From Alkalispirochaeta americana (GTDB taxonomy: Bacteria > Spirochaetota > Spirochaetia > DSM-27196 > Alkalispirochaetaceae): a stretch of DNA of 64,000 bases. Where the stretch lies: positions 62,001 to 126,000 of the forward strand of contig NZ_FTMS01000007.1 in assembly GCF_900156105.1 (NCBI RefSeq), read 5' to 3'. Position numbers and translations under genes: made by a program. Below, piece by piece: positions 1 to 64,000 of this stretch. The notes below the pieces were generated by a model. It was not told the origin of the DNA. It was given only the letters and a program-made list of their open reading frames with translations, and made no database searches. Position 1 is the first letter of the stretch. Each line of letters opens with the position of its first letter.

Positions 1-101
1 GATCGGCAAACTCGCCGCAACCGATGCTGGTGGTACTGCGAAGCGCCGCCAGAGGAACCAGGACGCCCGTGATGCGGGCGGTGCCGTGGGGATATTTCAC
101 C
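1..101 (-). CDS. malQ: 4-alpha-glucanotransferase, N-terminal fragment (gene runs off the window)
   Basis: Only the first 33 codons are present. The GTG start at 101 follows a GGAGG ribosome site with good spacing, and the translation contains GVLVPLAALRST and CGEFADL, the hallmark start of GH77 amylomaltase/4-alpha-glucanotransferase, where the first beta-strand leads into '(S)LRS...GIGEFxDL'. The enzyme transfers alpha-1,4-glucan segments in maltodextrin and glycogen metabolism in the cytoplasm. It lies downstream of the bifunctional nuclease gene on the same strand, about 75 bases away. The assignment rests on a short N-terminus, so family is likely but not certain. Confidence 0.7.
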
Positions 102-175
102 GAGTAACCTCCATAATGGGTACTCTGATTATAGGGTAGAAAAACTCCGCCTGCAATGACGAGAGCAGGGAGGGA

Positions 176-748
176 TTACAATTCGTTGAGCTGATCGCGG
201 ATACGCGCAGCCTCCTCGTAGTTTTCTGTCTCCACGGCCTGCTCCAGAGCTTTCTCCAGCTCTTCCCTGTTGGCCTGGTCGCCGGGGTCTTCCAGGAAGG
301 GCTCGTCCGGTTCCAGTTGAGCCTCGTTCTCGGAGATGAGGTTCACCGCTACGCTGGCCTCGTCCACAATTGTCTCGGCGATGAAGACCGGACAGTGAAC
401 ACGGGAAGCGATTCCCAGGCTGTCCGAGGGGCGCGCGTCCAGGGTGACCCGTTTCATGCCGTGTTTGAGAAGAAGCCGGGAATAGAAGGTGCGGTCCTTG
501 AGTTCCGTGATTTCCACGCGTTCCACGGAGACGTTGGTTTTCTCCAGGACCGAGAGGAAGAGATCATGGGTCATGGGGCGCGGCACAGGAACCCCGGCGA
601 GACCGAAGAGAATCGACTGAGCCTCCAGCTGGCCGATGAAAATAGGAACGGCCCGATCGCTACCCACGGGCTTGATCAGTACGGCGTTTCCTTTTTCTGT
701 TCGGGCCACTGTCCAGATTTCTGCTTCAATAAGCATAGTTCTTCTCAT
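176..748 (-). CDS. Bifunctional nuclease family protein (DUF151) with C-terminal UVR motif
   Basis: A 190-residue protein. Residues 5 to about 135 match the DUF151/bifunctional nuclease fold (GSDRAVPIFIGQLEAQSI, then LDARPSDSLGIASR). The last 35 residues form a UvrB/UvrC-type UVR helix pair (EEAARIRDQLNEL). Plant and bacterial DUF151 members have RNase and DNase activity; the biological substrate is not known. The UVR tail suggests contact with a partner protein. The start at 748 is chosen because AAGGAG lies just upstream; the in-frame ATG at 736 is the alternative, and the longer upstream reading frame has no ribosome site. Family is clear, function is inferred. Confidence 0.88.
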   Translation of the reverse strand: MRRTMLIEAEIWTVARTEKGNAVLIKPVGSDRAVPIFIGQLEAQSILFGLAGVPVPRPMTHDLFLSVLEKTNVSVERVEITELKDRTFYSRLLLKHGMKRVTLDARPSDSLGIASRVHCPVFIAETIVDEASVAVNLISENEAQLEPDEPFLEDPGDQANREELEKALEQAVETENYEEAARIRDQLNEL

Positions 749-935
749 ACGCTCCTTCACGGGTTCTCCGTTCCGCAGACCCGGTAAGACCCGGCATAGA
801 GGAGGCACAGGTCCCGTCGTGCCCTGCAACCCGACGGCCCTGGTCCGGCCTGCGCTGGTTTCTCCTGCTTCTACAGGTAATGATAACGCTGCCCCGCCGG
901 ATAATCAATGTTGCCGGCCCTATCCGCAGAGATTC

Positions 936-2624
936 CTAACGGGAGGTTTCGTAGATATGGCGGGCGATGGGAATCCTGCGTCCCGTGCCGAAGGCTCTGG
1001 GGCTTACCTTCAGAACCGGCGGGGCCTGGCGCCGTTTGTACTCGCTGCGCGCCACCAGGCCCAGGACGTGCTCCACCGTGGCCGGATCGTGTCCCCGGGA
1101 GACAATTTCCTGGAAGGTCCGGTTTTCCAGAAGGTATTCCTCCAGAATGGTGTCCAGCAGGGGGTACGGAGGGAGGCTGTCCTCGTCCTTCTGATCGGGC
1201 CGCAATTCGGCCGAAGGCGGTTTCACGATGGTGTTCTCCGGTATGATCTCCCTCTCGCGGTTCATAAACCGGGCCAGGGCGAAGACTTCCGTTTTCAGGA
1301 CGTCCCCAAGTACCGCCAGAGCACCGGCCATATCGCCGTAGAGAGTGCAGTAGCCCACGGCAAGTTCGCTCTTGTTGCCTGTGGTAAGGGTCAGGGACCC
1401 GAACTTGTTGGACCAGGACATCATCAGAAGACCCCTCAACCGGGCCTGGATGTTTTCTTCGGCCAAACCCGGGGCGGTTCCGGCAAACTGGTCTTCCAGG
1501 CAGGCCGTCACGGCCTGGTAGAGGGGATCGATGGGGAGGATCTCCCGCTGGATACCCAGGTTATCGGCCAGAGCTTCGGCATCGGTGATGCTCCCCGGGC
1601 TTGAATATCGGGAGGGCATAAGAAACCCCGTGACCCGTTCCGGTCCCAGGGCCTTCACGGCCAGAGCTGCCACCACGGCCGAATCGATCCCGCCCGAAAG
1701 CCCCAGGTGCACCCGGGAGAAGCCTGTTTTCTCCAGGTAGTCTCGCAGTCCCAGCACGAGAGCCGCCTCGATCTCGCTTATTTCATCGGTCGGTTCATTC
1801 GATGGCGGAAGATGGCGCGGGGCTGCCCGCTCTGCTTCCGTCGGACTTTCCGGAAGGGGGGTGAGATCGACCAGGGTCAGATCTTCCCGGAAGCGGGCGC
1901 TCTCCTCCAGGACCTCCCCGGATCCACGGGTGGCGAAGGAGCCGCCGTCGAAGATCAGGCTGTCGTTGCCGCCCACGGCGTTCACATAGATCAGGGGAAG
2001 TGATGCCTGGCGGCCGATTCGCTCGGCCAGCTCCCGGCGGAACGAGGCTTTTCCCTTGTAAAAGGGGCTGGCCGCCGGGGAGAGCAGTACCGTCGCGCCC
2101 TGGTCCAGAAGATCCCGTACAGGGTTGTTTTGGTACCGCACCCCCGGGGCCGGTTCTGTTCCCGCCCAGAGATCTTCGCAGATGGCGATCCCCAGACGCT
2201 CTCCCTGAAAGAGCCAGATTCCCGACGATGTGGCTGGTTCAAAATAACGGGCCTCGTCAAAGACATCGTAGGTAGGTAAAAGCCGCTTGGCCTGGCGGAA
2301 TACCACCTGGCCCTGGTGGATCACTGCAGCCGTGTTCTGGATTGCCCTGCCCGGTGTTTCGTGGTTCCAGTCCACCAGCCCCACCACGGCGGCGATCTCC
2401 CGGGGCAGCTCCTTCTGAAGCTGTCGCAGGGAACGGTTGTTCTCTTCCACAAAGGTGGCGTGGTCCAGAAGGTCCATGGGGGGGTACCCGCAGACACAGA
2501 GTTCGGGAAAGACGATCACCCGGGCACCCTGACCCAGGGCGGTGGTGGCGGCGTCCAGGATTCGCCTCCGGTTGCCGGAAAAATCTCCGATGGTGCTGTT
2601 AATCTGTCCGATAGCAATCTTCAT
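936..2624 (-). CDS. nadE: Glutamine-dependent NAD+ synthetase
   Basis: A 562-residue two-domain enzyme that makes NAD+ from nicotinate adenine dinucleotide using ATP and glutamine. The N-terminal nitrilase-like glutaminase domain shows the Glu-Lys-Cys triad: E41 in FPELCVCGYPP, K113 in QAKRLLPTYDVF, and C149 in AICEDLWAG. The C-terminal synthetase domain has the ATP-pyrophosphatase P-loop SGGIDS at about 310-315, followed by GFLMPSRYSS and TTGNKSELAVGYCTLYGD. Length is typical of the shorter bacterial glutamine-dependent class. It is divergent from the next gene with only a short promoter gap. Confidence 0.97.
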   Translation of the reverse strand: MKIAIGQINSTIGDFSGNRRRILDAATTALGQGARVIVFPELCVCGYPPMDLLDHATFVEENNRSLRQLQKELPREIAAVVGLVDWNHETPGRAIQNTAAVIHQGQVVFRQAKRLLPTYDVFDEARYFEPATSSGIWLFQGERLGIAICEDLWAGTEPAPGVRYQNNPVRDLLDQGATVLLSPAASPFYKGKASFRRELAERIGRQASLPLIYVNAVGGNDSLIFDGGSFATRGSGEVLEESARFREDLTLVDLTPLPESPTEAERAAPRHLPPSNEPTDEISEIEAALVLGLRDYLEKTGFSRVHLGLSGGIDSAVVAALAVKALGPERVTGFLMPSRYSSPGSITDAEALADNLGIQREILPIDPLYQAVTACLEDQFAGTAPGLAEENIQARLRGLLMMSWSNKFGSLTLTTGNKSELAVGYCTLYGDMAGALAVLGDVLKTEVFALARFMNREREIIPENTIVKPPSAELRPDQKDEDSLPPYPLLDTILEEYLLENRTFQEIVSRGHDPATVEHVLGLVARSEYKRRQAPPVLKVSPRAFGTGRRIPIARHIYETSR

Positions 2625-2665
2625 GGCGTTGACCTCACGTGAAGCGGTTACTACTATACCGTACC

Positions 2666-3325
2666 ATGCAAGAGCCAGTCCTGATAACGGGTAAACAGTC
2701 GGCCTTTACAGACGATATGATCCAGGAGTTCCTCAATCGACAGCACCAGGTCTTCGCCACCGTCGATTCTGCCGGCGAACACCCCCAGGTTCCCGATTCG
2801 GTAGGGTCGGGGCTCTGCTATCTGCCCTGGTCGCGACGGTCGCTTCTCTCGGCACGGTCGGTGGTGCTGGCCCTGGAGGGAGAGACCCGCGAGGCGTCCC
2901 GGGCTGTGGTGGTCTGCGCTCCCGAAGGTATTCACACTCCCCTGCATCAGACCGAGTCTGCCCTGATCGAGCAGGGGGTAGATGCTGCGCTGAAGGGGTA
3001 CCTCTTTATTCTCAAGGAGGTGCTGGGATACTTTTTACGTCGCGGCTCGGGCGATATCACCGTTGTCTGGTACGATGGCGGTGCCGAGGTTCTTCCTCCT
3101 TTCGAGGCTGCGCTCTGCGGGGCCGTCCAGGGGCTGGTGCGTTCCCTCTTCGCCTACTACGAGGGGGAATCCGTGACAATTCGTGGCCTCCAGGCCTCGG
3201 AGAGCGACAGCAGGGCCGTGGCCCGGTGGGCGGCGGAGCAGATTATAGACAAGGCAGAGAAGTCTGCGGGGCGGTGGCAGAAATACGGCCAGCGCTCGGG
3301 ACTCCTCTCCTTCAAGAGAGCGTAA
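2666..3325 (+). CDS. SDR-fold-like protein lacking the catalytic YxxxK
   Basis: About 219 residues. The N-terminus (PVLITGKQSAFTDDMIQEFL) and the alternating strand/helix pattern (VVVCAPEG; a helix around GYLFILKEVLGYFL; AALCGAVQGLVRSLF) resemble a short-chain dehydrogenase Rossmann fold. The glycine motif is degenerate, however, and no Tyr-xxx-Lys is present, so it is probably not an active dehydrogenase. Start choice is uncertain: GTG at 2639 or ATG at 2666, neither with a ribosome site. A TACTAT hexamer at 2652-2657 just before the ATG would fit a leaderless transcript. It ends four bases before the symporter start, so the two are probably cotranscribed. Confidence 0.65.
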   Translation: MQEPVLITGKQSAFTDDMIQEFLNRQHQVFATVDSAGEHPQVPDSVGSGLCYLPWSRRSLLSARSVVLALEGETREASRAVVVCAPEGIHTPLHQTESALIEQGVDAALKGYLFILKEVLGYFLRRGSGDITVVWYDGGAEVLPPFEAALCGAVQGLVRSLFAYYEGESVTIRGLQASESDSRAVARWAAEQIIDKAEKSAGRWQKYGQRSGLLSFKRA

Positions 3326-3329
3326 CGGT

Positions 3330-4547
3330 ATGAATATTTCTTTTCGCTATGCCCTGGGGGCTTCCGCCGGGGTTCTTCTGGGGATGGTTCTGCCCCTGGC
3401 CGGGGGAGACACGGCGGCTCTTCTGACGGAGTTGTCGCAGCTGGTTATTCTGGCGGGGCGGTTTCTGCTCTTTCCGCTGGTCTTTTTTGCCATGATCGCT
3501 GCTGTGGACGAGCTCCACACCAAGGGTGCTCTGGGAAAAGCGGGGATGCTCAGCGCGGTGGTGCTTTTTCTGTGTACAGTGGTCTCCACCCTTCTGGGAG
3601 GGCTGGCCATTCTGGCTTTCTCTCCCCAGCGGATTCCTCCCATGGTCCAGGAGGGGCGTATTACGGCGCCGCCCTCGCTGATCGCCTCCTTCCTGGAGGC
3701 GATTCCTGCCAACGCCTTCAGGGTCTTTGTTCTGGACGATGGTGCCCTGGCGGGAATCCTCCTTATGGCCCTTCTGGTGGGGGTCTCGTTCAAACACGAC
3801 CGGAGCGTGAGCTCTCCCCTTTCCCTGGTGGTCGATTCGGCCAACCGCATTTTCTACCGCATGAACCGCCTTCTGGTGGGTATCCTGGGAGTCCTGGTGC
3901 TTTTGCCCGTGGCGGCTCTGACGGTGCTTCTGCGCGACGGGGCTGACCTGGGGCTGTTCAGCCAGTTCTTGCTGGTCCTGATTGTGGCGGTCCTGGTAAT
4001 GGCGGTTCTGGTATATCCGGCAATTCTCTACCTCTTTGACCGCCGCCGAACCCATCCCCTGCGCTGGCTTTCGGCGATGATCCCTGTGGCGGTGGCCGCC
4101 CTGGGGTCGGGTGATTCCTTCTTTTCCCTGGCCACGCTGACGCGGGTGAACAGGGATTCCCTGGAGATCCCCCGCGCGGTGGGGGCCTCGGTTTCTCCCT
4201 GGGTTGCTCTCTACGGCCGGGCTGGCACCGCTCTGGTGAGCATGGCCGGGTTTCTCCTGGTGATCCGCTCCTATACCGCCCTGGATATCGGACTGGGCGA
4301 TCTGATGCTTCTGACCGTTTCCACGGTGCTCTATTCCTTCTTTCTTGCCCGGACGCCGGCAGGGGGCGTCCTGCTGATGCTCTCCTTTCTGGCCTCCCGC
4401 TATGGCCGGGGGATGGAGGAGTCCTATCTCATTCTTTTGCCGGTTATGCCCCTGCTGGAACGGATCGGGGCTTTTCTGGATATGATGACCGCCGGTTTTG
4501 TGACCCAGATCGCGGCCACTCGGGGTCAGGGAGAACCCAGGCGATGA
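3330..4547 (+). CDS. Dicarboxylate/amino acid:cation symporter family (DAACS) protein
   Basis: A 405-residue inner-membrane protein with repeated hydrophobic helices over the whole length. The pattern matches the glutamate/C4-dicarboxylate symporters: an early FLLFPLVFFAMIAAVDEL helix, and the C-terminal GSGDSFFSLATL hairpin corresponding to the serine-rich re-entrant loop, followed by SVSPWVALYGRAGTAL. Members take up glutamate, aspartate or C4-dicarboxylates with Na+ or H+. The substrate cannot be read from the sequence, and the canonical NMDGT-type motif is replaced by YGRAGTA, so the transported solute may differ. Its 3' end overlaps the convergent outer-membrane gene by 22 bases. Confidence 0.85.
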   Translation: MNISFRYALGASAGVLLGMVLPLAGGDTAALLTELSQLVILAGRFLLFPLVFFAMIAAVDELHTKGALGKAGMLSAVVLFLCTVVSTLLGGLAILAFSPQRIPPMVQEGRITAPPSLIASFLEAIPANAFRVFVLDDGALAGILLMALLVGVSFKHDRSVSSPLSLVVDSANRIFYRMNRLLVGILGVLVLLPVAALTVLLRDGADLGLFSQFLLVLIVAVLVMAVLVYPAILYLFDRRRTHPLRWLSAMIPVAVAALGSGDSFFSLATLTRVNRDSLEIPRAVGASVSPWVALYGRAGTALVSMAGFLLVIRSYTALDIGLGDLMLLTVSTVLYSFFLARTPAGGVLLMLSFLASRYGRGMEESYLILLPVMPLLERIGAFLDMMTAGFVTQIAATRGQGEPRR

Positions 4548-5263
4548 CGAAGGCGCAGGCCAAAGCGTAGCATCGTCTCGTCCAGGAAGGGGGTGTCCTC
4601 CCTGTTGTCCACCCAGAGGTTGTAGGCCGGGATATACCATTCCAGACCTGCGCCAACTTCCAGTGTGTCCGTGAGCCTGTAATCGGCGGCTGCCTGGAGA
4701 TGGGGGTAGAAAAAGCGCCCGGCGATCCAGTATTCGGTCACGGGGCTTGCGTCGGAGCCGTCGATCGCTTCCAGGGGGATCCGGAAGATCAGGGTGATTC
4801 CGCCCCCGGCCGAGAGGCGCCAGGCCTCGTGGTCGGGCCAGGGCAGGGTGTAGAGCCAGGGAAGGCTCAGAGCTATCCCCAGGGTGTTGGCGATATCCCC
4901 CACGGAAGACCCCGTCTCGATCTGGGTTGGTACGGTTTTGTCGTGATCCCGCAGGGCGGCGTATTCCTGGGTGTACACCCAGAGGTTCGGCTCCAGGCGG
5001 TTCTTCTCTCCCAGGGAAAGTTCCAGGCCGATGCCGAAGGTCATGCGCAGGGGGCTGGTATCGCTTCCCTGAACGCTTTCGCCGTCGCTGTCGGTGGTGA
5101 AGCCGTTATAGATCCAGGTGGGCATCGCCGAGATATAAAGAGCTGTGATCTCACGGGCCAGAGGGGCCTGGGGGGAGGGAACCATCCCTGCCAGGGCGCA
5201 GGCCATAATCATCGCCCGGAGCCGGACCGGGCGGAGCGTTCCGCAGCAGGTGATCGTCTTCAC
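4526..5263 (-). CDS. Exported outer-membrane beta-barrel-like protein
   Basis: A 245-residue protein with an N-terminal signal peptide (basic start, hydrophobic stretch ACALAGMVPSPQAPLA, cut near residue 36). After the signal it shows alternating aromatic/polar segments typical of small beta-barrels (MTFGIGLELSLG, EPNLWVYTQEY, LSAGGGITLIFRIPL, ETMLRFGLRLRHRL). No enzymatic motif is seen. It probably lies in the outer membrane as a structural or pore protein, but the exact family is not recognised. It is convergent with the symporter gene, and its 3' end overlaps that gene. Confidence 0.65.
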   Translation of the reverse strand: MKTITCCGTLRPVRLRAMIMACALAGMVPSPQAPLAREITALYISAMPTWIYNGFTTDSDGESVQGSDTSPLRMTFGIGLELSLGEKNRLEPNLWVYTQEYAALRDHDKTVPTQIETGSSVGDIANTLGIALSLPWLYTLPWPDHEAWRLSAGGGITLIFRIPLEAIDGSDASPVTEYWIAGRFFYPHLQAAADYRLTDTLEVGAGLEWYIPAYNLWVDNREDTPFLDETMLRFGLRLRHRLGSP

Positions 5264-5363
5264 TCCCCAAACTATAGCACAGAATCACCGGGCTTTCGCG
5301 ATCAACCCGGCTGATCACCGCCCGGATAATCCTCTGGCCCGATAATCATCGGGGCCCGTGCAT

Positions 5364-6821
5364 TTAATAGGACTTGGCAAAGACCGCCATGTGCCGGGCC
5401 GGTTTCCCGCTGATAACGCAGGTTTTCCCCCGGGCTTCCTCCTCGTTTCCGAAAGGCAGGACCCGGATCGTTGCTTTTGTCTCTTCCTTTACCAGCGCCT
5501 CTGTTGCGGGATCACCGTCCCAGGGAACCAGGGCAAACCCTCCCGGTGCTGCCTGGTCATCGGAACCGGTGCCGTTGAAGAGAGCCTTCATGTCTTCCCA
5601 GGTCTCGGGGCGGTGGGTGTTCTCCTCGCGGAAGGCCAGGGCCCGGTCAAAGAGATTCTTCTGGATCTCCTCCAGAAGGGAGCGTATTCGCCCTGCCACG
5701 GCTGTGATTGATACGGACTCCTTCTCGCCGGTGTCTCTCCGCACCAGGGTGACCTGGTTGTTTTCCAGGTCCCGGGGGCCCAGCTCAACCCTGATCGGGA
5801 CGCCCCGCATCTCCCACTCGGCAAACTTCCACCCCGGCGAAGAGTTCTCGTCGGTATCCAGCTCCAGGCGGAACTCCTGGCGGAGCTCCCTGGCCAGGGT
5901 CCGGGCCGCCTCCAGGACAGCCTCTTTTGTTTTGTTGCGGAAAATGGGGATCAGCACCACCTCGGTTGGGGCCAGGCGCGGAGGAATGACCAACCCGCTA
6001 TCGTCGGAGTGAGCCATAATGAGTGCGCCGATCAGACGGGTAGAGACTCCCCAGCTGGTGGCCCAGACGTATTCCAGGGAACCCTCCCGGGTTTGGTACT
6101 GCACATCGAAGGCCTTGGCGAAGTTCTGCCCCAGGAAGTGGGATGTCCCGGCCTGGAGCGCCCGTCGGTCCTGCATGAGCGCCTCGATCGCGTAGGTGTC
6201 CACCGCTCCGGCAAACTTCTCGCTCTCGGTTTTGACCCCCGTGCGCACGGGCATTGCCATGTATTCCTCGGCAAAACGCTTGTAGACATCGAGCATCTGC
6301 AGAGTTTCGTCCCGGGCTTCCTGTTCCGTCTCGTGGGCCGTGTGGCCCTCTTGCCAGAGAAACTCCGTGGAGCGCAAAAAGAGGCGGGTCCGCTTCTCCC
6401 AGCGCACCACGTTGGCCCACTGGTTGATCAGCAGCGGCAGGTCCCGGTAGGACTGAATCCACTTTTTGTACATGCTCCAGATGATCGTCTCCGAGGTGGG
6501 CCGAATCACCAGAGGTTCTTCCAGCTCTTGCCCGCCGCCGTGGGTTACCACGGCCAGCTCCGGTGCAAAGCCCTCCACGTGTTCCGCTTCCTTTTTCAGG
6601 AAGCTTTCGGGAATGAGCAGGGGGAAATAGGCGTTGCTGTGGCCCGTCTCCTTGAACATCCTGTCCAGGGCCTGTTGCATTCGCTCCCACAGGGCGTATC
6701 CCCGGGGGCGGATCACCATGGACCCTTTTACGGGGCTGTAGTCTGCAAGCTGTGCCCGCAGGACTATATCTACGTACCAGTCTGAGTAGCTGGTGGACCG
6801 TTTTGTTATCTGTTCTGCCAT
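5364..6821 (-). CDS. proS: Prolyl-tRNA synthetase, archaeal/eukaryotic-like type (ProS type 3)
   Basis: A 485-residue class II aminoacyl-tRNA synthetase that charges tRNA-Pro. Visible motifs are [18 protein letters not shown] (motif 1 region), [29 protein letters not shown] followed by [23 protein letters not shown] (motif 2), and [14 protein letters not shown] leading into [16 protein letters not shown] (motif 3). It lacks the large editing insertion of the bacterial type and has the extended C-terminal zinc-type domain, with the conserved Tyr at the very end (KSY). The start at MAEQITK is preferred over the upstream in-frame ATG at 6848 because homologues begin there. Confidence 0.97.
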
Positions 6822-6907
6822 GATATTTCGGCGAGAGTGTATGGGCAAAACCCCCGGGCGTCAAGATTTTCCTTGTATCCCGGGGGAATCTCGGGGGAAT
6901 GGGGCGG

Positions 6908-7600
6908 TTAGCGCAGGCGAACGGTCTCCACCATGTAACGGATCCGCCGTCCTCCGGCAATGTCGGTGATTCGCTCCATCACCACCACCAGGGAGGTGTT
7001 GTCGGGGGAGACGATCACCCGGCCAATGCGGTAGCGGTTTACCCCCTCGCGGAAGAGAGTGGGGCGTCCTACCTGTTGCTCCAGGGTGGTGCCGTCACTG
7101 TAGCGAGCCTGCAGATTCAGATGAAAGGCTGCGCTTCCGTCAGCCCCCCGGCCCCGAGCTTCCTGGACAAGATCCAGGGTATAGCTGGTGCCGGTGCGAA
7201 AATCCCGAAATGATACCCGGGGTTGGGGATCGCTTTCGCCATCGATGAAGAGGTAGATGATCCGGCCCTGTGAGAGATGGTCGATCTGATGCTGCCCTAT
7301 GAGGGGCTGGAAGAGGGGCAACAACGTATAGAGAGCGCCGCTTCCGTCCTGGCCCCCCGAAAGGGTGCGCGAGAAAGTGCGACTCTGTACCCCCTTGGGA
7401 AGAAACACATTATCCGGCACATTGACGGCGTAGATTTCGGCAAAAGGGTTTCCTTCGGGGTGAGTGATTCCGTACTGGCCAAAGAGGAAAACCCGGGAAT
7501 CGGGAGAGAAGCCAAGATTTGCAAAGCGGGCGATATCTCCGGCGCTGGTTGTTGCCACCGCCAGGGTGAGCAGAAGGACAACTGGGCCTAAGCGTTTCAT
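6908..7600 (-). CDS. DUF2259 predicted secreted protein
   Basis: A 230-residue exported protein. The signal peptide is KRLGPVVLLLTLAVATTSA, cut before GDIARF. The mature part begins with ARFANLGFSPDSRVFLFGQYGI, followed by FAEIYAVNVP and a C-terminal VSPDNTSLVVVMERI. This arrangement matches DUF2259, a family of predicted secreted proteins found mostly in spirochaetes; its role is unknown. The start at 7600 is chosen because GGAG lies six bases upstream; two upstream in-frame ATGs (7612, 7630) lack a ribosome site. Confidence 0.8.
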   Translation of the reverse strand: MKRLGPVVLLLTLAVATTSAGDIARFANLGFSPDSRVFLFGQYGITHPEGNPFAEIYAVNVPDNVFLPKGVQSRTFSRTLSGGQDGSGALYTLLPLFQPLIGQHQIDHLSQGRIIYLFIDGESDPQPRVSFRDFRTGTSYTLDLVQEARGRGADGSAAFHLNLQARYSDGTTLEQQVGRPTLFREGVNRYRIGRVIVSPDNTSLVVVMERITDIAGGRRIRYMVETVRLR

Positions 7601-7722
7601 GTTTTTCTCCATGGAATCAGAACTCCTCATCCCTTGTTATCGTCCCGACAGGGGAGAATCATTACCCCGGGGCGGCGGGAGATGCAGTTTTTTGACGGAA
7701 AAAACGGTATAGTAGAGGGGAA

Positions 7723-8508
7723 ATGACACGAACGGCACGAATACACACCCTGGCGGCACTGATGGTGCTCGTTTTTCTGGCTGGCGGATTCTTTCTGGTT
7801 GCCCTGGTCCGGAATCTGGCAATCTTTCCCCTGGGGGGCGAACTTGAGATTTCCCCGTCCCGGGGGCAGGCCCTTCTTGGAGCTCTGGTAACGTGGGGTA
7901 TTTTTTGCAGCGCCGCTGCGGCGTATATGCGCACGTTCCGGCGAAGTCCCTCGGTGACAGTGTTCTTTGTGATGCTCTTCTTTCTCTTTTCCTGCCTGGA
8001 TGTCACCAAAGCGGGGCAAATCATGATCCCCGCCACATCGTGGAGGCATTTTTCGCCGATTCTCTCGCGGGTGACCTCCTTTGGCTGGATTGCAGGAACG
8101 CTGGCGCTCTTTACGGGAGCGCTCTGCGCGGGGGGTGGTGCCCTGCAGCGCCATGGCATGTCACTGCTGGCGGTTCTTGCCGTTTCTCTGGGATTAAGCT
8201 GGACAATTCCCCTGGACAGTCTGGTTCTTCCCGACAACCTGGTCTATGCCATGGGCCTGCGCCTGTCGGTGGATACGGTGATGCTGGTGGTGCTCTTTCT
8301 GGCGGTGGTGAGTTTTTTCCAGGCCGCCCTGGTGGTCCGGGAGCGCCGGCCGCTTTTCACGGCTCTGGCGGCGGCGTTTCTGGCGCTGGGTCGGGGGCTT
8401 CTTTTTTACCGGGCCGAGATATCCCTGATTATTGTGGGAGCAGGATTGACCGTTCTGGGCGCAACGGTCTTTGCCGTGGAAAACTACCGGGACTATCTCC
8501 TGGAGTAG
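7723..8508 (+). CDS. Seven-or-more-helix membrane protein of unknown function
   Basis: A 261-residue integral membrane protein with about eight hydrophobic segments (residues 9-30, 48-66, 76-95, 115-135, 145-163, 178-205, 215-232, 236-252). No catalytic motif, transporter signature or signalling domain was recognised. Short loops and an absence of charged clusters argue against a receptor with an enzymatic output. It stands alone, divergent from the DUF2259 gene, with a start codon 7 bases after an AGAGGGG ribosome site. Confidence 0.7.
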   Translation: MTRTARIHTLAALMVLVFLAGGFFLVALVRNLAIFPLGGELEISPSRGQALLGALVTWGIFCSAAAAYMRTFRRSPSVTVFFVMLFFLFSCLDVTKAGQIMIPATSWRHFSPILSRVTSFGWIAGTLALFTGALCAGGGALQRHGMSLLAVLAVSLGLSWTIPLDSLVLPDNLVYAMGLRLSVDTVMLVVLFLAVVSFFQAALVVRERRPLFTALAAAFLALGRGLLFYRAEISLIIVGAGLTVLGATVFAVENYRDYLLE

Positions 8509-8542
8509 CCTCGCGAGCCCGATGGCCGCACGGGGCCGGTTG

Positions 8543-9160
8543 CTACAGGATCAGCGTTGCCGCCAGCCCCACCCCCACAGGAAGGAGGAGGTTATCGGCG
8601 TCGCGGGTGGGAAGCGCCTCCAGCAGAGCTGCTGCAACACCCAGGGTCAGGGCAGTGAACACCCGGCCCTGGAGCATCACGGCTACGGTAAGGGCCACCG
8701 CTACGGTGCAGGCCAGACTCCCCGCCAGGGTCTTCCCCCCCGTCAGGGGAATTGTGAGGGTCCCCAGGAACTTGCCTGCCACGCTGGCGGCGCTGTCGCC
8801 AAAGGCCAGGGCGTAGACGGCAATCGAGGCCGCCGGGTGGGGGTAGAGCATGATCGCCAGCATGGCTCCGATTCCCAGCGTGACCGGGCCCAGGACAAAG
8901 TGATCGACCTCCCGGGATCGTGACGAAACCTGGGTGATATGTGTTATGATCGGCACGAATCGGCCGCATTGGCGCAGGGCCTCTGCTGTTGTGTAGAGCA
9001 GGATGCCCGTTGCCAGGATGCCCAGCGTTACAGCCGTGCCAAAAAAAGCCGTCATGGAGGGAACTGCGGCTATGAGGATGTGTACTGACTTGCGGATCAA
9101 CTCCGTCCGGAGCTCATCCGGGAGGGGCTTTTGGTTTTTCACCAGTGCTGTCCGTTCCAT
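8543..9160 (-). CDS. Dolichol/phytol kinase-like (CTP-dependent lipid kinase family) membrane protein
   Basis: A 205-residue membrane protein with about six helices. The ELIRKSVHILIA segment near the N-terminus and the pair ALAFGDSAASVAGKFLG and TGGKTLAGSLACTVAVAL match the SEC59/VTE5 family, whose members phosphorylate polyprenols or phytol with CTP, and which is related to phosphatidate cytidylyltransferases. In spirochaetes the substrate is unknown. The conserved Asp in FGDSAAS and the GKT of the second motif are intact, so the enzyme is likely active in lipid alcohol phosphorylation at the inner membrane. Confidence 0.78.
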   Translation of the reverse strand: MERTALVKNQKPLPDELRTELIRKSVHILIAAVPSMTAFFGTAVTLGILATGILLYTTAEALRQCGRFVPIITHITQVSSRSREVDHFVLGPVTLGIGAMLAIMLYPHPAASIAVYALAFGDSAASVAGKFLGTLTIPLTGGKTLAGSLACTVAVALTVAVMLQGRVFTALTLGVAAALLEALPTRDADNLLLPVGVGLAATLIL

Positions 9161-9246
9161 TCAAAGGATTATGAGCAAGAACCGTGCCACTGGCCGTGGC
9201 CGCTCTTTGAGTTTCTAACTGTCCATATTGCAAAGGATTCCGGATT

Positions 9247-10698
9247 TTGAAAAGAGGAATGAATCTTTTTTCGCGTAATTGTGTCTTTTTTTGTGTACAC
9301 CTGTGTACACTCTCCACTATTGTCGCCCTCCTTTCCCTGGGGCTGGTGGCCTGTGCCACGCCGGGGCCGGAAGGCTCTCCCGGTGAGGCCCTCCCGAAAG
9401 AACTCCCCCGGGAGTCCCGGGGTGGTCCCCCGGGAGCGGAGGCTGATGACCTGCTTCCCCCCGGGGGGGCAGGGTCTGCCGTGGCCGGCGCCGGATTGCT
9501 TCTGGATGATGCCCTCCGGGAACGGGCAGTACAGGATATGCTCTCCCGCATGACTCTGGAAGAACGGGTGGGGCAACTTTTCATGCCGGCCCTGGTGGTC
9601 GATTCCCGGGGAGCCCCCCTGGTCGAGCTGGATGAGGCGACACGGGCCATGATCGGCACCGTCCAGCCCGGGGGGGTGATCCTCTTCGGGGCGAATCTTC
9701 GGGACCCTGATCAGACCAGACGTCTGGTGGAGGATCTTCAGGAGGCAAGCCCCATCCCCCTCCTGGTGGCGGTTGATCAGGAGGGCGGGATCGTGAGCCG
9801 CCTGAACAGCAGCACCCGAATGCCCGCCACGGCGATTCCCTCGGCCTGGAGGATCGGCCTTACAGGAAGCGAGGAGCTGGCCTACGCCATTGCCGGAGCC
9901 ATGGCTCGGGAACTTCGGAGTCTGGGAATAACCATGAACTTTGCCCCCGTGGCGGATATTCTGACCAACCCCGAAAACCCCGTCATCGGGAGCCGTGCTT
10001 TTGGCAGCGACCCCCATCTGGTGGCTCGCATGGTGGCGGCCACGGTGCGGGGACTCCAGGATAACGGTGTAAGCGCCGTGATAAAACACTTCCCCGGCCA
10101 CGGCGATACCCGGGAGGATACGCATTATCAGTCGGTGATTGTCGATCATGATCTGGAACGCCTCCGTACCCTGGAGTTTATCCCCTTTCGCGAAGGAATC
10201 ACCGCCGGGGCCGAGGGGGTCATGACAGCCCATATCAGCCTTCCCCGGGTTGTTGGTGACGATACCCCGGCGACGCTCTCCCCGGAAGTGCTCCAGGGAA
10301 TGCTTCGGAAGGACCTGGGCTACTCCGGCCTGATCGTGACGGACTCGCTTGTCATGAAAGCTCTGGATCGCTTTGCGCCCCCCGACGAGCGCCCCCTGAG
10401 GGCCTTCCAGGCGGGGGCCGATCTGCTCCTGTACCCCCTGTCTCCCGAAGGAAGTTTTCGGCGAATCCTCCGTGCTCTGGAGGAGGGCGAGATCCCGGAA
10501 GATGCCCTGAATCGGGCGGTTGGGCGAATCCTGCGGGTTAAGTTTGAGCGGGGACTCCTGGGCCCTCCGGGAGATCCCTCGAGGGAATCCCCGGAAGGGA
10601 GATTTTCCCGGCCCGTGCGGTTTGTGCCCGAGGCGGTGGAGATGGGAACGCCCGAGCATTTGCAGCTTGTGGAAGAGGTCTACCGCCGGACCAGCTGA
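9247..10698 (+). CDS. Glycoside hydrolase family 3 lipoprotein (beta-N-acetylhexosaminidase-like)
   Basis: A 483-residue GH3 enzyme. The signal sequence ends in the lipobox LVAC (about residue 36), followed by a low-complexity Gly/Pro linker, so it is anchored in the periplasm. The catalytic barrel shows VDQEGGIVSRL, the NagZ-type KHFPGHGDTREDTH loop that supplies the His/Asp acid-base pair, and VTDSLVMKAL with the nucleophile Asp. NagZ-type enzymes release N-acetylglucosamine from muropeptides or chitobiose. The TTG start is backed by an AAGGA site; the ATG 12 bases later is an alternative. It overlaps the convergent ROK gene by 19 bases. Confidence 0.88.
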   Translation: MKRGMNLFSRNCVFFCVHLCTLSTIVALLSLGLVACATPGPEGSPGEALPKELPRESRGGPPGAEADDLLPPGGAGSAVAGAGLLLDDALRERAVQDMLSRMTLEERVGQLFMPALVVDSRGAPLVELDEATRAMIGTVQPGGVILFGANLRDPDQTRRLVEDLQEASPIPLLVAVDQEGGIVSRLNSSTRMPATAIPSAWRIGLTGSEELAYAIAGAMARELRSLGITMNFAPVADILTNPENPVIGSRAFGSDPHLVARMVAATVRGLQDNGVSAVIKHFPGHGDTREDTHYQSVIVDHDLERLRTLEFIPFREGITAGAEGVMTAHISLPRVVGDDTPATLSPEVLQGMLRKDLGYSGLIVTDSLVMKALDRFAPPDERPLRAFQAGADLLLYPLSPEGSFRRILRALEEGEIPEDALNRAVGRILRVKFERGLLGPPGDPSRESPEGRFSRPVRFVPEAVEMGTPEHLQLVEEVYRRTS

Positions 10699-11867
10699 TT
10701 CTGCTGCCCCACCTGGGGCAAGAGGTCGATGCCGACGGCCGCAGTGGCCTCTGTGCCGGTCTCCACCGAAGGGATCCTGATCAGCCGTTCCAGGTACATT
10801 CCCGCTGCGCCGTAGGCGACGGCCCGTTCGCCCAGGCGCGAAACCTCCATCTCGAAATCCACCTTCTGGGGGTAGGCCCAGTTCGTCTGGGCGTGGTTCC
10901 GTACCGCTTTCTGGATTTGATCAGCCAGAACCTCGATGGGGCCGCCGATCACCACCTTGCGAAGGTTGAGGATGTTCACCAGGAAGGCGATGTGCCGGGC
11001 CAGCTCGTCCACGATCATCTCGTTCACCCGGGAATTCTGAAGAAACTGCCGCGCCTGATCATCGGATATGGAGAACTGGTTCACCTGGTCCTCCTTGTAG
11101 AGGATGCTTCGGAACTCGCCGGCCGAGAAGGTCTCTCCGTGGTGGACCTGGCCGTTCAGAACCAGCCCCAGCCCCAGGGCCATGATCCGGTGGTTGTCCA
11201 TGGCGATGGTGTGTTTTCGGTGTTCTCCCAGAACAAAGATAAAGTTCCCCGGCCGGGAGCTGTGACGAAAGGCAAGCTCGCCCCAGCACCCGCAGTTTGC
11301 GTCGTTATCCACCAGGACTGGCACCTGGATGCCGAGCCGCTCCCGGGCCTCGCGGACAAAATTGATCTCTTCATACTGTTCAAAGGGCATGGACGCGCAG
11401 AGAACGCCCCGGACAGGATCGACAAACCCCGGTAACCCCACGCCGATGCCCAGAATTGGCATGCCCGTGTTTTCCAGACTGGGGCGAAAGCGGTCTACTA
11501 TTCCGATGAAGGCATCCACCAGGCTGACCGTGCGCAGATCCAGGGGTTCGGTGTGGCTGAAAAAGACCTCACCCTGAAGATTGACCCCCACAACGGTGAA
11601 GGCCTCGGTCTGAATCTCCAGGCCCATGACACAACCCCAGTCGGCGCGTATGCGCAGGTGCAGGGGCCGTCTGCCGCCGGTGGGGCCGGCCTCGCCCACG
11701 GCCGCGGTTTCCACGATTCCCAGCTCCTCGAGAAAGGAGACGATCTTCGAGACGGTGGACTTGTTTATATCGAGGATTCTGGCGATCTCCACCCGGCTCA
11801 ACCCGTGGGTGAGATAGATAGTCCGAAGGACGCGGGTGATATTTACCTTACTGACGTATCGTTCCAT
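10680..11867 (-). CDS. ROK-family transcriptional repressor with N-terminal winged helix
   Basis: A 395-residue protein. Residues 1-60 form a MarR/winged-helix DNA-binding domain (GLSRVEIARILDINKSTVSKIVSFLEELGIV). A sugar-kinase-like ROK domain follows, with GIGVGLPGFVD, VLVDNDANCGCWGELAF (ROK signature region) and the GGP phosphate-type loop. The usual zinc-binding CxCGxxGC motif is not evident. NagC/XylR-type members repress sugar genes and release DNA on sugar binding. It is divergent from the ABC importer/GH65 operon, and two palindromes lie in the shared intergenic region, so it probably controls that operon and itself. Confidence 0.92.
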   Translation of the reverse strand: MERYVSKVNITRVLRTIYLTHGLSRVEIARILDINKSTVSKIVSFLEELGIVETAAVGEAGPTGGRRPLHLRIRADWGCVMGLEIQTEAFTVVGVNLQGEVFFSHTEPLDLRTVSLVDAFIGIVDRFRPSLENTGMPILGIGVGLPGFVDPVRGVLCASMPFEQYEEINFVREARERLGIQVPVLVDNDANCGCWGELAFRHSSRPGNFIFVLGEHRKHTIAMDNHRIMALGLGLVLNGQVHHGETFSAGEFRSILYKEDQVNQFSISDDQARQFLQNSRVNEMIVDELARHIAFLVNILNLRKVVIGGPIEVLADQIQKAVRNHAQTNWAYPQKVDFEMEVSRLGERAVAYGAAGMYLERLIRIPSVETGTEATAAVGIDLLPQVGQQNQLVRR

Positions 11868-11968
11868 TGTCGCCGCCGTTTCGTGATTATTTCTGCGCTC
11901 TCGGGCCCTGCTCCGAAGGGTTCCGCCCGGAGCCTCCCTCAGGGTCTTGCCACCTGATTTGCGACATC

Positions 11969-11989
11969 AGTTGGTTTCCGAAACCAACT
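11969..11989. promoter_or_regulatory. Perfect 10+1+10 palindrome, candidate ROK operator 1
   Basis: Two perfectly complementary 10-base arms, AGTTGGTTTC and GAAACCAACT, flank a single C. The site lies about 100 bases upstream of the ROK start and 150 upstream of the importer gene. Palindromes with TTGGTTT/AAACCAA-like arms fit known NagC/XylR operators (TTWGTT...AACWAA). Assignment to the adjacent ROK repressor is inferred from position. Confidence 0.7.
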
Positions 11990-12056
11990 CTACACGACAA
12001 TACGGGAGCTGTCAAATTTGCTGCCTTGAAACCCCGGAAAAGGGGCGTTTTTTTCG

Positions 12057-12085
12057 TTGACAGCGGGAATTCGCCGTGGTACCCT
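12057..12085 (+). promoter_or_regulatory. Sigma-70-type promoter of the sugar importer operon
   Basis: A consensus -35 TTGACA (12057-12062) is followed after 17 bases by TACCCT (12080-12085), which keeps the first, second and last bases of the -10 consensus. Transcription would begin near 12092, inside the second palindrome and about 47 bases before the importer start codon. Confidence 0.6.
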
Positions 12086-12090
12086 CATGG

Positions 12091-12111
12091 TTGGTTGCAT
12101 ATCGCAACTAA
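12091..12111. promoter_or_regulatory. Imperfect palindrome over the transcription start, candidate ROK operator 2
   Basis: Arms TTGGTTGC and GCAACTAA are separated by ATATC, with one mismatch. The outer bases resemble operator 1 (TTGGTT). Because it overlaps the predicted transcription start, binding here would block initiation directly. The similarity to operator 1 is visible; regulation is inferred. Confidence 0.55.
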
Positions 12112-12138
12112 AAGGACAAGCCGAAAACAGGAGGTGCT

Positions 12139-13479
12139 ATGTTCAAGAAAACAACTGTTTGTTTAATTGCGGGGATATTTCTTTTCTCTGCCGTGACCCT
12201 CTTCGCCGGAGGACAGGCCGAAAAGGCTCCCGTCAGCGATGTTGATTACACCGATAACCCCTGGACCGAGGGACAGGATCTCTCGGGAGAGACGGTGCGG
12301 ATTTTTGGAGCTTTTGTGGACGAGGACGCCCGTCGGTTCAACCGGTCCATGGATATCTTCAAGGAAGCCACGGGGATCAATGTGGTTTACGAGGGATCCG
12401 GTGATTTTGAGTCCCTCATCACCGTGCGGGTCGAGGGAGGCAGTCCTCCCGATATGGCCGCCTTTCCCCAGCCCGGTCTTTTGAACGACTTTGTCCAGGG
12501 TGGTCAGGTGATAGACCTGAACGAATGGTTCTCCCGGGAGTACCTCTCGCAGCAGTACGACCAGAGCTGGCTGGATATGGCCACCATGGACGGTATCATG
12601 TCGGGTTTCTGGCACCGGGCCAACGTCAAGAGCCTGGTCTGGTACCCCAAGAAAGCCTGGGACGCGGCGGGCTACGAGGTTCCCGAAACTTGGGATGAGC
12701 TGATTGCCCTCTCGGATCAGATCGTCGCCGACGGCGGTGTCCCCTGGTCCATTGGTATTGAATCAGCCGGTGCCACGGGCTGGCCGGGAACGGACTGGAT
12801 CGAGGATATCCTGCTCCGCATCGCTCCTGTTGAGGTATACGACAACTGGGTAGAGGGAAAACATCCCTTCAACAGCCCCGAAGTCAAGCGGGCCTTCGAT
12901 ATTATGAGTGATATCTGGTTCAACGAGGACTACGTTCTGGGCGGAACCGACGGTATCGTTCTGACCCCCTTCGGGGATGCGCCGAACGCGTTGTTCACCA
13001 ATCCTCCCTCGGCGTGGATGCACCGCCAGGCCAGCTTTATCCCTGCTTTCTTCCCTCGCGGGGTAGAGGTTGGAGTGGATGCCGACTTCTTCTACCTGCC
13101 TCCGATCGACGAGGAGTTCGGGCGGCCCGTACTTGGTGCAGGCGACATCTACGGTGTCTTTAACGACCGTCCCGAGGTCCGTGCTCTGGCGCGCTACATG
13201 ACCCAGGGAATCTCCACCAAAGCCTGGGTCGAGGCCGGAGGGTTTGTCTCTCCCCACGCCGATGCAGACCTGAGCTGGTATCCCACCGAGGCAGACCGGC
13301 GCTACGCCGAGATCATCGCCAACGCTGATACCTTCCGGTTTGACGGTTCCGACCTGATGCCCGGCCCGGTTGGAGCGGGATCGTTCTGGACCGAGATCAC
13401 CGATTATGTGAATAACTACCCCAACGTGAATCTCGAACGGACCCTGCAGAACATCGACAACAGCTGGCCCCGCCGATAA
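12139..13479 (+). CDS. ABC sugar transporter, extracellular solute-binding protein (family 1)
   Basis: A 446-residue binding protein with a signal peptide ending LFSAVTLFA before GGQAEKAP, the start typical of spirochaete binding proteins. The mature part has the family 1 pattern: ETVRIFGAF, FKEATGINVVYEGSGDFESLI, GGSPPDMAAFPQPG and YEVPETWDELIALSDQIV. Close family resemblance is to alpha-glucoside (AglE-type) binding proteins. It captures a di- or oligosaccharide outside the inner membrane for the two permeases that follow. An AGGAGG ribosome site precedes the ATG. No ATPase gene is present in this cluster, so a shared MsmK/UgpC-type ATPase elsewhere is probably used. Confidence 0.93.
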   Translation: MFKKTTVCLIAGIFLFSAVTLFAGGQAEKAPVSDVDYTDNPWTEGQDLSGETVRIFGAFVDEDARRFNRSMDIFKEATGINVVYEGSGDFESLITVRVEGGSPPDMAAFPQPGLLNDFVQGGQVIDLNEWFSREYLSQQYDQSWLDMATMDGIMSGFWHRANVKSLVWYPKKAWDAAGYEVPETWDELIALSDQIVADGGVPWSIGIESAGATGWPGTDWIEDILLRIAPVEVYDNWVEGKHPFNSPEVKRAFDIMSDIWFNEDYVLGGTDGIVLTPFGDAPNALFTNPPSAWMHRQASFIPAFFPRGVEVGVDADFFYLPPIDEEFGRPVLGAGDIYGVFNDRPEVRALARYMTQGISTKAWVEAGGFVSPHADADLSWYPTEADRRYAEIIANADTFRFDGSDLMPGPVGAGSFWTEITDYVNNYPNVNLERTLQNIDNSWPRR

Positions 13480-13510
13480 GGCAGGGGGCTGTTTCGCCTT
13501 TTTCCCGGTA

Positions 13511-13541
13511 GCGACGCGTCCGCATGGAGCGGGCGCGTCGC
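13511..13541 (+). other. Strong intercistronic RNA hairpin after the binding-protein gene
   Basis: Thirteen-base arms (GCGACGCGTCCGC and GCGGGCGCGTCGC, one G-U pair) flank a five-base loop. There is no following T-run. Such hairpins between a binding-protein gene and its permeases commonly protect the upstream mRNA and raise binding-protein output; that role is inferred here. Confidence 0.7.
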
Positions 13542-13572
13542 CCGGATGGACCACCTTCCACGGGGGGATTGA

Positions 13573-14652
13573 ATGAGTGACAGGGTGAGCGAGCACAGCA
13601 GACATACCCGAATTCTGATGGCGGTGCTGGGGGCGGTCGCGTTGGTGGCGATCTTCTCCTGGAGTTTTCTTTTTATGCGGGATAGTTCTGCTCCCCGTCC
13701 GGTGATCGCCCTGGTGGCGTTGCTGGTTGGCGTGGGCGGTATCTGGGGGCTTTTTCTCACGGCGGATCATCTGGTGGGGCTCCTGCCTGCAAGGACGCGT
13801 GATCTTCTGCGTCCCTATGTTTTCATTACGCCTGCGTTTTTGATTCTTCTGGTATACATCATCTATCCCACGGTGCGGACGATATATATCAGTTTCTTTG
13901 ATTTTCAGCGGGGGGGAACTCCCATAAACTTTGGATTCCAGAACTACCTGAGGGCCTTTACGGACCCGGCTCTGCGAATCGCCCTGCGGAACAACGCCCT
14001 CTGGCTGGTCTTTGTTCCTCTCTTTGCGGTTTCCCTGGGACTGGTCATCGCTGTTCTGGTGGACCGGATCAAGTGGGAGCGTTTTGCCAAGTCCCTCATC
14101 TTTTTGCCCATGGCAATTTCCTTTGTTGGTGCTTCGGTTATCTGGCGCTTTATCTATTACCGGGCAAGCTTTGGAACCCAGATCGGCCTTCTGAACGCCC
14201 TCAGGGTTGCCTTGGGAGAGGATCCTCTGGGATGGCTTCGCCTTGAGCCGTGGAACAATTTTTTCCTTATCATAATCATGATCTGGCTCCAGACGGGCTT
14301 TGCCATGGTTATTCTCTCGTCAGCGGTAAAAGGAGTTCCTTCGAGTTTGCTCGAGGCGGCCCGGATCGATGGTGCGGGGGAGTTTCGTATCTTTTTTCAG
14401 GTAATTATTCCCTTTGTGAGCGGTGCAATTCTTACGGTGACAACCACCATCGTTATTCTCGTTCTCAAGGTTTTTGATGTGGTCTATGTCATGACCAGTG
14501 GGCGTTTCAACACCGAGGTTGTGGCAAACATGATGTACAACCAGATGTTTGTCCAGGGCGCCTACGGGCGCGGGGCGGCCCTGGCGGTGATCATCTTTAT
14601 CGCCGTGACGCCGGTGATGATCTACAACATTCGCAGAATGAATCAGGTCTAG
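13573..14652 (+). CDS. ABC sugar transporter permease 1 (AglF/MalF-like)
   Basis: A 359-residue inner-membrane permease with about eight helices. Two extra N-terminal helices (residues 17-37 and 42-63) precede the usual six. The coupling-helix EAA motif is EAARIDGAGEFRIFFQVIIPFVSGAI near residues 260-285, the loop that contacts the ATPase. Other family features are TPAFLILLVYIIYPTVRTIYISF and FFDFQRGGTPINFGFQNYLRAF. It forms the membrane channel with the next gene product and imports the sugar delivered by the upstream binding protein. Confidence 0.92.
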   Translation: MSDRVSEHSRHTRILMAVLGAVALVAIFSWSFLFMRDSSAPRPVIALVALLVGVGGIWGLFLTADHLVGLLPARTRDLLRPYVFITPAFLILLVYIIYPTVRTIYISFFDFQRGGTPINFGFQNYLRAFTDPALRIALRNNALWLVFVPLFAVSLGLVIAVLVDRIKWERFAKSLIFLPMAISFVGASVIWRFIYYRASFGTQIGLLNALRVALGEDPLGWLRLEPWNNFFLIIIMIWLQTGFAMVILSSAVKGVPSSLLEAARIDGAGEFRIFFQVIIPFVSGAILTVTTTIVILVLKVFDVVYVMTSGRFNTEVVANMMYNQMFVQGAYGRGAALAVIIFIAVTPVMIYNIRRMNQV

Positions 14653-14661
14653 GAGGATTCC

Positions 14662-15549
14662 GTGGAACATACTCTCGTACTACAGAAGCGAAAGAAAACT
14701 CCGCAGGAAATCTCCCGGCGGGTGATGCTGAACCTGGCCGTGGCGGTTATCGTTATCATATGGACGATTCCCACCTTCGGGCTGCTGATAAGTTCTTTCA
14801 GAGAGCCCGAGGCCATAGACGCTACGGGGTGGTGGATGGCTGTCTTTCAGCCCTTTACCCATGGTCACTGGACGCTGGGAAACTATATCTCGGTTCTCAC
14901 GGAAGACGCCATGGGCAACGCCTTTCTCAACAGTTTGCTTGTGACCATTCCTGCTACGGTTATCCCCATAACGATAGCGGCCTTTGCCGCCTATGCCCTG
15001 GCCTGGATGAAGTTTGCGGGCCGTCGGCTCCTGTTTATCCTGGTGGTGGGACTCATGGTGGTGCCTCTGCAGACCTCGCTGTTGCCGCTCTTCCGCCTCT
15101 ATAACGATGTGGGGTTGGCGGGAACCTATCTGGGGATCTGGCTCGCCCACACCGGGTTCGGGTTGCCTCTGGCTACCTATCTGCTCTATGGCTACATCTC
15201 GCAGATCCCCCGGGACTTGATCGAGGCTGCCGAGGTGGACGGAACCACGCCCATGACAAAGTTTATCTTTCTCGTGTTGCCTGTCTCGGTTCCTGCCGTG
15301 GCGTCCTTTGCGATCTTTCAGTTCCTCTGGGTCTGGAACGATCTGCTGGTGGCTCTGATCTTCCTGGGAACAAGCGTGGATGTAGCCGTGGTGACAACCC
15401 GTCTCTCGGAGCTGGTGGGGTCCCGGGGGCAAACCTGGTACGTTCTCACGTCGGGGGCGTTTCTTACCATGATCATGCCCTTGATCGTCTTCTTCGGGCT
15501 TCAACGGTTTTTTGTGCGGGGCATGATGGCGGGCTCCGTGAAGGGTTAG
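14662..15549 (+). CDS. ABC sugar transporter permease 2 (AglG/MalG-like)
   Basis: A 295-residue permease with six predicted helices. The EAA loop is IEAAEVDGTTPMTKFIFLVLPVSVPAV (about residues 190-215), and the N-terminus carries a WTIPTFGLLISSFREPEAI signature common to MalG-type permeases of the CUT1 family. It begins ten bases after the first permease with an AGGAGG site, so the pair is translated together. It is the second channel subunit of the importer. Confidence 0.93.
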   Translation: MEHTLVLQKRKKTPQEISRRVMLNLAVAVIVIIWTIPTFGLLISSFREPEAIDATGWWMAVFQPFTHGHWTLGNYISVLTEDAMGNAFLNSLLVTIPATVIPITIAAFAAYALAWMKFAGRRLLFILVVGLMVVPLQTSLLPLFRLYNDVGLAGTYLGIWLAHTGFGLPLATYLLYGYISQIPRDLIEAAEVDGTTPMTKFIFLVLPVSVPAVASFAIFQFLWVWNDLLVALIFLGTSVDVAVVTTRLSELVGSRGQTWYVLTSGAFLTMIMPLIVFFGLQRFFVRGMMAGSVKG

Positions 15550-15562
15550 GTCAGGCTGGTAC

Positions 15563-15590
15563 AGTGAGCATAGTGAGTACAGTGAACACA
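15563..15590 (+). repeat. Three imperfect 9-bp repeats carrying alternative GTG starts
   Basis: The units AGTGAGCAT, AGTGAGTAC and AGTGAACAC lie in tandem at the start of the GH65 gene. Each contains an in-frame GTG, so a change of copy number would add or remove three residues without shifting the frame. Confidence 0.6.
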
Positions 15591-17978
15591 GAGATGGAAG
15601 AGAAGGTAAAGCTCTCGGAAGAGCTCTGGAGTGAGACCTGCTGGGAGATCGGGGAGAGCCGGTTTGACCCCGACCAGGCCATAACAGCGGGCAGCAACTT
15701 CATGATTGGCAACGGCTACATGGGCTATCGGGGGACCTTTGCCGACGATCGGGCCGGGCAGTATCCGGCCCTGGTGGTGACCGACACCTACGATAACGCC
15801 GACGGAACCTGGAAGGAGCTGGTAACAGCCCCCAACGGACTCTTTACCACTATTTCCTGCCAGGGGAAGGATATTCTGTGGCGGCAGGGAGGGTTCCGGG
15901 AGTACGAGCGAAGGCTGGCCATGCGCTGGGGGGAGTGGAGCGCCCGGGCTCAATGGGATACCCCGGGGATTCTGGTGGAGGAGGAGCGCTTCTGCAGCTA
16001 CGACGACCTTCACCTGCTCACAAGCCGCACCAGGATAACCGCTCTCGGCGAGGTGGCCCTTGAAATCACCACGGGGATCGATGGAACGGTCTGGAGCCTG
16101 AACGGCGACCATTTCTCCTCGCTCTCCCTGGAGGAGGGCCCGGACTGTCTGGAAGCGTCCTGTGTAACGGGAGAGCAGGGGTATCACCTGGTGCTCCGGG
16201 AAGACGCTCGCCTTCGGTCGGGGCCGGAGGGGGAAATTGAGCCCTGTCGAAGGACCGCCCTCGATGGAACCCTCTGTCGGGTTTTCCAGGTTTCCCTCCG
16301 GGAGGGGCAGGAGGTGGTGCTGGAAAAACGGGTGGTCCTCTACTCCTCCAACGATCTGCGGGATACCACAAAAATTACCAGCGACGCTGCCCGGGGGCCT
16401 CTGCCCTCTTTGGCGGAGGTGCGCCAGGCCGTTGCTGCGGGCCTTTCCCGGGCGGTGGCCCGTGATTGGAACCTTCTGCGGGAGGCCCACCGAAGGGTCT
16501 GGCAGGAGCGTTGGGCTTCCGCCGATATCATGATCGGTGGCGATCCGGTGGCGCAGACCTTGATCCGCTATAACCTCTATCACAACGTGATCGCGGCGCC
16601 TGCCCATGCTGATCACCTGCCACTGGGGGCCCGGGGGCTCTCCTGCCAGGCCTACCAGGGGGCTGCTTTCTGGGACCAGGAAGTGTTCAACCTTCCCATG
16701 TTTCTCTTTACCGAACCCGAAACGGCCCGACGACTTCTGGTGTACCGCTATCGCACGCTCGACGGAGCGCGAAAGAAAGCACGTGATCTGGGGTATCGGG
16801 GAGCGTTCTACGCCTGGGTGAGCGGCGACACCGGCGAGGAGATCTGTCCCTCCTATTTCTTCCGCGACGTTCTCTCGGGGCGTCGGATTCGGAACCACTT
16901 CAACGATTGGCAGATTCATGTTTCTCCCGATATCGCCTACACCGTCTGGAAATACGTTGCCGCCACGGGAGATCAGGAGTTCCTTTATCGCTACGGGGCA
17001 GAGATCCTCTTTGAGGTGGCTCGCTTTCTCGCCTCGCGGGTTCACTACCGGCCCGGGCTGGAGCGCTACGAGATTATCCGTGTCCTGGGGCCCGACGAGT
17101 ATCACGAGAACGTGGATAATAATTATTTCACCAACTTTCAGGCGCAGTTTGTCTGTCGCTATGCGGTGGAGACCTACGATACCCTGGCGGAAGAACATCC
17201 CCAGACCGTTCGGGGGCTGGAGGAGCGGATCGGGCTCGAAAAGAGCGAGCGCGATGCCTGGGATGACATTGCCCGGCGCATCTATATTCCCGCACCGGAT
17301 AGTGAAACGGGGCTGATCGAGCAGTTCCAGGGGTTTTTCGAGCTGGAAGACACGCGCCCCGAGGTGATCAAGAAACGCCTGCTGGACCCCGGTGAGTACT
17401 GGGGCTGGCCCAACGGGATCGCCGTGGAGACTCAGGTCTCAAAACAGGCTGATGTAACCCAGCTCTTCATGCTGCACCCCCAGGCGTGCAGTCGGGAGGT
17501 GATGAAAGCCAACTGGGAGTATTACGAGCCTCGGACCCAACACGGCTCTTCCCTGAGCTACGCCGTCTACGCCATATGCGCTGCCTGGATCGGTCACGGT
17601 GAGGAGGCCTATCGCTATTTTCTGCGGTCCTGCACGGTGGATCTTTTGAATACCGGGAAGGCTGTCAGCGGGGGGACCTTCATCGGTGGCATCCACACCG
17701 CAGCGTGCGGCGTGGCCTGGCAGATTGTGGTAAGCGGCTTTGCCGGGATGTACCTGACCCGGGATGGTTTCGGCTTTGCGCCCCATCTTCCGCCGGAATG
17801 GGAGTCCCTCTCGTTTCGCCTGAAACGCTGGGGTGGCACCCTGGAGATTACGCTCCACCGGCGGGCCATGACGGTGAAGGCCCTCCCGGAAAATCCCCGG
17901 GATATTCAGATCACCCTGGGCTCCGCCGAGGTATCGGTTGCTCCGGGAGGACAGGTGGCGTTGCCCCTCGAAGGGTGA
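15564..17978 (+). CDS. Glycoside hydrolase family 65 disaccharide phosphorylase
   Basis: An 804-residue GH65 enzyme. The (alpha/alpha)6 barrel carries the catalytic acid in GPDEYHENVDNNYFTN, with FWDQEVFNLPMF and GDTGEEICPSYF as flanking substrate and phosphate loops, and KQADVTQLFML further on. GH65 enzymes reversibly phosphorolyse alpha-glucosides (maltose, trehalose, kojibiose, nigerose and others) to beta-glucose 1-phosphate; the exact disaccharide cannot be read from these motifs. As the last gene of the importer operon it probably handles the imported sugar in the cytoplasm. No beta-phosphoglucomutase gene is adjacent. The start is uncertain between GTG 15564 and ATG 15594. Confidence 0.9.
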   Translation: MSIVSTVNTEMEEKVKLSEELWSETCWEIGESRFDPDQAITAGSNFMIGNGYMGYRGTFADDRAGQYPALVVTDTYDNADGTWKELVTAPNGLFTTISCQGKDILWRQGGFREYERRLAMRWGEWSARAQWDTPGILVEEERFCSYDDLHLLTSRTRITALGEVALEITTGIDGTVWSLNGDHFSSLSLEEGPDCLEASCVTGEQGYHLVLREDARLRSGPEGEIEPCRRTALDGTLCRVFQVSLREGQEVVLEKRVVLYSSNDLRDTTKITSDAARGPLPSLAEVRQAVAAGLSRAVARDWNLLREAHRRVWQERWASADIMIGGDPVAQTLIRYNLYHNVIAAPAHADHLPLGARGLSCQAYQGAAFWDQEVFNLPMFLFTEPETARRLLVYRYRTLDGARKKARDLGYRGAFYAWVSGDTGEEICPSYFFRDVLSGRRIRNHFNDWQIHVSPDIAYTVWKYVAATGDQEFLYRYGAEILFEVARFLASRVHYRPGLERYEIIRVLGPDEYHENVDNNYFTNFQAQFVCRYAVETYDTLAEEHPQTVRGLEERIGLEKSERDAWDDIARRIYIPAPDSETGLIEQFQGFFELEDTRPEVIKKRLLDPGEYWGWPNGIAVETQVSKQADVTQLFMLHPQACSREVMKANWEYYEPRTQHGSSLSYAVYAICAAWIGHGEEAYRYFLRSCTVDLLNTGKAVSGGTFIGGIHTAACGVAWQIVVSGFAGMYLTRDGFGFAPHLPPEWESLSFRLKRWGGTLEITLHRRAMTVKALPENPRDIQITLGSAEVSVAPGGQVALPLEG

Positions 17979-17993
17979 ATTCCCCGGGCAGCC

Positions 17994-19223
17994 TTAGTTC
18001 TCCCGGGCGTAGCGCTCGGTGATGGTCTGGATATTGGGAAGAACCTGGAAGAAGATATCGATCAGGTCCGGGTCAAACTTGCTGCCCCGCAGACGTTTCA
18101 GCTCTTCCAGGGCGTCTTCCTCGGTCCAGGCATCTTTGTAGACCCGGTTCGAAAGGAGTGCGTCGTAGACATCGGCTACGGCCACGATTCGCCCGAAGAG
18201 GGGAATCTCTGTTCCGGCCTTTCCCCGGGGTGAACCATCGGGGTTTGGGTCGATCGCCTCGCCGGTCTGAATATCCACGTGTCCCGGATAGCCCGAGCCG
18301 TCCCAGTTTTCATGGTGGTTCAGGGCCACCTCCTGGGCGAGTTCGTCAAACTTCGATTGCTTATCCAGAAAGAGTCTCGCCCCTTGCCAGGTGTGGGTTT
18401 TCATGATGTTGTACTCGTCGTCGGTGAAGCGACCCGGTTTCTTCAGGATCGTATCGGAGATCGCCACCTTTCCCACGTCGTGGAGCATGGCCGCCATGCG
18501 AAGGTTGTCCCGGGTTCGTTCAAGCTCCGCCCGGGCAATTCCGGCCTGGCGAGCCCAGGCCTCGTAGATTTCCACGCTGTAGCCTGCTACACGGTTGACG
18601 TGTGGCCCCGTTTCCTTGGGATCCCGCAACTCGGCCATGCGGATCATCCGCAGAAGGATGGCCCGGGTCATGCGCGCCCGCTGGAGCGTCACCGTGGCGT
18701 TGGCGGCAAAGTGTGTTACCAGAAGCTCGTCGTCCCGGTTAAAGGCTGTCACCTCACCCCGGGGTGTCAGTTTGTTGATGATCTGGATGACCCCCAGGAT
18801 TTCTCCTGTGTTGGTCTTCAGGGGGACCGCCAGCATGGAGGTGCTGCGGTAGCCCGCCCGGGTGTCGTAGGAGGGATCAAAACCATACGGCGCCGATGAG
18901 GGGATCTGGTATACGTCGGGCACGTTCAGGGCCGTTCCTGTGGCTGCGGCGTAGCCCGAGATGGTGTTTGTCGTGACAGGTACGGTGAAAATGTTGTAGA
19001 TGAGTTTTTTTCCGGCGGGGAGGTTCTTTTGCAGTGTATCGTTCTGAGCGTAGTTGATGACCAGGTGATCTCCGTTTACGGCGTAGATCGAGCCTGCATC
19101 GGCGCTCACCACCCGGCGAGCCTCCAGCAGAATCCGCTCCAGAAGGATATCCTCGTCCTGAATCTTGTTTAATTCAGAGTCGAGGGAGATAATACTGTGT
19201 AGTTTCTCCGTATCTTGAACCAT
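17994..19223 (-). CDS. GAF domain / HD-GYP cyclic-di-GMP phosphodiesterase
   Basis: A 409-residue signalling protein. Residues about 20-190 form a GAF sensor (LLERILLEARRVVSADAGSIYAV ... LAVPLKTNTGEILGVIQIINK). Residues about 200-400 are an HD-GYP domain with HDVGKVAI, the metal-binding NHHENWDGSGYP, and ADVYDALLSNRVYK. HD-GYP enzymes hydrolyse cyclic-di-GMP to GMP in the cytoplasm. The start at 19223 is the first ATG before the conserved region, but it has no clear ribosome site; a longer frame to 19286 exists. It is divergent from yidD. Confidence 0.9.
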   Translation of the reverse strand: MVQDTEKLHSIISLDSELNKIQDEDILLERILLEARRVVSADAGSIYAVNGDHLVINYAQNDTLQKNLPAGKKLIYNIFTVPVTTNTISGYAAATGTALNVPDVYQIPSSAPYGFDPSYDTRAGYRSTSMLAVPLKTNTGEILGVIQIINKLTPRGEVTAFNRDDELLVTHFAANATVTLQRARMTRAILLRMIRMAELRDPKETGPHVNRVAGYSVEIYEAWARQAGIARAELERTRDNLRMAAMLHDVGKVAISDTILKKPGRFTDDEYNIMKTHTWQGARLFLDKQSKFDELAQEVALNHHENWDGSGYPGHVDIQTGEAIDPNPDGSPRGKAGTEIPLFGRIVAVADVYDALLSNRVYKDAWTEEDALEELKRLRGSKFDPDLIDIFFQVLPNIQTITERYAREN

Positions 19224-19272
19224 GGCGATGAGGCATTTTACACTATTCAGGCCTGTCGTGGAGAGGGAATAT

Positions 19273-19581
19273 ATGAAAATTGTCAAAAAAATTGTGCTAA
19301 TTCCTGTTTTAATGTATCAAAAGATGATATCTCCCTTTTTCCCTGCCACGTGCAATTATTATCCTTCCTGTTCGGAGTATATGCGCCAGGCCATTGAGGC
19401 TCATGGAGTTCTGCGGGGGTGCTCTATGGGGTTCTTGCGGATAGGGCGGTGTTCGGCCTTCTTTTTTGGCGGCTACGACCCCGTTCCGTCGGAGTGGACT
19501 TTCAGGAAGCTTGTGCAGGAATACCGAAAACGATCGGTGCGACGATGGAGACGATCAAGGGGAAAGGGATCAGGGGAATAG
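19273..19581 (+). CDS. yidD: Membrane protein insertion efficiency factor YidD
   Basis: A 102-residue member of the YidD (DUF37) family. The diagnostic core is ISPFFPATCNYYPSCSEYMRQAIEAHGVLRGCSM, with the conserved cysteines and PSCSxY, followed by RIGRCSAFFFGGYDPVP. It assists YidC-dependent membrane protein insertion at the inner membrane. The start is chosen by a GGAGAGGG site upstream of MKIVKKIV. Unusually, it is not next to rpmH, rnpA or yidC, but lies between an HD-GYP gene and rpmB. Confidence 0.93.
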   Translation: MKIVKKIVLIPVLMYQKMISPFFPATCNYYPSCSEYMRQAIEAHGVLRGCSMGFLRIGRCSAFFFGGYDPVPSEWTFRKLVQEYRKRSVRRWRRSRGKGSGE

Positions 19582-19624
19582 CTGGACGAAACGAATCAAG
19601 CGGGAACCAGACGGAAAAAGCGGA

Positions 19625-19645
19625 ACCCGGGACACTGTCCCGGGT
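19625..19645 (-). terminator. Probable terminator of the rpmG-rpmB operon
   Basis: Perfect 10-base arms ACCCGGGACA and TGTCCCGGGT surround one base. Read on the minus strand, a TTTTT run follows about six bases later. It lies directly after rpmB and in the convergent gap before yidD, so it may also affect yidD transcripts. Confidence 0.6.
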
Positions 19646-19654
19646 GCAGCTGGA

Positions 19655-19894
19655 TCAGGTAACGTCCTTCAGAGAGAGGTTCTCCTTGCGGAGGTAGGAC
19701 ATCAGCCCGATCTTGTTGATGGTGCGGAGTGCTCGAGTACTCAATTTGATGCGTACAAACCGGTTGAGTTCGGGGACGAACAGCCGCTTGTTCTGGACAT
19801 TGGGGCGCTGCCAGCGGCGCGTTTTGTTGTGAGCGTGGGAAACGTTATTCCCCGCCATCGGTTTTTTACCCGATATGGAACATCGACGACTCAT
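19655..19894 (-). CDS. rpmB: 50S ribosomal protein L28
   Basis: A 79-residue basic protein beginning MSRRCSISGKKPMAGNNVSHAHNKTRR, the typical L28 N-terminus. NKIGLMSYLRKENLSLKDV lies at the C-terminus. It is a structural component of the large ribosomal subunit. An AAGGAG site lies 7 bases before the ATG in the 13-base gap after rpmG, so the two are cotranscribed. Confidence 0.96.
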   Translation of the reverse strand: MSRRCSISGKKPMAGNNVSHAHNKTRRWQRPNVQNKRLFVPELNRFVRIKLSTRALRTINKIGLMSYLRKENLSLKDVT

Positions 19895-19907
19895 GAGGCG
19901 CTCCTTC

Positions 19908-20081
19908 TCAGACCTTGCCCGATTCCTTGAAGAGGACGTGCTTCCGCACAAACGGGTCGTACTTCATAAACTCCATCTTGTTGGGAGTGTTCTTCTTGTT
20001 CTTTACCGTGTAGTAGCAGAAGCCACTCTCGGTGCTCTTGAGGCGAACCCGTGTCAGGTTACCCTTTTTTGCTTTAGCCAC
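19908..20081 (-). CDS. rpmG: 50S ribosomal protein L33
   Basis: A 57-residue protein starting at GTG: translation begins MAKAKKGNLTRVRLKSTES, then GFCYYTVKNKKNTPNKMEF and KYDPFVRKHVLFKE. This is the L33 pattern of the form lacking the CxxC zinc pairs (only one Cys). A clear AGGAG site precedes the GTG by seven bases. It is too short and non-ATG to stand out as an open reading frame, but the family match is strong. It forms a two-gene operon with rpmB. Confidence 0.95.
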   Translation of the reverse strand: MAKAKKGNLTRVRLKSTESGFCYYTVKNKKNTPNKMEFMKYDPFVRKHVLFKESGKV

Positions 20082-20114
20082 TGTCTAACTCCTGTCTTCA
20101 GTTCGGGAGGGCTA

Positions 20115-20144
20115 TGTTTAGCATGAAAATCGTCCTGGGGTCAA
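20115..20144 (-). promoter_or_regulatory. Candidate promoter of rpmG-rpmB
   Basis: On the minus strand TTGACC (-35) is followed after 18 bases by TAAACA (-10), about 30 bases before the GTG of rpmG. Both hexamers keep the most conserved positions. Confidence 0.45.
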
Positions 20145-20179
20145 CCGTTTTCCTGTTGTGATGTGCCAAGGGGATTGCT

Positions 20180-22309
20180 ATGATGCCCGCTATGAAGATT
20201 GCTGATCACCATCAGGGCTTTCTGGTGCTGCTGGGGCTTTTCCTGGCGGTGGTTCTTACGGGAGTATTTCTCTTTGCCCTTCCTGCCACGGCGGTTACAC
20301 CCCTGGGTGGGGGAGATGCCCTGCTTCTGGCCTGGTTCTGCTTGCACTGTCTGTGGCTGGGAGTGCTTGCCAGCCGTCTCAGACGGGGGCCGCTGTTCTG
20401 GGATCTTCTGGGGCCTGCCGCCGAGGGGCTTTTTTTCTACGGCTTCTTTCTCTTCCTTTTCTCCTATATTTTCGCCCTGAATGCCAATATGGATTACGTG
20501 CAGCGTTTTATTGAGAGCGGCGGGAACCTCCGGCTGGCTCTGGATTCGCGCACGGAACGGCTCATCTCGGTGGCGCGCTTCGCGCCTCTTTTGCTGGTCG
20601 ATCTGGCCCTCTGGTTCCTGGCGGGGCTCCGTCGCTGGGACGAAGGGCGTGAGGGGGAGCGGTGGCTCTTTTTCTCTCCCCTCCTGGTTTTTCTCTCGGT
20701 GGGGCTCTCGGTGCTGGCTGCGCCGTCGGCGATCTTTCTGGAAGGGATTCCTCTTCTGGGGTGGGTCGCTCTGGTGCCGCTCTTCCTGGTGTTGCGGGGG
20801 CAGACCAGCGCAGCCCGGACGGGCCGGGCCGTGTGGTACGGGCTGCTCTACGGAGTGCTCTTCACGCTTTTGGGAAACTTCTGGCTGGGCACGTTCAACC
20901 TGATCTCGCTTCAGGCTGTGGGAGTGATCTTTCTCGGATTCTACGGGATCTTCATGCCCTTGGTGGCGGGAGCGCTTCGCCGGGCCCGGCGCGAGCCCTG
21001 GTGCGTGGTGGTCCTTCCCCTGGCCTGGACTGCTTTTGAACTTGCCCGAAGCAGCGGGTTCCTGGGCTATCCCTGGTTGCTGGTTGCTCACAGTCAGTAC
21101 CGCATTCTGCCTCTTATCCAGCTTGCCGAGTTGGGCGGGGTCTGGCTGGTGAGTTTCGTGGTGCTCCTGGTAAACAGTCTGGGTGCCGAGATGGTGATCC
21201 TCCTGTTGCGAGGGGATTGTTCCTCGGCGGCCAGGGTTCGGGGGCTCCGGAGGCTTGCTTTGGCAGCGGTGGGGGTTCTGGTTCTCTCCCTGGGGGTGGG
21301 GGCTGCTTTGCTGGCGCGGCCCCTTCCCTCGCGGGGAGAGGTTCGGCTGGCTCTGATTCAGCAAAACAGCGATCCCCGCAAGCATGAGTATCGCAGAACG
21401 CTGGATTCCCTGATCGAGCTGACCGATGCGAGTCTTGCCTACGAGCCCGACCTGGTGGTCTGGTCCGAGACCGCCTTTGTCCCCAACATTCGTCGTTGGT
21501 CCGAGGAAGATCCCCGGCGGTACGGGCTGGCCCGGTTGGTGAAAGAGTTCCTGGCCTATCAGGAAACGATGGGGACCTGGCTTGTCACGGGAAACGATGA
21601 TTACCGCCAGGTGCTGGACCAGGATGGGCAGGAGGTGGAGCGGCACAACTTCAACGCGGCGGTGCTCTTTTCTCCCTCGGGTGAGCGGCGCGAGACCTAT
21701 CACAAGATCAAGCTGGTTCCCTTTACGGAGTACTTCCCCTACGAAAGGCAGCTTCCCTGGGTGTACCAGATGCTTCTGGATTTTGACGTTGCCTTCTGGA
21801 CTCCCGGCGTTGAGCGGACCCTGTTTCATCATCCCGATTTTCGGTTTGCCACGCCCATTTGTTTCGAGGATGTCTTCCCGGGACAGGTCAGGGAGTTTGC
21901 CCGGGCGGGCATGGAGGTGGTGGTGAACCTGACCAACGATTACTGGTCGCTTCAGGAGGTGGCCGCCCAGCAGCATTTTGTGGCGGCTCTCTTCCGGACG
22001 GTGGAGTTGCGCCGCCCCATGGTTCGCTCAACCGCCAGCGGGGTCACCTCCCATATCGATGCTGCCGGGAGGATTGTCGCTACCGTTCCCCAGTACTCCG
22101 AGCAGTATATGATCGCCCAGGTGGATATCCCCGACGGATCCCGGATTACCCTTTACGAGCGTTGGGGTGACTGGGTACCCTGGAGTTCCGCCGTGGTGCT
22201 TCTGCTCTTGCTGGGGTGGCAGGGTCTGACAGACCTGCGGCAAGGCAGGTCTGCGGACAGGGACGACGAAGGAAAGCCTCGCGACGGATCCGCTTCTAGC
22301 GGCGATTGA
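20180..22309 (+). CDS. lnt: Apolipoprotein N-acyltransferase, with N-terminal membrane extension
   Basis: A 709-residue membrane enzyme that adds the third acyl chain to lipoproteins. The nitrilase domain carries Glu in VVWSETAFVP, Lys in YHKIKLVPFTEYFP, and Cys in TPICFEDVFP. The membrane domain includes LEGIPLLGWVALVPLFLVLRG and GFLGYPWLLVAHSQY. E. coli Lnt has about 510 residues; here about 190 extra residues with several helices precede the usual start. An AAGGGG site precedes the ATG. It is convergent with lgt, overlapping it by 14 bases, so two steps of lipoprotein maturation sit together. Confidence 0.95.
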   Translation: MMPAMKIADHHQGFLVLLGLFLAVVLTGVFLFALPATAVTPLGGGDALLLAWFCLHCLWLGVLASRLRRGPLFWDLLGPAAEGLFFYGFFLFLFSYIFALNANMDYVQRFIESGGNLRLALDSRTERLISVARFAPLLLVDLALWFLAGLRRWDEGREGERWLFFSPLLVFLSVGLSVLAAPSAIFLEGIPLLGWVALVPLFLVLRGQTSAARTGRAVWYGLLYGVLFTLLGNFWLGTFNLISLQAVGVIFLGFYGIFMPLVAGALRRARREPWCVVVLPLAWTAFELARSSGFLGYPWLLVAHSQYRILPLIQLAELGGVWLVSFVVLLVNSLGAEMVILLLRGDCSSAARVRGLRRLALAAVGVLVLSLGVGAALLARPLPSRGEVRLALIQQNSDPRKHEYRRTLDSLIELTDASLAYEPDLVVWSETAFVPNIRRWSEEDPRRYGLARLVKEFLAYQETMGTWLVTGNDDYRQVLDQDGQEVERHNFNAAVLFSPSGERRETYHKIKLVPFTEYFPYERQLPWVYQMLLDFDVAFWTPGVERTLFHHPDFRFATPICFEDVFPGQVREFARAGMEVVVNLTNDYWSLQEVAAQQHFVAALFRTVELRRPMVRSTASGVTSHIDAAGRIVATVPQYSEQYMIAQVDIPDGSRITLYERWGDWVPWSSAVVLLLLLGWQGLTDLRQGRSADRDDEGKPRDGSASSGD

Positions 22310-23333
22310 GCTTTCTGCGCAACTGCCGCCGGGCGTTCCGGCGGTGCTCCGGTGCTTCCTGGAAGGTCTGCACCCGGGGGGCCCGGCGGCCAATACCCCA
22401 GAGAAGAAGCAGGAGCGCCACTCCAGCCAGGGCCATGAGGATGCTCAGGACCTGGCCGGTGGTTATGTTCAGCGGCGAGAGAAAGAGCCAGCCCGGGTTG
22501 TTTTCCGGTCCTGCCTGAATCACGAACCCCAGATCACTATCGGGTACGCGAAAATACTCCGCCACGAATCGTGCCAGGGCGTAGCCGATCAGGTACAGCC
22601 CGATCATGAAACCCTTGAAGGGTTTCCGGTGACGGAAGACAAACCACAGGATTGCCCAGAGCACCACCCCTTCCAGGGCCGCCTCGTAGAGCTGCGACGG
22701 GTGACGGGGGAGGTTCACAAAGTCCAGCCCCTGCAGATCGATCTGCAGGCGGGCGGCTATCTCCTGCACCGCCGGATGCCGGGCCGGGACCTCCTGAGCC
22801 TGGGGAAACCGCACCCCCCAGGGGCGGGCGGTAACGCGGCCGTAGAGCTCTCCGTTGATAAAGTTGCCGATTCTTCCAAAGGTGTACCCCAGGGGAATGG
22901 CCGTGACGAGAAGATCGCCCATCTCCAGGACGTCGATCTTGCGCAGCTTTGCGTAGGTGACAAACCCCGCCACAGCTCCCAGAAGCCCGCCGTGGTAGCT
23001 CATGCCCTGGAGCCCCGTAAAGACTCCCCGCTCGTTGAAGGGCCAGAAGATCAGCCAGGGGCGGGAGAGATACCGTCCCGAGGTATCGTAGACCAGGGCG
23101 GCGAAGATCCGGGCCCCCACGAGAAGCCCCAGGATTGTCCAGAAGAAGAGGTTCACCAGGTCGTCCTGGCTGACGGTGCTGCTCACACCGAACCGCTGAT
23201 CCCGCAGTTGCACCCGCGTGAGCAGGTAGGCCAGAGAGAAGGCGACCAGGTACATCAGTCCGTACCACCGCAGGGGAAGGCCCGGGATTATTTCCGGTGA
23301 AAGCCAGTGAGGGTATTCAAAAAAAAGGGGCAT
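22296..23333 (-). CDS. lgt: Prolipoprotein diacylglyceryl transferase
   Basis: A 345-residue polytopic inner-membrane enzyme that attaches diacylglycerol from phosphatidylglycerol to the lipobox cysteine. The signature GRIGNFINGELYGRVT is present, together with YHGGLLGA, LRWYGLMYLVAF and PSQLYEAALEG. It is the first step of the pathway completed by lnt next door. It lies five bases downstream of the FapA gene on the same strand, suggesting one transcript from the MinD-like gene to lgt. Confidence 0.97.
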   Translation of the reverse strand: MPLFFEYPHWLSPEIIPGLPLRWYGLMYLVAFSLAYLLTRVQLRDQRFGVSSTVSQDDLVNLFFWTILGLLVGARIFAALVYDTSGRYLSRPWLIFWPFNERGVFTGLQGMSYHGGLLGAVAGFVTYAKLRKIDVLEMGDLLVTAIPLGYTFGRIGNFINGELYGRVTARPWGVRFPQAQEVPARHPAVQEIAARLQIDLQGLDFVNLPRHPSQLYEAALEGVVLWAILWFVFRHRKPFKGFMIGLYLIGYALARFVAEYFRVPDSDLGFVIQAGPENNPGWLFLSPLNITTGQVLSILMALAGVALLLLLWGIGRRAPRVQTFQEAPEHRRNARRQLRRKLNRR

Positions 23334-23337
23334 CGTC

Positions 23338-26300
23338 TTAACTCCCGTTCAGTTCGCTGATATCGATGTTACCGGTGTGAGGGTTGAACTCCACGGCAAT
23401 CGCCTTGCGGGGTGAGGTGACCTCAAAGGTCCGGCCGTGGCTCTCGAAGATCGTGCCACTGTGGACCTCGCCGCTGATGACAACCTTGCTGGGAAAATGC
23501 TGCTCAAAGCGTTCCCGCAGGGTGAAGAGCCGCAATCCCCGCTTTTCCATGAGCTTCAGGAGCTTGATTTTCTCCGAGCGCAGCGTTTCCAGCGCCTCCG
23601 TGGCTCCTGTTTTCTCGTTCTTGCGCATCTCCAGGTCCACCTGGGTGATGCGGCGTTTTACTTTCTCGATCTCCTTTTCTTCCTTCTCGATCAGGTCGGC
23701 CACCAGGTAGTCCTGGCCAAAGGAGAGTTTTGTTTTTATTCCCCGGGGCGAGCCCACGCAGGCCACCTCGAAGCCGTTTCGGGCCCGGAGGGTGCCGCCC
23801 ACGATTCGGCCCTTGTCCCCCTTGAAGGAGATCTTGCCGTTGCACTTGATACGGGAGCGCACCAGGGCGGTCTTGAGAATGACATCGCCCACGGCGAGCA
23901 CCGTGGCAAGCTCCACGAAGGGGCTCAAGATGTTTCGTTTGCTCCGGAGAACCGCCTTCCCTCCGCCCTTGACGCCCTGTTTGATCATGATGTCTCCGTC
24001 GGAGGAGATCAGGGCGCCCTCAACCCCGCCACCGATTTTGACGTCTCCCGTGGAGACCACGTAGAAACCGCTCCTGACGGTGCCTCCTATGGTGACGGCG
24101 CCGGGAAAGCGGATGTTGCCCACCGACATGTCTACATCGCCCTTGACGGTGTGGGACGAGAGCACCTCGATTCGTTTGGCCGTAGCCAGGAGTTCGCCCC
24201 GTATCTCGGAGCAGAGGGTGACGGAGCCGTCGGTTTCTTCCCGGCGTGAGACGTTGGGGCCTATCTCCAGTTCGAAGCCTCCCAGTTTTCGTGCGGGAAC
24301 GGAGGAACCTGTCACATCGGTGCCATCGATGGCGCTTTGCTGCGAGGGAAGAAGGCGGCAGAGCTCCTGCCCCTCCTCGACGGTGATGATATCGCTCCGG
24401 CTGCGGTAGTCGGCGGTGCCGTCTTTGCGTATCCGCACGGGAGCCGCCGAGGGGCCCCCCACCAGGTGTTCCACCCGGTTCTCGCTCTGATGGGTCGGGG
24501 GTGTTCCCCGGGCCACGGTGATCTGTGTTACGGGAGCCCCCGCCTTTGAGGCCCGGGCGGCCCGCAGGGCCGTGGCGATCGCCTCGTGATCCAGACCGTG
24601 GGTCACGCGGGCCTGGGCAAGAGCCTGATCAATCGCCTCCCGGGTGAGGAGTTTTCCCGTGCCGGCGCCCTCTTCCAGGGAGAGCCAGGCCTCCATGCGG
24701 TCCTCTGCCAGGGTAACGTCGATCTTTGCATCCTGGTGGGGCCGCAGGCGGAGCGAGACCACGCCGTCGGACTCGCGGTAATCCAGGACACCGGCCCGGG
24801 TTGTGGCGATCACCGCCTTTTGCCGGGTGATGTTCTCGTGAAGGATTATTTCTGCCACCGGGCCCGGCTCGGCGGGTATTATCGCCCCGTAGACATCCAT
24901 TCCCGGTTCTCCCGGGGTGGGGGGATCGATCGAACAGAGAAGCTGTTCGGCCTTCACAAAGGCTGTTTTCTGGATCTCGTCGGCAGGGAATTCCTTCAGC
25001 GAGTCCAGGCGGATTTCTTCGGGGTCAACCCGGGGAGGGGCGTCCGGGGTCTCGGGATCTTCGGTGCCTCCCGTGGCCTCCCGGAGGAGTTCCTCCAGGC
25101 GGGAGGTGATCTTCTCTGTGGTTTCGGGCGGGTTGAAGGTGATGGAGTACTCCACCTGTCGTTCCGGCCCCGGCACGGGAGCTGTTCCCTCGCAGAGCAG
25201 GTAGCTGGTGAGGTCCATCTCGTTGCTTTCATAAAAGGCGAGAATGTCTTTCTTGATTGTCTCGAAGTTCAGTTTCTTGAGGCCGCTTTGCTTGATCGCT
25301 GTTCCCACATCGCGCAGGTTCAGGGGTTTTCCCCGGCCCTTGCCCTTGTGGATGTTCAGGTAGGCCGCGAGCTTGTCCTCGGGAACGTAAATATCAAAGG
25401 AGGCATCGCGGGAACTGGAGATGACCAGCCGCTCTTCCGTTCCTGTTTCGGCCTGATCGGTCAGAAGCTGGAGGAGCTCCCGGGCGTTCATGAGAGATTC
25501 CTCCGGGTAGGGGAGTTCCCGGGCTGCCTGGAGTATCTCCTCCGGATCCGGCAGGGGGAGTGCCCGGTGTCCCGGAGAGAAGATCAGAAAGGCCGTGGCC
25601 TTGTCGGGGCTGAGTTCTACCGACCAGGAATGGTTTGAAAAGGGAATGAGATCGGCCCAGTTGGGCCCCACCCGGACAAAACCCGAAGCACCGGCACGGA
25701 TGTCATCGCGAACTTTCTGGAGGTTGGGGCCGCAGTAAAACGCGGGATCGGCGAGTCTTCTGATGGGGATGGCCCGTCCGAAGACATCCCGGCCGGGGAT
25801 TCCCTCGGATCTGGGGGTGATGCGCCCCACCAGGGCTCCCTGGTGGACAAAGAAGAGGTCCTGCACCGTGGGGTCTATGTAGACGCGCTCCTGGCGTTCC
25901 ACGGTGTCACGGACTATCTTTGTCTCCACCCGTTCCTTTCCGAAGGGGAAGCCGCTCTTTTGTTTTACCGTGGTCTCCCGCTCCACGGGCTCGCGAAGGG
26001 TTCGTTCTATGACCGGCGGAGGCGTCTGGTCAAGGACATCCGAGCTGATCTGCTTGAGTTCCTCCGGAACTGGCAGATCCTCCCAGAGGGGGGTGTCCGG
26101 GGCCGGCTGGACCGGGGCGATGCCTGTGACAACCTCAGCGGAAACGGGGCCTTTTCCGGCCGATGCGGCGGCTTTTTTGAGAAACTCCGACAGGACACTG
26201 TGGTCTGGCCTTTTCTCCAGGCCCCGTTCGGCCAGCGCTGCGGCAAGCGTCTCGGGAGTCCATTCGTCGCCGTCGTTGCTGGCCTCAAAGGTGAGTACGA

Positions 26301-26367
26301 CCTTCAGCGCGGGGTCGGCAATATCAATCTTTAATATCCCCGAAAGGGGTTTTCCTGCCTCAGCCAT
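23338..26367 (-). CDS. Very large FapA/DUF342-domain protein
   Basis: A 1009-residue cytoplasmic protein. Three similar segments with a GxDVxG turn are visible: EGIPGRDVFGRAIP, EPGMDVYGAIIP and SAIDGTDVTGSSVP. They are followed by the FapA parallel beta-helix core (VKGDVDMSVGNIRFPGAVTIGGTV, DVKIGGGVEGALISSDGDIMIKQGVKGGGKAV) and a coiled coil (EKEEKEIEKVKRRITQVDLEMRKNEK). FapA proteins are 400-650 residues elsewhere and are linked to flagellar assembly or polar organisation, though the role is poorly known. It lies downstream of a MinD-like gene and upstream of lgt. Confidence 0.85.
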   Translation of the reverse strand: MAEAGKPLSGILKIDIADPALKVVLTFEASNDGDEWTPETLAAALAERGLEKRPDHSVLSEFLKKAAASAGKGPVSAEVVTGIAPVQPAPDTPLWEDLPVPEELKQISSDVLDQTPPPVIERTLREPVERETTVKQKSGFPFGKERVETKIVRDTVERQERVYIDPTVQDLFFVHQGALVGRITPRSEGIPGRDVFGRAIPIRRLADPAFYCGPNLQKVRDDIRAGASGFVRVGPNWADLIPFSNHSWSVELSPDKATAFLIFSPGHRALPLPDPEEILQAARELPYPEESLMNARELLQLLTDQAETGTEERLVISSSRDASFDIYVPEDKLAAYLNIHKGKGRGKPLNLRDVGTAIKQSGLKKLNFETIKKDILAFYESNEMDLTSYLLCEGTAPVPGPERQVEYSITFNPPETTEKITSRLEELLREATGGTEDPETPDAPPRVDPEEIRLDSLKEFPADEIQKTAFVKAEQLLCSIDPPTPGEPGMDVYGAIIPAEPGPVAEIILHENITRQKAVIATTRAGVLDYRESDGVVSLRLRPHQDAKIDVTLAEDRMEAWLSLEEGAGTGKLLTREAIDQALAQARVTHGLDHEAIATALRAARASKAGAPVTQITVARGTPPTHQSENRVEHLVGGPSAAPVRIRKDGTADYRSRSDIITVEEGQELCRLLPSQQSAIDGTDVTGSSVPARKLGGFELEIGPNVSRREETDGSVTLCSEIRGELLATAKRIEVLSSHTVKGDVDMSVGNIRFPGAVTIGGTVRSGFYVVSTGDVKIGGGVEGALISSDGDIMIKQGVKGGGKAVLRSKRNILSPFVELATVLAVGDVILKTALVRSRIKCNGKISFKGDKGRIVGGTLRARNGFEVACVGSPRGIKTKLSFGQDYLVADLIEKEEKEIEKVKRRITQVDLEMRKNEKTGATEALETLRSEKIKLLKLMEKRGLRLFTLRERFEQHFPSKVVISGEVHSGTIFESHGRTFEVTSPRKAIAVEFNPHTGNIDISELNGS

Positions 26368-26452
26368 GGGATCTTCTGTGTACCCTTTGTTGTCTAGCCG
26401 TTCCCGGTTTTTCGTTCAACCCTTCGCTCATCATCGGTCTGGCCTGTGCGGG

Positions 26453-27598
26453 TCAGACGGTGAAGCCCTGATTGATCGCCCGAACCACCTTGGAGCGGTA
26501 GAGATTAACCTGCTTCTTCAACTGAACCAGTTCGTGGTGCTGACTTTTGATTGTCTCCACCAGGTCCCCCGTCGACAACGCGCCGGTGTTCAGTAGTTCT
26601 TCAATATAGTTCATTCTGTTCTCAAAATCACTCTCTGCTTCCGTTTCAGCGGCTTCAAAGGAGTCGTTGATCGTCTCCAGATCAAGGACGCTTCCGTCGG
26701 TATCGGCCTCGAGCTGGATCATCTTGTCGGCGATGCGGTAGATCGCCTGGGAGAGGATAGAGCTGGGTTTGTATCGGATGATGGGAAGCCGCGCCGAGAG
26801 GGCTGTGTCCTGGAGATCGTCCCGGAAGATGACTCCCAGGTGCAATAGATCGAGATCCAGGTATTGCTGGGCGCTCCGGCGGAGGCGGTTGATTTTCTCT
26901 GCGTCCTTGGGGTTTTCCAGCATATTCATGATCAGCCGGGGGCTGAAGCGCCGCATGGCGTGGCGGAATTTCTGGCCCGCTTCGGGATCCCGGATATCCA
27001 GCTCCCGGGCTATATCGGGAAAATAGACCTGGCGAAGGGTGCTCTTATCCTGGAAGAGCTCCTTCAGGTAGTCTGCTCCGGCTCCTGTTTTTCCCACTGT
27101 TCCCTGGAGCACCCGAAAGACGGCGTTTTTCAGGAAAAGGTAGGCGCTCACCGTGGCTGTGGGGGTGGGGGTGGTGCAGATGATTCCGTGGCTGGAGGTG
27201 AGGAAGAAATCCAGAGTGGTCTGGCCGGTGCCCGCTCCCAGGTCCATGATGAGGTAATCCGCTTCCAGGGAGGTGAGTTTTCGCACGAGCATCCGTTTCT
27301 GGCTTGCCGTGAGGTTTGCCAGGCCGGGGATCTCGGAATCACCGGGGATGAACTGCAGATTGGGAATTCCCGTATCGTTCAGGATAGAGGTGATCTTTTC
27401 CCGGGAATTGTTCAGGAGGGTGCCGATCGAACCGTTTATCGAGTTCATGCCCAGGATAAGATGGAGGTTTGATCCCCCCAGATCGAGATCGGCCAAAATG
27501 ACACGCTTCCCGGCCTGAGCCAGGGCGATTGCCAGGTTTGCCGAGACGAGGGATTTTCCTACTCCGCCTTTTCCGCTTGCTACGGGTACAATATACAT
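26453..27598 (-). CDS. MinD/ParA-family ATPase (FlhG-like)
   Basis: A 381-residue deviant Walker ATPase. The P-loop is SGKGGVGKSLVSANLA at residues 8-23, followed by ILADLDLGGSN (switch region) and YLIMDLGAGTGQTTLDFF (Walker B). The C-terminal third (residues about 300-381) is unlike MinD and contains acidic and coiled-coil segments. Such proteins place flagella or other polar structures by ATP-dependent dimerisation. Adjacency to the FapA-like gene supports a spatial-organisation role. It has a GGAGG-like site (GGAGGTTCCGGA) before the ATG. Confidence 0.88.
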   Translation of the reverse strand: MYIVPVASGKGGVGKSLVSANLAIALAQAGKRVILADLDLGGSNLHLILGMNSINGSIGTLLNNSREKITSILNDTGIPNLQFIPGDSEIPGLANLTASQKRMLVRKLTSLEADYLIMDLGAGTGQTTLDFFLTSSHGIICTTPTPTATVSAYLFLKNAVFRVLQGTVGKTGAGADYLKELFQDKSTLRQVYFPDIARELDIRDPEAGQKFRHAMRRFSPRLIMNMLENPKDAEKINRLRRSAQQYLDLDLLHLGVIFRDDLQDTALSARLPIIRYKPSSILSQAIYRIADKMIQLEADTDGSVLDLETINDSFEAAETEAESDFENRMNYIEELLNTGALSTGDLVETIKSQHHELVQLKKQVNLYRSKVVRAINQGFTV

Positions 27599-27708
27599 TC
27601 CGGAACCTCCAGGTTTGAGCCACTATGATAACAGGAAACCGGGAATAACAAAAACTGGAATCAGATGGTACGCACCAGTCCTTGCTGTGGTCAACCTGCC
27701 ATGACTAT

Positions 27709-27750
27709 TATTATGCTACTGAGTATTATGCTACTACATATTATGCTGTC
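27709..27750 (+). repeat. 15-bp period repeats with TATTATGCT units upstream of the processing protease
   Basis: TATTATGCTACT occurs at 27709-27720 and 27724-27735, followed by TATTATGCTGTC at 27739-27750, with a further TTATGCTGTC at 27766. Each TATTAT differs from the -10 consensus by one base, so the array supplies several -10-like hexamers 15 bases apart, 40-80 bases before the start codon. Confidence 0.75.
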
Positions 27751-27789
27751 GGTTGTGCACACCAGTTATGCTGTCAAGAGGAGTCGCCC

Positions 27790-29187
27790 ATGTTAAAAAG
27801 AAGTTCGTCGCCGCGGTCTGCCCTTTGGTTCCTTTGTGCCGCGGTGGGAACCGTGTTGGTTTTGGGTGTCCTTGCGGCACCTGCTCTTGCTGCGCAAGGC
27901 GGCTCCCGTTCTCCTGACCAGTCCCTGGCGCTCTTTGAACAGGTCTATCGGTTCATCCAGCGAAATTACGTGGACGAGGTTGATCCCGACGTTCTCATTG
28001 AGGGAGCGCTGAAAGGAATGTTCGAGAGTCTCGATGATCCTCACTCGGCGTACCTTTTTCCGGATCAGATGCGGAGTCTCACCGATACCACCAGTGGCCA
28101 GTTCGGTGGTGTGGGTCTCTATATCAATAAACCCTTCTCGTCCCGCGATGGGGGGCCGGTATATATTGAGGTGGTCTCGCCCATCGAGGGCACCCCCGCC
28201 GACCGGGCAGGGCTCGAGGCGGGAGACAGGATCAAGGCGATCGAAGGTGAGTCTACGGCTGATCTTGCTGTGGACGAGGTGGTGGATCGTCTGCGGGGAG
28301 CCCCCGGGTCCTCCGTGGAGGTGACGATCCTGCGGGGCCGGGACCTGGAGTTTCCCGTCACACTATCCCGGGCGATCATCCAGATTCCCACGGTACGTTG
28401 GGGAATGATCGATTCTTCCACGGCTTTTTTGCGAATTATCCAGTTTACCCCCCACACCCGGGACCGGGTGGCCGAGGCGCTCGAGGAGTTTCGCCAGGAG
28501 GGGTATACATCGATGGTGATCGATCTCCGCTCCAACCCCGGCGGGCTTCTTGAGTCTGTTGTTGACGTGGCGGATCTCTTTTTCGATGGCGGACTGGTGG
28601 TGGAGACCCGGGGCCGTGTTGCCAGCGAAAACAAGCGCTTCCAGGCGCGGTCCGGGCGGGCTGTGGCCAGCGATATTGCCCTGGCGGTGCTGATAAACGA
28701 TGGTTCTGCCTCGGCCTCGGAGATCCTGGCAGCGGCGCTGAAAGATCGGGATCGGGCTCGTCTCTTCGGTTCCACCACCTACGGGAAGGGGTCGGTGCAG
28801 CAGGTCCGGGGACTGGGCGATGGTGGCTTTCGCCTTACCATGTCCCGTTACTATACCCCGGCCGGAACGGACATCGATAAAAAGGGTATCTCTCCTCACG
28901 AAGAGGTGAAGGAAGCGCGGCTTTCCGAGGAGGAACAGCGGGCCTACATCGATCTTCGCCGGGAAAACCGCTTTGTCGATTTTGTCGATCAGGTGGGGGA
29001 TCCCTCCCCGGCCGACATCGACCGTTTTGTGCAGGACCTCCTTCAGGAAGGGGTGGAGATCGAGGCTGACAATCTGCGCCGCCTCGTTCGTGCCGAGGTG
29101 AACCGCGTGTTGCACCGGGATATTCTCTTTGACCTGGAAAACGATCGGGTTCTTCGGCGGGCCCTTGAGTACCTGCAGCAGTTGTGA
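27790..29187 (+). CDS. C-terminal processing peptidase, S41 family
   Basis: A 465-residue exported serine protease. The signal peptide is LWFLCAAVGTVLVLGVLAAPALA, cut before AQGG. A PDZ domain (VGLYINKPF ... GTPADRAGLEAGDRIKAIEGESTADL) precedes the catalytic core with RSNPGGLLESVVDVADLFF, the nucleophile Ser in NDGSASASEIL and the Lys in TTYGKGSVQQ. CtpA-type enzymes trim C-termini of periplasmic substrates. The start follows GAGGAG; the longer upstream frame is made of the repeat array and was rejected. Confidence 0.93.
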   Translation: MLKRSSSPRSALWFLCAAVGTVLVLGVLAAPALAAQGGSRSPDQSLALFEQVYRFIQRNYVDEVDPDVLIEGALKGMFESLDDPHSAYLFPDQMRSLTDTTSGQFGGVGLYINKPFSSRDGGPVYIEVVSPIEGTPADRAGLEAGDRIKAIEGESTADLAVDEVVDRLRGAPGSSVEVTILRGRDLEFPVTLSRAIIQIPTVRWGMIDSSTAFLRIIQFTPHTRDRVAEALEEFRQEGYTSMVIDLRSNPGGLLESVVDVADLFFDGGLVVETRGRVASENKRFQARSGRAVASDIALAVLINDGSASASEILAAALKDRDRARLFGSTTYGKGSVQQVRGLGDGGFRLTMSRYYTPAGTDIDKKGISPHEEVKEARLSEEEQRAYIDLRRENRFVDFVDQVGDPSPADIDRFVQDLLQEGVEIEADNLRRLVRAEVNRVLHRDILFDLENDRVLRRALEYLQQL

Positions 29188-29244
29188 TGACCGGAGAGAG
29201 CTGGGAGCTGCCGTCTTGGGCGAGGCCCTTTTGAGCGAGGAACG

Positions 29245-30033
29245 ATGAAGCACCTGGTGGTTTCTTCCATTCCCCCTCCAGGGGGCGAAATACATCTTTC
29301 CGGGCGGGATGCCCATTACCTGGGGCAGGTTCGGCGGCTTCGCCCGGGCGATTCTCTGGATTGTACCGATGGAAACGGCGGGGTGTGCCGGGCCCTGGTT
29401 TCTGTTGGTCCAGGGGGCGATCTGGTCCTGGTGGTTCAGAAGATCCTCGGGGAAGATCCTCAACAACCGGCCTCCCTGGAGCTGCCTCGGGGAGAGGTGT
29501 CCCTTGAGGTGTTCCTGCCTCTGCTGAAGGGTAAGCTCTTTGACAAGGCGCTGCGCCAGGTGACGGAGCTGGGGGCCGACCGGATCGTCCCTGTAGTAAC
29601 CCGGCACTGCGTGAAGCGACCGCCCCGGGAGGAGGCGGAGTTGCGCAAGAAAAATCAGCGTTGGGAGGTGATCCTGCGGGAGGCCTGTCAGCAGAGCGGC
29701 CGCAGTCGCCTCCCCGAGCTGACCCCGGTACAGGATCTCCCGGCTCTTGTCGATGGCACGCCGGGGATCGTCTTTCACGAGCGGGCAACCCGGGGGCTCA
29801 CTCGGGAGAAGGCGGCAGAGCTCTGGGTCGGGGGTGGCTCCCGGAGGGTTCTGACCGGTCCCGAAGGAGGGCTGGCTCCGGAGGAGGTGGCCTGTCTGGC
29901 TGAAGCGGGCTGGCTGGTCTGTTCTTTGCCTACACCGGTTTTACGGGCAGAAACGGCGGCAGTGGCGGCTCTGGCTATTGTCTTGCATCTGGGAAGCGAA
30001 CTACACTGTTCCTCCCGCTCGGTGATCCCCTGA
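29245..30033 (+). CDS. rsmE: 16S rRNA m3U1498 methyltransferase
   Basis: A 262-residue SPOUT-class enzyme that methylates U1498 of 16S rRNA using S-adenosylmethionine. Matches to RsmE are clear: HLSGRDAHYLGQVRRLRPGDSL in the PUA-like N-terminus, LPLLKGKLFDKALRQVTELGADRIVPV, ILREACQQSGRSRLPEL, and the SAM-binding knot TGPEGGLAPEEV ... LPTPVLRAETAAVAALAI. It follows the protease gene on the same strand. Confidence 0.96.
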   Translation: MKHLVVSSIPPPGGEIHLSGRDAHYLGQVRRLRPGDSLDCTDGNGGVCRALVSVGPGGDLVLVVQKILGEDPQQPASLELPRGEVSLEVFLPLLKGKLFDKALRQVTELGADRIVPVVTRHCVKRPPREEAELRKKNQRWEVILREACQQSGRSRLPELTPVQDLPALVDGTPGIVFHERATRGLTREKAAELWVGGGSRRVLTGPEGGLAPEEVACLAEAGWLVCSLPTPVLRAETAAVAALAIVLHLGSELHCSSRSVIP

Positions 30034-30059
30034 ATAATATAAATTGAGGTTGTAGAAGC

Positions 30060-30761
30060 ATGTCTTGTACGTTTCGACAGTTTTTTGGTTTGCCCCTGAT
30101 TGAGGATGCCCCGCCTGACCTGGCTCCGGTGTGGGGTGCAACCCGGACGGCCCCGGGGATTCTCTTCTTTGCCGGTCGCTCTTTTTTGTGGCGCCTGGTG
30201 CGTTCCCGACGGGTGCGAACCGGCCTCGCGGGCAAAAACGCCGCCGTCGTGCCCGCAGGCGGTGGTGCCCGCTGGCAAACCCGCCTGGCCTGCGGGTGTG
30301 ATATCGGTAAGTACAGCGCCTTTCAGGGGCTGATTCGCCTTCTCTCCCGAGCTGAGGAGGATCAGGCGGCGATTTTTATCGTGGACAGCGATCCCAAAGC
30401 GGTGAGGCGCATCGAGGAGAACCTGCGGATTACCTTTCCCGGGTTGCGGATTGTGGGCCGAGCGGCCTTCACTCCCGCCATTGCGACCTCGGTCACCACA
30501 GCTATCAGAAAAGCCGAGCCCCGAATCGTTTTGATAGGGTGCGCCAGAAAACCGGTTCTTCGCTGGATGATCGGGCAATACGACCAGGTGGGAAATGCCC
30601 TGGCTATTGTGGCGTCCCAGGCGGTGGATCGCATGGCGGGGCGCCGTCGCGGAATCTCTCCGGGGGATCTCCTGGGGGCTCCCCTGCAGCTTCTGGTGCC
30701 GCTGCTTCTGGTGGGCCACCGGCTGGTTTTGATCCATCGCTGGAAAAAGCTGCAAGCGTGA
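30060..30761 (+). CDS. Degenerate WecG/TagA/CpsF-like (GT26) protein
   Basis: A 233-residue protein whose central part resembles GT26 glycosyltransferases: DPKAVRRIEENLRITFPGLRIVGRAAF parallels their 'xVaexaxxnLrxxyPgLxivG' strand-helix, PRIVLIGCARKPVLRW parallels 'DLLLVGLGaPkQExW', and AIVASQAVDRMAGRRR parallels 'AIGVGGAFDxLAGxxxR'. The conserved PkQE and GGAFD residues are not kept, so transferase activity is doubtful. The real homology would need a profile search. The 3' end overlaps the antisense fxsA-like gene by about 158 bases. Confidence 0.5.
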   Translation: MSCTFRQFFGLPLIEDAPPDLAPVWGATRTAPGILFFAGRSFLWRLVRSRRVRTGLAGKNAAVVPAGGGARWQTRLACGCDIGKYSAFQGLIRLLSRAEEDQAAIFIVDSDPKAVRRIEENLRITFPGLRIVGRAAFTPAIATSVTTAIRKAEPRIVLIGCARKPVLRWMIGQYDQVGNALAIVASQAVDRMAGRRRGISPGDLLGAPLQLLVPLLLVGHRLVLIHRWKKLQA

Positions 30762-31176
30762 CATATTCGTGGACCGCCGGGAGCACCTCCCGGTGGCAGC
30801 GGAGAAAGATTGCTGAGAAGATGAACCGCCCCGGCGGATAATACAAGAGAAGCCCCAGAAAATCACTGACAAATCCCGGAAGAACCAGGAGCACCCCTGC
30901 CGTGATCACCGCTGCCAGGCGGGCGTACCGGAAGGGGCGGAAGATTCCCCGGCGGGCCTCGCTGCGGATAATTCGTATCCTGTGGTGAATTGAGTTCCCC
31001 AGGACAATCGCTGCCGCCAGCGCCACCGCCCCCTGGGCGGCCAGAGCTGCGTAGAGGCCGATCTCCCGCGAGACCAGCACCAGGACCCACCCGTCGGCCA
31101 GGAGCAGTGTGGCCAGAAGCAACAACTGTGAGAAAAGGGCCGCCACGTGGCGACGATTCACGAAGAGCAGGAGCAT
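30604..31176 (-). CDS. FxsA family membrane protein
   Basis: A 190-residue inner-membrane protein. The diagnostic region is GVLLVLPGFVSDFLGLLLYYPPGRFI, matching the FxsA 'PGFltDllGlllllPptR' motif, after two hydrophobic helices. E. coli FxsA affects exclusion of phage T7 by the F plasmid; the general role is unknown. After the membrane part comes a Gly/Pro/Ala-rich tail of about 45 residues that is antisense to the GT26-like gene, so the tail may be longer than in relatives. The start at MLLLFVNRRH is the first Met before the conserved region. Confidence 0.78.
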   Translation of the reverse strand: MLLLFVNRRHVAALFSQLLLLATLLLADGWVLVLVSREIGLYAALAAQGAVALAAAIVLGNSIHHRIRIIRSEARRGIFRPFRYARLAAVITAGVLLVLPGFVSDFLGLLLYYPPGRFIFSAIFLRCHREVLPAVHEYVTLAAFSSDGSKPAGGPPEAAAPEAAGEPPGDPPERFRDGAPPCDPPPGTPQ

Positions 31177-31290
31177 TTCCGGGTCCACGCCTGTATTGTG
31201 GCGTGAGGAAGCACGGGAGCGCAACCTTTCGGCTCGGGTCTTGCCGTCTCCTTCGTGATTGAAACAATCGGGCAACGGCAATAAAGCGCA

Positions 31291-31385
31291 AGAATTCGAG
31301 AAAATAAATAAATAAATTTTTATGTAATTATATTTGCATTTTTTATGGTATTATTTTATAAATATTCCGAAATGTTTATTACAGT
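31291..31385. other. AT-rich island before the sigma-54-type AAA+ gene
   Basis: About 95 bases are nearly all A/T, including three tandem AAAT/TAAA units and runs such as TATTATTTTATAAATA, in a genome that is otherwise GC-rich. It covers the start of the next gene and probably contains its promoter. It may bend or melt easily. No sigma-54 box (TGGCAC-N5-TTGC) was found in it. Confidence 0.8.
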
Positions 31386-32667
31386 AACATCCAGGGCTGA
31401 TCTGGCACGAGCGGTTACCCAGGCGGCCCGAGGGCTGGGGCGGGTCTGGCACGCCTCGGGGGTGCAGGAGTTGCAGGACCATTCCCGGGGGAACTTGTCC
31501 TGTTGGAAGGGTCTTATCATCGACTTCCGGGACTATCCCCGGGAGCGCTTTCGCCTGGTTGATCAACCCTCCTGGTTAAGTGGTGCCGTGCTGGTTGTGG
31601 CCGTTGTGGAGGAGAGCCAGGGAGAGTTGCTGTTTGATCTGGCTCGGCGAGGTGTTCGAACCTGGCTTCCGGGGGTTCCCGACGGGGCTTTTCTGAGAGA
31701 AACTCTGGAGGGTCTCCTTCGGGAGGGCCAGGAGCGTCCCGGCGGGGCGTTCCTGGCAAGGAAGTTTGCCAACGATAATGCCCGGAAGCAACCCCGGCAT
31801 GAACCGTCCTGTCACGAGGAGGATGGTGTTCTCCACGCCCTGGGAGGGGTCAGTGCAGCGGGGCGTGCGCTTCAGGATGCCGTACGGGGAGCCTCCGCAA
31901 GCGGCTTGCCCGTGGTGCTCACCGGGGAGTCCGGTGCAGGCAAACAGGTGGTGGCCCAGGCGATTCATGCCCTCTCTCCCCGCCGGGACAAACCCTTTGT
32001 AGATGTCAATATCTGTGGTGTTCCCGAGGGCCTTTTCGAATCGGAGTTCTTTGGAACCGTCCCGGGAGCCTACACCGGAGCGGTGCGCCGGAAAGGATAT
32101 TTCCACTCGGCCCGGGGAGGGACCCTCTTTCTGGACGAGATAGGAGACCTGCCTGGGACGCTTCAGCCCAAACTGCTGAAAGCGATCGAGCAGGGATCGG
32201 TTTATTCTGTGGGGAGCGACGAGTCTCGCCGGGTGGAGACCAGGCTTATCTGCGCCACCAACAGAAACATCGAGAACATGGTGCGCACGGGGCGGTTCAG
32301 GGAAGATCTCTGGTACCGGATCGCCTCGATCATCATAGAAATCCCCCCCTTGCGGGATCGTCTGGAGGACATTCCGTTGCTGGCCTCGAAGATACTGCAG
32401 GCCCTGGGAAAAGCCGAGGTTATTCTGGCGCCCGATGCCCTGGCGGCATTGCAGCACCGGCGGTGGCCGGGAAACGTGCGCGAGCTGAAATCGGTCCTGG
32501 AGCGGTCGGTTTTGATTCCCGATGCTCCCGGCCGGGTCAGGGAGATTCTCCGTTCCCGGGATTTGGTCTTCTCGCCGAAGATAACGAGCCGCGTCTGGAC
32601 CGAAGCTGCCGAGGGGGACTACACTGGCGATCTCTATGAATATGAAAGACGAGGTGATCACCTTTAA
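31372..32667 (+). CDS. Sigma-54-interacting AAA+ protein without a recognisable DNA-binding domain
   Basis: About 431 residues. The N-terminal 120 residues look like a degenerate receiver or other regulatory domain (GLIIDFRDY, AVLVVAVVEESQG). The AAA+ domain has Walker A TGESGAGKQ, the sigma-54 contact loop as GAYTGA instead of GAFTGA, Walker B GGTLFLDEIGDLP, and arginine-finger region GRFREDLWYRI. After the AAA+ lid (WPGNVRELKSVLERSVL) only about 50 residues follow and no Fis-type helix-turn-helix is seen. The start is uncertain (31345 or 31372; no ribosome site). The 3' end overlaps the next gene by 32 bases. Confidence 0.82.
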   Translation: MFITVTSRADLARAVTQAARGLGRVWHASGVQELQDHSRGNLSCWKGLIIDFRDYPRERFRLVDQPSWLSGAVLVVAVVEESQGELLFDLARRGVRTWLPGVPDGAFLRETLEGLLREGQERPGGAFLARKFANDNARKQPRHEPSCHEEDGVLHALGGVSAAGRALQDAVRGASASGLPVVLTGESGAGKQVVAQAIHALSPRRDKPFVDVNICGVPEGLFESEFFGTVPGAYTGAVRRKGYFHSARGGTLFLDEIGDLPGTLQPKLLKAIEQGSVYSVGSDESRRVETRLICATNRNIENMVRTGRFREDLWYRIASIIIEIPPLRDRLEDIPLLASKILQALGKAEVILAPDALAALQHRRWPGNVRELKSVLERSVLIPDAPGRVREILRSRDLVFSPKITSRVWTEAAEGDYTGDLYEYERRGDHL

Positions 32668-32953
32668 GGTGGATGGTGCCCTGGCGGAACAGCTCCGCTC
32701 GCTCCCCAACCGCTCCGAGTTTATCCGACAGGCCGTTCTTCAGGCGCTGGAAATGGAGTGTCCCCTTTGTCATGGCACGGGAACGCTCTCGGTGAATCAG
32801 ATGGCTCATTGGCGGGCCTTCCGCGAGCATCACCGTCTGGTAACGTGCGATGTGTGCGGGGAGCCCCATCTTGCCTGCGAGGATCAGGATGATGTCCACG
32901 CTCCCGAATCTCACCCTGCAGAAGCGCCCGGCACGAACCAGGGTGAGGGTTGA
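32636..32953 (+). CDS. Ribbon-helix-helix protein with C-terminal zinc-binding cysteines
   Basis: A 105-residue protein. Residues 7-40 match a ribbon-helix-helix (CopG/MetJ-type) DNA-binding fold: VITFKVDGALAEQLRSL then NRSEFIRQAVLQAL. The remainder carries two CxxC pairs, CPLCHGTGTLS and CDVCGEPHLAC, likely binding zinc. The tail after about 90 is disordered. Overlap with the upstream AAA+ gene implies translational coupling. With the AAA+ protein lacking its own DNA-binding domain, this partner could provide it; that is inference only. Confidence 0.7.
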   Translation: MNMKDEVITFKVDGALAEQLRSLPNRSEFIRQAVLQALEMECPLCHGTGTLSVNQMAHWRAFREHHRLVTCDVCGEPHLACEDQDDVHAPESHPAEAPGTNQGEG

Positions 32954-32968
32954 TCAGGGAGGGACAGG

Positions 32969-35752
32969 GTGACTTCGGAGAAGGTGCAACGAAACCGGCG
33001 ATCCACAGGCATCGAAGGCCTTGACCGGCTGATCCGGGGGCCTCGGCCGGGGGACAACGTGGTGCTCCAGGTGGATTGTCTCTCCCTGTACCGGGATTTT
33101 TGCCGCAGGGCGGCCTTGCGGGGAGGGGGCCCCGGCGACCGCCTGGCGTATTTCCGCTTTGCCCGCCACGAGTCGCTGCTGACCGAAGAAGAGTGCACCC
33201 ACCTGGGAGTAGAGATCCGGAGGCTTCCTCTGGATCAGGGGTTCGAGCATTTTATCACCACTGCCCACAGCCACATTCTGGAGTTGGGCCAGGGGGCGGT
33301 TCTCTTTTTTGATTCCCTTTCGGAGCTGAGCGATTGCGCCTATTCGGACCGCATGATCGGAAACTTCTTTCAACTCACCTGTCCTCTGGTGTTGCGCACA
33401 GGAAGCCTGGCCTGGTTTGCCCTGGTGCGGAACGTCCATTCCTACCATGCCGTGACTCCTCTCCAGGAGACCACCCAGATATTCCTTGATCTCTATGGTT
33501 CTCCCGAAGCACCTGCCCGACCCGAAACACCTTCCCGGGATACCCGGGATACCCGGGATACCCGGGATAAACCAGCTTCCCGGGATAACTGTAAAGAGGA
33601 TCACCCTGAAGATCAGGACGGTGAGGTTCTGTATCTCCGGCCGGTGAAAACCGACGGCCGCAACGACGACGCCGAGGGAACGCTCTTCTGCTGGAATCCT
33701 CGCCAGGACTCGCCCCGGGATTTCAGGGCCGTGAGCGATAGCGACGGAATCACCACGGTCCTGAACCAGCTCCCCTGGCCGGGGCTTCCCAGCGCAGGGT
33801 ACCGGCAGCCCGGGGTGTGGGATCGAACCTTTCTCCAGGCCCGGGAGTGTTCTCGGGATCAATCCCTCCTTTTGCGACTCATCGTGGCCCGGGAGGGGCC
33901 TGTTTTCGAGCTGGCCCGGCGTTTCTTCTCTGTGGCCGATCTGCAACAGATCTGGCGCCGGATGATTGGAACGGGATTTATCGGAGGAAAAGCCGTGGGA
34001 ATGCTCCTGGCGCGGGCAATCCTCCTCAAGAAACGGTCCCGGTGGGAGCGTATCCTGGAGCCCCACGATTCGTTTTTTGTGGGTTCCGATGTGTATTACA
34101 CCTTTCTGGTGATCAACAACTGCTGGTGGGACCGGCAGCGCCAGAAAGATCCCGAAACCTTCCTGGAGGGCAGCCAGGGGGTCCGGCACCGCATGCTCCA
34201 GGGGCGGTTTCCCCGATACATCATGACCCGCTTTGCCGAGATGCTCGATTATTTCGGCACCTCGCCGATCATCGTCCGTTCCTCAAGTCTTCTGGAGGAC
34301 AACTTCGGCAACGCCTTCGCCGGAACCTACGAGAGTGTGTTCTGCACCATGCAGGGAAACCGGGAAGAACGGCTCCAGGAGTTTCTGGCAGCGGTGCTGC
34401 AGATTTACGCCAGTACCATCAGTGATACAGCTTTGCGCTACCGCCGGGACCGGGGAATCCTTGATCAGGACGAGCAAATGGCGCTCCTGGTTCAGCGGGT
34501 TTCAGGATCTGCCGAGGGTGGATCTGCAGAGAGCGGGGCACCGGGGCTGCACTGCCGGGGCCGCTGGTTTTTCCCCCATCTGGCGGGAGTGGCCTTTTCC
34601 TTCAACCCCTACGCCTGGCACCCCGAGATAGACCCTCGGGCGGGAGTGCTGCGACTGGTTTTCGGCCTGGGAACCCGGGCGGTGGATCGCTCCGACGACG
34701 ATTATACCCGGGTGGTTGCCCTGAACGCCCCCGAGCGTCGTCCCGAGGCGGGCGGCGAGGAAATCCGGCGGCACACCCAGCGCAGGGTGGATCTGCTGGA
34801 TCTTCAGGAGGGCCGGGAGACCAGCCGCTACTTCTCCGATTTGATCCCTGATCTGACGGTTCAGCTGGATCAGACGGGAACAGCAAGGGTTCTCCCCCGT
34901 GTGGCCCGGCGGGAGCGGCGCACGGCCAGGCCCGTCTGGACCCTCACTTTCGACCCTTTTTTCCGGGAGACCTCCTTTGTAGCGGACATGAGGGACCTCC
35001 TGGAGACACTTCGCGAGGCCTATGGAACCGATGTGGACGTGGAGTTCACGGTTCAACTTGGCGAATCCGGAGGATACCGGGTAAATCTGGTACAGTGCCG
35101 TCCCCTGCAAATCCAGGTTCAGAAAAGCGGATCTCTTCCGGAGCCCTTTCCTGAGCCGCATCCCCGGCAGGTTCTGCTGAGAACCTCGGGAGGCGTGGTG
35201 GGGTGTGGCGGGGGCTTCCCGGTGAGCAGAATTCTCCTGGTGAGTCCCCGGGCATACGCCGAACTCTCCACGCAGGATCGGTACGAGTTGCCGGGAGTTC
35301 TCCGGGCCGTCACCAAAGAGGATCCTTCTTCCGGGCCGGGAGCGCTGGTGCTTCTTGGTCCGGGTCGATGGGGAACGACCATGCCTTCTCTGGGTGTTCC
35401 CGTTCAGGTCTCCGATCTGGGTACAGCGGCGGTGCTGTGCGAGATAGACCAGATGCACCAGGGGTTGATCGCCGACATGTCCCTGGGAACACATTTCTTT
35501 CATGAACTGGTGGAGCGGAACCTTCTGTATCTGGCGGTGCGCTTGGGGCAGGAGGGAACGGTCCTGGATCTGGATTGGCTGGAAAGTCAGGAGAACTGTC
35601 TGGACCAGTATGTGCCGCCCGAAACAGCTCTCCGCTGGGGAGCTGTTCTTCGGGTGCTTCACTTTGGAGCGGGGTTGAAGCTGGTTGCCGAGAGCAGCAG
35701 TCAGCGGGCGCTTCTTTATTTTAAGGAAGGAGCCGCCGATACTTACGATTGA
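32969..35752 (+). CDS. Degenerate KaiC-like domain fused to a PEP-synthase-type ATP-grasp domain
   Basis: A 927-residue cytoplasmic protein with a GTG start behind GGAGGG. Residues 10-180 resemble KaiC/RecA (STGIEGLDRLIRGPRPGD; Walker B-like AVLFFDSLSEL), but the GxxGxGKT loop is missing. A linker of SRDTRD repeats follows. Residues about 330-720 resemble the ATP-binding half of PEP synthase/pyruvate phosphate dikinase (GGKAVGMLLA, IIVRSSSLLEDNFGNAFAGTYESVF, GVAFSFNPY, NLVQCRPLQ). The phosphohistidine and PEP-binding domains are absent; the last 200 residues (LLGPGRWGTTMPSLG, LGTHFFHEL) match a C-terminal module of such stand-alone proteins. Confidence 0.72.
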   Translation: MTSEKVQRNRRSTGIEGLDRLIRGPRPGDNVVLQVDCLSLYRDFCRRAALRGGGPGDRLAYFRFARHESLLTEEECTHLGVEIRRLPLDQGFEHFITTAHSHILELGQGAVLFFDSLSELSDCAYSDRMIGNFFQLTCPLVLRTGSLAWFALVRNVHSYHAVTPLQETTQIFLDLYGSPEAPARPETPSRDTRDTRDTRDKPASRDNCKEDHPEDQDGEVLYLRPVKTDGRNDDAEGTLFCWNPRQDSPRDFRAVSDSDGITTVLNQLPWPGLPSAGYRQPGVWDRTFLQARECSRDQSLLLRLIVAREGPVFELARRFFSVADLQQIWRRMIGTGFIGGKAVGMLLARAILLKKRSRWERILEPHDSFFVGSDVYYTFLVINNCWWDRQRQKDPETFLEGSQGVRHRMLQGRFPRYIMTRFAEMLDYFGTSPIIVRSSSLLEDNFGNAFAGTYESVFCTMQGNREERLQEFLAAVLQIYASTISDTALRYRRDRGILDQDEQMALLVQRVSGSAEGGSAESGAPGLHCRGRWFFPHLAGVAFSFNPYAWHPEIDPRAGVLRLVFGLGTRAVDRSDDDYTRVVALNAPERRPEAGGEEIRRHTQRRVDLLDLQEGRETSRYFSDLIPDLTVQLDQTGTARVLPRVARRERRTARPVWTLTFDPFFRETSFVADMRDLLETLREAYGTDVDVEFTVQLGESGGYRVNLVQCRPLQIQVQKSGSLPEPFPEPHPRQVLLRTSGGVVGCGGGFPVSRILLVSPRAYAELSTQDRYELPGVLRAVTKEDPSSGPGALVLLGPGRWGTTMPSLGVPVQVSDLGTAAVLCEIDQMHQGLIADMSLGTHFFHELVERNLLYLAVRLGQEGTVLDLDWLESQENCLDQYVPPETALRWGAVLRVLHFGAGLKLVAESSSQRALLYFKEGAADTYD
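33537..33572 (+). repeat. 9-bp tandem repeat coding for SRDTRDTRD linker
   Basis: A CCCGGGATA-type unit recurs about four times in frame, joining the two domains of the fusion protein. Nine-base changes would lengthen the linker without shifting the frame. Confidence 0.8.
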
Positions 35753-35802
35753 CGGATGGCAGTATCTGAACTATCATGCGGTAGGATGTGGACAGGAGTC
35801 TT

Positions 35803-36795
35803 ATGACAGCGCTGGTGAGGGTGGTGCGGGGTGCCGCAAAAGCGGTTCTCTCGCAACATGTTACAGTAAAGATAATCCCCGAATCGGCACAGGAGGCGGT
35901 GAGCTTCCGTGTCAGTGTTCTGGTGCTCCTCTTCGCCGGCCTGATGACCTGTGGCCTGGCGGGCGGTGTGGTCTATCTGCATCTCTCTTCCCAGGACGGA
36001 ACAGCCCACATCCAGGATCAGCGCTCCGATCTCCAGGTACTTCAGGCAAACCTGGACGAGGCCCTTACGGAGCTTCAGGGGTTGTTGCGCAGCGTTCGTC
36101 CCCTGGATGAAGAGCTGGAGGGAACCTTCACGCGTTTTGGTGGTGCCGCATCCCACGAGAGCGCTCCTGCCGCCATGAGCAGATCCCAGTTTACCGATTT
36201 TTTTCGGGGAACCGCCGGTGTTCCCGAGGACCGCCCTGTGGCGTTGCGGGAGGTGGAAGAGCTCCGCTCTTTCGTGGATACCCTGGGCAGTTCTCTGGCA
36301 GGGCTCTCCCAGACCAGGGAAGTTCTGTCGTCTCTCGAGTCTCACCTGCGTCATGTGCCTCACCATTGGCCCGTGGCCAACGGTGGCGGCGTGGTCACCA
36401 TGGAGTTTGGACCCAACCTGCATCCCTTCACCGGGCAGTGGTATCTCCACAAGGGCTTTGATGTGGCCGGACCGGTGGGGTTGCCCCTGGTTGCTGCGGC
36501 TGACGGAGTGGTGGTGGACAGCTCCTACGATCTTGGCTACGGCAACAACGTGATCATTCGCCATCGCTACGGATTCTATACCCGTTACGCGCACCTCCAC
36601 ACAATCCATGTCCGTGAGGGGCAACGTGTTTCCCAGGGCCAGCAGATCGGAACCCTCGGTTCCAGTGGAATGTCCTCGGGCCCCCATGTCCACATGGAGG
36701 TTATTGTGGGCGGCGAGGTTCTGGATCCTGCTCCCTTCCTGAAGATCAGCAACACCTTTCCTCGGGGTGGCACCGGCTCTGTTCGTCGCCGTTAG
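35803..36795 (+). CDS. M23 (LytM-type) peptidase with N-terminal membrane anchor
   Basis: A 330-residue protein. A hydrophobic helix at about 35-58 anchors it in the inner membrane. A coiled-coil region (RSDLQVLQANLDEALTELQGLL) and a helical stretch follow. The C-terminal domain has the M23 metal ligands: HKGFDVAG (His and Asp), YAHLHTI, and SGPHVHMEV. Members cut peptidoglycan cross-bridges or act as regulators of cell-wall enzymes. The start is chosen by an AGGAGTCTT site before the ATG; an upstream GTG (35788) is unlikely. It follows the ATP-grasp gene by 50 bases. Confidence 0.92.
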   Translation: MTALVRVVRGAAKAVLSQHVTVKIIPESAQEAVSFRVSVLVLLFAGLMTCGLAGGVVYLHLSSQDGTAHIQDQRSDLQVLQANLDEALTELQGLLRSVRPLDEELEGTFTRFGGAASHESAPAAMSRSQFTDFFRGTAGVPEDRPVALREVEELRSFVDTLGSSLAGLSQTREVLSSLESHLRHVPHHWPVANGGGVVTMEFGPNLHPFTGQWYLHKGFDVAGPVGLPLVAAADGVVVDSSYDLGYGNNVIIRHRYGFYTRYAHLHTIHVREGQRVSQGQQIGTLGSSGMSSGPHVHMEVIVGGEVLDPAPFLKISNTFPRGGTGSVRRR

Positions 36796-36856
36796 GCCGG
36801 TCTCTCTTCATCCTGCAGTCTTAATATTACATCCTCCTGTGCCGATAGAATTTCCT

Positions 36857-38059
36857 ATGGAGCGACGATTAGTTCTGAGGTGGTGTCTTGCTGTTGGGCT
36901 CTTCTGCGCGGTTCCTTCCCTGTGGGCAGAGTTGCGTCTCGCTCCCGAAGATATTCGTATAGATCAAACCACCCAGGGCGGGTATATCCTGACGATCCGT
37001 GCCACCGGGATCGGTTCGGTGCTGCTCACGGAATCAACGGAGCGGCCCGATAATCTGGCCGCCACCTACGCCTTTCGCAACCCCGAGTACCATCCCATGA
37101 ACGGGGATGAGCGGCGCATTCTGGACGGTCAGTTTCTCCCTCGTGACGAGGGCCAGTATTTTATCATCGATAGTACGCCTGAGCAGGACGACGAGTTCGG
37201 GGCAGCTTTCAAGCTCTTTATTCCATATGTGGTGGAATACGGATACCCCTGGACTCGTCATGGTCAGGTCATGATTCTGGATGGTTCTTATTTGAGCATC
37301 CGGGCCTTCGAACTTCCCTATGCCGATTATCGGGGGGCCTATCAGGATAATCCCTTTATTCTCAGGGTGACCCAACCCGTGCCGCCCGAACCGGAGCCCG
37401 AACCCGAACCGGAACCCGAGCCGGAGCCCGAGCCGGAACCCGAACTCGAACCGGAACCGGAGCAGGAACCGGAGCAGGATCTCTCGATCTACATGGAAAT
37501 GACCCTGGAGAGCTTTTCAGAAATTGCCCGGGAAACCGGGGCCTCTCTGGTTCCCATCGAATCGGCAGCGCTTTTGCCGAAACGGATTGCCGGAATTGTG
37601 GATGAGGCCCGGGGGCCGGAACTGGACCTGGTGATCGTTCTTGACACCACGCAAAGCATGACCCACTCCATCCGCGTGGCCCAGGAAGAACTGGTTCCCA
37701 CGCTCCTGGAGAAGGCCGCCCGGTTTGATCAATTTCGGGTGGGGGTCGTCTTCTTCCGGGACTACTTCGAAGAGTACCTGACCCGGCCATTCCCTTTTCA
37801 GGAGGATCTGGCCCAGGTTCAGCGGGTCGTGGATCGCGCCGTGGCCCGGGGAGGAAGGGATATCCCCGAAGCCGTCTACGAGGGCCTTTATACCGGGCTC
37901 ATGCGCTTCGACTGGGAGGCTCCCGAACGAAAGATCATTCTTATCGGTGATGCCCCTCCCCACCCTCTGCCCCGGGGTGCTGTGACAAAAGACATGGTCT
38001 TTGACAAGGCCCGGGAACTGTCCGTCCGGATCCACGCCATCATGCTTCCTCACCCCTGA
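36857..38059 (+). CDS. Exported von Willebrand A domain protein with EP-repeat linker
   Basis: A 400-residue protein with a signal peptide (WCLAVGLFCAVPSLWA). After about 130 residues of a beta-rich N-terminal domain, a Pro-Glu linker (PEPEPEPEP, residues about 176-204) leads to a VWA domain with a MIDAS-like VLDTTQSM, VGVVFFRDY, and IILIGDAPPHP near the end. VWA domains bind protein ligands through a metal. It probably lies in the periplasm or on the cell surface. The start is the Met before the signal peptide; no clear ribosome site. An upstream frame (36767) overlapping the M23 gene was rejected. Confidence 0.8.
   Translation: MERRLVLRWCLAVGLFCAVPSLWAELRLAPEDIRIDQTTQGGYILTIRATGIGSVLLTESTERPDNLAATYAFRNPEYHPMNGDERRILDGQFLPRDEGQYFIIDSTPEQDDEFGAAFKLFIPYVVEYGYPWTRHGQVMILDGSYLSIRAFELPYADYRGAYQDNPFILRVTQPVPPEPEPEPEPEPEPEPEPEPELEPEPEQEPEQDLSIYMEMTLESFSEIARETGASLVPIESAALLPKRIAGIVDEARGPELDLVIVLDTTQSMTHSIRVAQEELVPTLLEKAARFDQFRVGVVFFRDYFEEYLTRPFPFQEDLAQVQRVVDRAVARGGRDIPEAVYEGLYTGLMRFDWEAPERKIILIGDAPPHPLPRGAVTKDMVFDKARELSVRIHAIMLPHP
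37383..37472 (+). repeat. Pro-Glu codon repeats inside the VWA gene
   Basis: About 14 CCGGAG/CCCGAA-type hexanucleotide units (encoding EP) form a rigid spacer. Hexamer gains or losses keep the frame, so spacer length may vary between strains. Confidence 0.85.
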
Positions 38060-38090
38060 TCTCCCGGCGGTCAAACCTGATGGATCGGAC

Positions 38091-38154
38091 GGAAGCCATG
38101 AGAAGCGGTGCCAGGCTCTCACGGCCGATGAAGAACTCCAGGACCGCCTGGAAG
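38091..38154 (+). pseudogene. Remnant of a third Rpn-family gene upstream of the intact copy
   Basis: The translation EKRCQALTADEELQDRLEA matches EKRYQAFTADEELQDRLEA of the neighbouring intact Rpn gene (38884-38943), but here it lacks the nuclease domain and ends in the leader of the intact gene. It is a fossil of an earlier tandem copy. Confidence 0.8.
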
Positions 38155-38204
38155 CATGGGTGCTCTTTGCAAGCACCAGGCCCCTCCAGTCTGTCCTGGA
38201 GGGT

Positions 38205-39179
38205 ATGAGTGCAACAGAAGAGCCTGACCGGACCACCGGCGCAACACCCGGGCGCATCCGACCCGCCGTTCCCCTCACGTCAGACTTCGTCTTCAAATAC
38301 GTCTTCGGGGCAGAACACAGTACAGAATGCCTGCGCAGTCTCCTCTCGGCCGTCCAGGAAGATGCCGGCTATCCGGCCGTTGCCTCGGTGAAGATCACCA
38401 ATCCCTTCAACCTGAAAGAATCGGAAGAGGACAAGCTCTCGGTGGTCGATGTGAAGGCCACGGATATCACAGGGGCAACCTACACCATGGAGGCCCAGGC
38501 GACCTACCACGCAGCCTTTGCCTCGCGAGCTCTCTACTACTGGGCGCGGGCCTACGGCAGGCAACTCCCGGAGTCAGAGATCTACAGTCGGCTGCAACCG
38601 GTGGTCGGGATCAACATTCTGGAATTTCACCTCTTTCCCCAGAGCGCAGGGGCTCCCCTGCATACCAGCTTCCGGCCCTATTGCAGAGAGGCACCCCAGC
38701 TGGACCCCCTGGGGGATTTTGTGATCCATTTCATCGAGCTGCCCCGGTTCGATCACCAGGGGCTCCTTCCCTCGACGGCCCTCGACAGATGGATGTATTA
38801 TATAAAGTATCGGGGCAAGGGGGTCGTTATGGAAGATCCGATCATGAAGGCGATTCTTGAGGAGACGTCCGAAATCAGGGAGGCCGAGAAGCGCTACCAG
38901 GCTTTCACCGCCGATGAGGAACTCCAGGACCGCCTGGAGGCACGGGACAAGTTTCGCCGCACCCACCTGCAGCTCCTCCACGATGCAGAGCAGAAGGGGC
39001 TTCAGCAGGGTATAGAGCGGGGACGCGAAGAAGGACTCGAGGAAGGACGAGAAGAGGGACGCGAAGAGGAACGGGTAAAACGCCTCGAATCCGCGCGCAG
39101 ACTCAAGGACCGAAAGATGTCCCTGGAAGAAATTGCCGAAATCACAAACCTGACTCTGGAAGAAATTCAGCAACTCTGA
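38205..39179 (+). CDS. Rpn-family PD-(D/E)XK nuclease, copy A
   Basis: A 324-residue Rpn/transposase_31-family protein. The nuclease domain begins TSDFVFKYVFGAE; SVVDVKATD and YTMEAQATYHAAFASRALYYWARAYG carry the acidic metal ligands (Asp; Glu-x-Gln). The C-terminus is helical with charged repeats (REEGLEEGREEGREEERVKRLE) and ends SLEEIAEITNLTLEEIQQL. Family members in E. coli are DNA nucleases with recombination-promoting and anti-phage effects. Start follows GGAGG closely. Nearly the same protein is encoded in inverted orientation at 52232-53182; relative to that copy the charged repeat has eight extra residues. Confidence 0.88.
   Translation: MSATEEPDRTTGATPGRIRPAVPLTSDFVFKYVFGAEHSTECLRSLLSAVQEDAGYPAVASVKITNPFNLKESEEDKLSVVDVKATDITGATYTMEAQATYHAAFASRALYYWARAYGRQLPESEIYSRLQPVVGINILEFHLFPQSAGAPLHTSFRPYCREAPQLDPLGDFVIHFIELPRFDHQGLLPSTALDRWMYYIKYRGKGVVMEDPIMKAILEETSEIREAEKRYQAFTADEELQDRLEARDKFRRTHLQLLHDAEQKGLQQGIERGREEGLEEGREEGREEERVKRLESARRLKDRKMSLEEIAEITNLTLEEIQQL
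38829..39179 (+). other. Internal in-frame start: C-terminal Rpn fragment (possible intragenic antitoxin), copy A
   Basis: Inside the nuclease gene an ATG (MEDPIMKAIL) follows AAGGGGG with five-base spacing. Translation from it would give 116 residues that lack the nuclease domain. The start is at the same position as the stronger AAGGAGG-backed internal start in copies B and C. Reports on E. coli Rpn proteins describe such in-frame C-terminal products as antitoxins; here this is inferred. Confidence 0.5.
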
Positions 39180-39240
39180 TCATTTCCCCACGCCCCACGC
39201 CCCACGCCCGGCGCCCGGCGCACCGGAAGGCCGATCTCCG
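39180..39240 (+). repeat. Rpn linker with heptanucleotide repeats, copy A
   Basis: Directly after the stop codon, three CCCACGC units and two CCGGCGC units (39187-39221) are followed by a stretch ending CCGATCTCCGG. The same linker, with one CCCACGC and three CCGGCGC units, follows copy B at 52174-52231 in the opposite orientation. Confidence 0.85.
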
Positions 39241-39363
39241 GGTCGCGAGGAAGAACGGGCAGAGCGTCTCGAATCCGCCCGCAGGATGAAAGCAGCCGGT
39301 TTGTCTCCTGAGGATATTGCCCGGTGCACTGGCCTGACGGAAGAAGAACTCCGGGGAGTGTGA
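39241..39363 (+). pseudogene. 5'-truncated, diverged Rpn tail after the linker
   Basis: The translation EEERAERLESARRMKAAGLSPEDIARCTGLTEEELRGV, closed by TGA, is a diverged version of the Rpn C-terminus (EEERVKRLESARRLKDRKMSLEEIAEI). Only about 39 codons remain and there is no start. It shows that the linker joins to an internal position of another Rpn gene. Confidence 0.82.
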
Positions 39364-39433
39364 ATCGCCTCTTCCGTCCCCGAGTCGTAATTTTCAAAAA
39401 AGGGTGTTTTTTTCTCAGTATTTCTGTACATTG

Positions 39434-39449
39434 ACACCATATATGGTGT
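39434..39449. promoter_or_regulatory. NrdR box upstream of the class II ribonucleotide reductase
   Basis: ACACCATATATGGTGT is a perfect 16-base palindrome that fits the NrdR consensus acaCwAtATaTwGtgt with one paired substitution. It lies 30 bases before the nrdJ start. NrdR boxes usually occur in pairs; no clear second box was found. NrdR represses nrd genes when dATP is plentiful. Confidence 0.75.
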
Positions 39450-39478
39450 ATAACATGGCGACCCATGAGAGGAAGACA

Positions 39479-41740
39479 ATGAAAGATAAACAACCAAACC
39501 CGGATGTTATAGCAAGTTCTCGGCAGGATCAACTTCCTGTGCGTGTCACAAAGCGGGACGGTCGGCAGGTCGATTTTGATGCTGACCGGATTCTCCGGGC
39601 CCTGGAGCGGTGTTTCGAGGGGGTTCACCGCCAGTCCCGCACCCCCCTGACGGAACTTACCAGTCAGGTGGTAAACGTGGTGGCTGCCAAGTTTTCCGAA
39701 CCCTCGGTGGAGCAGATTCAGGACGTGGTGGAGATGGTACTCCAGGCTGCCGGAGAGTACGAAGCAGCCAAAGCCTATATCCTCTATCGTGCAGAGCACG
39801 AAAAACTGCGCCGCCAGCGCCCCGTTCCCCAGGAGGTACAGGACGCTGTGGCCGCCTCGGATGCCTACTTTCCCACAGCGATCCAGAAGTTTCAGTTCTA
39901 CGACAAGTATTCCCGGTATAACTACGATCTTGGTCGCCGGGAAACCTGGATTGAGACGGTGGACCGGGCCGTGGAGTACCTGAAAACGCTCTCGCAGGAG
40001 CGCCTGGAGCAGAAGGACTACGACCGTCTGCGTCAGGGAATCCTGGAAATGAAAGTCATGCCCTCCATGAGACTGCTGGCCATGGCAGGAGCTCCAGCCG
40101 AGCGGAACAACATTGCCATTTACAACTGCTCCTACCTGCCTGTGGACGCCCTGGACTCCTTTGTAGAGGCGCTCATTATCAGCATGAACGGCTGCGGTGT
40201 GGGATACAGCGTGGAGAGGCGCTACATTGAGTGTCTGCCCCGGGTCTTGCGCCAAACCGGGGTACACCGGGGTGCGCTGGTTGTGCAGGACACCTCCGAG
40301 GGGTGGGCCGATGCGCTTCGCAGTGGTCTGGATGCCTGGTTTGCCGGTGAGGATATCACCTTTGATTTTTCCCGGGTGCGCCCAGCCGGAGCTCCTCTTC
40401 GGATAAAAGGAGGAAGCGCCTCGGGACCTGAGCCGTTGCGGGTGATGCTTAACTTTGCCCGTGAACGTATCCTTGCCCGTCAGGGCGGGTTCATCACCTC
40501 CGTGGACGCCCACGATATCATGTGTGCCGTGGGTGGCGCCGCCGTCTCCGGCGGGGTGCGTCGCACCGCCATGATCTCCCTCTTTGATTACGATGATCAG
40601 GAGATGCGCCACTGCAAGGATGGTGATTTCTGGCATCACAATTCCCAGCGATGGAACGCCAACAATTCTGCCGTATGGCCCAACCGGGAGCTCTCCCAGG
40701 AGGAAGTGGCCACCTTTGTGCTGGATATGGTTCGCTCCGGCCGGGGCGAGCCAGGGATCTTCAACCGCCGGGCTGCTCTGGAAAGCCGTCCGCCCCGTCG
40801 GAAGGAGGCCGAGTTTGGTACCAACCCCTGCGGCGAGATTGTCCTGCGGCCCTTCCAGTTCTGCAACCTCTCCAGCGCGATTGCCCGGGAAGAGGACACC
40901 TTCGAGACCCTGAAAGAAAAGGTCGAACTGGCCACAATCATAGGAACGATCCAGTCCATGGCCACCAACTTTCCGGGACTGCGTCCCCAGTGGCAGGAAA
41001 ACTGCCAGGAGGAACGTCTTCTGGGGGTAGATCTGAATGGTCAGATGGATAGCCCCGCCTGTCAGGACCCGGATGTCCAAAGCCGTCTGCGCTACGTAGC
41101 GGTGGAGACAAACCGACGATACGCAAAAAAGCTTGGCATCAACCAGTCCGTGGCAGTAACCACGGTGAAGCCCTCGGGAAACTCGAGCCAGCTCATGAAC
41201 AGCGCCTCGGGAATCCACGCCCGGTGGGCCTCCTACTACATCCGGAATGTCCGAGTTGGGGCCCACACCCCAATTTTCCACGCCCTGCGCGACGAGGGGG
41301 TCCCCATGGATCCTGAGAACGGTCAGACCGTGGATAACGCCACCACCTGGGTGGCGCATTTTCCGGTGAAAAGCCCCGATTCGGCGGTAACGCGTCACAG
41401 CAGCACCGCCCTGGAGCAGTGCGCATACTGGTTGCAAAACAAAGTTCACTACACCGAACACAATCCCTCCGTGACAATCACCTACCGGCCCGATGAGGTG
41501 ATCGACATTATCAAGTGGATCTGGGAACATCAGGACAAGCTGGGGGGGATGGCCTTTCTTCCCGCCAGTGATGCACAATACGAGCAAATGCCCTACGTGG
41601 AGATCACCCAAGAGGAGTACGAGCGCCTTGAACGGACCTTTCCAGATATCGATTTTTCCCGGATCTACCGCTACGAAGACCGGGACTACACCACGGCGGC
41701 GCAGGAACTGGCCTGCCTGGCTGGCTCCTGCGAGATATAA
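39479..41740 (+). CDS. nrdJ: Class II (adenosylcobalamin-dependent) ribonucleoside-triphosphate reductase
   Basis: A 753-residue enzyme that reduces ribonucleotides to deoxyribonucleotides with vitamin B12 coenzyme. An ATP-cone (VRVTKRDGRQVDFDADRILRALERCF) begins the protein. The barrel has NNIAIYNCSYLPVDALDSFVEALIISMNGCGVGYSV, the thiyl-radical Cys in FGTNPCGEIVLRPFQFCNLSS, and VTTVKPSGNSSQLMNSASGIH. The C-terminal redox pair is CLAGSC two residues from the end. The start at 39479 is preferred because GAGG lies upstream; ATG 39455 is the alternative. It closely resembles the monomeric Lactobacillus-type reductase. Confidence 0.95.
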   Translation: MKDKQPNPDVIASSRQDQLPVRVTKRDGRQVDFDADRILRALERCFEGVHRQSRTPLTELTSQVVNVVAAKFSEPSVEQIQDVVEMVLQAAGEYEAAKAYILYRAEHEKLRRQRPVPQEVQDAVAASDAYFPTAIQKFQFYDKYSRYNYDLGRRETWIETVDRAVEYLKTLSQERLEQKDYDRLRQGILEMKVMPSMRLLAMAGAPAERNNIAIYNCSYLPVDALDSFVEALIISMNGCGVGYSVERRYIECLPRVLRQTGVHRGALVVQDTSEGWADALRSGLDAWFAGEDITFDFSRVRPAGAPLRIKGGSASGPEPLRVMLNFARERILARQGGFITSVDAHDIMCAVGGAAVSGGVRRTAMISLFDYDDQEMRHCKDGDFWHHNSQRWNANNSAVWPNRELSQEEVATFVLDMVRSGRGEPGIFNRRAALESRPPRRKEAEFGTNPCGEIVLRPFQFCNLSSAIAREEDTFETLKEKVELATIIGTIQSMATNFPGLRPQWQENCQEERLLGVDLNGQMDSPACQDPDVQSRLRYVAVETNRRYAKKLGINQSVAVTTVKPSGNSSQLMNSASGIHARWASYYIRNVRVGAHTPIFHALRDEGVPMDPENGQTVDNATTWVAHFPVKSPDSAVTRHSSTALEQCAYWLQNKVHYTEHNPSVTITYRPDEVIDIIKWIWEHQDKLGGMAFLPASDAQYEQMPYVEITQEEYERLERTFPDIDFSRIYRYEDRDYTTAAQELACLAGSCEI

Positions 41741-42797
41741 GGCCCTCCAGGGGCTTGTAGCTGGTTTTCTCCTGGTGGGGGCGCTGGCCCCTTCCGGGGT
41801 ACTGGCTCAGGCGAATCCTTTTGTAGGAACGGGTGGGGGGCGTGGCCCTGCCCCCGCCGAGGCCTCAAAAGAGGGGCCAGAAGCAAGGCCAGAAGCGAGG
41901 CCAGAAGAGGGGCCAGGAACGGAGCCGGAAAGGGCTTCTCCTGAAGTGTCCCGGCAGATCACCTTTACCGAGTATGGCCCTCCCCGAACCGCCCTGGGAG
42001 CGTGGTTGCGCACCACCCAGCGCGATCTCAGTCGCTCCCTGGCCCAAACCTTGCGGGCTGTACGTCGTGGCGAGACCTCGGGAGCTTTCTGGCTCATCCT
42101 CTCCCTGGCTTTTGCCTACGGCGTGATCCACTCGCTTTTGCCGGGACACCGGAAGGTCTTGCTGGTCTCCTACTTTATGGCTGAGACAGCGCGTCCTTTG
42201 ACGGGTCTTATCGCCGGGTTCTCCCTGGCGGCAGTTCACGCCGGGGCGGCTGTGCTGGTTGTGTTGGGAGCCTACTTCCTGGTGGAGACCTCCTTGAGCG
42301 CCACCGTGGCCCAGGCAAGCATGGCGATCCACCTTACCACGTCGGTACTGGTGCTCCTGGTGGGTCTGGTGATGCTGGTCCTCAAGATCAGGGAGGCCCG
42401 CCATGGCCACGGAGAGGATCACGGCCACGAAGAAGACCACGGTTCGGGGTGTGGTTGCCAGGGAACTGCTCAGGGCGATCGCCCTGATTCCTCCCGGAAA
42501 CTCCTGCCGGTGATCGTTCTCTCGGGGTTGGTCCCCTGTCCCGGCTCGTCGATGATCATGATCTTTGCGCTCTCCGTGGGAGTACTGGCTCTGGGGTTAA
42601 TTGCCGTGGGAGCCTTTGCCGTGGGTATGGCCCTGTCTCTCTCGGGGGTGTGTATCGCCACCATCTTTGTTAAGGAGCGCATACATCTCCTCCTGGAGAG
42701 TCGGAGGGGCCACTCCCTTCACCACGGGATCGAGATCGGCAGCGCTGCCGCGATGGTTCTTTTCGGGCTATTCCTGGTAGCCCCCTTTGTGCTGTAG
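41568..42797 (+). CDS. NicO/RcnA-family nickel/cobalt transporter
   Basis: The reliable part begins near 41740. A signal-like stretch (LQGLVAGFLLVGALAPSGVLAQA) is followed by an Ala/Pro/Glu-rich linker and a six-helix domain with AYGVIHSLLPGHRKVLLVSYF, the NicO metal motif. A His-rich loop (RHGHGEDHGHEEDHGSGCGC) and GLVPCPGSSMIMIFALS follow. NicO proteins move Ni2+ or Co2+ across the membrane. Being directly behind a B12-dependent reductase suggests cobalt. The start is unclear: the only ATG (41568) lies 173 bases inside nrdJ in another frame; a CTG near 41718 would give a good signal peptide. Confidence 0.82.
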   Translation: MMHNTSKCPTWRSPKRSTSALNGPFQISIFPGSTATKTGTTPRRRRNWPAWLAPARYKALQGLVAGFLLVGALAPSGVLAQANPFVGTGGGRGPAPAEASKEGPEARPEARPEEGPGTEPERASPEVSRQITFTEYGPPRTALGAWLRTTQRDLSRSLAQTLRAVRRGETSGAFWLILSLAFAYGVIHSLLPGHRKVLLVSYFMAETARPLTGLIAGFSLAAVHAGAAVLVVLGAYFLVETSLSATVAQASMAIHLTTSVLVLLVGLVMLVLKIREARHGHGEDHGHEEDHGSGCGCQGTAQGDRPDSSRKLLPVIVLSGLVPCPGSSMIMIFALSVGVLALGLIAVGAFAVGMALSLSGVCIATIFVKERIHLLLESRRGHSLHHGIEIGSAAAMVLFGLFLVAPFVL

Positions 42798-43925
42798 CGC
42801 TTTGGGGGAGCCCAGGGGGTGTTCGTTCCCGCAGGAGCAGGCTACAAAGAGGGAATATTCCGGGGCTGTCCGCTCAAAGCGGTCGGCCACACCGGGGGTC
42901 AGGATAATCCGGTTGTCCTCGGTGGCTATGATCGCCTCGTAGCCGGGCAGTTCCTCCATGAGATCCAGTCCTGTCTCAAGACCCATGACAAAGATGGCCG
43001 TCGAGAGGGCATCGGTGATGATTGCCCGGGGCCCCACCACGGTGACGCTGGTCAGGCCCGAATCGCTGGGGTAGCCTGTGGAGGGATCAAAAATGTGGTG
43101 GTATCGAAGGCCCTCTTCCTCGAAGAACCGTTCATAGGCCCCGGAGCTGACCACGCTCTCGTCACGGGAGGAGAGGACTCCCAGGTATTGGTCCCGCTGT
43201 CCTCCCGGGTGCTGGAGGCCGATGCGCCAGGGGGTTCCCCGGGGGTGTTCTCCCACCGTTACAATATCGCCACCGTAGTCCAGAAGGGCATGCTTTACCC
43301 CGGCTTCTCTCAAAAGGCGAGCTCCCTCGTCGGCGGCATACCCCTTGGCGATTCCTCCCACATCGAGCGCCATCCCGGAGCGAGGCAGAAAAACCGTTTC
43401 CGCCTTCGTGTCCAGCACGACGTCGCTGAAACCGATAGCTGGCTGAACCCGGAGAACCTCTTCCTTGGGTGGCACCGAGGCCGCTTCGGTTCCCATGCCC
43501 CAGAGCGCTATCAGCGGGGCAATGGTGATATCGAAGGCGCCTCCGGTGAGCTCTCCCACCTTGAGCCCCTCCCGGATCACCAGAAAGGTATCGGGCGAGA
43601 CCGCCACAGGACGATGACCGGCGTGACGGTTCACCTCCATGATTTCCGTGGTATCGTACTCTGCCTGGTTGATACTCATCCGATTCTGAATCTCCCGGGT
43701 TCGTTCAAAGGCCTCGTCCAGGGCCTGACGAGGATTCGGGGCCTCGAAGATGGTGATCGTCACAGCCGTTCCCAGAAGAAATTCCGTCTGGGAGCGCCTG
43801 GCCGAGGCCGCAGGAGAGCAACTCCACAGGAGCGGAGTTGCCAAAAGAAGGATTGCCAGAAGAGGTGTGTTCCGAAGACAGGGTGCCTGGAATAGAGAAA
43901 AAGCTCGGAGGTCGGATACTCGCAT
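42768..43925 (-). CDS. apbE: FAD:protein FMN transferase lipoprotein
   Basis: A 385-residue exported enzyme that attaches FMN covalently to proteins such as Nqr/Rnf subunits. The lipobox LLWSC follows a hydrophobic helix. ApbE features are visible: LLGTAVTITIFE, GAFDITIAPLIALWGMG, MALDVGGIAKGYAADEGARLL, GGDIVTVGEHPRG, and HHIFDPSTGYPSDSGLTSVTVVGPRAIITDALSTAIFVMG. The start is the Met 35 residues before the lipobox Cys, with AGAGGA directly upstream. Its 3' end overlaps the NicO gene by 30 bases. Upstream the reading frame runs through a heptamer repeat, probably not translated. Confidence 0.9.
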   Translation of the reverse strand: MRVSDLRAFSLFQAPCLRNTPLLAILLLATPLLWSCSPAASARRSQTEFLLGTAVTITIFEAPNPRQALDEAFERTREIQNRMSINQAEYDTTEIMEVNRHAGHRPVAVSPDTFLVIREGLKVGELTGGAFDITIAPLIALWGMGTEAASVPPKEEVLRVQPAIGFSDVVLDTKAETVFLPRSGMALDVGGIAKGYAADEGARLLREAGVKHALLDYGGDIVTVGEHPRGTPWRIGLQHPGGQRDQYLGVLSSRDESVVSSGAYERFFEEEGLRYHHIFDPSTGYPSDSGLTSVTVVGPRAIITDALSTAIFVMGLETGLDLMEELPGYEAIIATEDNRIILTPGVADRFERTAPEYSLFVACSCGNEHPLGSPKALQHKGGYQE

Positions 43926-43983
43926 TCCTCTGGTATACGCCAAAACAGGAGAATTGTCACCCGGAGTATTCTGGGCTACACTC

Positions 43984-44039
43984 GGTGCCCGGTGCCCGGT
44001 GCCCGGTGCCCGGTGCCCGGTGCCCGGTGCCCGGTGCCC
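43984..44039. repeat. Eight perfect tandem copies of the heptamer GGTGCCC
   Basis: The unit repeats eight times without error between the divergent apbE and uppP genes, 59 bases before apbE and 61 before uppP. Seven is not a multiple of three, so changes in number shift any overlapping frame and alter promoter spacing by seven bases. The unit CCGGTGC (same repeat, other phase) differs by one base from the CCGGCGC heptamers of the Rpn linkers. Confidence 0.95.
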
Positions 44040-44100
44040 TCCGGTATGTCCGGTCCGGGCGTTCCGATATGTGCTCATGATAAGGAGAACCTGACAACAT

Positions 44101-44898
44101 ATGAACTTCTGGCAATCGATACTGCTTGGAATTGTCCAAGGAATCAGCGAGTTTATCCCCATCAGCAGCTCGGGCCACCTGGTGGTGATGCGCGCTGTTT
44201 TGGGAATAGGGGAAATCCCCCTGGTCTATGACGTGGTTTTGCACATCGCCACCCTTATTGTGGTGCTGGTCTTTTTCCGGGAACGGATCATGCGCATGAC
44301 AGCGGCCCTTCTGCGGTGGTGCGCCAGACGATCCCGTCAGGAGGATGCCCAGGAACTGAAGCTGACCTTCCTGGTGGTTCTTGCCACGATGGTTACTGTG
44401 GCGATCGCCCTGGTGATACGCCCCCTGGAGCTGCATAACGAACCCCGGATCACGGCGGGAGCCTTCCTGGTAACGGCGGCACTCCTGGCGGTAGCTCACC
44501 TGGCAAAGGGACGAACCGGTTTCGATGGAATCGGCCGGCGTCACGCCCTGGTGGTGGGGGCCGTTCAGGGGCTCGCGGTTATTCCCGGCATATCCCGCTC
44601 GGGGAGCACCATCACCGCAGCGTTGCATTCAGGGATTTCCCGCGAGCAGGCGGGGGAGTTCTCCTTTCTGCTCTCGATCCCCGCCATTCTGGGAGCGATG
44701 GTGCTGGAGATGCGCCATCTGGGAGAGCTGGGAGAAATGGTCAGTCCCATGGCGATGGCCGGGGGCTTTCTGGCCTCCCTGGTCTTCGGATTCCTCTCGC
44801 TCTCGCTTCTGGTCCGCCTGATCCAGGGAGGCAAACTCTGGGTTTTCAGCCTCTATCTGGTGCCGTTGGGCCTTTGGGGGCTCTTTGCCCTGACCTGA
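44101..44898 (+). CDS. uppP: Undecaprenyl-diphosphatase
   Basis: A 265-residue polytopic protein that recycles the cell-wall carrier lipid and gives bacitracin resistance. The BacA signature motifs are present: QGISEFIPISSSGHLVVM near the start, and VQGLAVIPGISRSGSTITAALHSGISREQAGEFSFLLSIPAILGA further on. An AAGGAG site lies 13 bases upstream. The stop codon lies within a TGACC pentamer array. Confidence 0.97.
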   Translation: MNFWQSILLGIVQGISEFIPISSSGHLVVMRAVLGIGEIPLVYDVVLHIATLIVVLVFFRERIMRMTAALLRWCARRSRQEDAQELKLTFLVVLATMVTVAIALVIRPLELHNEPRITAGAFLVTAALLAVAHLAKGRTGFDGIGRRHALVVGAVQGLAVIPGISRSGSTITAALHSGISREQAGEFSFLLSIPAILGAMVLEMRHLGELGEMVSPMAMAGGFLASLVFGFLSLSLLVRLIQGGKLWVFSLYLVPLGLWGLFALT

Positions 44899-44920
44899 CC
44901 TGACCTGACCTGACCTGACC
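44891..44920. repeat. Six tandem TGACC pentamers across the uppP stop codon
   Basis: Six perfect copies are followed by TGATC. The uppP stop TGA (44896-44898) is formed by the second unit. Slippage here would only change the downstream spacing, because any frame that enters the array soon meets a TGA. Confidence 0.92.
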
Positions 44921-44940
44921 TGATCTGGACCGGGCCCTGG

Positions 44941-46197
44941 CTAGATGTCCTCCGGTGCCGTGCCCAGAAGCAGGCTCGAGTTGTGTCCCCCAAAGCCGAA
45001 GGAGTTTGACAGAGCCCTGGAAAAGGAGGTCTTCACGGTCTCCCGGGGCAGGTTCAGGGTTGGCAGCTCCGGGTCGGGGTTCATCAGGTTCAGGTTGGCC
45101 GGAATTGTTTGCTCCCGCAAAGCCTGGGTGATGATCACCGCCTCAAGCCCGGCAGCGGCTCCCAGAAGGTGGCCGTGGTAGGACTTGGTGGACCCCACCA
45201 GAGGCGTGTGGGCCGCATCGCCCAGGGCAGCAGCGATTCCCTTCAACTCCGCGATATCTCCCACGGGGGTCGAGGTTCCGTGGGTGTTGATGTAGCCCAG
45301 CTCCCCGGGCGTAACCCCGGCCTGGTTCAAGGCCATCTTCATGGAGAGAGCCGCTCCTCTTCCTTCGGGGTCCGGGGCCACCACATCGTAGGCGTCGCCC
45401 GACATCCCGCAGGAGAGAACTTCTGCCAGAATGGGTGCGCCCCTGCGCCGGGCGTGGTCGTAGTTTTCCAGAATCAGGGTTGCTCCGCCCTCGCTCAGGA
45501 CAAAGCCGTCCCGATCCGTGTCGTAGGGACGCGATGCTGTTTCGGGAGAATCGTTGCGGGTGGAGAGGGCCTGCATATTCCCGAAGCCGGCAATGGACAT
45601 CTCGATCAGGGCTCCTTCGCTACCGCCGGCGATCATCACCTCGGCCATGCCGCTGCGGAGCACCATGAAGGCCATGGCAATAGCGTGGTTCGCCGAGGCA
45701 CAGGCCGTCTGGAGAGAGAGGTTCGGTCCCGTAGCTCCCCAGAGCATGCTCAACGTCCCCGCTGCAATATTGCCAATGGACATGGGGACGTAGAAGGGGC
45801 TCACCCTGCGGTGGCCGCGTTCTTTCAGGGCCAGGGAGTTTTCGTGCTGGATTCCCAGACCACCCACACCGCTCCCGTAGGAGATGCCGATTGTGCTTTT
45901 GTCCTTGATAGTTTCCAGTCCTGCTTGCAGACCCGCCTCATGGGTGGCCGCTGCAGCGTAGTGGCAGAAGGGAGCCATCCGTTTTGCTTTCTTTGCCAGA
46001 TCACCGGAGAAGTAGTCCCGGTAATCGAAATCCTTCACCTCCCCGGCAATCTGCGTAGGCAGGTGCGAGGCGTCAAAACGCGTGATGGGGCCGATCCCTG
46101 AACGGCCTGCCAGGAGGGCCTCCCAGGTTTTTTCAACAGAATTTCCCAGGGGATTCACTGTCCCCATACCGGTAATAACGACTCTTCTCTGGTTCAT
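44941..46197 (-). CDS. fabF: 3-oxoacyl-ACP synthase II
   Basis: A 418-residue condensing enzyme of fatty acid elongation. The catalytic triad is visible as Cys in SLQTACASANHAIA, His in INTHGTSTPVGD, and His in KSYHGHLLGAAAG. The start MNQRRVVITGMGTVNPLG and the end SNSFGFGGHNSSLLL are typical. The start at 46197 follows GGGAGGA; the ATG at 46221 is less likely. It stands alone without other fab genes. Confidence 0.97.
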   Translation of the reverse strand: MNQRRVVITGMGTVNPLGNSVEKTWEALLAGRSGIGPITRFDASHLPTQIAGEVKDFDYRDYFSGDLAKKAKRMAPFCHYAAAATHEAGLQAGLETIKDKSTIGISYGSGVGGLGIQHENSLALKERGHRRVSPFYVPMSIGNIAAGTLSMLWGATGPNLSLQTACASANHAIAMAFMVLRSGMAEVMIAGGSEGALIEMSIAGFGNMQALSTRNDSPETASRPYDTDRDGFVLSEGGATLILENYDHARRRGAPILAEVLSCGMSGDAYDVVAPDPEGRGAALSMKMALNQAGVTPGELGYINTHGTSTPVGDIAELKGIAAALGDAAHTPLVGSTKSYHGHLLGAAAGLEAVIITQALREQTIPANLNLMNPDPELPTLNLPRETVKTSFSRALSNSFGFGGHNSSLLLGTAPEDI

Positions 46198-46289
46198 CAA
46201 ATCCTCCCGTGAGGTTATCATGATGATTTGCTGGTGCTTTGTCCTTCGGGATAATCGCTTTTTGTTGTGCTATTGTCTGATTAGAGAGG

Positions 46290-47126
46290 ATGCCGATCGT
46301 GAAATTGCTCTTTTTCATTCGCTCCATGGAAATCACCTCGCGAATTCTGGGATCGGGAACAGAGAACGATCCTGGCACCCATGAGCTGATTTTCTGCAAG
46401 CGGGGCAGGGGAACCCTGATCCATCGAAGTAATTCCGTAGAGATCCAGGAAGGGAGCCTCCTTTTTAACCCCCGGGGACGTCTTGTGGCCAGTGAGGGGC
46501 TGCTCACGGTGGTGCAGATTCTCTTTGCCGAGGAACTCTTTTCTCCCCAGGTGAACATGGACCGGGAAGCCCTCTACGTTCTGGGGATCGTGAAGATCCA
46601 CGCCCGAAGGCAGAATCACATCGCCCTCTCGCGCATCGGCAGCGAGCGCATGAACTCCCTCATGGCGGGAATGCTCTGGGAATACCAGAACCGCTACCGG
46701 GGCTACTCCTGGGCGATCCGGTTAAAACTCATTGGACTGCTGATCACGCTCATGCGGGACACCCGGTTCGACGTCTCCATCAAGGGGCTCAAACCCTGGT
46801 CAAGCACCCGCATTCAGGATGCTGTGCTTTATCTCAACACGGACTACATGAACCCCATCAGCGTAGAGGATGTGCTGGAATCCTGCGGCCTCAGCCGAAG
46901 TCACTTTCATGCGCTTTTCAAGCGGGAGACGGGCCAGACCTTTGTGGAGTATCTCTCGGCACTGCGCTGCACCCGGGCAGCGGAACTCCTGGTGACCACG
47001 GAAAAAACGGTTCTCCAGATCGCTACGGAATCGGGGTTCAACAATCTGAGCCACTTCTATCACGTCTTCCGCCGGCGCTACGGCATGAGCCCGGGGCAGT
47101 ATCGCCACCGCCAGCACCTGGCGTAA
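46290..47126 (+). CDS. AraC-family transcriptional regulator
   Basis: A 278-residue protein. The N-terminal 150 residues are cupin-like (THELIFCKRGRGTLIHRSNSVEIQEGSLLFNPRGR). The C-terminal domain has two helix-turn-helix units: ISVEDVLESCGLSRSHFHALFKRETGQTFVEYLSALRCTRAAELL and VLQIATESGFNNLSHFYHVFRRRYGMSPGQYR. Its ligand and targets are not known. It is divergent from fabF and precedes the FIST operon by 85 bases; it could regulate either. Confidence 0.92.
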   Translation: MPIVKLLFFIRSMEITSRILGSGTENDPGTHELIFCKRGRGTLIHRSNSVEIQEGSLLFNPRGRLVASEGLLTVVQILFAEELFSPQVNMDREALYVLGIVKIHARRQNHIALSRIGSERMNSLMAGMLWEYQNRYRGYSWAIRLKLIGLLITLMRDTRFDVSIKGLKPWSSTRIQDAVLYLNTDYMNPISVEDVLESCGLSRSHFHALFKRETGQTFVEYLSALRCTRAAELLVTTEKTVLQIATESGFNNLSHFYHVFRRRYGMSPGQYRHRQHLA

Positions 47127-47211
47127 AATACTCCGAATGTTCCCGTGAAAAGAGCGGAGAAATCAACTATCATGTGAAGAGAAGGCATCGGAAGAATAAG
47201 GAGATACCTCT

Positions 47212-48393
47212 GTGATCATTGAAACAGACCGAAGCGGCGGGGTGAAGGAGCTGGAAGAGCTCCTGGAACGAGTTTCCTCCAGACCGGGCGTAGAGGGTCT
47301 CCTGGTTCTTGCCTGCGGCGAGAATGGCTTCACCCCGGAGGATCTGAACCCTCTGCTTTGGCGCCAGAACCTGCCCCTGGCGGGGGGAATCTTTCCGGCC
47401 ATCCTCCGGGGGGCAGAGAAGCTGGAACGCGGTACCATCGTGGCTGGCCTGGGGGCACCCCTGCGAACCCTGGTTGTCCCCGGGTTGAGCGACCCCGATA
47501 TTGATTTTACCCGCCACCTGGAGGAAGCCCTGGAGATTGAGGGGCCCTCGCCCCCGGGGCTCGATGCTCCCACGGTACTGGTTCTGCTGGACGGCCTGGC
47601 CCGACGCATAGAGCCCTTTGTGGAGGCTCTTTACGGACTTCTGGGGATAGGCCGGACCTACCTGGGAGGTGGCGCTGGCACCCTGGCGATGGATCGATCG
47701 CCCATGATCATCTGCAACCAGGGGCTTTTGGCCGATGCTGCCCTGGTGGGCTTTCTGGACGTACCATCATCCCTGGGGGTGAGCCACGGCTGGAACCCCG
47801 TGGCAGGGCCTTTCCGGGTAACTTCCTCCCGGGGTACTACCGTGGAAACCCTGGACTGGAAACCGGCCTTCCAGGTCTACCGTCAGGTTCTTGAGCGGCT
47901 GGGTGTCCACAGCATAGACCCGGAGGATTTCTTTGCCGCCTCCCGTTCCTATCCTTTCGGAATTGCCCGGGTGGGGGCCGAGCGGGTGGTGCGGGATCCC
48001 TACCAGCTTCACCCCGACGGATCTCTTACCTGCGTGGGCGCGGTACGGCAAGGCTCCTTTGTTCACATTCTCCATGGTGACCGGCACTCTCTTGTCTCGG
48101 CTGCCGCCGAAGCGCGTCGGATCAGTCAGCGTTTCCAGCCCGGCCCCGGTGGAACCCGTCTCTTCTTTGATTGTATCTCCCGGGTGCTCTTTCTCAAGGA
48201 GTGCTATGCCGAAGAACTCTCGGCGGTTCACGATCCCTTGCAACCCCTGGTTGGAGCGTGCAGCATCGGAGAAATAGCCAACAACGGTCACAGCTATCTG
48301 GAATTCTACAACATGACCTCCGTGGTGGCCGATCTGGCAGCCGATCTGGCAGAGGTTCAGCCGATCCCAGACAGGCAGGAGCACGAGCCGTGA
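47212..48393 (+). CDS. FIST-domain sensor protein
   Basis: A 393-residue protein starting at GTG, with FIST N and FIST C domains: AGGIFPAIL and GIGRTYLGGGAGTLA in the first part; LGVSHGWNPVAGPFRVTSSRG and VYRQVLERLG in the second; and the C-terminal FFDCISRVLFLKECYAEEL and GACSIGEIANNGHSYLEFYNMTSV. FIST domains are thought to sense small ligands such as amino acids and are often linked to signalling proteins. Its stop codon overlaps the start of the next gene (GTGA), so sensor and kinase are made in step. Confidence 0.86.
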   Translation: MIIETDRSGGVKELEELLERVSSRPGVEGLLVLACGENGFTPEDLNPLLWRQNLPLAGGIFPAILRGAEKLERGTIVAGLGAPLRTLVVPGLSDPDIDFTRHLEEALEIEGPSPPGLDAPTVLVLLDGLARRIEPFVEALYGLLGIGRTYLGGGAGTLAMDRSPMIICNQGLLADAALVGFLDVPSSLGVSHGWNPVAGPFRVTSSRGTTVETLDWKPAFQVYRQVLERLGVHSIDPEDFFAASRSYPFGIARVGAERVVRDPYQLHPDGSLTCVGAVRQGSFVHILHGDRHSLVSAAAEARRISQRFQPGPGGTRLFFDCISRVLFLKECYAEELSAVHDPLQPLVGACSIGEIANNGHSYLEFYNMTSVVADLAADLAEVQPIPDRQEHEP

Positions 48394-49877
48394 AAGAACC
48401 CCACGAGCCCGTTTCAGGACAACAGCTGCCCCTGGAAGTCCTCTACGAACTGGCCCTTTCCATCGGCAATTCCCTGGATTTGAAGGAAAATCTGGAACAA
48501 TCGCTGGCGGCCTATCTGCGAAAACTCAACTGCTGCGGTGGCGCAATCTTTTCGGAGCACTCCCTGCCCGATCCGGAGGTGGCCATTCCCCGGCCGCGGG
48601 TCATAGCCAGCCACGAGGGATATCGGGCTGCTCTGGCGCATCCAGGCTGGTTCGCTGATCGAGATCCTGCCATTCCCTGCCAGGGCCAGGCCCCGGGGGG
48701 CTTTCACTACCACTGGTTTCCCCTGCCCCGCTTTGGCTGGCTTCTGCTCCTGCGCTCGCCCGAAGCCCTGACGGAAGACCTCCAAAAGGCATTGCAGGAG
48801 ATCAACGAAAAGCTTGCCCGCTCGGCCAGGGGGTGCCGTGAGAACGCAGCGAATCTCTGGGAATCACGGCAGCTCCTGCTCAACGTTTTGGACACCATTC
48901 CCGTGCGGGTCTTCTGGAAAGATCAGCACCTGCGCTACAGCGGTTGCAATACCGCCTTTGCCAAGGACGCCGGTTGTGCCACTCCGCGGGACCTGGTGGG
49001 GCGCCAGGACAGCTCCCTTGCCTGGTCAGGCCAGGCCGAGCAGTATCGTCGGGATGACGAGGCTGTTCTGACCTACGGCATTCCCCGCCTGCGCTACGAG
49101 GAGGAACAGCAACGGCCCGATGGAACCACGGGGTGGCTCCGGACCAGCAAGATTCCCCTGCGCGATGAAGAGGGAGAGATCATCGGCCTCCTGGGAGTCT
49201 ACGAGGACATTACCCGGGAAAAACGAACCCGGGAACGATTGCAGAATCAGCTGCGCGAACGGGAAATCCTTCTGGCCGAGGTGCACCATCGGGTCTTTAA
49301 CAGCCTCTCGGTGATAGCCAGTCTCCTGAGGCTTCAGGCCCAGGAAGAGGCTGACCCGGCTCAGGCCTTCGCCACCATGCAGCTGCGCATAGAGACCATG
49401 GCCATGGTCTATCAGCACCTCTATTGCATGGACGACCACGCCGCTCTGGATATGGACGTATACCTCCGCGAAGCGTCCGAGAAAATCAGAATCGCTCATC
49501 CCCAGGGGGGGAAGGTGCGATTCTGTCTGGAGGTGGCCCCCCTGGCCATGGGACTGGACCAGGCCGTGCCCTGCGCGCTCATCCTGAACGAGCTTCTTTC
49601 CAACGCCCTGATCCATGGCTACAGCCAGGGTAAACCCGGCCAGGTTCTGATCAGTCTTGCTGTGACAGGCCAGGATCTGGTGCTCCGTGTAGAGAACGAT
49701 GGAGAACCCCTGCCCGAGACCTTCTCTTTGGAGGAGTCCTGCAAACTGGGGCTCACCCTGGTGCGGATTCTTGCGGATCAGCTTGAGGGAGAGCTTCTGC
49801 CCCTGGAAGAGAGTCCTCCCGTGGCTTTTTCCGTTCGCTTTCCTCTTCGCGATGTTGCGCGATATAACGATGGGTAG
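48390..49877 (+). CDS. GAF/PAS sensor histidine kinase, HisKA_2 type
   Basis: A 495-residue cytoplasmic kinase with a GTG start overlapping the FIST stop (AGGAG eight bases upstream). A GAF-like N-terminus precedes a PAS domain (NVLDTIPVRVFWKDQHLRYSGCNTAFAKDAGC ... GLLGVYEDITREKR). The phosphoacceptor helix is LLAEVHHRVFNSLSVIASLLRLQA, where the usual HRVKNNLQ is HRVFNSLS. The ATPase domain has LILNELLSNALIHGY and VENDGEPLP. It probably receives the FIST signal. No response regulator gene is adjacent. Confidence 0.87.
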   Translation: MKEPHEPVSGQQLPLEVLYELALSIGNSLDLKENLEQSLAAYLRKLNCCGGAIFSEHSLPDPEVAIPRPRVIASHEGYRAALAHPGWFADRDPAIPCQGQAPGGFHYHWFPLPRFGWLLLLRSPEALTEDLQKALQEINEKLARSARGCRENAANLWESRQLLLNVLDTIPVRVFWKDQHLRYSGCNTAFAKDAGCATPRDLVGRQDSSLAWSGQAEQYRRDDEAVLTYGIPRLRYEEEQQRPDGTTGWLRTSKIPLRDEEGEIIGLLGVYEDITREKRTRERLQNQLREREILLAEVHHRVFNSLSVIASLLRLQAQEEADPAQAFATMQLRIETMAMVYQHLYCMDDHAALDMDVYLREASEKIRIAHPQGGKVRFCLEVAPLAMGLDQAVPCALILNELLSNALIHGYSQGKPGQVLISLAVTGQDLVLRVENDGEPLPETFSLEESCKLGLTLVRILADQLEGELLPLEESPPVAFSVRFPLRDVARYNDG

Positions 49878-49886
49878 GCGTAACTC

Positions 49887-51707
49887 ATGGATACCAGAGG
49901 TTCCTTGATTGCCCGATTTCGTCGGGCACCCTTCCAGAGGGTCTTTACCATGATCACCGCGGTGGCTCTGGTGCCGCCCCTGGCGATTATTATCGCCACG
50001 GGGGTTGAGTATGGCGCCACCCTGGAGCAGGCCGCCCGGGACCAGGCAAAACGCCATCTCACCACCCTGGCGTTGATCCAGAACACCGTCACTGCCGGGG
50101 TTCGCCAAACCCTCACCACCCTGGCAACGCTGCCGGCTTTTCAGGACAACCAGAAAGAGGAACAGCTGGAAATTCTCCGGGAGGTGCTCTGGCGCAATCC
50201 CGAGTACCTCCACATGAGTCGTGTCGATACCAAGGGCATCACCCGGGTCGCACCCAGCCTTGAAGACCCCCGGGACCTCTCGAGCCGGCTTCACGTGGGC
50301 CGGGCCCTGGCGGGTGAGGGCTTTGTGGCTGGTGAATATGTTCGTGCTTTGGTGGAGGGGAAAGCGGTCTTTCCCTACGCGGTGACCCTGCGGGACCGTC
50401 AGGGCCAGGTCTCGGGCGCTCTCACCCTGACCTACCGCCTTGATGCCTACCAGGATGTCCTGGATATGCTGGATCTCCCCCGGGAGATTCGGCTTTGTCT
50501 TGCCGATCACCGGGGCGTCACGCTCTTCTCAAGCAACCCCGAATGCCTGGAAGCGGGCTTTGCCCGATCCCTCCTCTTTTCTCCCGACAGTCCTCTCTGT
50601 ATTCGGGATGAGTCCTTTCCGCAAGCCGATGGAATCACCACAGGCCTCCACCGGGACAAGGGAGGGAACCGGATCTTTGTGGCCTCCCGGGCGTTGCGTC
50701 TTTCGCCCCTGGATCCGCCCTTTCTGTATCTGCTCCTGGCTCTACCGGAAGAAGAAGTTCTTCGTCCGGCCCGGCGAATCCTCTTGAGAAACCTTGTGAT
50801 CATGGCTACTGCCGGAGCGGTGAGTCTGGCGCTCGCTCTCTTCTTTTCCCGCCGTATGCTCCAGTCCAAGCTGGTCTATCTTATGGAGGCTGTCTCCCGG
50901 ATCAGCAAAAGCGATCTCACGGCCCGGGTTTCCCTGGACAACGCCCCCCGGGAGCTTCTTCATCTGGCTCGTGCTGTCGATCACATGGCGGAATCTCTGG
51001 AAACGCGCAGTCGCGAGCGGGACAGAACCGAGCGGGACCTCGCGGCATCCCTGGAGGAGCGGGGAGAGCTTCTGCGAGAGGTCCACCATCGCGTGAAAAA
51101 CAATATGCAGCTCATATTGAGTATTCTCCACCTGGAAGCGGACTACCGACAGGATATGGAACACTTTGTGGTGCAGCTGGAGAGCCGTCTCAGGGCGATT
51201 GCCTCGGTTCACGAGAGCCTCTACGGAGGGAGTTCCTTCGCCTCGATCCACCTGGCGGAACTCCTGGAGCACCTGGCCGTGGTGAGTCGGGGAATCTACA
51301 GCGATGTACCCGATATAACTGTGGATGTTCAGGTGCATCCGGAAAACATCAGGATTCATCTGGATCAGGCCGTGCCCCTGGCTCTGATTGTGAACGAGCT
51401 TCTGGCCAACTGTGCCCTCCACGGGGCCTGTCCTGACGGTTCTGTGCGGATCCTGATTTGTGTGCGGACGGCCTCTGCCGAGGACCCTTCGGACGCCCTT
51501 CCGGCCGAGGGGTTCTGCCTGGAGGTCCACGACCAGGGGCCGGGTTTCGGCGCTGACTTCGGGGGTGCGCAGGCTCTCTCCATGGGGATGATCCTTCTCC
51601 ATGCCCTGGCCACGCAACTGGGTGCCACTCTGACGTTCTCCTCCAGCCCGTCTCATGGAGGAGGCCGGGTGGTGCTCCAGGTTCCTGCACAGAAGGAGCG
51701 GTCTTGA
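49887..51707 (+). CDS. Membrane sensor histidine kinase, Cache-HAMP-HisKA_2
   Basis: A 606-residue protein. Two membrane helices (about 20-40 and 305-325) enclose a periplasmic double-Cache sensor region with RVDTKGITRVAPSLEDPRD and VTLRDRQGQVSGALTLTYRLD. A HAMP-like linker (EAVSRISKSDLTARVSLDNAPRELLHLARAVDHMAESLE) leads to the kinase core with LLREVHHRVKNNMQLILSILHLEA and the ATP-binding LIVNELLANCALHG. It lies ten bases after the other kinase, in the same operon. The output partner is not in the window. Confidence 0.9.
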   Translation: MDTRGSLIARFRRAPFQRVFTMITAVALVPPLAIIIATGVEYGATLEQAARDQAKRHLTTLALIQNTVTAGVRQTLTTLATLPAFQDNQKEEQLEILREVLWRNPEYLHMSRVDTKGITRVAPSLEDPRDLSSRLHVGRALAGEGFVAGEYVRALVEGKAVFPYAVTLRDRQGQVSGALTLTYRLDAYQDVLDMLDLPREIRLCLADHRGVTLFSSNPECLEAGFARSLLFSPDSPLCIRDESFPQADGITTGLHRDKGGNRIFVASRALRLSPLDPPFLYLLLALPEEEVLRPARRILLRNLVIMATAGAVSLALALFFSRRMLQSKLVYLMEAVSRISKSDLTARVSLDNAPRELLHLARAVDHMAESLETRSRERDRTERDLAASLEERGELLREVHHRVKNNMQLILSILHLEADYRQDMEHFVVQLESRLRAIASVHESLYGGSSFASIHLAELLEHLAVVSRGIYSDVPDITVDVQVHPENIRIHLDQAVPLALIVNELLANCALHGACPDGSVRILICVRTASAEDPSDALPAEGFCLEVHDQGPGFGADFGGAQALSMGMILLHALATQLGATLTFSSSPSHGGGRVVLQVPAQKERS

Positions 51708-51759
51708 AGATCCCCGACTTGTGAGTGCACGGGCGGGATTATCGGGTTGGATGGCCTCG

Positions 51760-52122
51760 TCAGAGCTCCTGGATTTCTTCGGGGGTCAGGTTTGTGATTT
51801 CGGCAATCTCTTCCAGGGGCATCTTTCGGTCCTTGAGTCTGCGCGCGGATTCGAGGCGCTTTGCCCGTTCTTCCTCGCGTCCTTCCTCGCGTCCCTGCTC
51901 TATACCCTGCTCTATACCCTGCTGAAGCCCTTCCTCTTTGCCTTCGGCTTTCCCCTTCTGCTCTGCATCGTGGAGGAGTTGCAGGTGGGTGCGGCGAAAC
52001 TTGTCCCGTGCCTCCAGGCGGTCCTGGAGTTCTTCATCGGCGGTGAAAGCCTGGTAGCGCTTCTCGGCCTCCCTGATCTCCGAGGTGTCCTCGAGAATCG
52101 CCTTCATGATCGGATCTTCCAT
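51760..52122 (-). CDS. Stand-alone Rpn C-terminal tail (copy C), possible antitoxin-only gene
   Basis: A 120-residue frame from an ATG (MEDPIMKAIL) preceded by a perfect AAGGAGG at five-base spacing. It matches the C-terminal third of copies A and B (EKRYQAFTADEELQDRLEARDKFRRTHLQLLHDAEQK) but the nuclease domain is missing; upstream coding similarity stops near 52174, where the shared linker begins. The charged repeats are longer (GKAEGKEEGLQQGIEQGIEQGREEG). It could be a decayed duplicate or a free-standing RpnS-like antitoxin. Confidence 0.65.
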   Translation of the reverse strand: MEDPIMKAILEDTSEIREAEKRYQAFTADEELQDRLEARDKFRRTHLQLLHDAEQKGKAEGKEEGLQQGIEQGIEQGREEGREEERAKRLESARRLKDRKMPLEEIAEITNLTPEEIQEL

Positions 52123-52173
52123 GGCGTCCTCCTTGCTCCGGTACCTTATATAATACATCCACCGCGCGAAGGC

Positions 52174-52231
52174 GCCCCGGAGATCGGCCTTCCGGTGCGC
52201 CGGGCGCCGGGCGCCGGGCGTGGGGAAATGA
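52174..52231 (-). repeat. Rpn linker with heptanucleotide repeats, copy B
   Basis: Read on the minus strand it has the same sequence as the linker after copy A: TCATTTCC, then one CCCACGC and three CCGGCGC heptamers (52197-52224), then ACCGGAAGGCCGATCTCCGG. It joins the stop codon of copy B to the truncated copy C. Confidence 0.88.
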
Positions 52232-52558
52232 TCAGAGTTGCTGAATTTCTTCCAGAGTCAGGTTTGTGATTTCGGCAATCTCTTCCAGGGACATCTTTCG
52301 GTCCTTGAGTCTGCGTGCGGATTCGAGGCGCTTTGCCCGTTCCTCTTCGCGCCCCTCTTCTCGTCCCCGCTCTATACCCTGCTGAAGCCCCTTCTGCTCT
52401 GCATCGTGGAGGAGTTGCAGGTGGGTGCGGCGAAACTTGTCCCGTGCCTCCAGGCGGTCCTGGAGCTCTTCATCGGCGGTGAAGGCCTGGTAGCGCTTCT
52501 CGGCCTCCCTGATCTCCGAGGTGTCCTCAAGAATCGCCTTCATGATCGGATCTTCCAT
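52232..52558 (-). other. Internal in-frame start: C-terminal Rpn fragment (possible intragenic antitoxin), copy B
   Basis: A perfect AAGGAGG (52564-52570) lies five bases before an in-frame ATG that starts MEDPIMKAIL. Such a consensus ribosome site within a coding sequence is unlikely by chance. It would give a 108-residue protein lacking the nuclease domain. Confidence 0.6.
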
Positions 52559-53182
52559 GGCGTCCTCCTTGCTCCGGTACTTTATATAATACATCCACCG
52601 CGCGAAGGCCGTCGAGGGCATACGGCCCGGAGGGTCAAAGCGGGGCAGCTCGATGAAATGGATCATGAGATCCCCCAGGGGGTCCAGGTGGGGAGCCTCC
52701 CTGCAATAGGGCCGGAAGCTGGTGTGCATGGGAGCCCCTGCGCTCTGGGGAAAGAGGAGGAAGTCCAGCAGATTGACCCCCACCACGGGCTGGAGGCGGC
52801 TGTAGAACTCCGACTCCTGGAGCTGCTTGCCGTAGGCTCTGGCCCAGTAGTAGAGAGCCCGCGAGGGGAAAGCGGCGTGGTAGGTGGCCTGGGCCTCGAC
52901 GGTGAAGGTGGTCCCCCGGATATCGGTGGCCCTGACATCCACCACCGAGAGCTTGTCCTCTTCCGATTCCTTGAGGTTGAAGGGGTTGGTGACCTGCACC
53001 GAGGCGAGGGCGGGGCAGCCTGCGTCTTCCTGGATCGCCGAGAGGAGGCTGCGCAGGCATTCTGTGCTCTGGTCTGCCCCGAAGACGTATTTGAAGACGA
53101 AATCTGACGTGAGGGGCACGGCGGGCCGGATGCGCCCGGGTGTTGCGCCGGTGGTCCGGTTGGGCTCTTCTATTGCACTCAT
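52232..53182 (-). CDS. Rpn-family PD-(D/E)XK nuclease, copy B
   Basis: A 316-residue protein almost identical to copy A (start MSAIEEPNRTTGATPGRIRP; TSDFVFKYVFGADQ; SVVDVRATD; FTVEAQATYHAAF). Metal ligands are kept, so it is probably active. Its charged repeat is eight residues shorter than in copy A. Even the 40 bases before the start are shared with copy A (CCAGGCCCCTCCAG, CTGTCCTGGAGGGT). It is in inverted orientation 13 kb away, so the pair could recombine and flip the segment between them. A longer upstream frame (to 53629) is antisense to the next gene and was rejected. Confidence 0.88.
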   Translation of the reverse strand: MSAIEEPNRTTGATPGRIRPAVPLTSDFVFKYVFGADQSTECLRSLLSAIQEDAGCPALASVQVTNPFNLKESEEDKLSVVDVRATDIRGTTFTVEAQATYHAAFPSRALYYWARAYGKQLQESEFYSRLQPVVGVNLLDFLLFPQSAGAPMHTSFRPYCREAPHLDPLGDLMIHFIELPRFDPPGRMPSTAFARWMYYIKYRSKEDAMEDPIMKAILEDTSEIREAEKRYQAFTADEELQDRLEARDKFRRTHLQLLHDAEQKGLQQGIERGREEGREEERAKRLESARRLKDRKMSLEEIAEITNLTLEEIQQL

Positions 53183-53438
53183 ACCCTCCAGGACAGGCTG
53201 GAGGGGCCTGGCGCTTGGGTGCGCGTCTCCCGGAGCGGAATGACCACGGTGGAATGACCAGGGTGGAAGGAGCAGAATAAACCGAAGAGATTGAAGGCCA
53301 GCAGAGGCCAGGCAAACAAAAAACAGGAAAACAGTGTATCCTTTGAGGATATGTGCAGGGCTCCTGCCCAAAGAAGCCCTGCCAAAAAAGCGGCGTCTGC
53401 CCGGCAAAGCCCCGGCAAGGCACCGGCAAGGAGAGGCC

Positions 53439-54800
53439 ATGAAGAGCCACCGGAAAAAACGAACCTGCCAGGCCCGGCCCGCCCGGAGAACCATCGTGAC
53501 TCCGGTGATCCTTCGGGTGGTCGCACCTGCACTTCTTCTGGTGGTTCTTCTGGTGATTCTTCTGGCGGCGGCAGGGGGCCTTCTCCTCCAGGCGCACCCC
53601 GGCCTCGCCCGGGAAAGCCGGAACCCCACCCTGACCGTGGCCTGGTGGGGAACCCCCGCCCGCCACGAACGAACCCGGGCAGTGCTGGCCCTCTATCAGG
53701 AAGACAACCCCGGAACGGACATCCTGGCCCACAGCGCTGAATGGGGAGACTACTGGCACATGCTCGACACCCTTCTGGCCGCACCCCGCCCGCCCCAGGT
53801 GATTCAGCAGGACTACGCCTACCTGCACCACTACGTTCAGGAAGGAGCCCTGCTGCCCCTGGACGAGTTTCTCCGGGACGGCACCATAACGCTCCCCGGC
53901 GTGCCCGACCCACTCCTTGAAGGAGGCCGCCTGGCGGGCCACCTCTACGGCATCCCCCTGGGAATCAACGCCCCGGCCCTGGCCTACGATCCCGAAGCCC
54001 TGGCCCGGGCAGGCGTTCCCCGGCCCACCACAGACTGGACCTGGGACGATTTTGCCCGCATCGCCCGCCAGGTTCACCAGGAAACGGGTCTGCTCACCCG
54101 CCCCATCTTTTCGGGAAACCCCCGGGTTGGCTTTGACACCTGGCTCCGCCAGCGGGACCGCTCCTTCTTCTCCTCCTCCGGCCGGGGGCTGGGCTTCTCC
54201 GACCCGGCCCTGCTGGAGGATTTCTGGACCCTCCAGAGGGATCTTGCCCGGGAGGGCCTCCTGGCCTGGGGGGGAGATTCTCTGGTCGAGGGCAGAAGCT
54301 GGGTGGAGTTCATCTGGAGCAACGCCTTCCCCGCGTTGCAGGAGGAGGCCCGGCGTCCCCTGGAGCTGGCCCTGATGCCCCGTATAACCCATTCCCGCCG
54401 GCCCGGGTTGTATCTCAAGCCGGCCATGTTCTTTTCCCTTGCCCGGGCAGGAGAAAACCCCCGTTCCGGGGCCAGGTTCCTCTCGTTTTTCCTTACCCAC
54501 CCCGGGGCAGCGCGCCTTCTGGACATGGAACGGGGGGTGCCCCTGGTCCCGGCGGTGCACCGGGATCTGCGGCCCCGCGTGACCCCCGCCCAGAGACAGG
54601 TCCTGGATTACATCGCCCTGGTTGCCGACGGCCACTCCTCGCCCCTGGATGCGCCCGATCCACCGGGGGGAGCCCGGGTGCAGCAGCTCTTTCGTGAGAC
54701 CACCAGCCAGGTCCTGGAGGGGCTGGTCTCGCCCTCCCGGGCGGCCCGGGAGTTCCTGGCCCGGGCGGAGAGAGAACTTTTTCATCAATTTCTTGATTAA
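53439..54800 (+). CDS. Orphan ABC-type solute-binding protein, family 1, membrane-anchored
   Basis: A 453-residue protein with an AAGGAG site. After a very basic start (KSHRKKRTCQARPARR) a hydrophobic helix (LLLVVLLVILLAAAGGLLL) probably acts as signal or anchor; there is no lipobox. The mature part has the family 1 pattern: LTVAWWGTPARHERTRAVLALYQEDNPG, GDYWHMLDTLLAA, GHLYGIPLGINAPALAYDPEAL, and PTTDWTWDDFARIARQV. The ligand is probably a sugar. No permease or ATPase gene is nearby, so it may serve a transporter encoded elsewhere. Confidence 0.83.
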   Translation: MKSHRKKRTCQARPARRTIVTPVILRVVAPALLLVVLLVILLAAAGGLLLQAHPGLARESRNPTLTVAWWGTPARHERTRAVLALYQEDNPGTDILAHSAEWGDYWHMLDTLLAAPRPPQVIQQDYAYLHHYVQEGALLPLDEFLRDGTITLPGVPDPLLEGGRLAGHLYGIPLGINAPALAYDPEALARAGVPRPTTDWTWDDFARIARQVHQETGLLTRPIFSGNPRVGFDTWLRQRDRSFFSSSGRGLGFSDPALLEDFWTLQRDLAREGLLAWGGDSLVEGRSWVEFIWSNAFPALQEEARRPLELALMPRITHSRRPGLYLKPAMFFSLARAGENPRSGARFLSFFLTHPGAARLLDMERGVPLVPAVHRDLRPRVTPAQRQVLDYIALVADGHSSPLDAPDPPGGARVQQLFRETTSQVLEGLVSPSRAAREFLARAERELFHQFLD

Positions 54801-54933
54801 CTGTACTGGTCATGATAGACTGTCAAAGATTTTCTGATGGAGGGCTAACAAAGCCTTAACAATCAGAGGTCATAGATTGGGGACGAAAAGGGCCGTTGGC
54901 TCTTGTCACAGTTTGCAAAGAGAGAGGAATTGC

Positions 54934-56109
54934 ATGAAGAAGATTATTGTTCTTGCAGCAGCGCTGGCAATGGTTGGCGGTGTGGTTATGGCTGATCTGA
55001 CGATCGGCGGACGCGTGGATACGCGGATCATGAACGGCGAAGACGGAAGTTTCAGCCAGGTCGATACCCGGCTTGAGATGAACTGGCAGATCGACGAGTA
55101 CACCTGGGCCGACGTGCGCATGCGCTGGGACGTGGGTGACAGTGTTGTTGAAGACCGTTTTGATGATGACGGTAACGCCATTGACGACTGGGCGCCTGTC
55201 ACGGGTGACTGGGGTGGCCCCGGTAACTTCCGCCTGGATCGCGCCCACGCCACGGTTGACCTGGGCGGCTTCTTCGGAACCAAAGAGGACATGGACCTGG
55301 GGATCCTCCTCAACGCCGGATACAACCTGGCTGAGGCAAAAAACAACATCGAGATCGACACCTACGGCTGGGGCGGCTTCGAGATGTCCGACTGGACCAA
55401 GGTGGGAATGCAGTTGCACCTGGACCTGATGGGCATGGCCAACGTCTGGACCGCCGTTGGTATCACCGCTGAGGCCCTTGAGGGTGAGCGGAAGACGGGT
55501 GTCGGAGCTACAGAAGAAACCACCGATAAGGACATGGCTATGTTCATCGGTCTCGACGGCTCCCAGGACCTGGGTTTTGCTACCCTGGGCTACGAGGCTG
55601 TCCTGCACCTCCTCGAGGACGCCGACGATGATTTCGAGCTCGGTCTTGGTTTCTCCCTGACCAGCATCGAAGTTGCTCCCGACATCTCCCTCAGCACGGC
55701 CGTTGCCTTGACCCTCTTCGAGGTTGATGATGATGATGCCCTTGATTCCATCCACAAGTTCACCCTCGGTGTGCACTACGCCGACATGGTGGATGCCTAC
55801 ATGGTTCTCATGGGTGACGACGATGAGGCTCTGCACACGATTGGCCTTTCCTCGGCTGTGAAGCTCAATGACATGGTGAGCGCCGTTGTGGGTGTCGGTC
55901 TCGGTCTCGTTGACGATGATGGATACTACGAAGAGTCTGTTTTTGACTCCCTCGACGTCTCGGTGAACCTGAACCTGGCAGCCATGACCCTGCGCGTTGG
56001 ATACCTCTACATGGAAGAGGACAACTCGAGGACTGCAATGACCGACGAGTTTGCTCCCACTCTTGGTGTGGGTAGCGGTCTCTACGTCCGGGCACGGGTA
56101 AACCTCTAA
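54934..56109 (+). CDS. Major outer-membrane porin-like protein
   Basis: A 391-residue acidic protein. The signal peptide is KKIIVLAAALAMVGGVVMA, cut before DLTIGGR. The mature sequence alternates amphipathic strands (VDTRLEMNWQI, ADVRMRWDVGD, FRLDRAHATVDL, LSTAVALTLFEV, HKFTLGVHYAD) and ends in an aromatic-poor strand YVRARVNL with a hydrophobic C-terminal residue. Codon use is markedly regular, which suggests high expression, and a strong terminator follows. It probably forms a channel in the outer membrane. GAGAGGA precedes the chosen ATG. Confidence 0.78.
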   Translation: MKKIIVLAAALAMVGGVVMADLTIGGRVDTRIMNGEDGSFSQVDTRLEMNWQIDEYTWADVRMRWDVGDSVVEDRFDDDGNAIDDWAPVTGDWGGPGNFRLDRAHATVDLGGFFGTKEDMDLGILLNAGYNLAEAKNNIEIDTYGWGGFEMSDWTKVGMQLHLDLMGMANVWTAVGITAEALEGERKTGVGATEETTDKDMAMFIGLDGSQDLGFATLGYEAVLHLLEDADDDFELGLGFSLTSIEVAPDISLSTAVALTLFEVDDDDALDSIHKFTLGVHYADMVDAYMVLMGDDDEALHTIGLSSAVKLNDMVSAVVGVGLGLVDDDGYYEESVFDSLDVSVNLNLAAMTLRVGYLYMEEDNSRTAMTDEFAPTLGVGSGLYVRARVNL

Positions 56110-56132
56110 GGTTCGCTTTGAGTCCACCTATG

Positions 56133-56158
56133 ACCCCGCCTTCGGGCGGGGTTTTTTT
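56133..56158 (+). terminator. Rho-independent terminator of the porin gene
   Basis: Arms ACCCCGCC and GGCGGGGT around the stable TTCG tetraloop are followed by seven T residues. It lies 24 bases after the porin stop. Confidence 0.95.
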
Positions 56159-56178
56159 GTGCTCCCGCCAAAAGCCGG

Positions 56179-57027
56179 TCAGCCCCCGGGCTCTTCCCGG
56201 CGCTCTCCCCGGGGGGGCGTGCCCAGACCCTGGCGGAAGACCCGGCGGTACCGGCTCGGGGCCAGCCCGGTGATCCCCTTAAAGACCTTGCTGAAGTGAA
56301 ACTCGCTGGAGAACCCCAGGTGCCGGGAGATCTCCTTCACCGATCTCCGCGATGACACCAGCATGCTCGTGGCGGCCTCGATCTTGAGCCTCCGCAGGTA
56401 CCGCATGGGGGTGATCCCCAGACTCTCCTGACAAAGCCGCACCAGATGCTCCCGGCTGATTCCCACGGAGCGGGCGATATCCTCAAGGGTCACAGCCCGG
56501 CTCACGCAACGTTGCATCACCTCCAGGGCCTTTTCCACGTGAATCGTCTGGCTCGAAAGGGGCCGCTCCTCGCCCCTGGGCGAGGCCAGAAGGTAGCAGA
56601 AGGAGATAAACTGGTGTTCCGCTGCCCGGCGGAGGGTCTCCTGCGAGGAAAGCCCCCGTTCGCGCAGCTCCTCAAAGAAAAAGCGGAAGTTTGTCCCGAT
56701 CTGCCGCGCCACCCATCGGGGGCCTTCTCCCTCCAGCAACTCCTGCAAGAGCTCCCCGGGCTGGTCCAGCTCCAGAAGCACGGCGTAATAGCTCAGGGGC
56801 TCCTCCAGATTGGTGGCCTCAATGGAGTGAACCTGGCCGGGCCGGCAGAAAAAAAGACTCCCCTGGCTGATCTGCCAGACCTCGTCCTCCAGGCGGAACC
56901 GGCCCTGGCCCTGAAGAAAATAGTGCATCTCGTATTGGCCCGGGCCGTGGGAATGACGACGACCGTGCCAGCGCAACTCCTCCGGCTCCTGCATCTGATA
57001 GACAAAGACAATATCCTGCAAGGTCAT
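56179..57027 (-). CDS. AraC-family regulator, probably of xylose isomerase
   Basis: A 282-residue protein. The N-terminal cupin holds a His-rich entry strand (WHGRRHSHGPGQYEMHYFLQGQGRFRLEDEVW) and FFCRPGQVHSIE. The C-terminal DNA-binding domain has VTLEDIARSVGISREHLVRLCQESLGITPMRYLRRLKIEAATSML and VKEISRHLGFSSEFHFSKVFKGITGLAPSRYRR. It is divergent from xylA with 128 bases between the two starts, so it is a good candidate for a sugar-responsive activator of xylA. The inducer is not known from sequence. Confidence 0.92.
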   Translation of the reverse strand: MTLQDIVFVYQMQEPEELRWHGRRHSHGPGQYEMHYFLQGQGRFRLEDEVWQISQGSLFFCRPGQVHSIEATNLEEPLSYYAVLLELDQPGELLQELLEGEGPRWVARQIGTNFRFFFEELRERGLSSQETLRRAAEHQFISFCYLLASPRGEERPLSSQTIHVEKALEVMQRCVSRAVTLEDIARSVGISREHLVRLCQESLGITPMRYLRRLKIEAATSMLVSSRRSVKEISRHLGFSSEFHFSKVFKGITGLAPSRYRRVFRQGLGTPPRGERREEPGG

Positions 57028-57097
57028 AGCAGGATCGGTATATCAATAATTGACATGTAATTGCAACGCCCGCCATTCCCCTCTCCCCGGGGGCCGG

Positions 57098-57103
57098 TAC
57101 AAT
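57098..57103 (+). promoter_or_regulatory. Candidate -10 element of xylA
   Basis: TACAAT lies 52 bases before the xylA ATG. The matching -35 position is GC-rich and not recognisable, as expected for an activator-dependent promoter. AT-rich AATTGACATGTAATT (about 57045-57062) sits upstream where an AraC-type activator could bind. Confidence 0.4.
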
Positions 57104-57155
57104 AGGAAGAGAGTTTACCAATCGTGCCTCCGGGCACCCAGGAAGGAGTCAATCC

Positions 57156-58523
57156 ATGAGTACCCTGAAACCGGCAACGCCCTTTACAGGCCGGGAAAGC
57201 TATTTCCCCGGCATCGGCCCCATCGCCTACGAAGGCTCCCGGTCGCGAAACCCCCTGGCCTTCAAGGTCTATAACCCCGAGGCCCTGGTGGCGGGAAAAA
57301 CCATGAGGGATCATTTACGTTTTGCCGTGGCCTACTGGCACAGCTTCACCGGATCGGCCGGGAACGATCCCTTTGGCCCCACCACCCTGGACTATCCCTG
57401 GAACCGCGCCACCGACGCCCTCTCCCGGGCAACCCGGCGGGCCGACGCGGCCTTCGAGTTCATGTCCAAACTGGGGGTTCCCTTCTACTGTTTTCACGAC
57501 GTGGACGTCTGCGACGAGGGAGACAGTCTGGCCACCTACGAGGGCCGTCTGAAGGAGATGACCCGGGTTCTGGCGGAACGGCAGGAGGCCACGGGGATCC
57601 AGCTTCTCTGGAACACGGCCAACCTCTTCTCCAACCCCCGGTATATGCACGGCGCCGCCACAAACCCCGATTTTTCCGTGGTGGCCCGCGCTGCTGCCCA
57701 GGTGAAGGCCTGTCTGGAGGCAAACGTGGCCCTGGGCGGGCATAATTACGTCTTCTGGGGCGGCCGCGAGGGGTACAGCACCCTTCTGAACAGTAACACC
57801 CGCCTGGAACAGGAGAATCTGGCGGCCTTTCTCCGGGCGGCCCGCGATTACGGCCGGTCCATCGGCTTCACCGGGACCTTTCTGATCGAGCCCAAGCCCA
57901 TGGAGCCCACCAAGCACCAGTACGATTTCGATGCCGCCACGGTGATCGGCTTTTTGCACCGCCAGGGTCTGGCCGGGGATTTCAAGCTCAACATCGAGGC
58001 AAACCACGCAACTCTGGCGAGCCATTCCTTCGCCCACGAGCTTCAGACTGCGGCCGATGCCTCCATGCTGGGCAGTATCGATGCAAACCGGGGAGACCCC
58101 CAGAACGGCTGGGACACGGACCAGTTTCCCACGGATATTCCTGATCTGGTTCAGGCGGTGCTGGTGATCCTGGGCAACGGGGGATTTACCACGGGGGGGG
58201 TCAACTTTGATGCCAAGCTTCGCCGGGGTTCGGTGGATCTGGAAGACCTCTTCCACGCCCACATTGGCGGCATGGACGCCTTTGCCCGGGCCTTGCAGGT
58301 GGCCGATGCGCTGCGGCAGGAGGGGACTCTGGAGGAGTTTCGCCGGGAGCGCTACGCCTCTTTTGACGAGGGCCAGGGGGCTGCCTTCCGGCGGGGAGAG
58401 CTCTCGCTGGAGGCGCTGCGGGATATCGCCTCGGCCGGGGAGCCCCGCCGCCCCGGGAGCGGACGCCAGGAATACCTGGAGAATCTGATCAACCAGGCCC
58501 TGTTGACCACTCCCCTGGCCTGA
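57156..58523 (+). CDS. xylA: Xylose isomerase
   Basis: A 455-residue metal-dependent enzyme converting D-xylose to D-xylulose. Family signatures are present: [25 protein letters not shown], catalytic His in [44 protein letters not shown] (metal ligands), [20 protein letters not shown], and [20 protein letters not shown]. Length fits the long (class II) bacterial type. GGAAGGAG lies upstream. No xylulokinase gene is adjacent. Confidence 0.98.
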
Positions 58524-58535
58524 GGCTTCCGGGAG

Positions 58536-59024
58536 CTAGAGGCCCCGCAGGTCCAGGACGCGCACCACCGGTACGGGGGTGCCGTCCTGCTGGGTATAGA
58601 CCTCCAGGGGCTCCACCGCCGCCAGGACGCGGCTGCTTCGCTGGATCAGCCCCGGCGAGGGCGAGCGGGGAGGCCGTTGGGCAACCCGGCCCGAGAAGGC
58701 CGGGCTGTCCAGGACCAGCCAGGCGCGAAAAAGCGAGACCTCCTGCACCCCCTGCCAGGCCCCGCCCACCAGTTCTATCTCGGCGTAAAACTGATCGGTC
58801 TCGTCGGTGTAGACCATCACCGTGGCGGCCACCCCCTCCAGGAGGAGGGTCTTTCCCTGAAGCTCCTGCCATTGCCGGGGGTTTGTAGCGGCCCGGGCCA
58901 GATCTTCCAGGGAGACCGTCATATCCAGGGCTCCCGTGGCCACACCCGGGGAGGGGTTGCTCCAGAGAAGGCCCGTGACAACCAGAAGGCCCGCCAGGGC
59001 CAGTGCAGAGGTCTTTCGTCTCAT
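58536..59024 (-). CDS. Small exported protein of unknown function
   Basis: A 162-residue protein with a signal peptide (KTSALALAGLLVVTGLLWSN). The mature part (QELQGKTLLLEGVAATVMVYTDETDQFYAEIELVGG ... VEPLEVYTQQDGTPVPVVRVLDLRGL) is strand-rich and resembles an OB-like fold, but no family was recognised. It is convergent with xylA. The longer frame to 59282 runs antisense through the next gene and was rejected. Confidence 0.65.
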   Translation of the reverse strand: MRRKTSALALAGLLVVTGLLWSNPSPGVATGALDMTVSLEDLARAATNPRQWQELQGKTLLLEGVAATVMVYTDETDQFYAEIELVGGAWQGVQEVSLFRAWLVLDSPAFSGRVAQRPPRSPSPGLIQRSSRVLAAVEPLEVYTQQDGTPVPVVRVLDLRGL

Positions 59025-59097
59025 ACTCTGTAGTATAGGGATCACTCCCGGGAGATACAACTGTTCACAGAGGGCTGCCTTGAGATATGATTGCGCC

Positions 59098-59856
59098 ATG
59101 GGTCTTTTGACACGGGCCGACGCCCGCTCTATTCGCCTTGCCGATAAAGTGGCTCTGGTGGTGGGTGGCAGCGGTGGAATCGGCCGGGCCGTGGCTCTGA
59201 CTCTGGCCGACGAGGGTGCCCGGATGATTATCCACGGGGGGCGCTCCCAGGAGCGGCTCGAGCGGGTGGTGCGGTACATCAACCATCGTGGCGGCCGATG
59301 CCGGGGGTTTCTGTTGCCCCTCGCCGAGGCTGATGATATTTTGCCTCTTATCGATCAAGCCGGGGAGGTGGATATCCTGGTGGTGGCCTTCGGGCCCGTG
59401 GAATACCGTCCTCTGGCAGGGACGGATCCGGCCAGCTGGCGGCGGATGACGGAGCTGAACCTGGTGCTTCCGGGGTTGCTTCTCTCGCACTATCTGCCGA
59501 AAATGATAGAACGGGGCTGGGGACGGGTCATCCTTTTCGGGGGGCCCCGGGCAGACCGGCTTTGCGGTTTCCGGGAGAGCGCTGCCTACAGCGCTGCCAA
59601 GGCGGGGGTTGCCTCGCTGGTCAAGTCGGCAGCGCTTCAGACGGGGGGGCGCAATATCTCGGTGAACCTGATCTCGCCGGGCTACGTGGATACGGAGTAT
59701 CTGACCCCCCAGGATCGGCACCAGCAGCAGCAGCGGTCCCCCCGGGGGCGCCTGATTCCGCCCGAACGGGTGGCCCGGGTGGTGCGGCATCTGATCTGCG
59801 CCGACGAGGCCGACGTAAACGGAGCGGTAATCACCGTGGACCAGGGACTTGGGTAA
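59098..59856 (+). CDS. Short-chain dehydrogenase/reductase
   Basis: A 252-residue SDR. The cofactor loop is VALVVGGSGGIGRAVAL (residues about 18-34), with NAG replaced by VAFGPVE, and the catalytic YSAAKAG follows a GG pair that replaces the usual Ser region (ILFGGPRADR). VNLISPGYVDTEYL and VNGAVITVDQGLG end the fold. It probably reduces or oxidises a keto or hydroxy group with NAD(P)H; the substrate is unknown. The ATG lacks a clear ribosome site. Confidence 0.87.
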   Translation: MGLLTRADARSIRLADKVALVVGGSGGIGRAVALTLADEGARMIIHGGRSQERLERVVRYINHRGGRCRGFLLPLAEADDILPLIDQAGEVDILVVAFGPVEYRPLAGTDPASWRRMTELNLVLPGLLLSHYLPKMIERGWGRVILFGGPRADRLCGFRESAAYSAAKAGVASLVKSAALQTGGRNISVNLISPGYVDTEYLTPQDRHQQQQRSPRGRLIPPERVARVVRHLICADEADVNGAVITVDQGLG

Positions 59857-59930
59857 GGGCAGGGGCGTTTTCTTCTGCGCTCCTGTTTGACATTTCCCGG
59901 AGCCACATCTACTATTGAAGCACCCGCTAT

Positions 59931-59963
59931 TGTATCATCGGTGTTGTGTTGTATCATCGGTGT
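59931..59963. repeat. Two 14-bp direct repeats upstream of the STAS gene
   Basis: TGTATCATCGGTGT occurs at 59931-59944 and 59950-59963, five bases apart. They lie about 110 bases upstream of the STAS gene. The rest of the 218-base gap shows nothing further. They could be tandem binding sites. Confidence 0.75.
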
Positions 59964-60074
59964 GCTGTGGCAGGGGTGTGCCGATGCTATCGCAGGGATC
60001 CTGCGGCCCGGGCCTGTACCGGGTAAGGGGGATGTAATATCGTGATTCAACAGGTGTGGAGTGTATAGGAAGGT

Positions 60075-60626
60075 ATGGCCAATAACGATATCGTACCAGG
60101 TTTTGACGAGGAAAAAGACGAGAGCCTGAAGATCCGGTTGGAGAAGGCCTCGGGTACCGAGGGGTGCCTTATTCTGTACCTTACGGGGTACATCGATACC
60201 TACAACTCCAATTTTTTCCAGAAGCGGGTGAACCGGGCTGTGGAGGCGGGCTTTGCCCGGCTGATCTTTCATTGCGCGGGGCTCAACTACGTTTCCAGTA
60301 CCGGTATTGGCTCGTTCACGGCGTTTCTGAAGGCGGTGAAGCCCAAGGGGGGGGATCTGGTGCTCCTGGAGATCCAGCCCAAGGTATACGAGGTGTTCCA
60401 GCTTCTGGGGTTCTCCCAGTTTTTCCAGATCAAGGACAACCTCGATGACGCCGTAGAGCACTTCACCAAAAACGGAAAGGTGCAACGCTCCGAGGTCTTC
60501 CCCAAGATCTTCAAGTGTCCCATCTGTTCCACCAAGCTCAAGGCATCCAAGCCGGGGCGGTTCCGCTGCTCCAACTGCAAGACCATTCTTGCCATAGACG
60601 CTGCCGGGCAGGTTTTCCTGGGCTGA
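60075..60626 (+). CDS. STAS-domain protein with C-terminal zinc ribbon
   Basis: A 183-residue protein. Residues 16-125 match STAS anti-sigma-factor antagonists (LILYLTGYIDTYNSNFFQKRVN; FHCAGLNYVSSTGIGSFTAFLKAVK with the phosphorylatable Ser; LLEIQPKVYEVFQLLGF). The last 40 residues form a zinc ribbon with CPICSTKL and CSNCKTI. STAS proteins release sigma or other partners when unphosphorylated. The zinc ribbon fusion is unusual. No sigma factor or kinase is adjacent. Confidence 0.85.
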   Translation: MANNDIVPGFDEEKDESLKIRLEKASGTEGCLILYLTGYIDTYNSNFFQKRVNRAVEAGFARLIFHCAGLNYVSSTGIGSFTAFLKAVKPKGGDLVLLEIQPKVYEVFQLLGFSQFFQIKDNLDDAVEHFTKNGKVQRSEVFPKIFKCPICSTKLKASKPGRFRCSNCKTILAIDAAGQVFLG

Positions 60627-60766
60627 TGCCCGGGGCCTTTCCGGTTATTTCTGCTTCATTTTTCCTCATGTCCAATTATCCGTCTCCTGGTCTTCCCCTG
60701 TGCCCATAGTGCTGTGGCGTTCCTCCGGCAGGGGGGGCGAAGATCGTTCTGGCGAGGCGAAATAAC

Positions 60767-61032
60767 TGTGCATAATCCGGGTGCAGTATGTGGATAACTT
60801 GTGGAAAGTGTGCATAAAAACGTGGATTCCCTGTGGGTAACAACTGCCTTCCGGAGGCTGTCTGGCAGAGGGTAATTATGACCACCTGTAGCCGTTCGTG
60901 TAACTTCTTTTGCTGAAAGAGTTTATTTTTTGTCAACTGGATTTTTGCTGTTTTTATGGGTCAATTTTACCCGGGGGATAAAAAACAATCTGTCCCCAAT
61001 CACCGGAGGGAATGTGGAAAAGATGTGGAAAA
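60767..61032. other. Candidate replication origin: clustered DnaA boxes around an AT-rich stretch
   Basis: Five sites match TTWTNCACA exactly, all in one orientation (seen as TGTGNAWAA on this strand): 60767-60775, 60789-60797 (perfect TTATCCACA), 60809-60817, 61013-61021 and 61024-61032. Two near matches lie at 60800-60808 and 60832-60840. Spacings include 22, 11 and 11 bases, in helical phase. An AT-rich stretch (about 60900-60975) between the two clusters could be the unwinding element. Apart from this, the 437-base gap contains no gene. dnaA is not in the window. Confidence 0.6.
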
Positions 61033-61063
61033 CCTGTGTCGCGTGTGTTAATCTTTTTCCAGA

Positions 61064-62047
61064 GTGAAGATTACACTGTGTGCGCTGCTTCCATTTTTCT
61101 TCCGGGGTCTGCTCTGCGCGGGGATGATTCTCGGGGGAGGTATCCTCTTTGGAGAGAGCCTTTTCTCTCCCGGGGAACTTCTTCTCTCGGCTGCTGCCGG
61201 GGGTGTTCTCCTTGCTCTGGTATACACGTATATGCGGCTTCTCGCAGTACCGGTGGTTCCCCTGGTGCTGGTGCCGCTCATGGCGCTGGTGCTTCTGCTT
61301 TTTTCCTCGCTGGTTTTCTTTCGGGCCGAGCTGGGGCTGGAGCGGCTGTATACACCGGGCCTCTCCCGGGGGGCTGTCCAGCGGGATCAGTGGTCGGGAG
61401 TTCTCCTTCACGGTCGGGGCACTTCGCTCTACGTGTCGCGCGATTCGGGGCCTGGCAGCGCAGAATCTGGCCCCCTGGGGAATGGTCATCATCCCGGGCG
61501 GGAGCAGAAGAGAATCTTTTCCGATGTGGTCCTGGTCCGGCACCGGGAGGTGCCCCGGCTGCGGGTTCATCGGGAGATATCCTGGGACACCGGAGGATCC
61601 CGGTTGATCCTGCCCGGGGGCGACGAGATCGGGACGGCCTCCATTGCCGGTTTGGGCAGAAGGGCCCTGCCTCCGGTTCTGCGACGTCTTACGAATGATC
61701 TCCTTCGGGTCTTCCGGGGGCCGGGGCGGGGTGATTCCCTGCCGGCTTTTGCCCTGCGGGGGGGCGCCCTCACAGCGGCTCTGGCCCTGGTCTGGGTTGT
61801 GGTGCGCCTCACCCGCTGGCCCTTACTCAACGGGGTTGCCGCCTTGGGCTGGATCCGGCTGATCCTCGCGGTTCCCCGGGGGGGCAGCTTTGCCCAGGAG
61901 CTCTGGCAGGAACAGGTGCCGTTCTTCCTGTTTTCGGAGGCCCTCCTCTGGGGGGTCCTGGCGCTTGTCCTGGTGGTGATAGCCCTGAGGCAGCCACCCT
62001 TTCGCCGGTGGCAGCGGGATACCCTGGGAATTGGAGAGAAACCGTGA
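61064..62047 (+). CDS. Membrane protein of unknown function, first gene after the DnaA-box cluster
   Basis: A 327-residue protein starting at GTG. Three N-terminal helices (residues 8-95) are followed by an extramembrane strand-rich region of about 125 residues (LHGRGTSLYVSRD, DVVLVRHREVPRLRVHREI, LILPGGDEIGTASIAGLG) and three C-terminal helices. No family was recognised. It overlaps the next gene by four bases (GTGA), so the two proteins probably work together in the inner membrane. Confidence 0.7.
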   Translation: MKITLCALLPFFFRGLLCAGMILGGGILFGESLFSPGELLLSAAAGGVLLALVYTYMRLLAVPVVPLVLVPLMALVLLLFSSLVFFRAELGLERLYTPGLSRGAVQRDQWSGVLLHGRGTSLYVSRDSGPGSAESGPLGNGHHPGREQKRIFSDVVLVRHREVPRLRVHREISWDTGGSRLILPGGDEIGTASIAGLGRRALPPVLRRLTNDLLRVFRGPGRGDSLPAFALRGGALTAALALVWVVVRLTRWPLLNGVAALGWIRLILAVPRGGSFAQELWQEQVPFFLFSEALLWGVLALVLVVIALRQPPFRRWQRDTLGIGEKP

Positions 62048-63813
62048 CGGTCACCGGACGGTACGGGGTCGTTCTGGGGGCTTTGTCTGCCTGCGCCCTG
62101 GTGGGGGCGGCTATTCTTGTTCCCGGTCGCGCCGTGCTGGACGCGCCGGGAACGGTCCTTTCGGGGGGTGGGCTCACGGGGGGTGTTTTCTTTTTGTCCC
62201 TGGTGGTGCTCTTCTTTGAGGCCTTTCCCCTGGTTGTGGCCACTGCGGGGGTGCTCTGCTTTTCTCTGGTTGTTTCTCCTCGTCAGATAGGGCCTGCGGG
62301 GTCGCTTCTCTTGCCGGGCATACCTCTGGTCCTGGTGGTTGTGGTGGCCCTGGGTGTTGTCAACGGCATCTGGGTGGGGGCCTTTGCCCCCCTGGCCGAG
62401 GGACGTATCGCCCAGGAGGAGCACCGTGCCAGAACCTCCCGGAACGCCATCACCGAGGCTTCGTTTCTTCTGCAGCAGGGAGATTACCAGGGGGCCGAGG
62501 CGCTTCTGGTGTTGCACCGCTCCCTGGCAGAGGAGTCCGAGGAGAGTTTGGAACTGCTTGAACAGGCTCGGGGAGCCCGGCTGGCCCGGGAAGAGCAGAT
62601 TCGATCCTCCCGGGAGACCGGGCCGATCGGGGAAGATCGACGCTTCACTTCTGCTTCGGCCATGACCGCTGCCGATCTTCTGGCCCAGGGGCATCGCTAT
62701 TTCCAGGAGGGAGATTTCTTCAGCGCCCACTATTTTGCAACGCGGGCGCTGGAACAAAGCCCCTATCCCCGGGAGGACGCCCGGGTGCTCCAGTCGTCGG
62801 CGCTTAACGCTATTGAAGGGGGGGCTCTGGACCGGAAAGAGGCTGAGGATCGCCGGTTTTATCAGGATAAGGTCACGGCCTACCAGGCCTTTTTGCAGGG
62901 CCAGGCCCTTCCCGAACGGGCTCTGGAAGCCTATTACCGATTCCAGGATCTTCAGGAACGCCGCCCGGACGATCCCGATGTGCGGCGCTTTGCTCCGGAG
63001 GTGCTTCGGCAGGTTCAGGAAATCAGTTTTTTTGTGGAGACCGCCCGGGCTCACCAGGAGCTTCCGGGCCGCTCCGATCTGGTTTTTCTGAACCGCCGCG
63101 AGGAGGGGTTGCTGGAGGTTATTGTGGTGGATCATCTGGTGCGGACCCGGGAGGGTGATTTCTTTTACGGTCTGGAGGTGCTGCGCCTCGATCCCGCCAC
63201 ACCCCGGGAGCCGCTTCTTCATCTGCGGGCACCCTACGGGATGGCCCTGGAACAGAAGCTGATCCTGCGGGCCGTGCGTCGCGATGGAGAGGAGGAAGAT
63301 CCCGAGGCTGGCCGGATTCCGCTCTTCTTCTATCGGGGCGGTCCCGATGATTTTGATGGTTCCCTGAGGTTGTCCCACTCGGTGGAGTCGATCGCCCGCT
63401 TTGGCGGGGGGCCCCAGGCCTTTCAGGTTCTCACCGTGCCGGAGCTGTTTCAGTTGCCCCGGCTCCTGGAGCAGCTGGGGCAGCCCCAACGCTTTGCCCG
63501 GGCTGCTGCGTTTTTTCGGGTCTTGCGCATGGGCGGTTTCTTTGTGATCGCCCTGGGAGGTATAGCCCTGGGCTGGCGCTTCCGCAGCAGGTATCTGGGA
63601 CGGCCTCCTCTGGCGGTGCTGGCCATGGTGCCGGTTCTGGTCTGGGCGCTCTGGTGGATCGTGGCCCTGGGCAGATATCTCATCGGGTCTGCAGCGAACC
63701 TTCTTGCCCGGGAGGTTTCCTTTTCCACGGGGCTTCTTCTGGTGGCCCTGGGGCTGATAGGAGGAATCCTGGCGGTGGTGGCGTCCCTGGCCAGGCAGGA
63801 GGTCGATCTGTGA
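62044..63813 (+). CDS. Large membrane protein with TPR-like central region
   Basis: A 589-residue protein; the GTG start overlaps the previous stop and follows GGAGAG. Three helices lie at residues 8-120, then a helical-repeat region (AITEASFLLQQGDYQGAEALLVLHRSLAEE; ADLLAQGHRYFQEGDFFSAHYFATRALEQS), a strand-rich domain (VIVVDHLVRTREGDFFYGLEVLRLDP), and four C-terminal helices. TPR-like repeats suggest protein binding; no enzyme motif was found. It ends in a GTGA overlap with the following gene. Confidence 0.7.
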   Translation: MTVTGRYGVVLGALSACALVGAAILVPGRAVLDAPGTVLSGGGLTGGVFFLSLVVLFFEAFPLVVATAGVLCFSLVVSPRQIGPAGSLLLPGIPLVLVVVVALGVVNGIWVGAFAPLAEGRIAQEEHRARTSRNAITEASFLLQQGDYQGAEALLVLHRSLAEESEESLELLEQARGARLAREEQIRSSRETGPIGEDRRFTSASAMTAADLLAQGHRYFQEGDFFSAHYFATRALEQSPYPREDARVLQSSALNAIEGGALDRKEAEDRRFYQDKVTAYQAFLQGQALPERALEAYYRFQDLQERRPDDPDVRRFAPEVLRQVQEISFFVETARAHQELPGRSDLVFLNRREEGLLEVIVVDHLVRTREGDFFYGLEVLRLDPATPREPLLHLRAPYGMALEQKLILRAVRRDGEEEDPEAGRIPLFFYRGGPDDFDGSLRLSHSVESIARFGGGPQAFQVLTVPELFQLPRLLEQLGQPQRFARAAAFFRVLRMGGFFVIALGGIALGWRFRSRYLGRPPLAVLAMVPVLVWALWWIVALGRYLIGSAANLLAREVSFSTGLLLVALGLIGGILAVVASLARQEVDL

Positions 63814-64000
63814 GGAGCCGGGAAGGGCCTGGAAGGCTTCTTCCCTGGGCCGGGCGCATTACAGGGGGTATTCTGGGGCTTCCGGCGGGTCCGGCCGGTG
63901 TAGGGTTCGGTTTGCTGGCGGGGTGGCTGGTGGATCAATACCGGGCCCGGCTCTGTGGAGAGGAACGGTTCGAGCGGTTTCTCCGACGTCCCGAGGGGGA
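63810..64000 (+). CDS. Start of a probable TerB/DnaJ-like (DjlA-type) membrane protein, cut by window end
   Basis: A GTG overlaps the previous stop (GTGA) and is preceded by AGGAGG seven bases upstream. The 63 visible codons include GRITGGILGLPAGPAGVGFGLLAGWLVDQY, which resembles the Gly-rich membrane segment 'GkxxGxxxGlxxGGplGaxxGxxxGhxxD' at the start of DjlA/TerB-DnaJ proteins. The J domain would lie outside the window, so the assignment is tentative. Confidence 0.5.
   Translation, partial: MRSREGPGRLLPWAGRITGGILGLPAGPAGVGFGLLAGWLVDQYRARLCGEERFERFLRRPEG

Follow-up and report, generated by a model that had tools for sequence, protein, structure and literature searches.

The window analyzed here comprises 64,000 nucleotides, positions 62001–126000 of contig 7 of a 3.3-Mb source genome. 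A gene on its reverse strand, rpn copy B, carries the Rpn nuclease domain, as judged by its match to PF12784 (E = 2.4e-37; 129 bits, cut-off 27.4) and TIGR01784 (E = 8.8e-38; 130.7 bits, cut-off 52.1), and is by its sequence a member of the Rpn family (COG5464/TIGR01784/PF12784). The following features were assigned in copy B and directly upstream:

52232–53182 (−): rpn copy B, full-length PDDEXK_2-type Rpn nuclease (RpnL, 316 aa); from the ORF, PF12784 and TIGR01784
52889–52939 (−): probable PD-(D/E)XK catalytic residues D82 and E96-x-Q98; from the alignment and model strands
52564–52570 (−): internal Shine–Dalgarno (SD) AAGGAGG; from the sequence and family-wide conservation beyond codon usage
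52556–52558 (−): internal start ATG (M209, codon 209), in frame, 5 nt after the SD
52232–52558 (−): predicted short product RpnS-B, 108 aa, all-helical; from AF2 and the RpnA-S match
52343–52390 (−): four 4-residue repeats, GLQQ GIER GREE GREE; from the translation
53184–53205 (−): hairpin CCCTCCAG-cctgtc-CTGGAGGG covering GGAGG, one base before the full-length ATG; a perfect 8-bp inverted repeat

Copy B contains the D...E-x-(K/Q) motif. E96 was invariant and Q98 nearly invariant in the family alignment, and the AF2 model placed strands 81–87 and 92–100 around the candidate residues; by analogy with the Rpn family, D82, E96 and Q98 are probably catalytic. All three are encoded upstream of the internal ATG, and the 108-aa product contains none of them. 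The original prediction had described AAGGAGG five bases before an in-frame ATG in copy B, a product of that ATG comprising only a nuclease-free C-terminal part, the same site in copy C and AAGGGGG at the matching point of copy A. Each of these was borne out, with the internal start lying in the linker that follows the nuclease core. The 3' end of the 16S rRNA of the source genome bears the anti-SD.

Tandem copies and repeat variation

Escherichia coli Rpn genes (RpnA–E and RpnP2) are gene-within-gene RpnL/RpnS toxin–antitoxin systems with experimentally proven internal initiation, and intragenic Rpn antitoxins, free-standing RpnS copies, tandem arrays and repeat variation have already been described (Zhong et al. 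2023, PMC10327210). The statement in the original prediction that an in-frame C-terminal product counters the toxic nuclease in E. coli agrees with that work. Copy B resembles these systems in its PD-(D/E)XK nuclease, its in-frame internal SD and start, and a C-terminal product with variable 4-residue repeats, and its locus resembles theirs in tandem duplications and downstream free-standing RpnS copies. The related features in the window were as follows:

38205–39179 (+): rpn copy A, full-length paralogue, 324 aa, six repeats; 88% identical protein, PF12784
38817–38831 (+): copy A internal SD-like AAGGGGG and ATG, 116-aa product; from predicted anti-SD pairing
39214–39354 (+): C-terminal Rpn remnant downstream of copy A; tblastn match to residues 268–314, 57% identity
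51760–52122 (−): copy C, free-standing RpnS-like ORF, 120 aa, seven repeats; tandem partial duplicate of B, 222 nt at 98% identity
52128–52134 (−): copy C SD AAGGAGG; from the sequence

Fifteen Rpn matches were found in the source genome. Copies A and C are among them, as are a copy on contig 22 with a frameshift and several copies cut short at the ends of contigs. An Rpn C-terminal fragment, EKRCQALTADEELQDRLEA, lies directly upstream of copy A (38100–38160, +) and is a sign of an older tandem array. Four near-identical copies on contigs 8, 34 and 7 (L006, L008, L009 and L010) differ in the number of GMQQ-type repeats, and some of them are N-terminally truncated but keep an intact RpnS part. 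Most of them are found at the ends of contigs, and such arrays therefore probably break the assembly.

Homology between B and C begins about 50 nt before the internal ATG. Copy C has a further ATG upstream (52158) that lacks an SD, and its translation is predicted to start from the same SD and ATG as the internal start of B. Repeat number varied as in RpnL/RpnS, being four in B, six in A and seven in C. Inhibition by RpnS is confined to RpnL proteins whose repeats match (Zhong et al. 2023, PMC10327210), and by this published rule copy C, with seven repeats against four, may not neutralize B. The arrangement recalls rpnE-S (ypaA), a free-standing RpnS downstream of rpnE as C is a C-terminal copy downstream of B, the difference being the unequal repeat number of C and B.

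That B and C are decaying duplicates, with C degenerate debris instead of a free-standing antitoxin, is unlikely, and would be compatible with the best explanation for B. Several fragments in the genome, C-terminal remnants and the frameshifted copy with its weakened SD (L003/L005) speak for decay, whereas A and B are intact full-length ORFs and C retains every amino acid of B across the 56 codons that lead from the internal start up to the repeats, with three synonymous changes; the repeats themselves differ by in-frame 12-nt units. A comparison of A with B shows 93 differences in the 624 nt that precede the internal ATG and 8 in the 168 nt that follow; at the protein level, 36 of the first 208 residues differ and one of the next 56. 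Either purifying selection or gene conversion centered on the short-product module would give this pattern. The neighbors of copy B encode histidine kinases, a solute-binding protein and an AraC regulator; a defense-island context was rejected because these are housekeeping genes.

Anatomy and expression signals of the short product

In the AF2 model of the full-length protein, M209 falls in the linker that joins helix 192–202, the final helix of the nuclease core, to a helical arm at the C terminus (212–220, 222–236, 238–294, 299–306 and 310–315). RpnS-B modeled alone was all-helical with a pLDDT of 87. The family profile matched the crystal structure of E. coli RpnA-S (PDB 7TH0) with E = 0.0045, and 7TH0 was also the best Foldseek match of RpnS-B (target TM 0.74, 33% identity over 45 columns, though E = 1.7), the match covering only the last ~45 residues. 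From the profile and fold matches, the C-terminal half of the product appears RpnS-like, with ~50 residues added at its N terminus compared to E. coli; model and sequence thus support RpnS-B as a separable RpnS-like module. Foldseek of the full-length model returned no significant match, and the top non-significant ones included the PD-(D/E)XK enzymes EcoT38I, EndoMS and Cap4.

The layout departs from that of E. coli in several respects. The nuclease of copy B belongs to PF12784, unlike that of E. coli RpnL/RpnS. Published repeats begin 8–20 residues after the internal start, a descriptive rule and not a functional requirement (PMC10327210), compared to 56 residues in B and 51–56 in most relatives tested. 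The internal start therefore lies ~40 residues further upstream, and the short product, at ~100 aa, is about twice the ~49–60 aa of E. coli. A second Rpn type of the source genome (L014, also L013) resembles the E. coli type and keeps its layout, with a 62-aa product:

Contig 4, 2740–3300 (−): L014, AGGAGG-aattc-ATG, 'EEFMSTAQ', start about 10 residues before the repeats

Both layouts consequently coexist in this genome.

Zhong et al. 2023 (PMC10327210) report that an rpn gene of Clostridioides difficile makes RpnS in E. coli and that its internal RBS and start are required, and copy B has an internal RBS and start too; Leptospira interrogans is among the species named there as having repeats. 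The proposal that the E. coli architecture extends to a spirochaete was accordingly supported, but as a smaller step than had been supposed. What is new relative to that study is the start position at the nuclease boundary and the about twice-longer product, the intragenic antitoxin itself being known. A search for literature on the long-RpnS layout beyond Zhong et al. 2023 found none in the library covered.

Several signals bear on the expected ratio of the two products. In 46 of 58 clusters of the family set described below, the internal SD exceeded in strength every SD candidate at the long start (P = 4e-7). Predicted anti-SD pairing of AAGGGGG in copy A was −11.2 kcal/mol, equal to that of copy B through G–U pairs. 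The hairpin over the long-start GGAGG recurs upstream of copy A with a changed loop, with folding z-scores of only −1.6 and −1.4, and is possibly a brake on RpnL translation. Together, the stronger internal SD and the hairpin fit an antitoxin made in excess, short of proving it. Local unpairedness at the internal site was unremarkable (0.26–0.37 vs 0.40–0.44 for the whole segment). An internal promoter was sought family-wide and gave no excess (Fisher 0.21); copies A, B and C have the sequence TATTATATAA in common upstream of the internal start. A palindrome similar to the long-start hairpin covers the SD of another rpn gene, L028.

The short product could instead be made as a structural subunit or DNA-targeting partner, as is Cas11d from cas10d, where an in-frame C-terminal product likewise arises from an internal start; the Cas proteins are unrelated to Rpn, and their product is a structural partner, not an antitoxin. 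The extra ~50-residue helical segment absent from E. coli RpnS, an HTH-like end on the short product and the concentration of A/B differences before the internal start would suit such a role. We consider it improbable, given that the C-terminal part is homologous to RpnA-S, an inhibitor in E. coli (PMC10327210), and that the short start has the stronger SD, as one would expect if an antitoxin is made in excess.

Conservation of the internal start across the family

Taken alone, the copies in the window are uninformative. AAGGAGG occurs 21 times in the 64 kb against 16 expected. Lys is encoded by AAG in 56% and Glu by GAG in 62% of cases across six window genes, and with a GC content of 62%, AAGGAGG results from ordinary codons for Lys-Glu-Asp about 36% of the time, which makes the site of copy B unsurprising by itself. 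Copies A, B and C taken singly have an SD such as codon usage would give (P ~0.3–0.5), and significance from the window copies alone was rejected. Copy C was likewise rejected as evidence of conservation, being a 98% identical duplicate of B that contributes nothing independent.

The internal start was therefore assessed in a set of 150 PDDEXK_2-type Rpn genes, taken both from spirochaetes and from further bacteria, with a class sample around Desulfosporosinus among them; the genes were clustered at 60% identity into 60 clusters and aligned. The score was the strongest SD before any in-frame ATG, GTG or TTG in the site segment (copy B residues 183–225, from the last core strand to the Y..F..D motif). 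As the null, synonymous codons were shuffled within each gene and the same minimum was scored, so that picking the best site brings no bias. Across the 60 clusters, the mean best SD energy in the site segment was −9.7 kcal/mol compared to −5.7 for the null (Fisher P ~1e-21, an optimistic value since clusters at 60% identity are not fully independent, which leaves the contrast with control segments unaffected), and 73% of clusters reached −9 kcal/mol or lower. Four control segments in the identical test gave no SD excess (Fisher 0.2–1.0), with only 0–3% of clusters that strong. One of these four, the segment just before the repeats (228–270), where E. coli-type starts lie, showed no SD or start excess in the family, and an E. 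coli-like start close to the repeats was rejected for PDDEXK_2 Rpn genes. In one Clostridioides gene (L206), the best internal start leaves 70 aa and stands about 20 residues ahead of the repeats.

The proven internal starts of E. coli rpnA and rpnE, used as positive controls, each gave P = 0.0175, and rpnC, whose internal start is also proven, gave P = 0.22; the test thus misses real sites and cannot judge single genes. SD energies of −7 kcal/mol or lower were found in 139 of 150 genes, mostly with an SD–start spacing of 5–8 nt. Leptospira interrogans, Bacillus, Priestia, Paenibacillus and Selenomonas all have named plasmid genes with the site. Genes lacking it are those of Haliovirga and Parabacteroides, two phage genes (one from a Wolbachia phage), family members L109, L110 and L138, and the Bacteroides members of the family, from a phylum in which SDs are little used. 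A search of viral contigs returned no relatives of the PDDEXK_2 Rpn subfamily.

On one reading, Lys-Glu-Asp in preferred codons merely happens to spell AAGGAGG and the Met is structural. Codon-preserving shuffles of copy B do equal the observed SD strength in 36–52% of trials, but this coincidence is very unlikely to explain the family-wide excess that the control segments lack. The SD is moreover kept in all codon phases (about 19, 20 and 12 clusters in phases 0, 1 and 2) over residues as varied as KEVIM, TEEDKM, GRPDAM, LEEIAM and EVRKM, which indicates that a nucleotide motif is retained and not a peptide. AT-rich genomes use the rare AAG and GAG at the internal SD, and in 25%-GC Brachyspira-like genes AAGGAGG was individually significant in most cases. 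The original prediction had named residues kept while the SD is lost as the pattern that would count against it. This was seen in two genus-level copies, L018, which retains KEDA with a weakened SD, and the frameshifted L003, whereas family-wide the opposite held. Its argument that a conserved internal site implies selection is hence upheld for the family, though not on the single gene and copy C from which it was drawn. Equally hard to sustain is a translational pause aiding folding, with no second protein: the site lies exactly at the domain boundary, yet a pause needs no start codon, and an in-frame ATG, GTG or TTG stood at initiation spacing in 51 of 60 clusters (start codons being part of the site choice), the four relatives with Val in place of Met at the matched site all use GTG, itself a start codon, and E. 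coli homologues demonstrably initiate within the gene (PMC10327210).

Nucleotide-level selection on an internal start is therefore strongly supported by sequence comparison across the family, in Spirochaetota and Firmicutes-type bacteria, and on the same comparative grounds the internal start of copy B is almost certainly real.

Proposed two-product scheme

Copy B is likely to be an Rpn-type gene-within-gene toxin–antitoxin. It would give two proteins, RpnL (316 aa) from the 5' ATG and RpnS (108 aa) from the internal site, the latter driven by a second ribosome-binding site at the boundary between nuclease and C-terminal region. Sharing the helical oligomerization module and the 4-residue repeats of RpnL, RpnS would, like its E. 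coli counterpart, pair with it and keep the nuclease inactive; were RpnS released, for instance upon phage infection, a toxic DNase would be set free. Given a real internal start, an antitoxin role is very likely by homology to the systems of Zhong et al. 2023. Family conservation, domain anatomy and relatedness to RpnA-S all favor the internally translated, nuclease-free C-terminal antitoxin put forward in the original prediction. We infer translation of the short product from these data, and toxicity, inhibition and phage defense by homology.

If the scheme is correct, many genes annotated 'Rpn transposase' of the PDDEXK_2 type each encode a hidden second protein. Most such genes are annotated as single-product, and assays of toxicity or defense would be misread because the inhibitor is co-expressed. 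With the conserved internal site, the two products of any PDDEXK_2 Rpn could be separated precisely, and the length of this RpnS raises the question of which half binds the nuclease. More broadly, we give even chances to PDDEXK_2-type Rpn genes of Spirochaetota and Bacillota forming a second layout, with a two-part RpnS of ~100 residues and a nuclease-boundary start kept wherever initiation relies on an SD. Partial duplications in tandem, of which copy C is one, would then yield free-standing antitoxins whose repeat number is unlike that of the neighboring toxin, shifting which toxin is inhibited.

A 32-nt imperfect palindrome, GGCACGTACCGGACCGGAGGGAGGAACGTGCC, was also observed in rpn genes of two species, though not at the same position: in L003/L005 of the source genome (contig 22, 11241–11272), where the reading frame is broken at the palindrome and the internal SD is weak, and in L025, from a second genome of the genus. 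Of seven genomes examined in this genus, three carry a single copy each, two exact and one with two mismatches.
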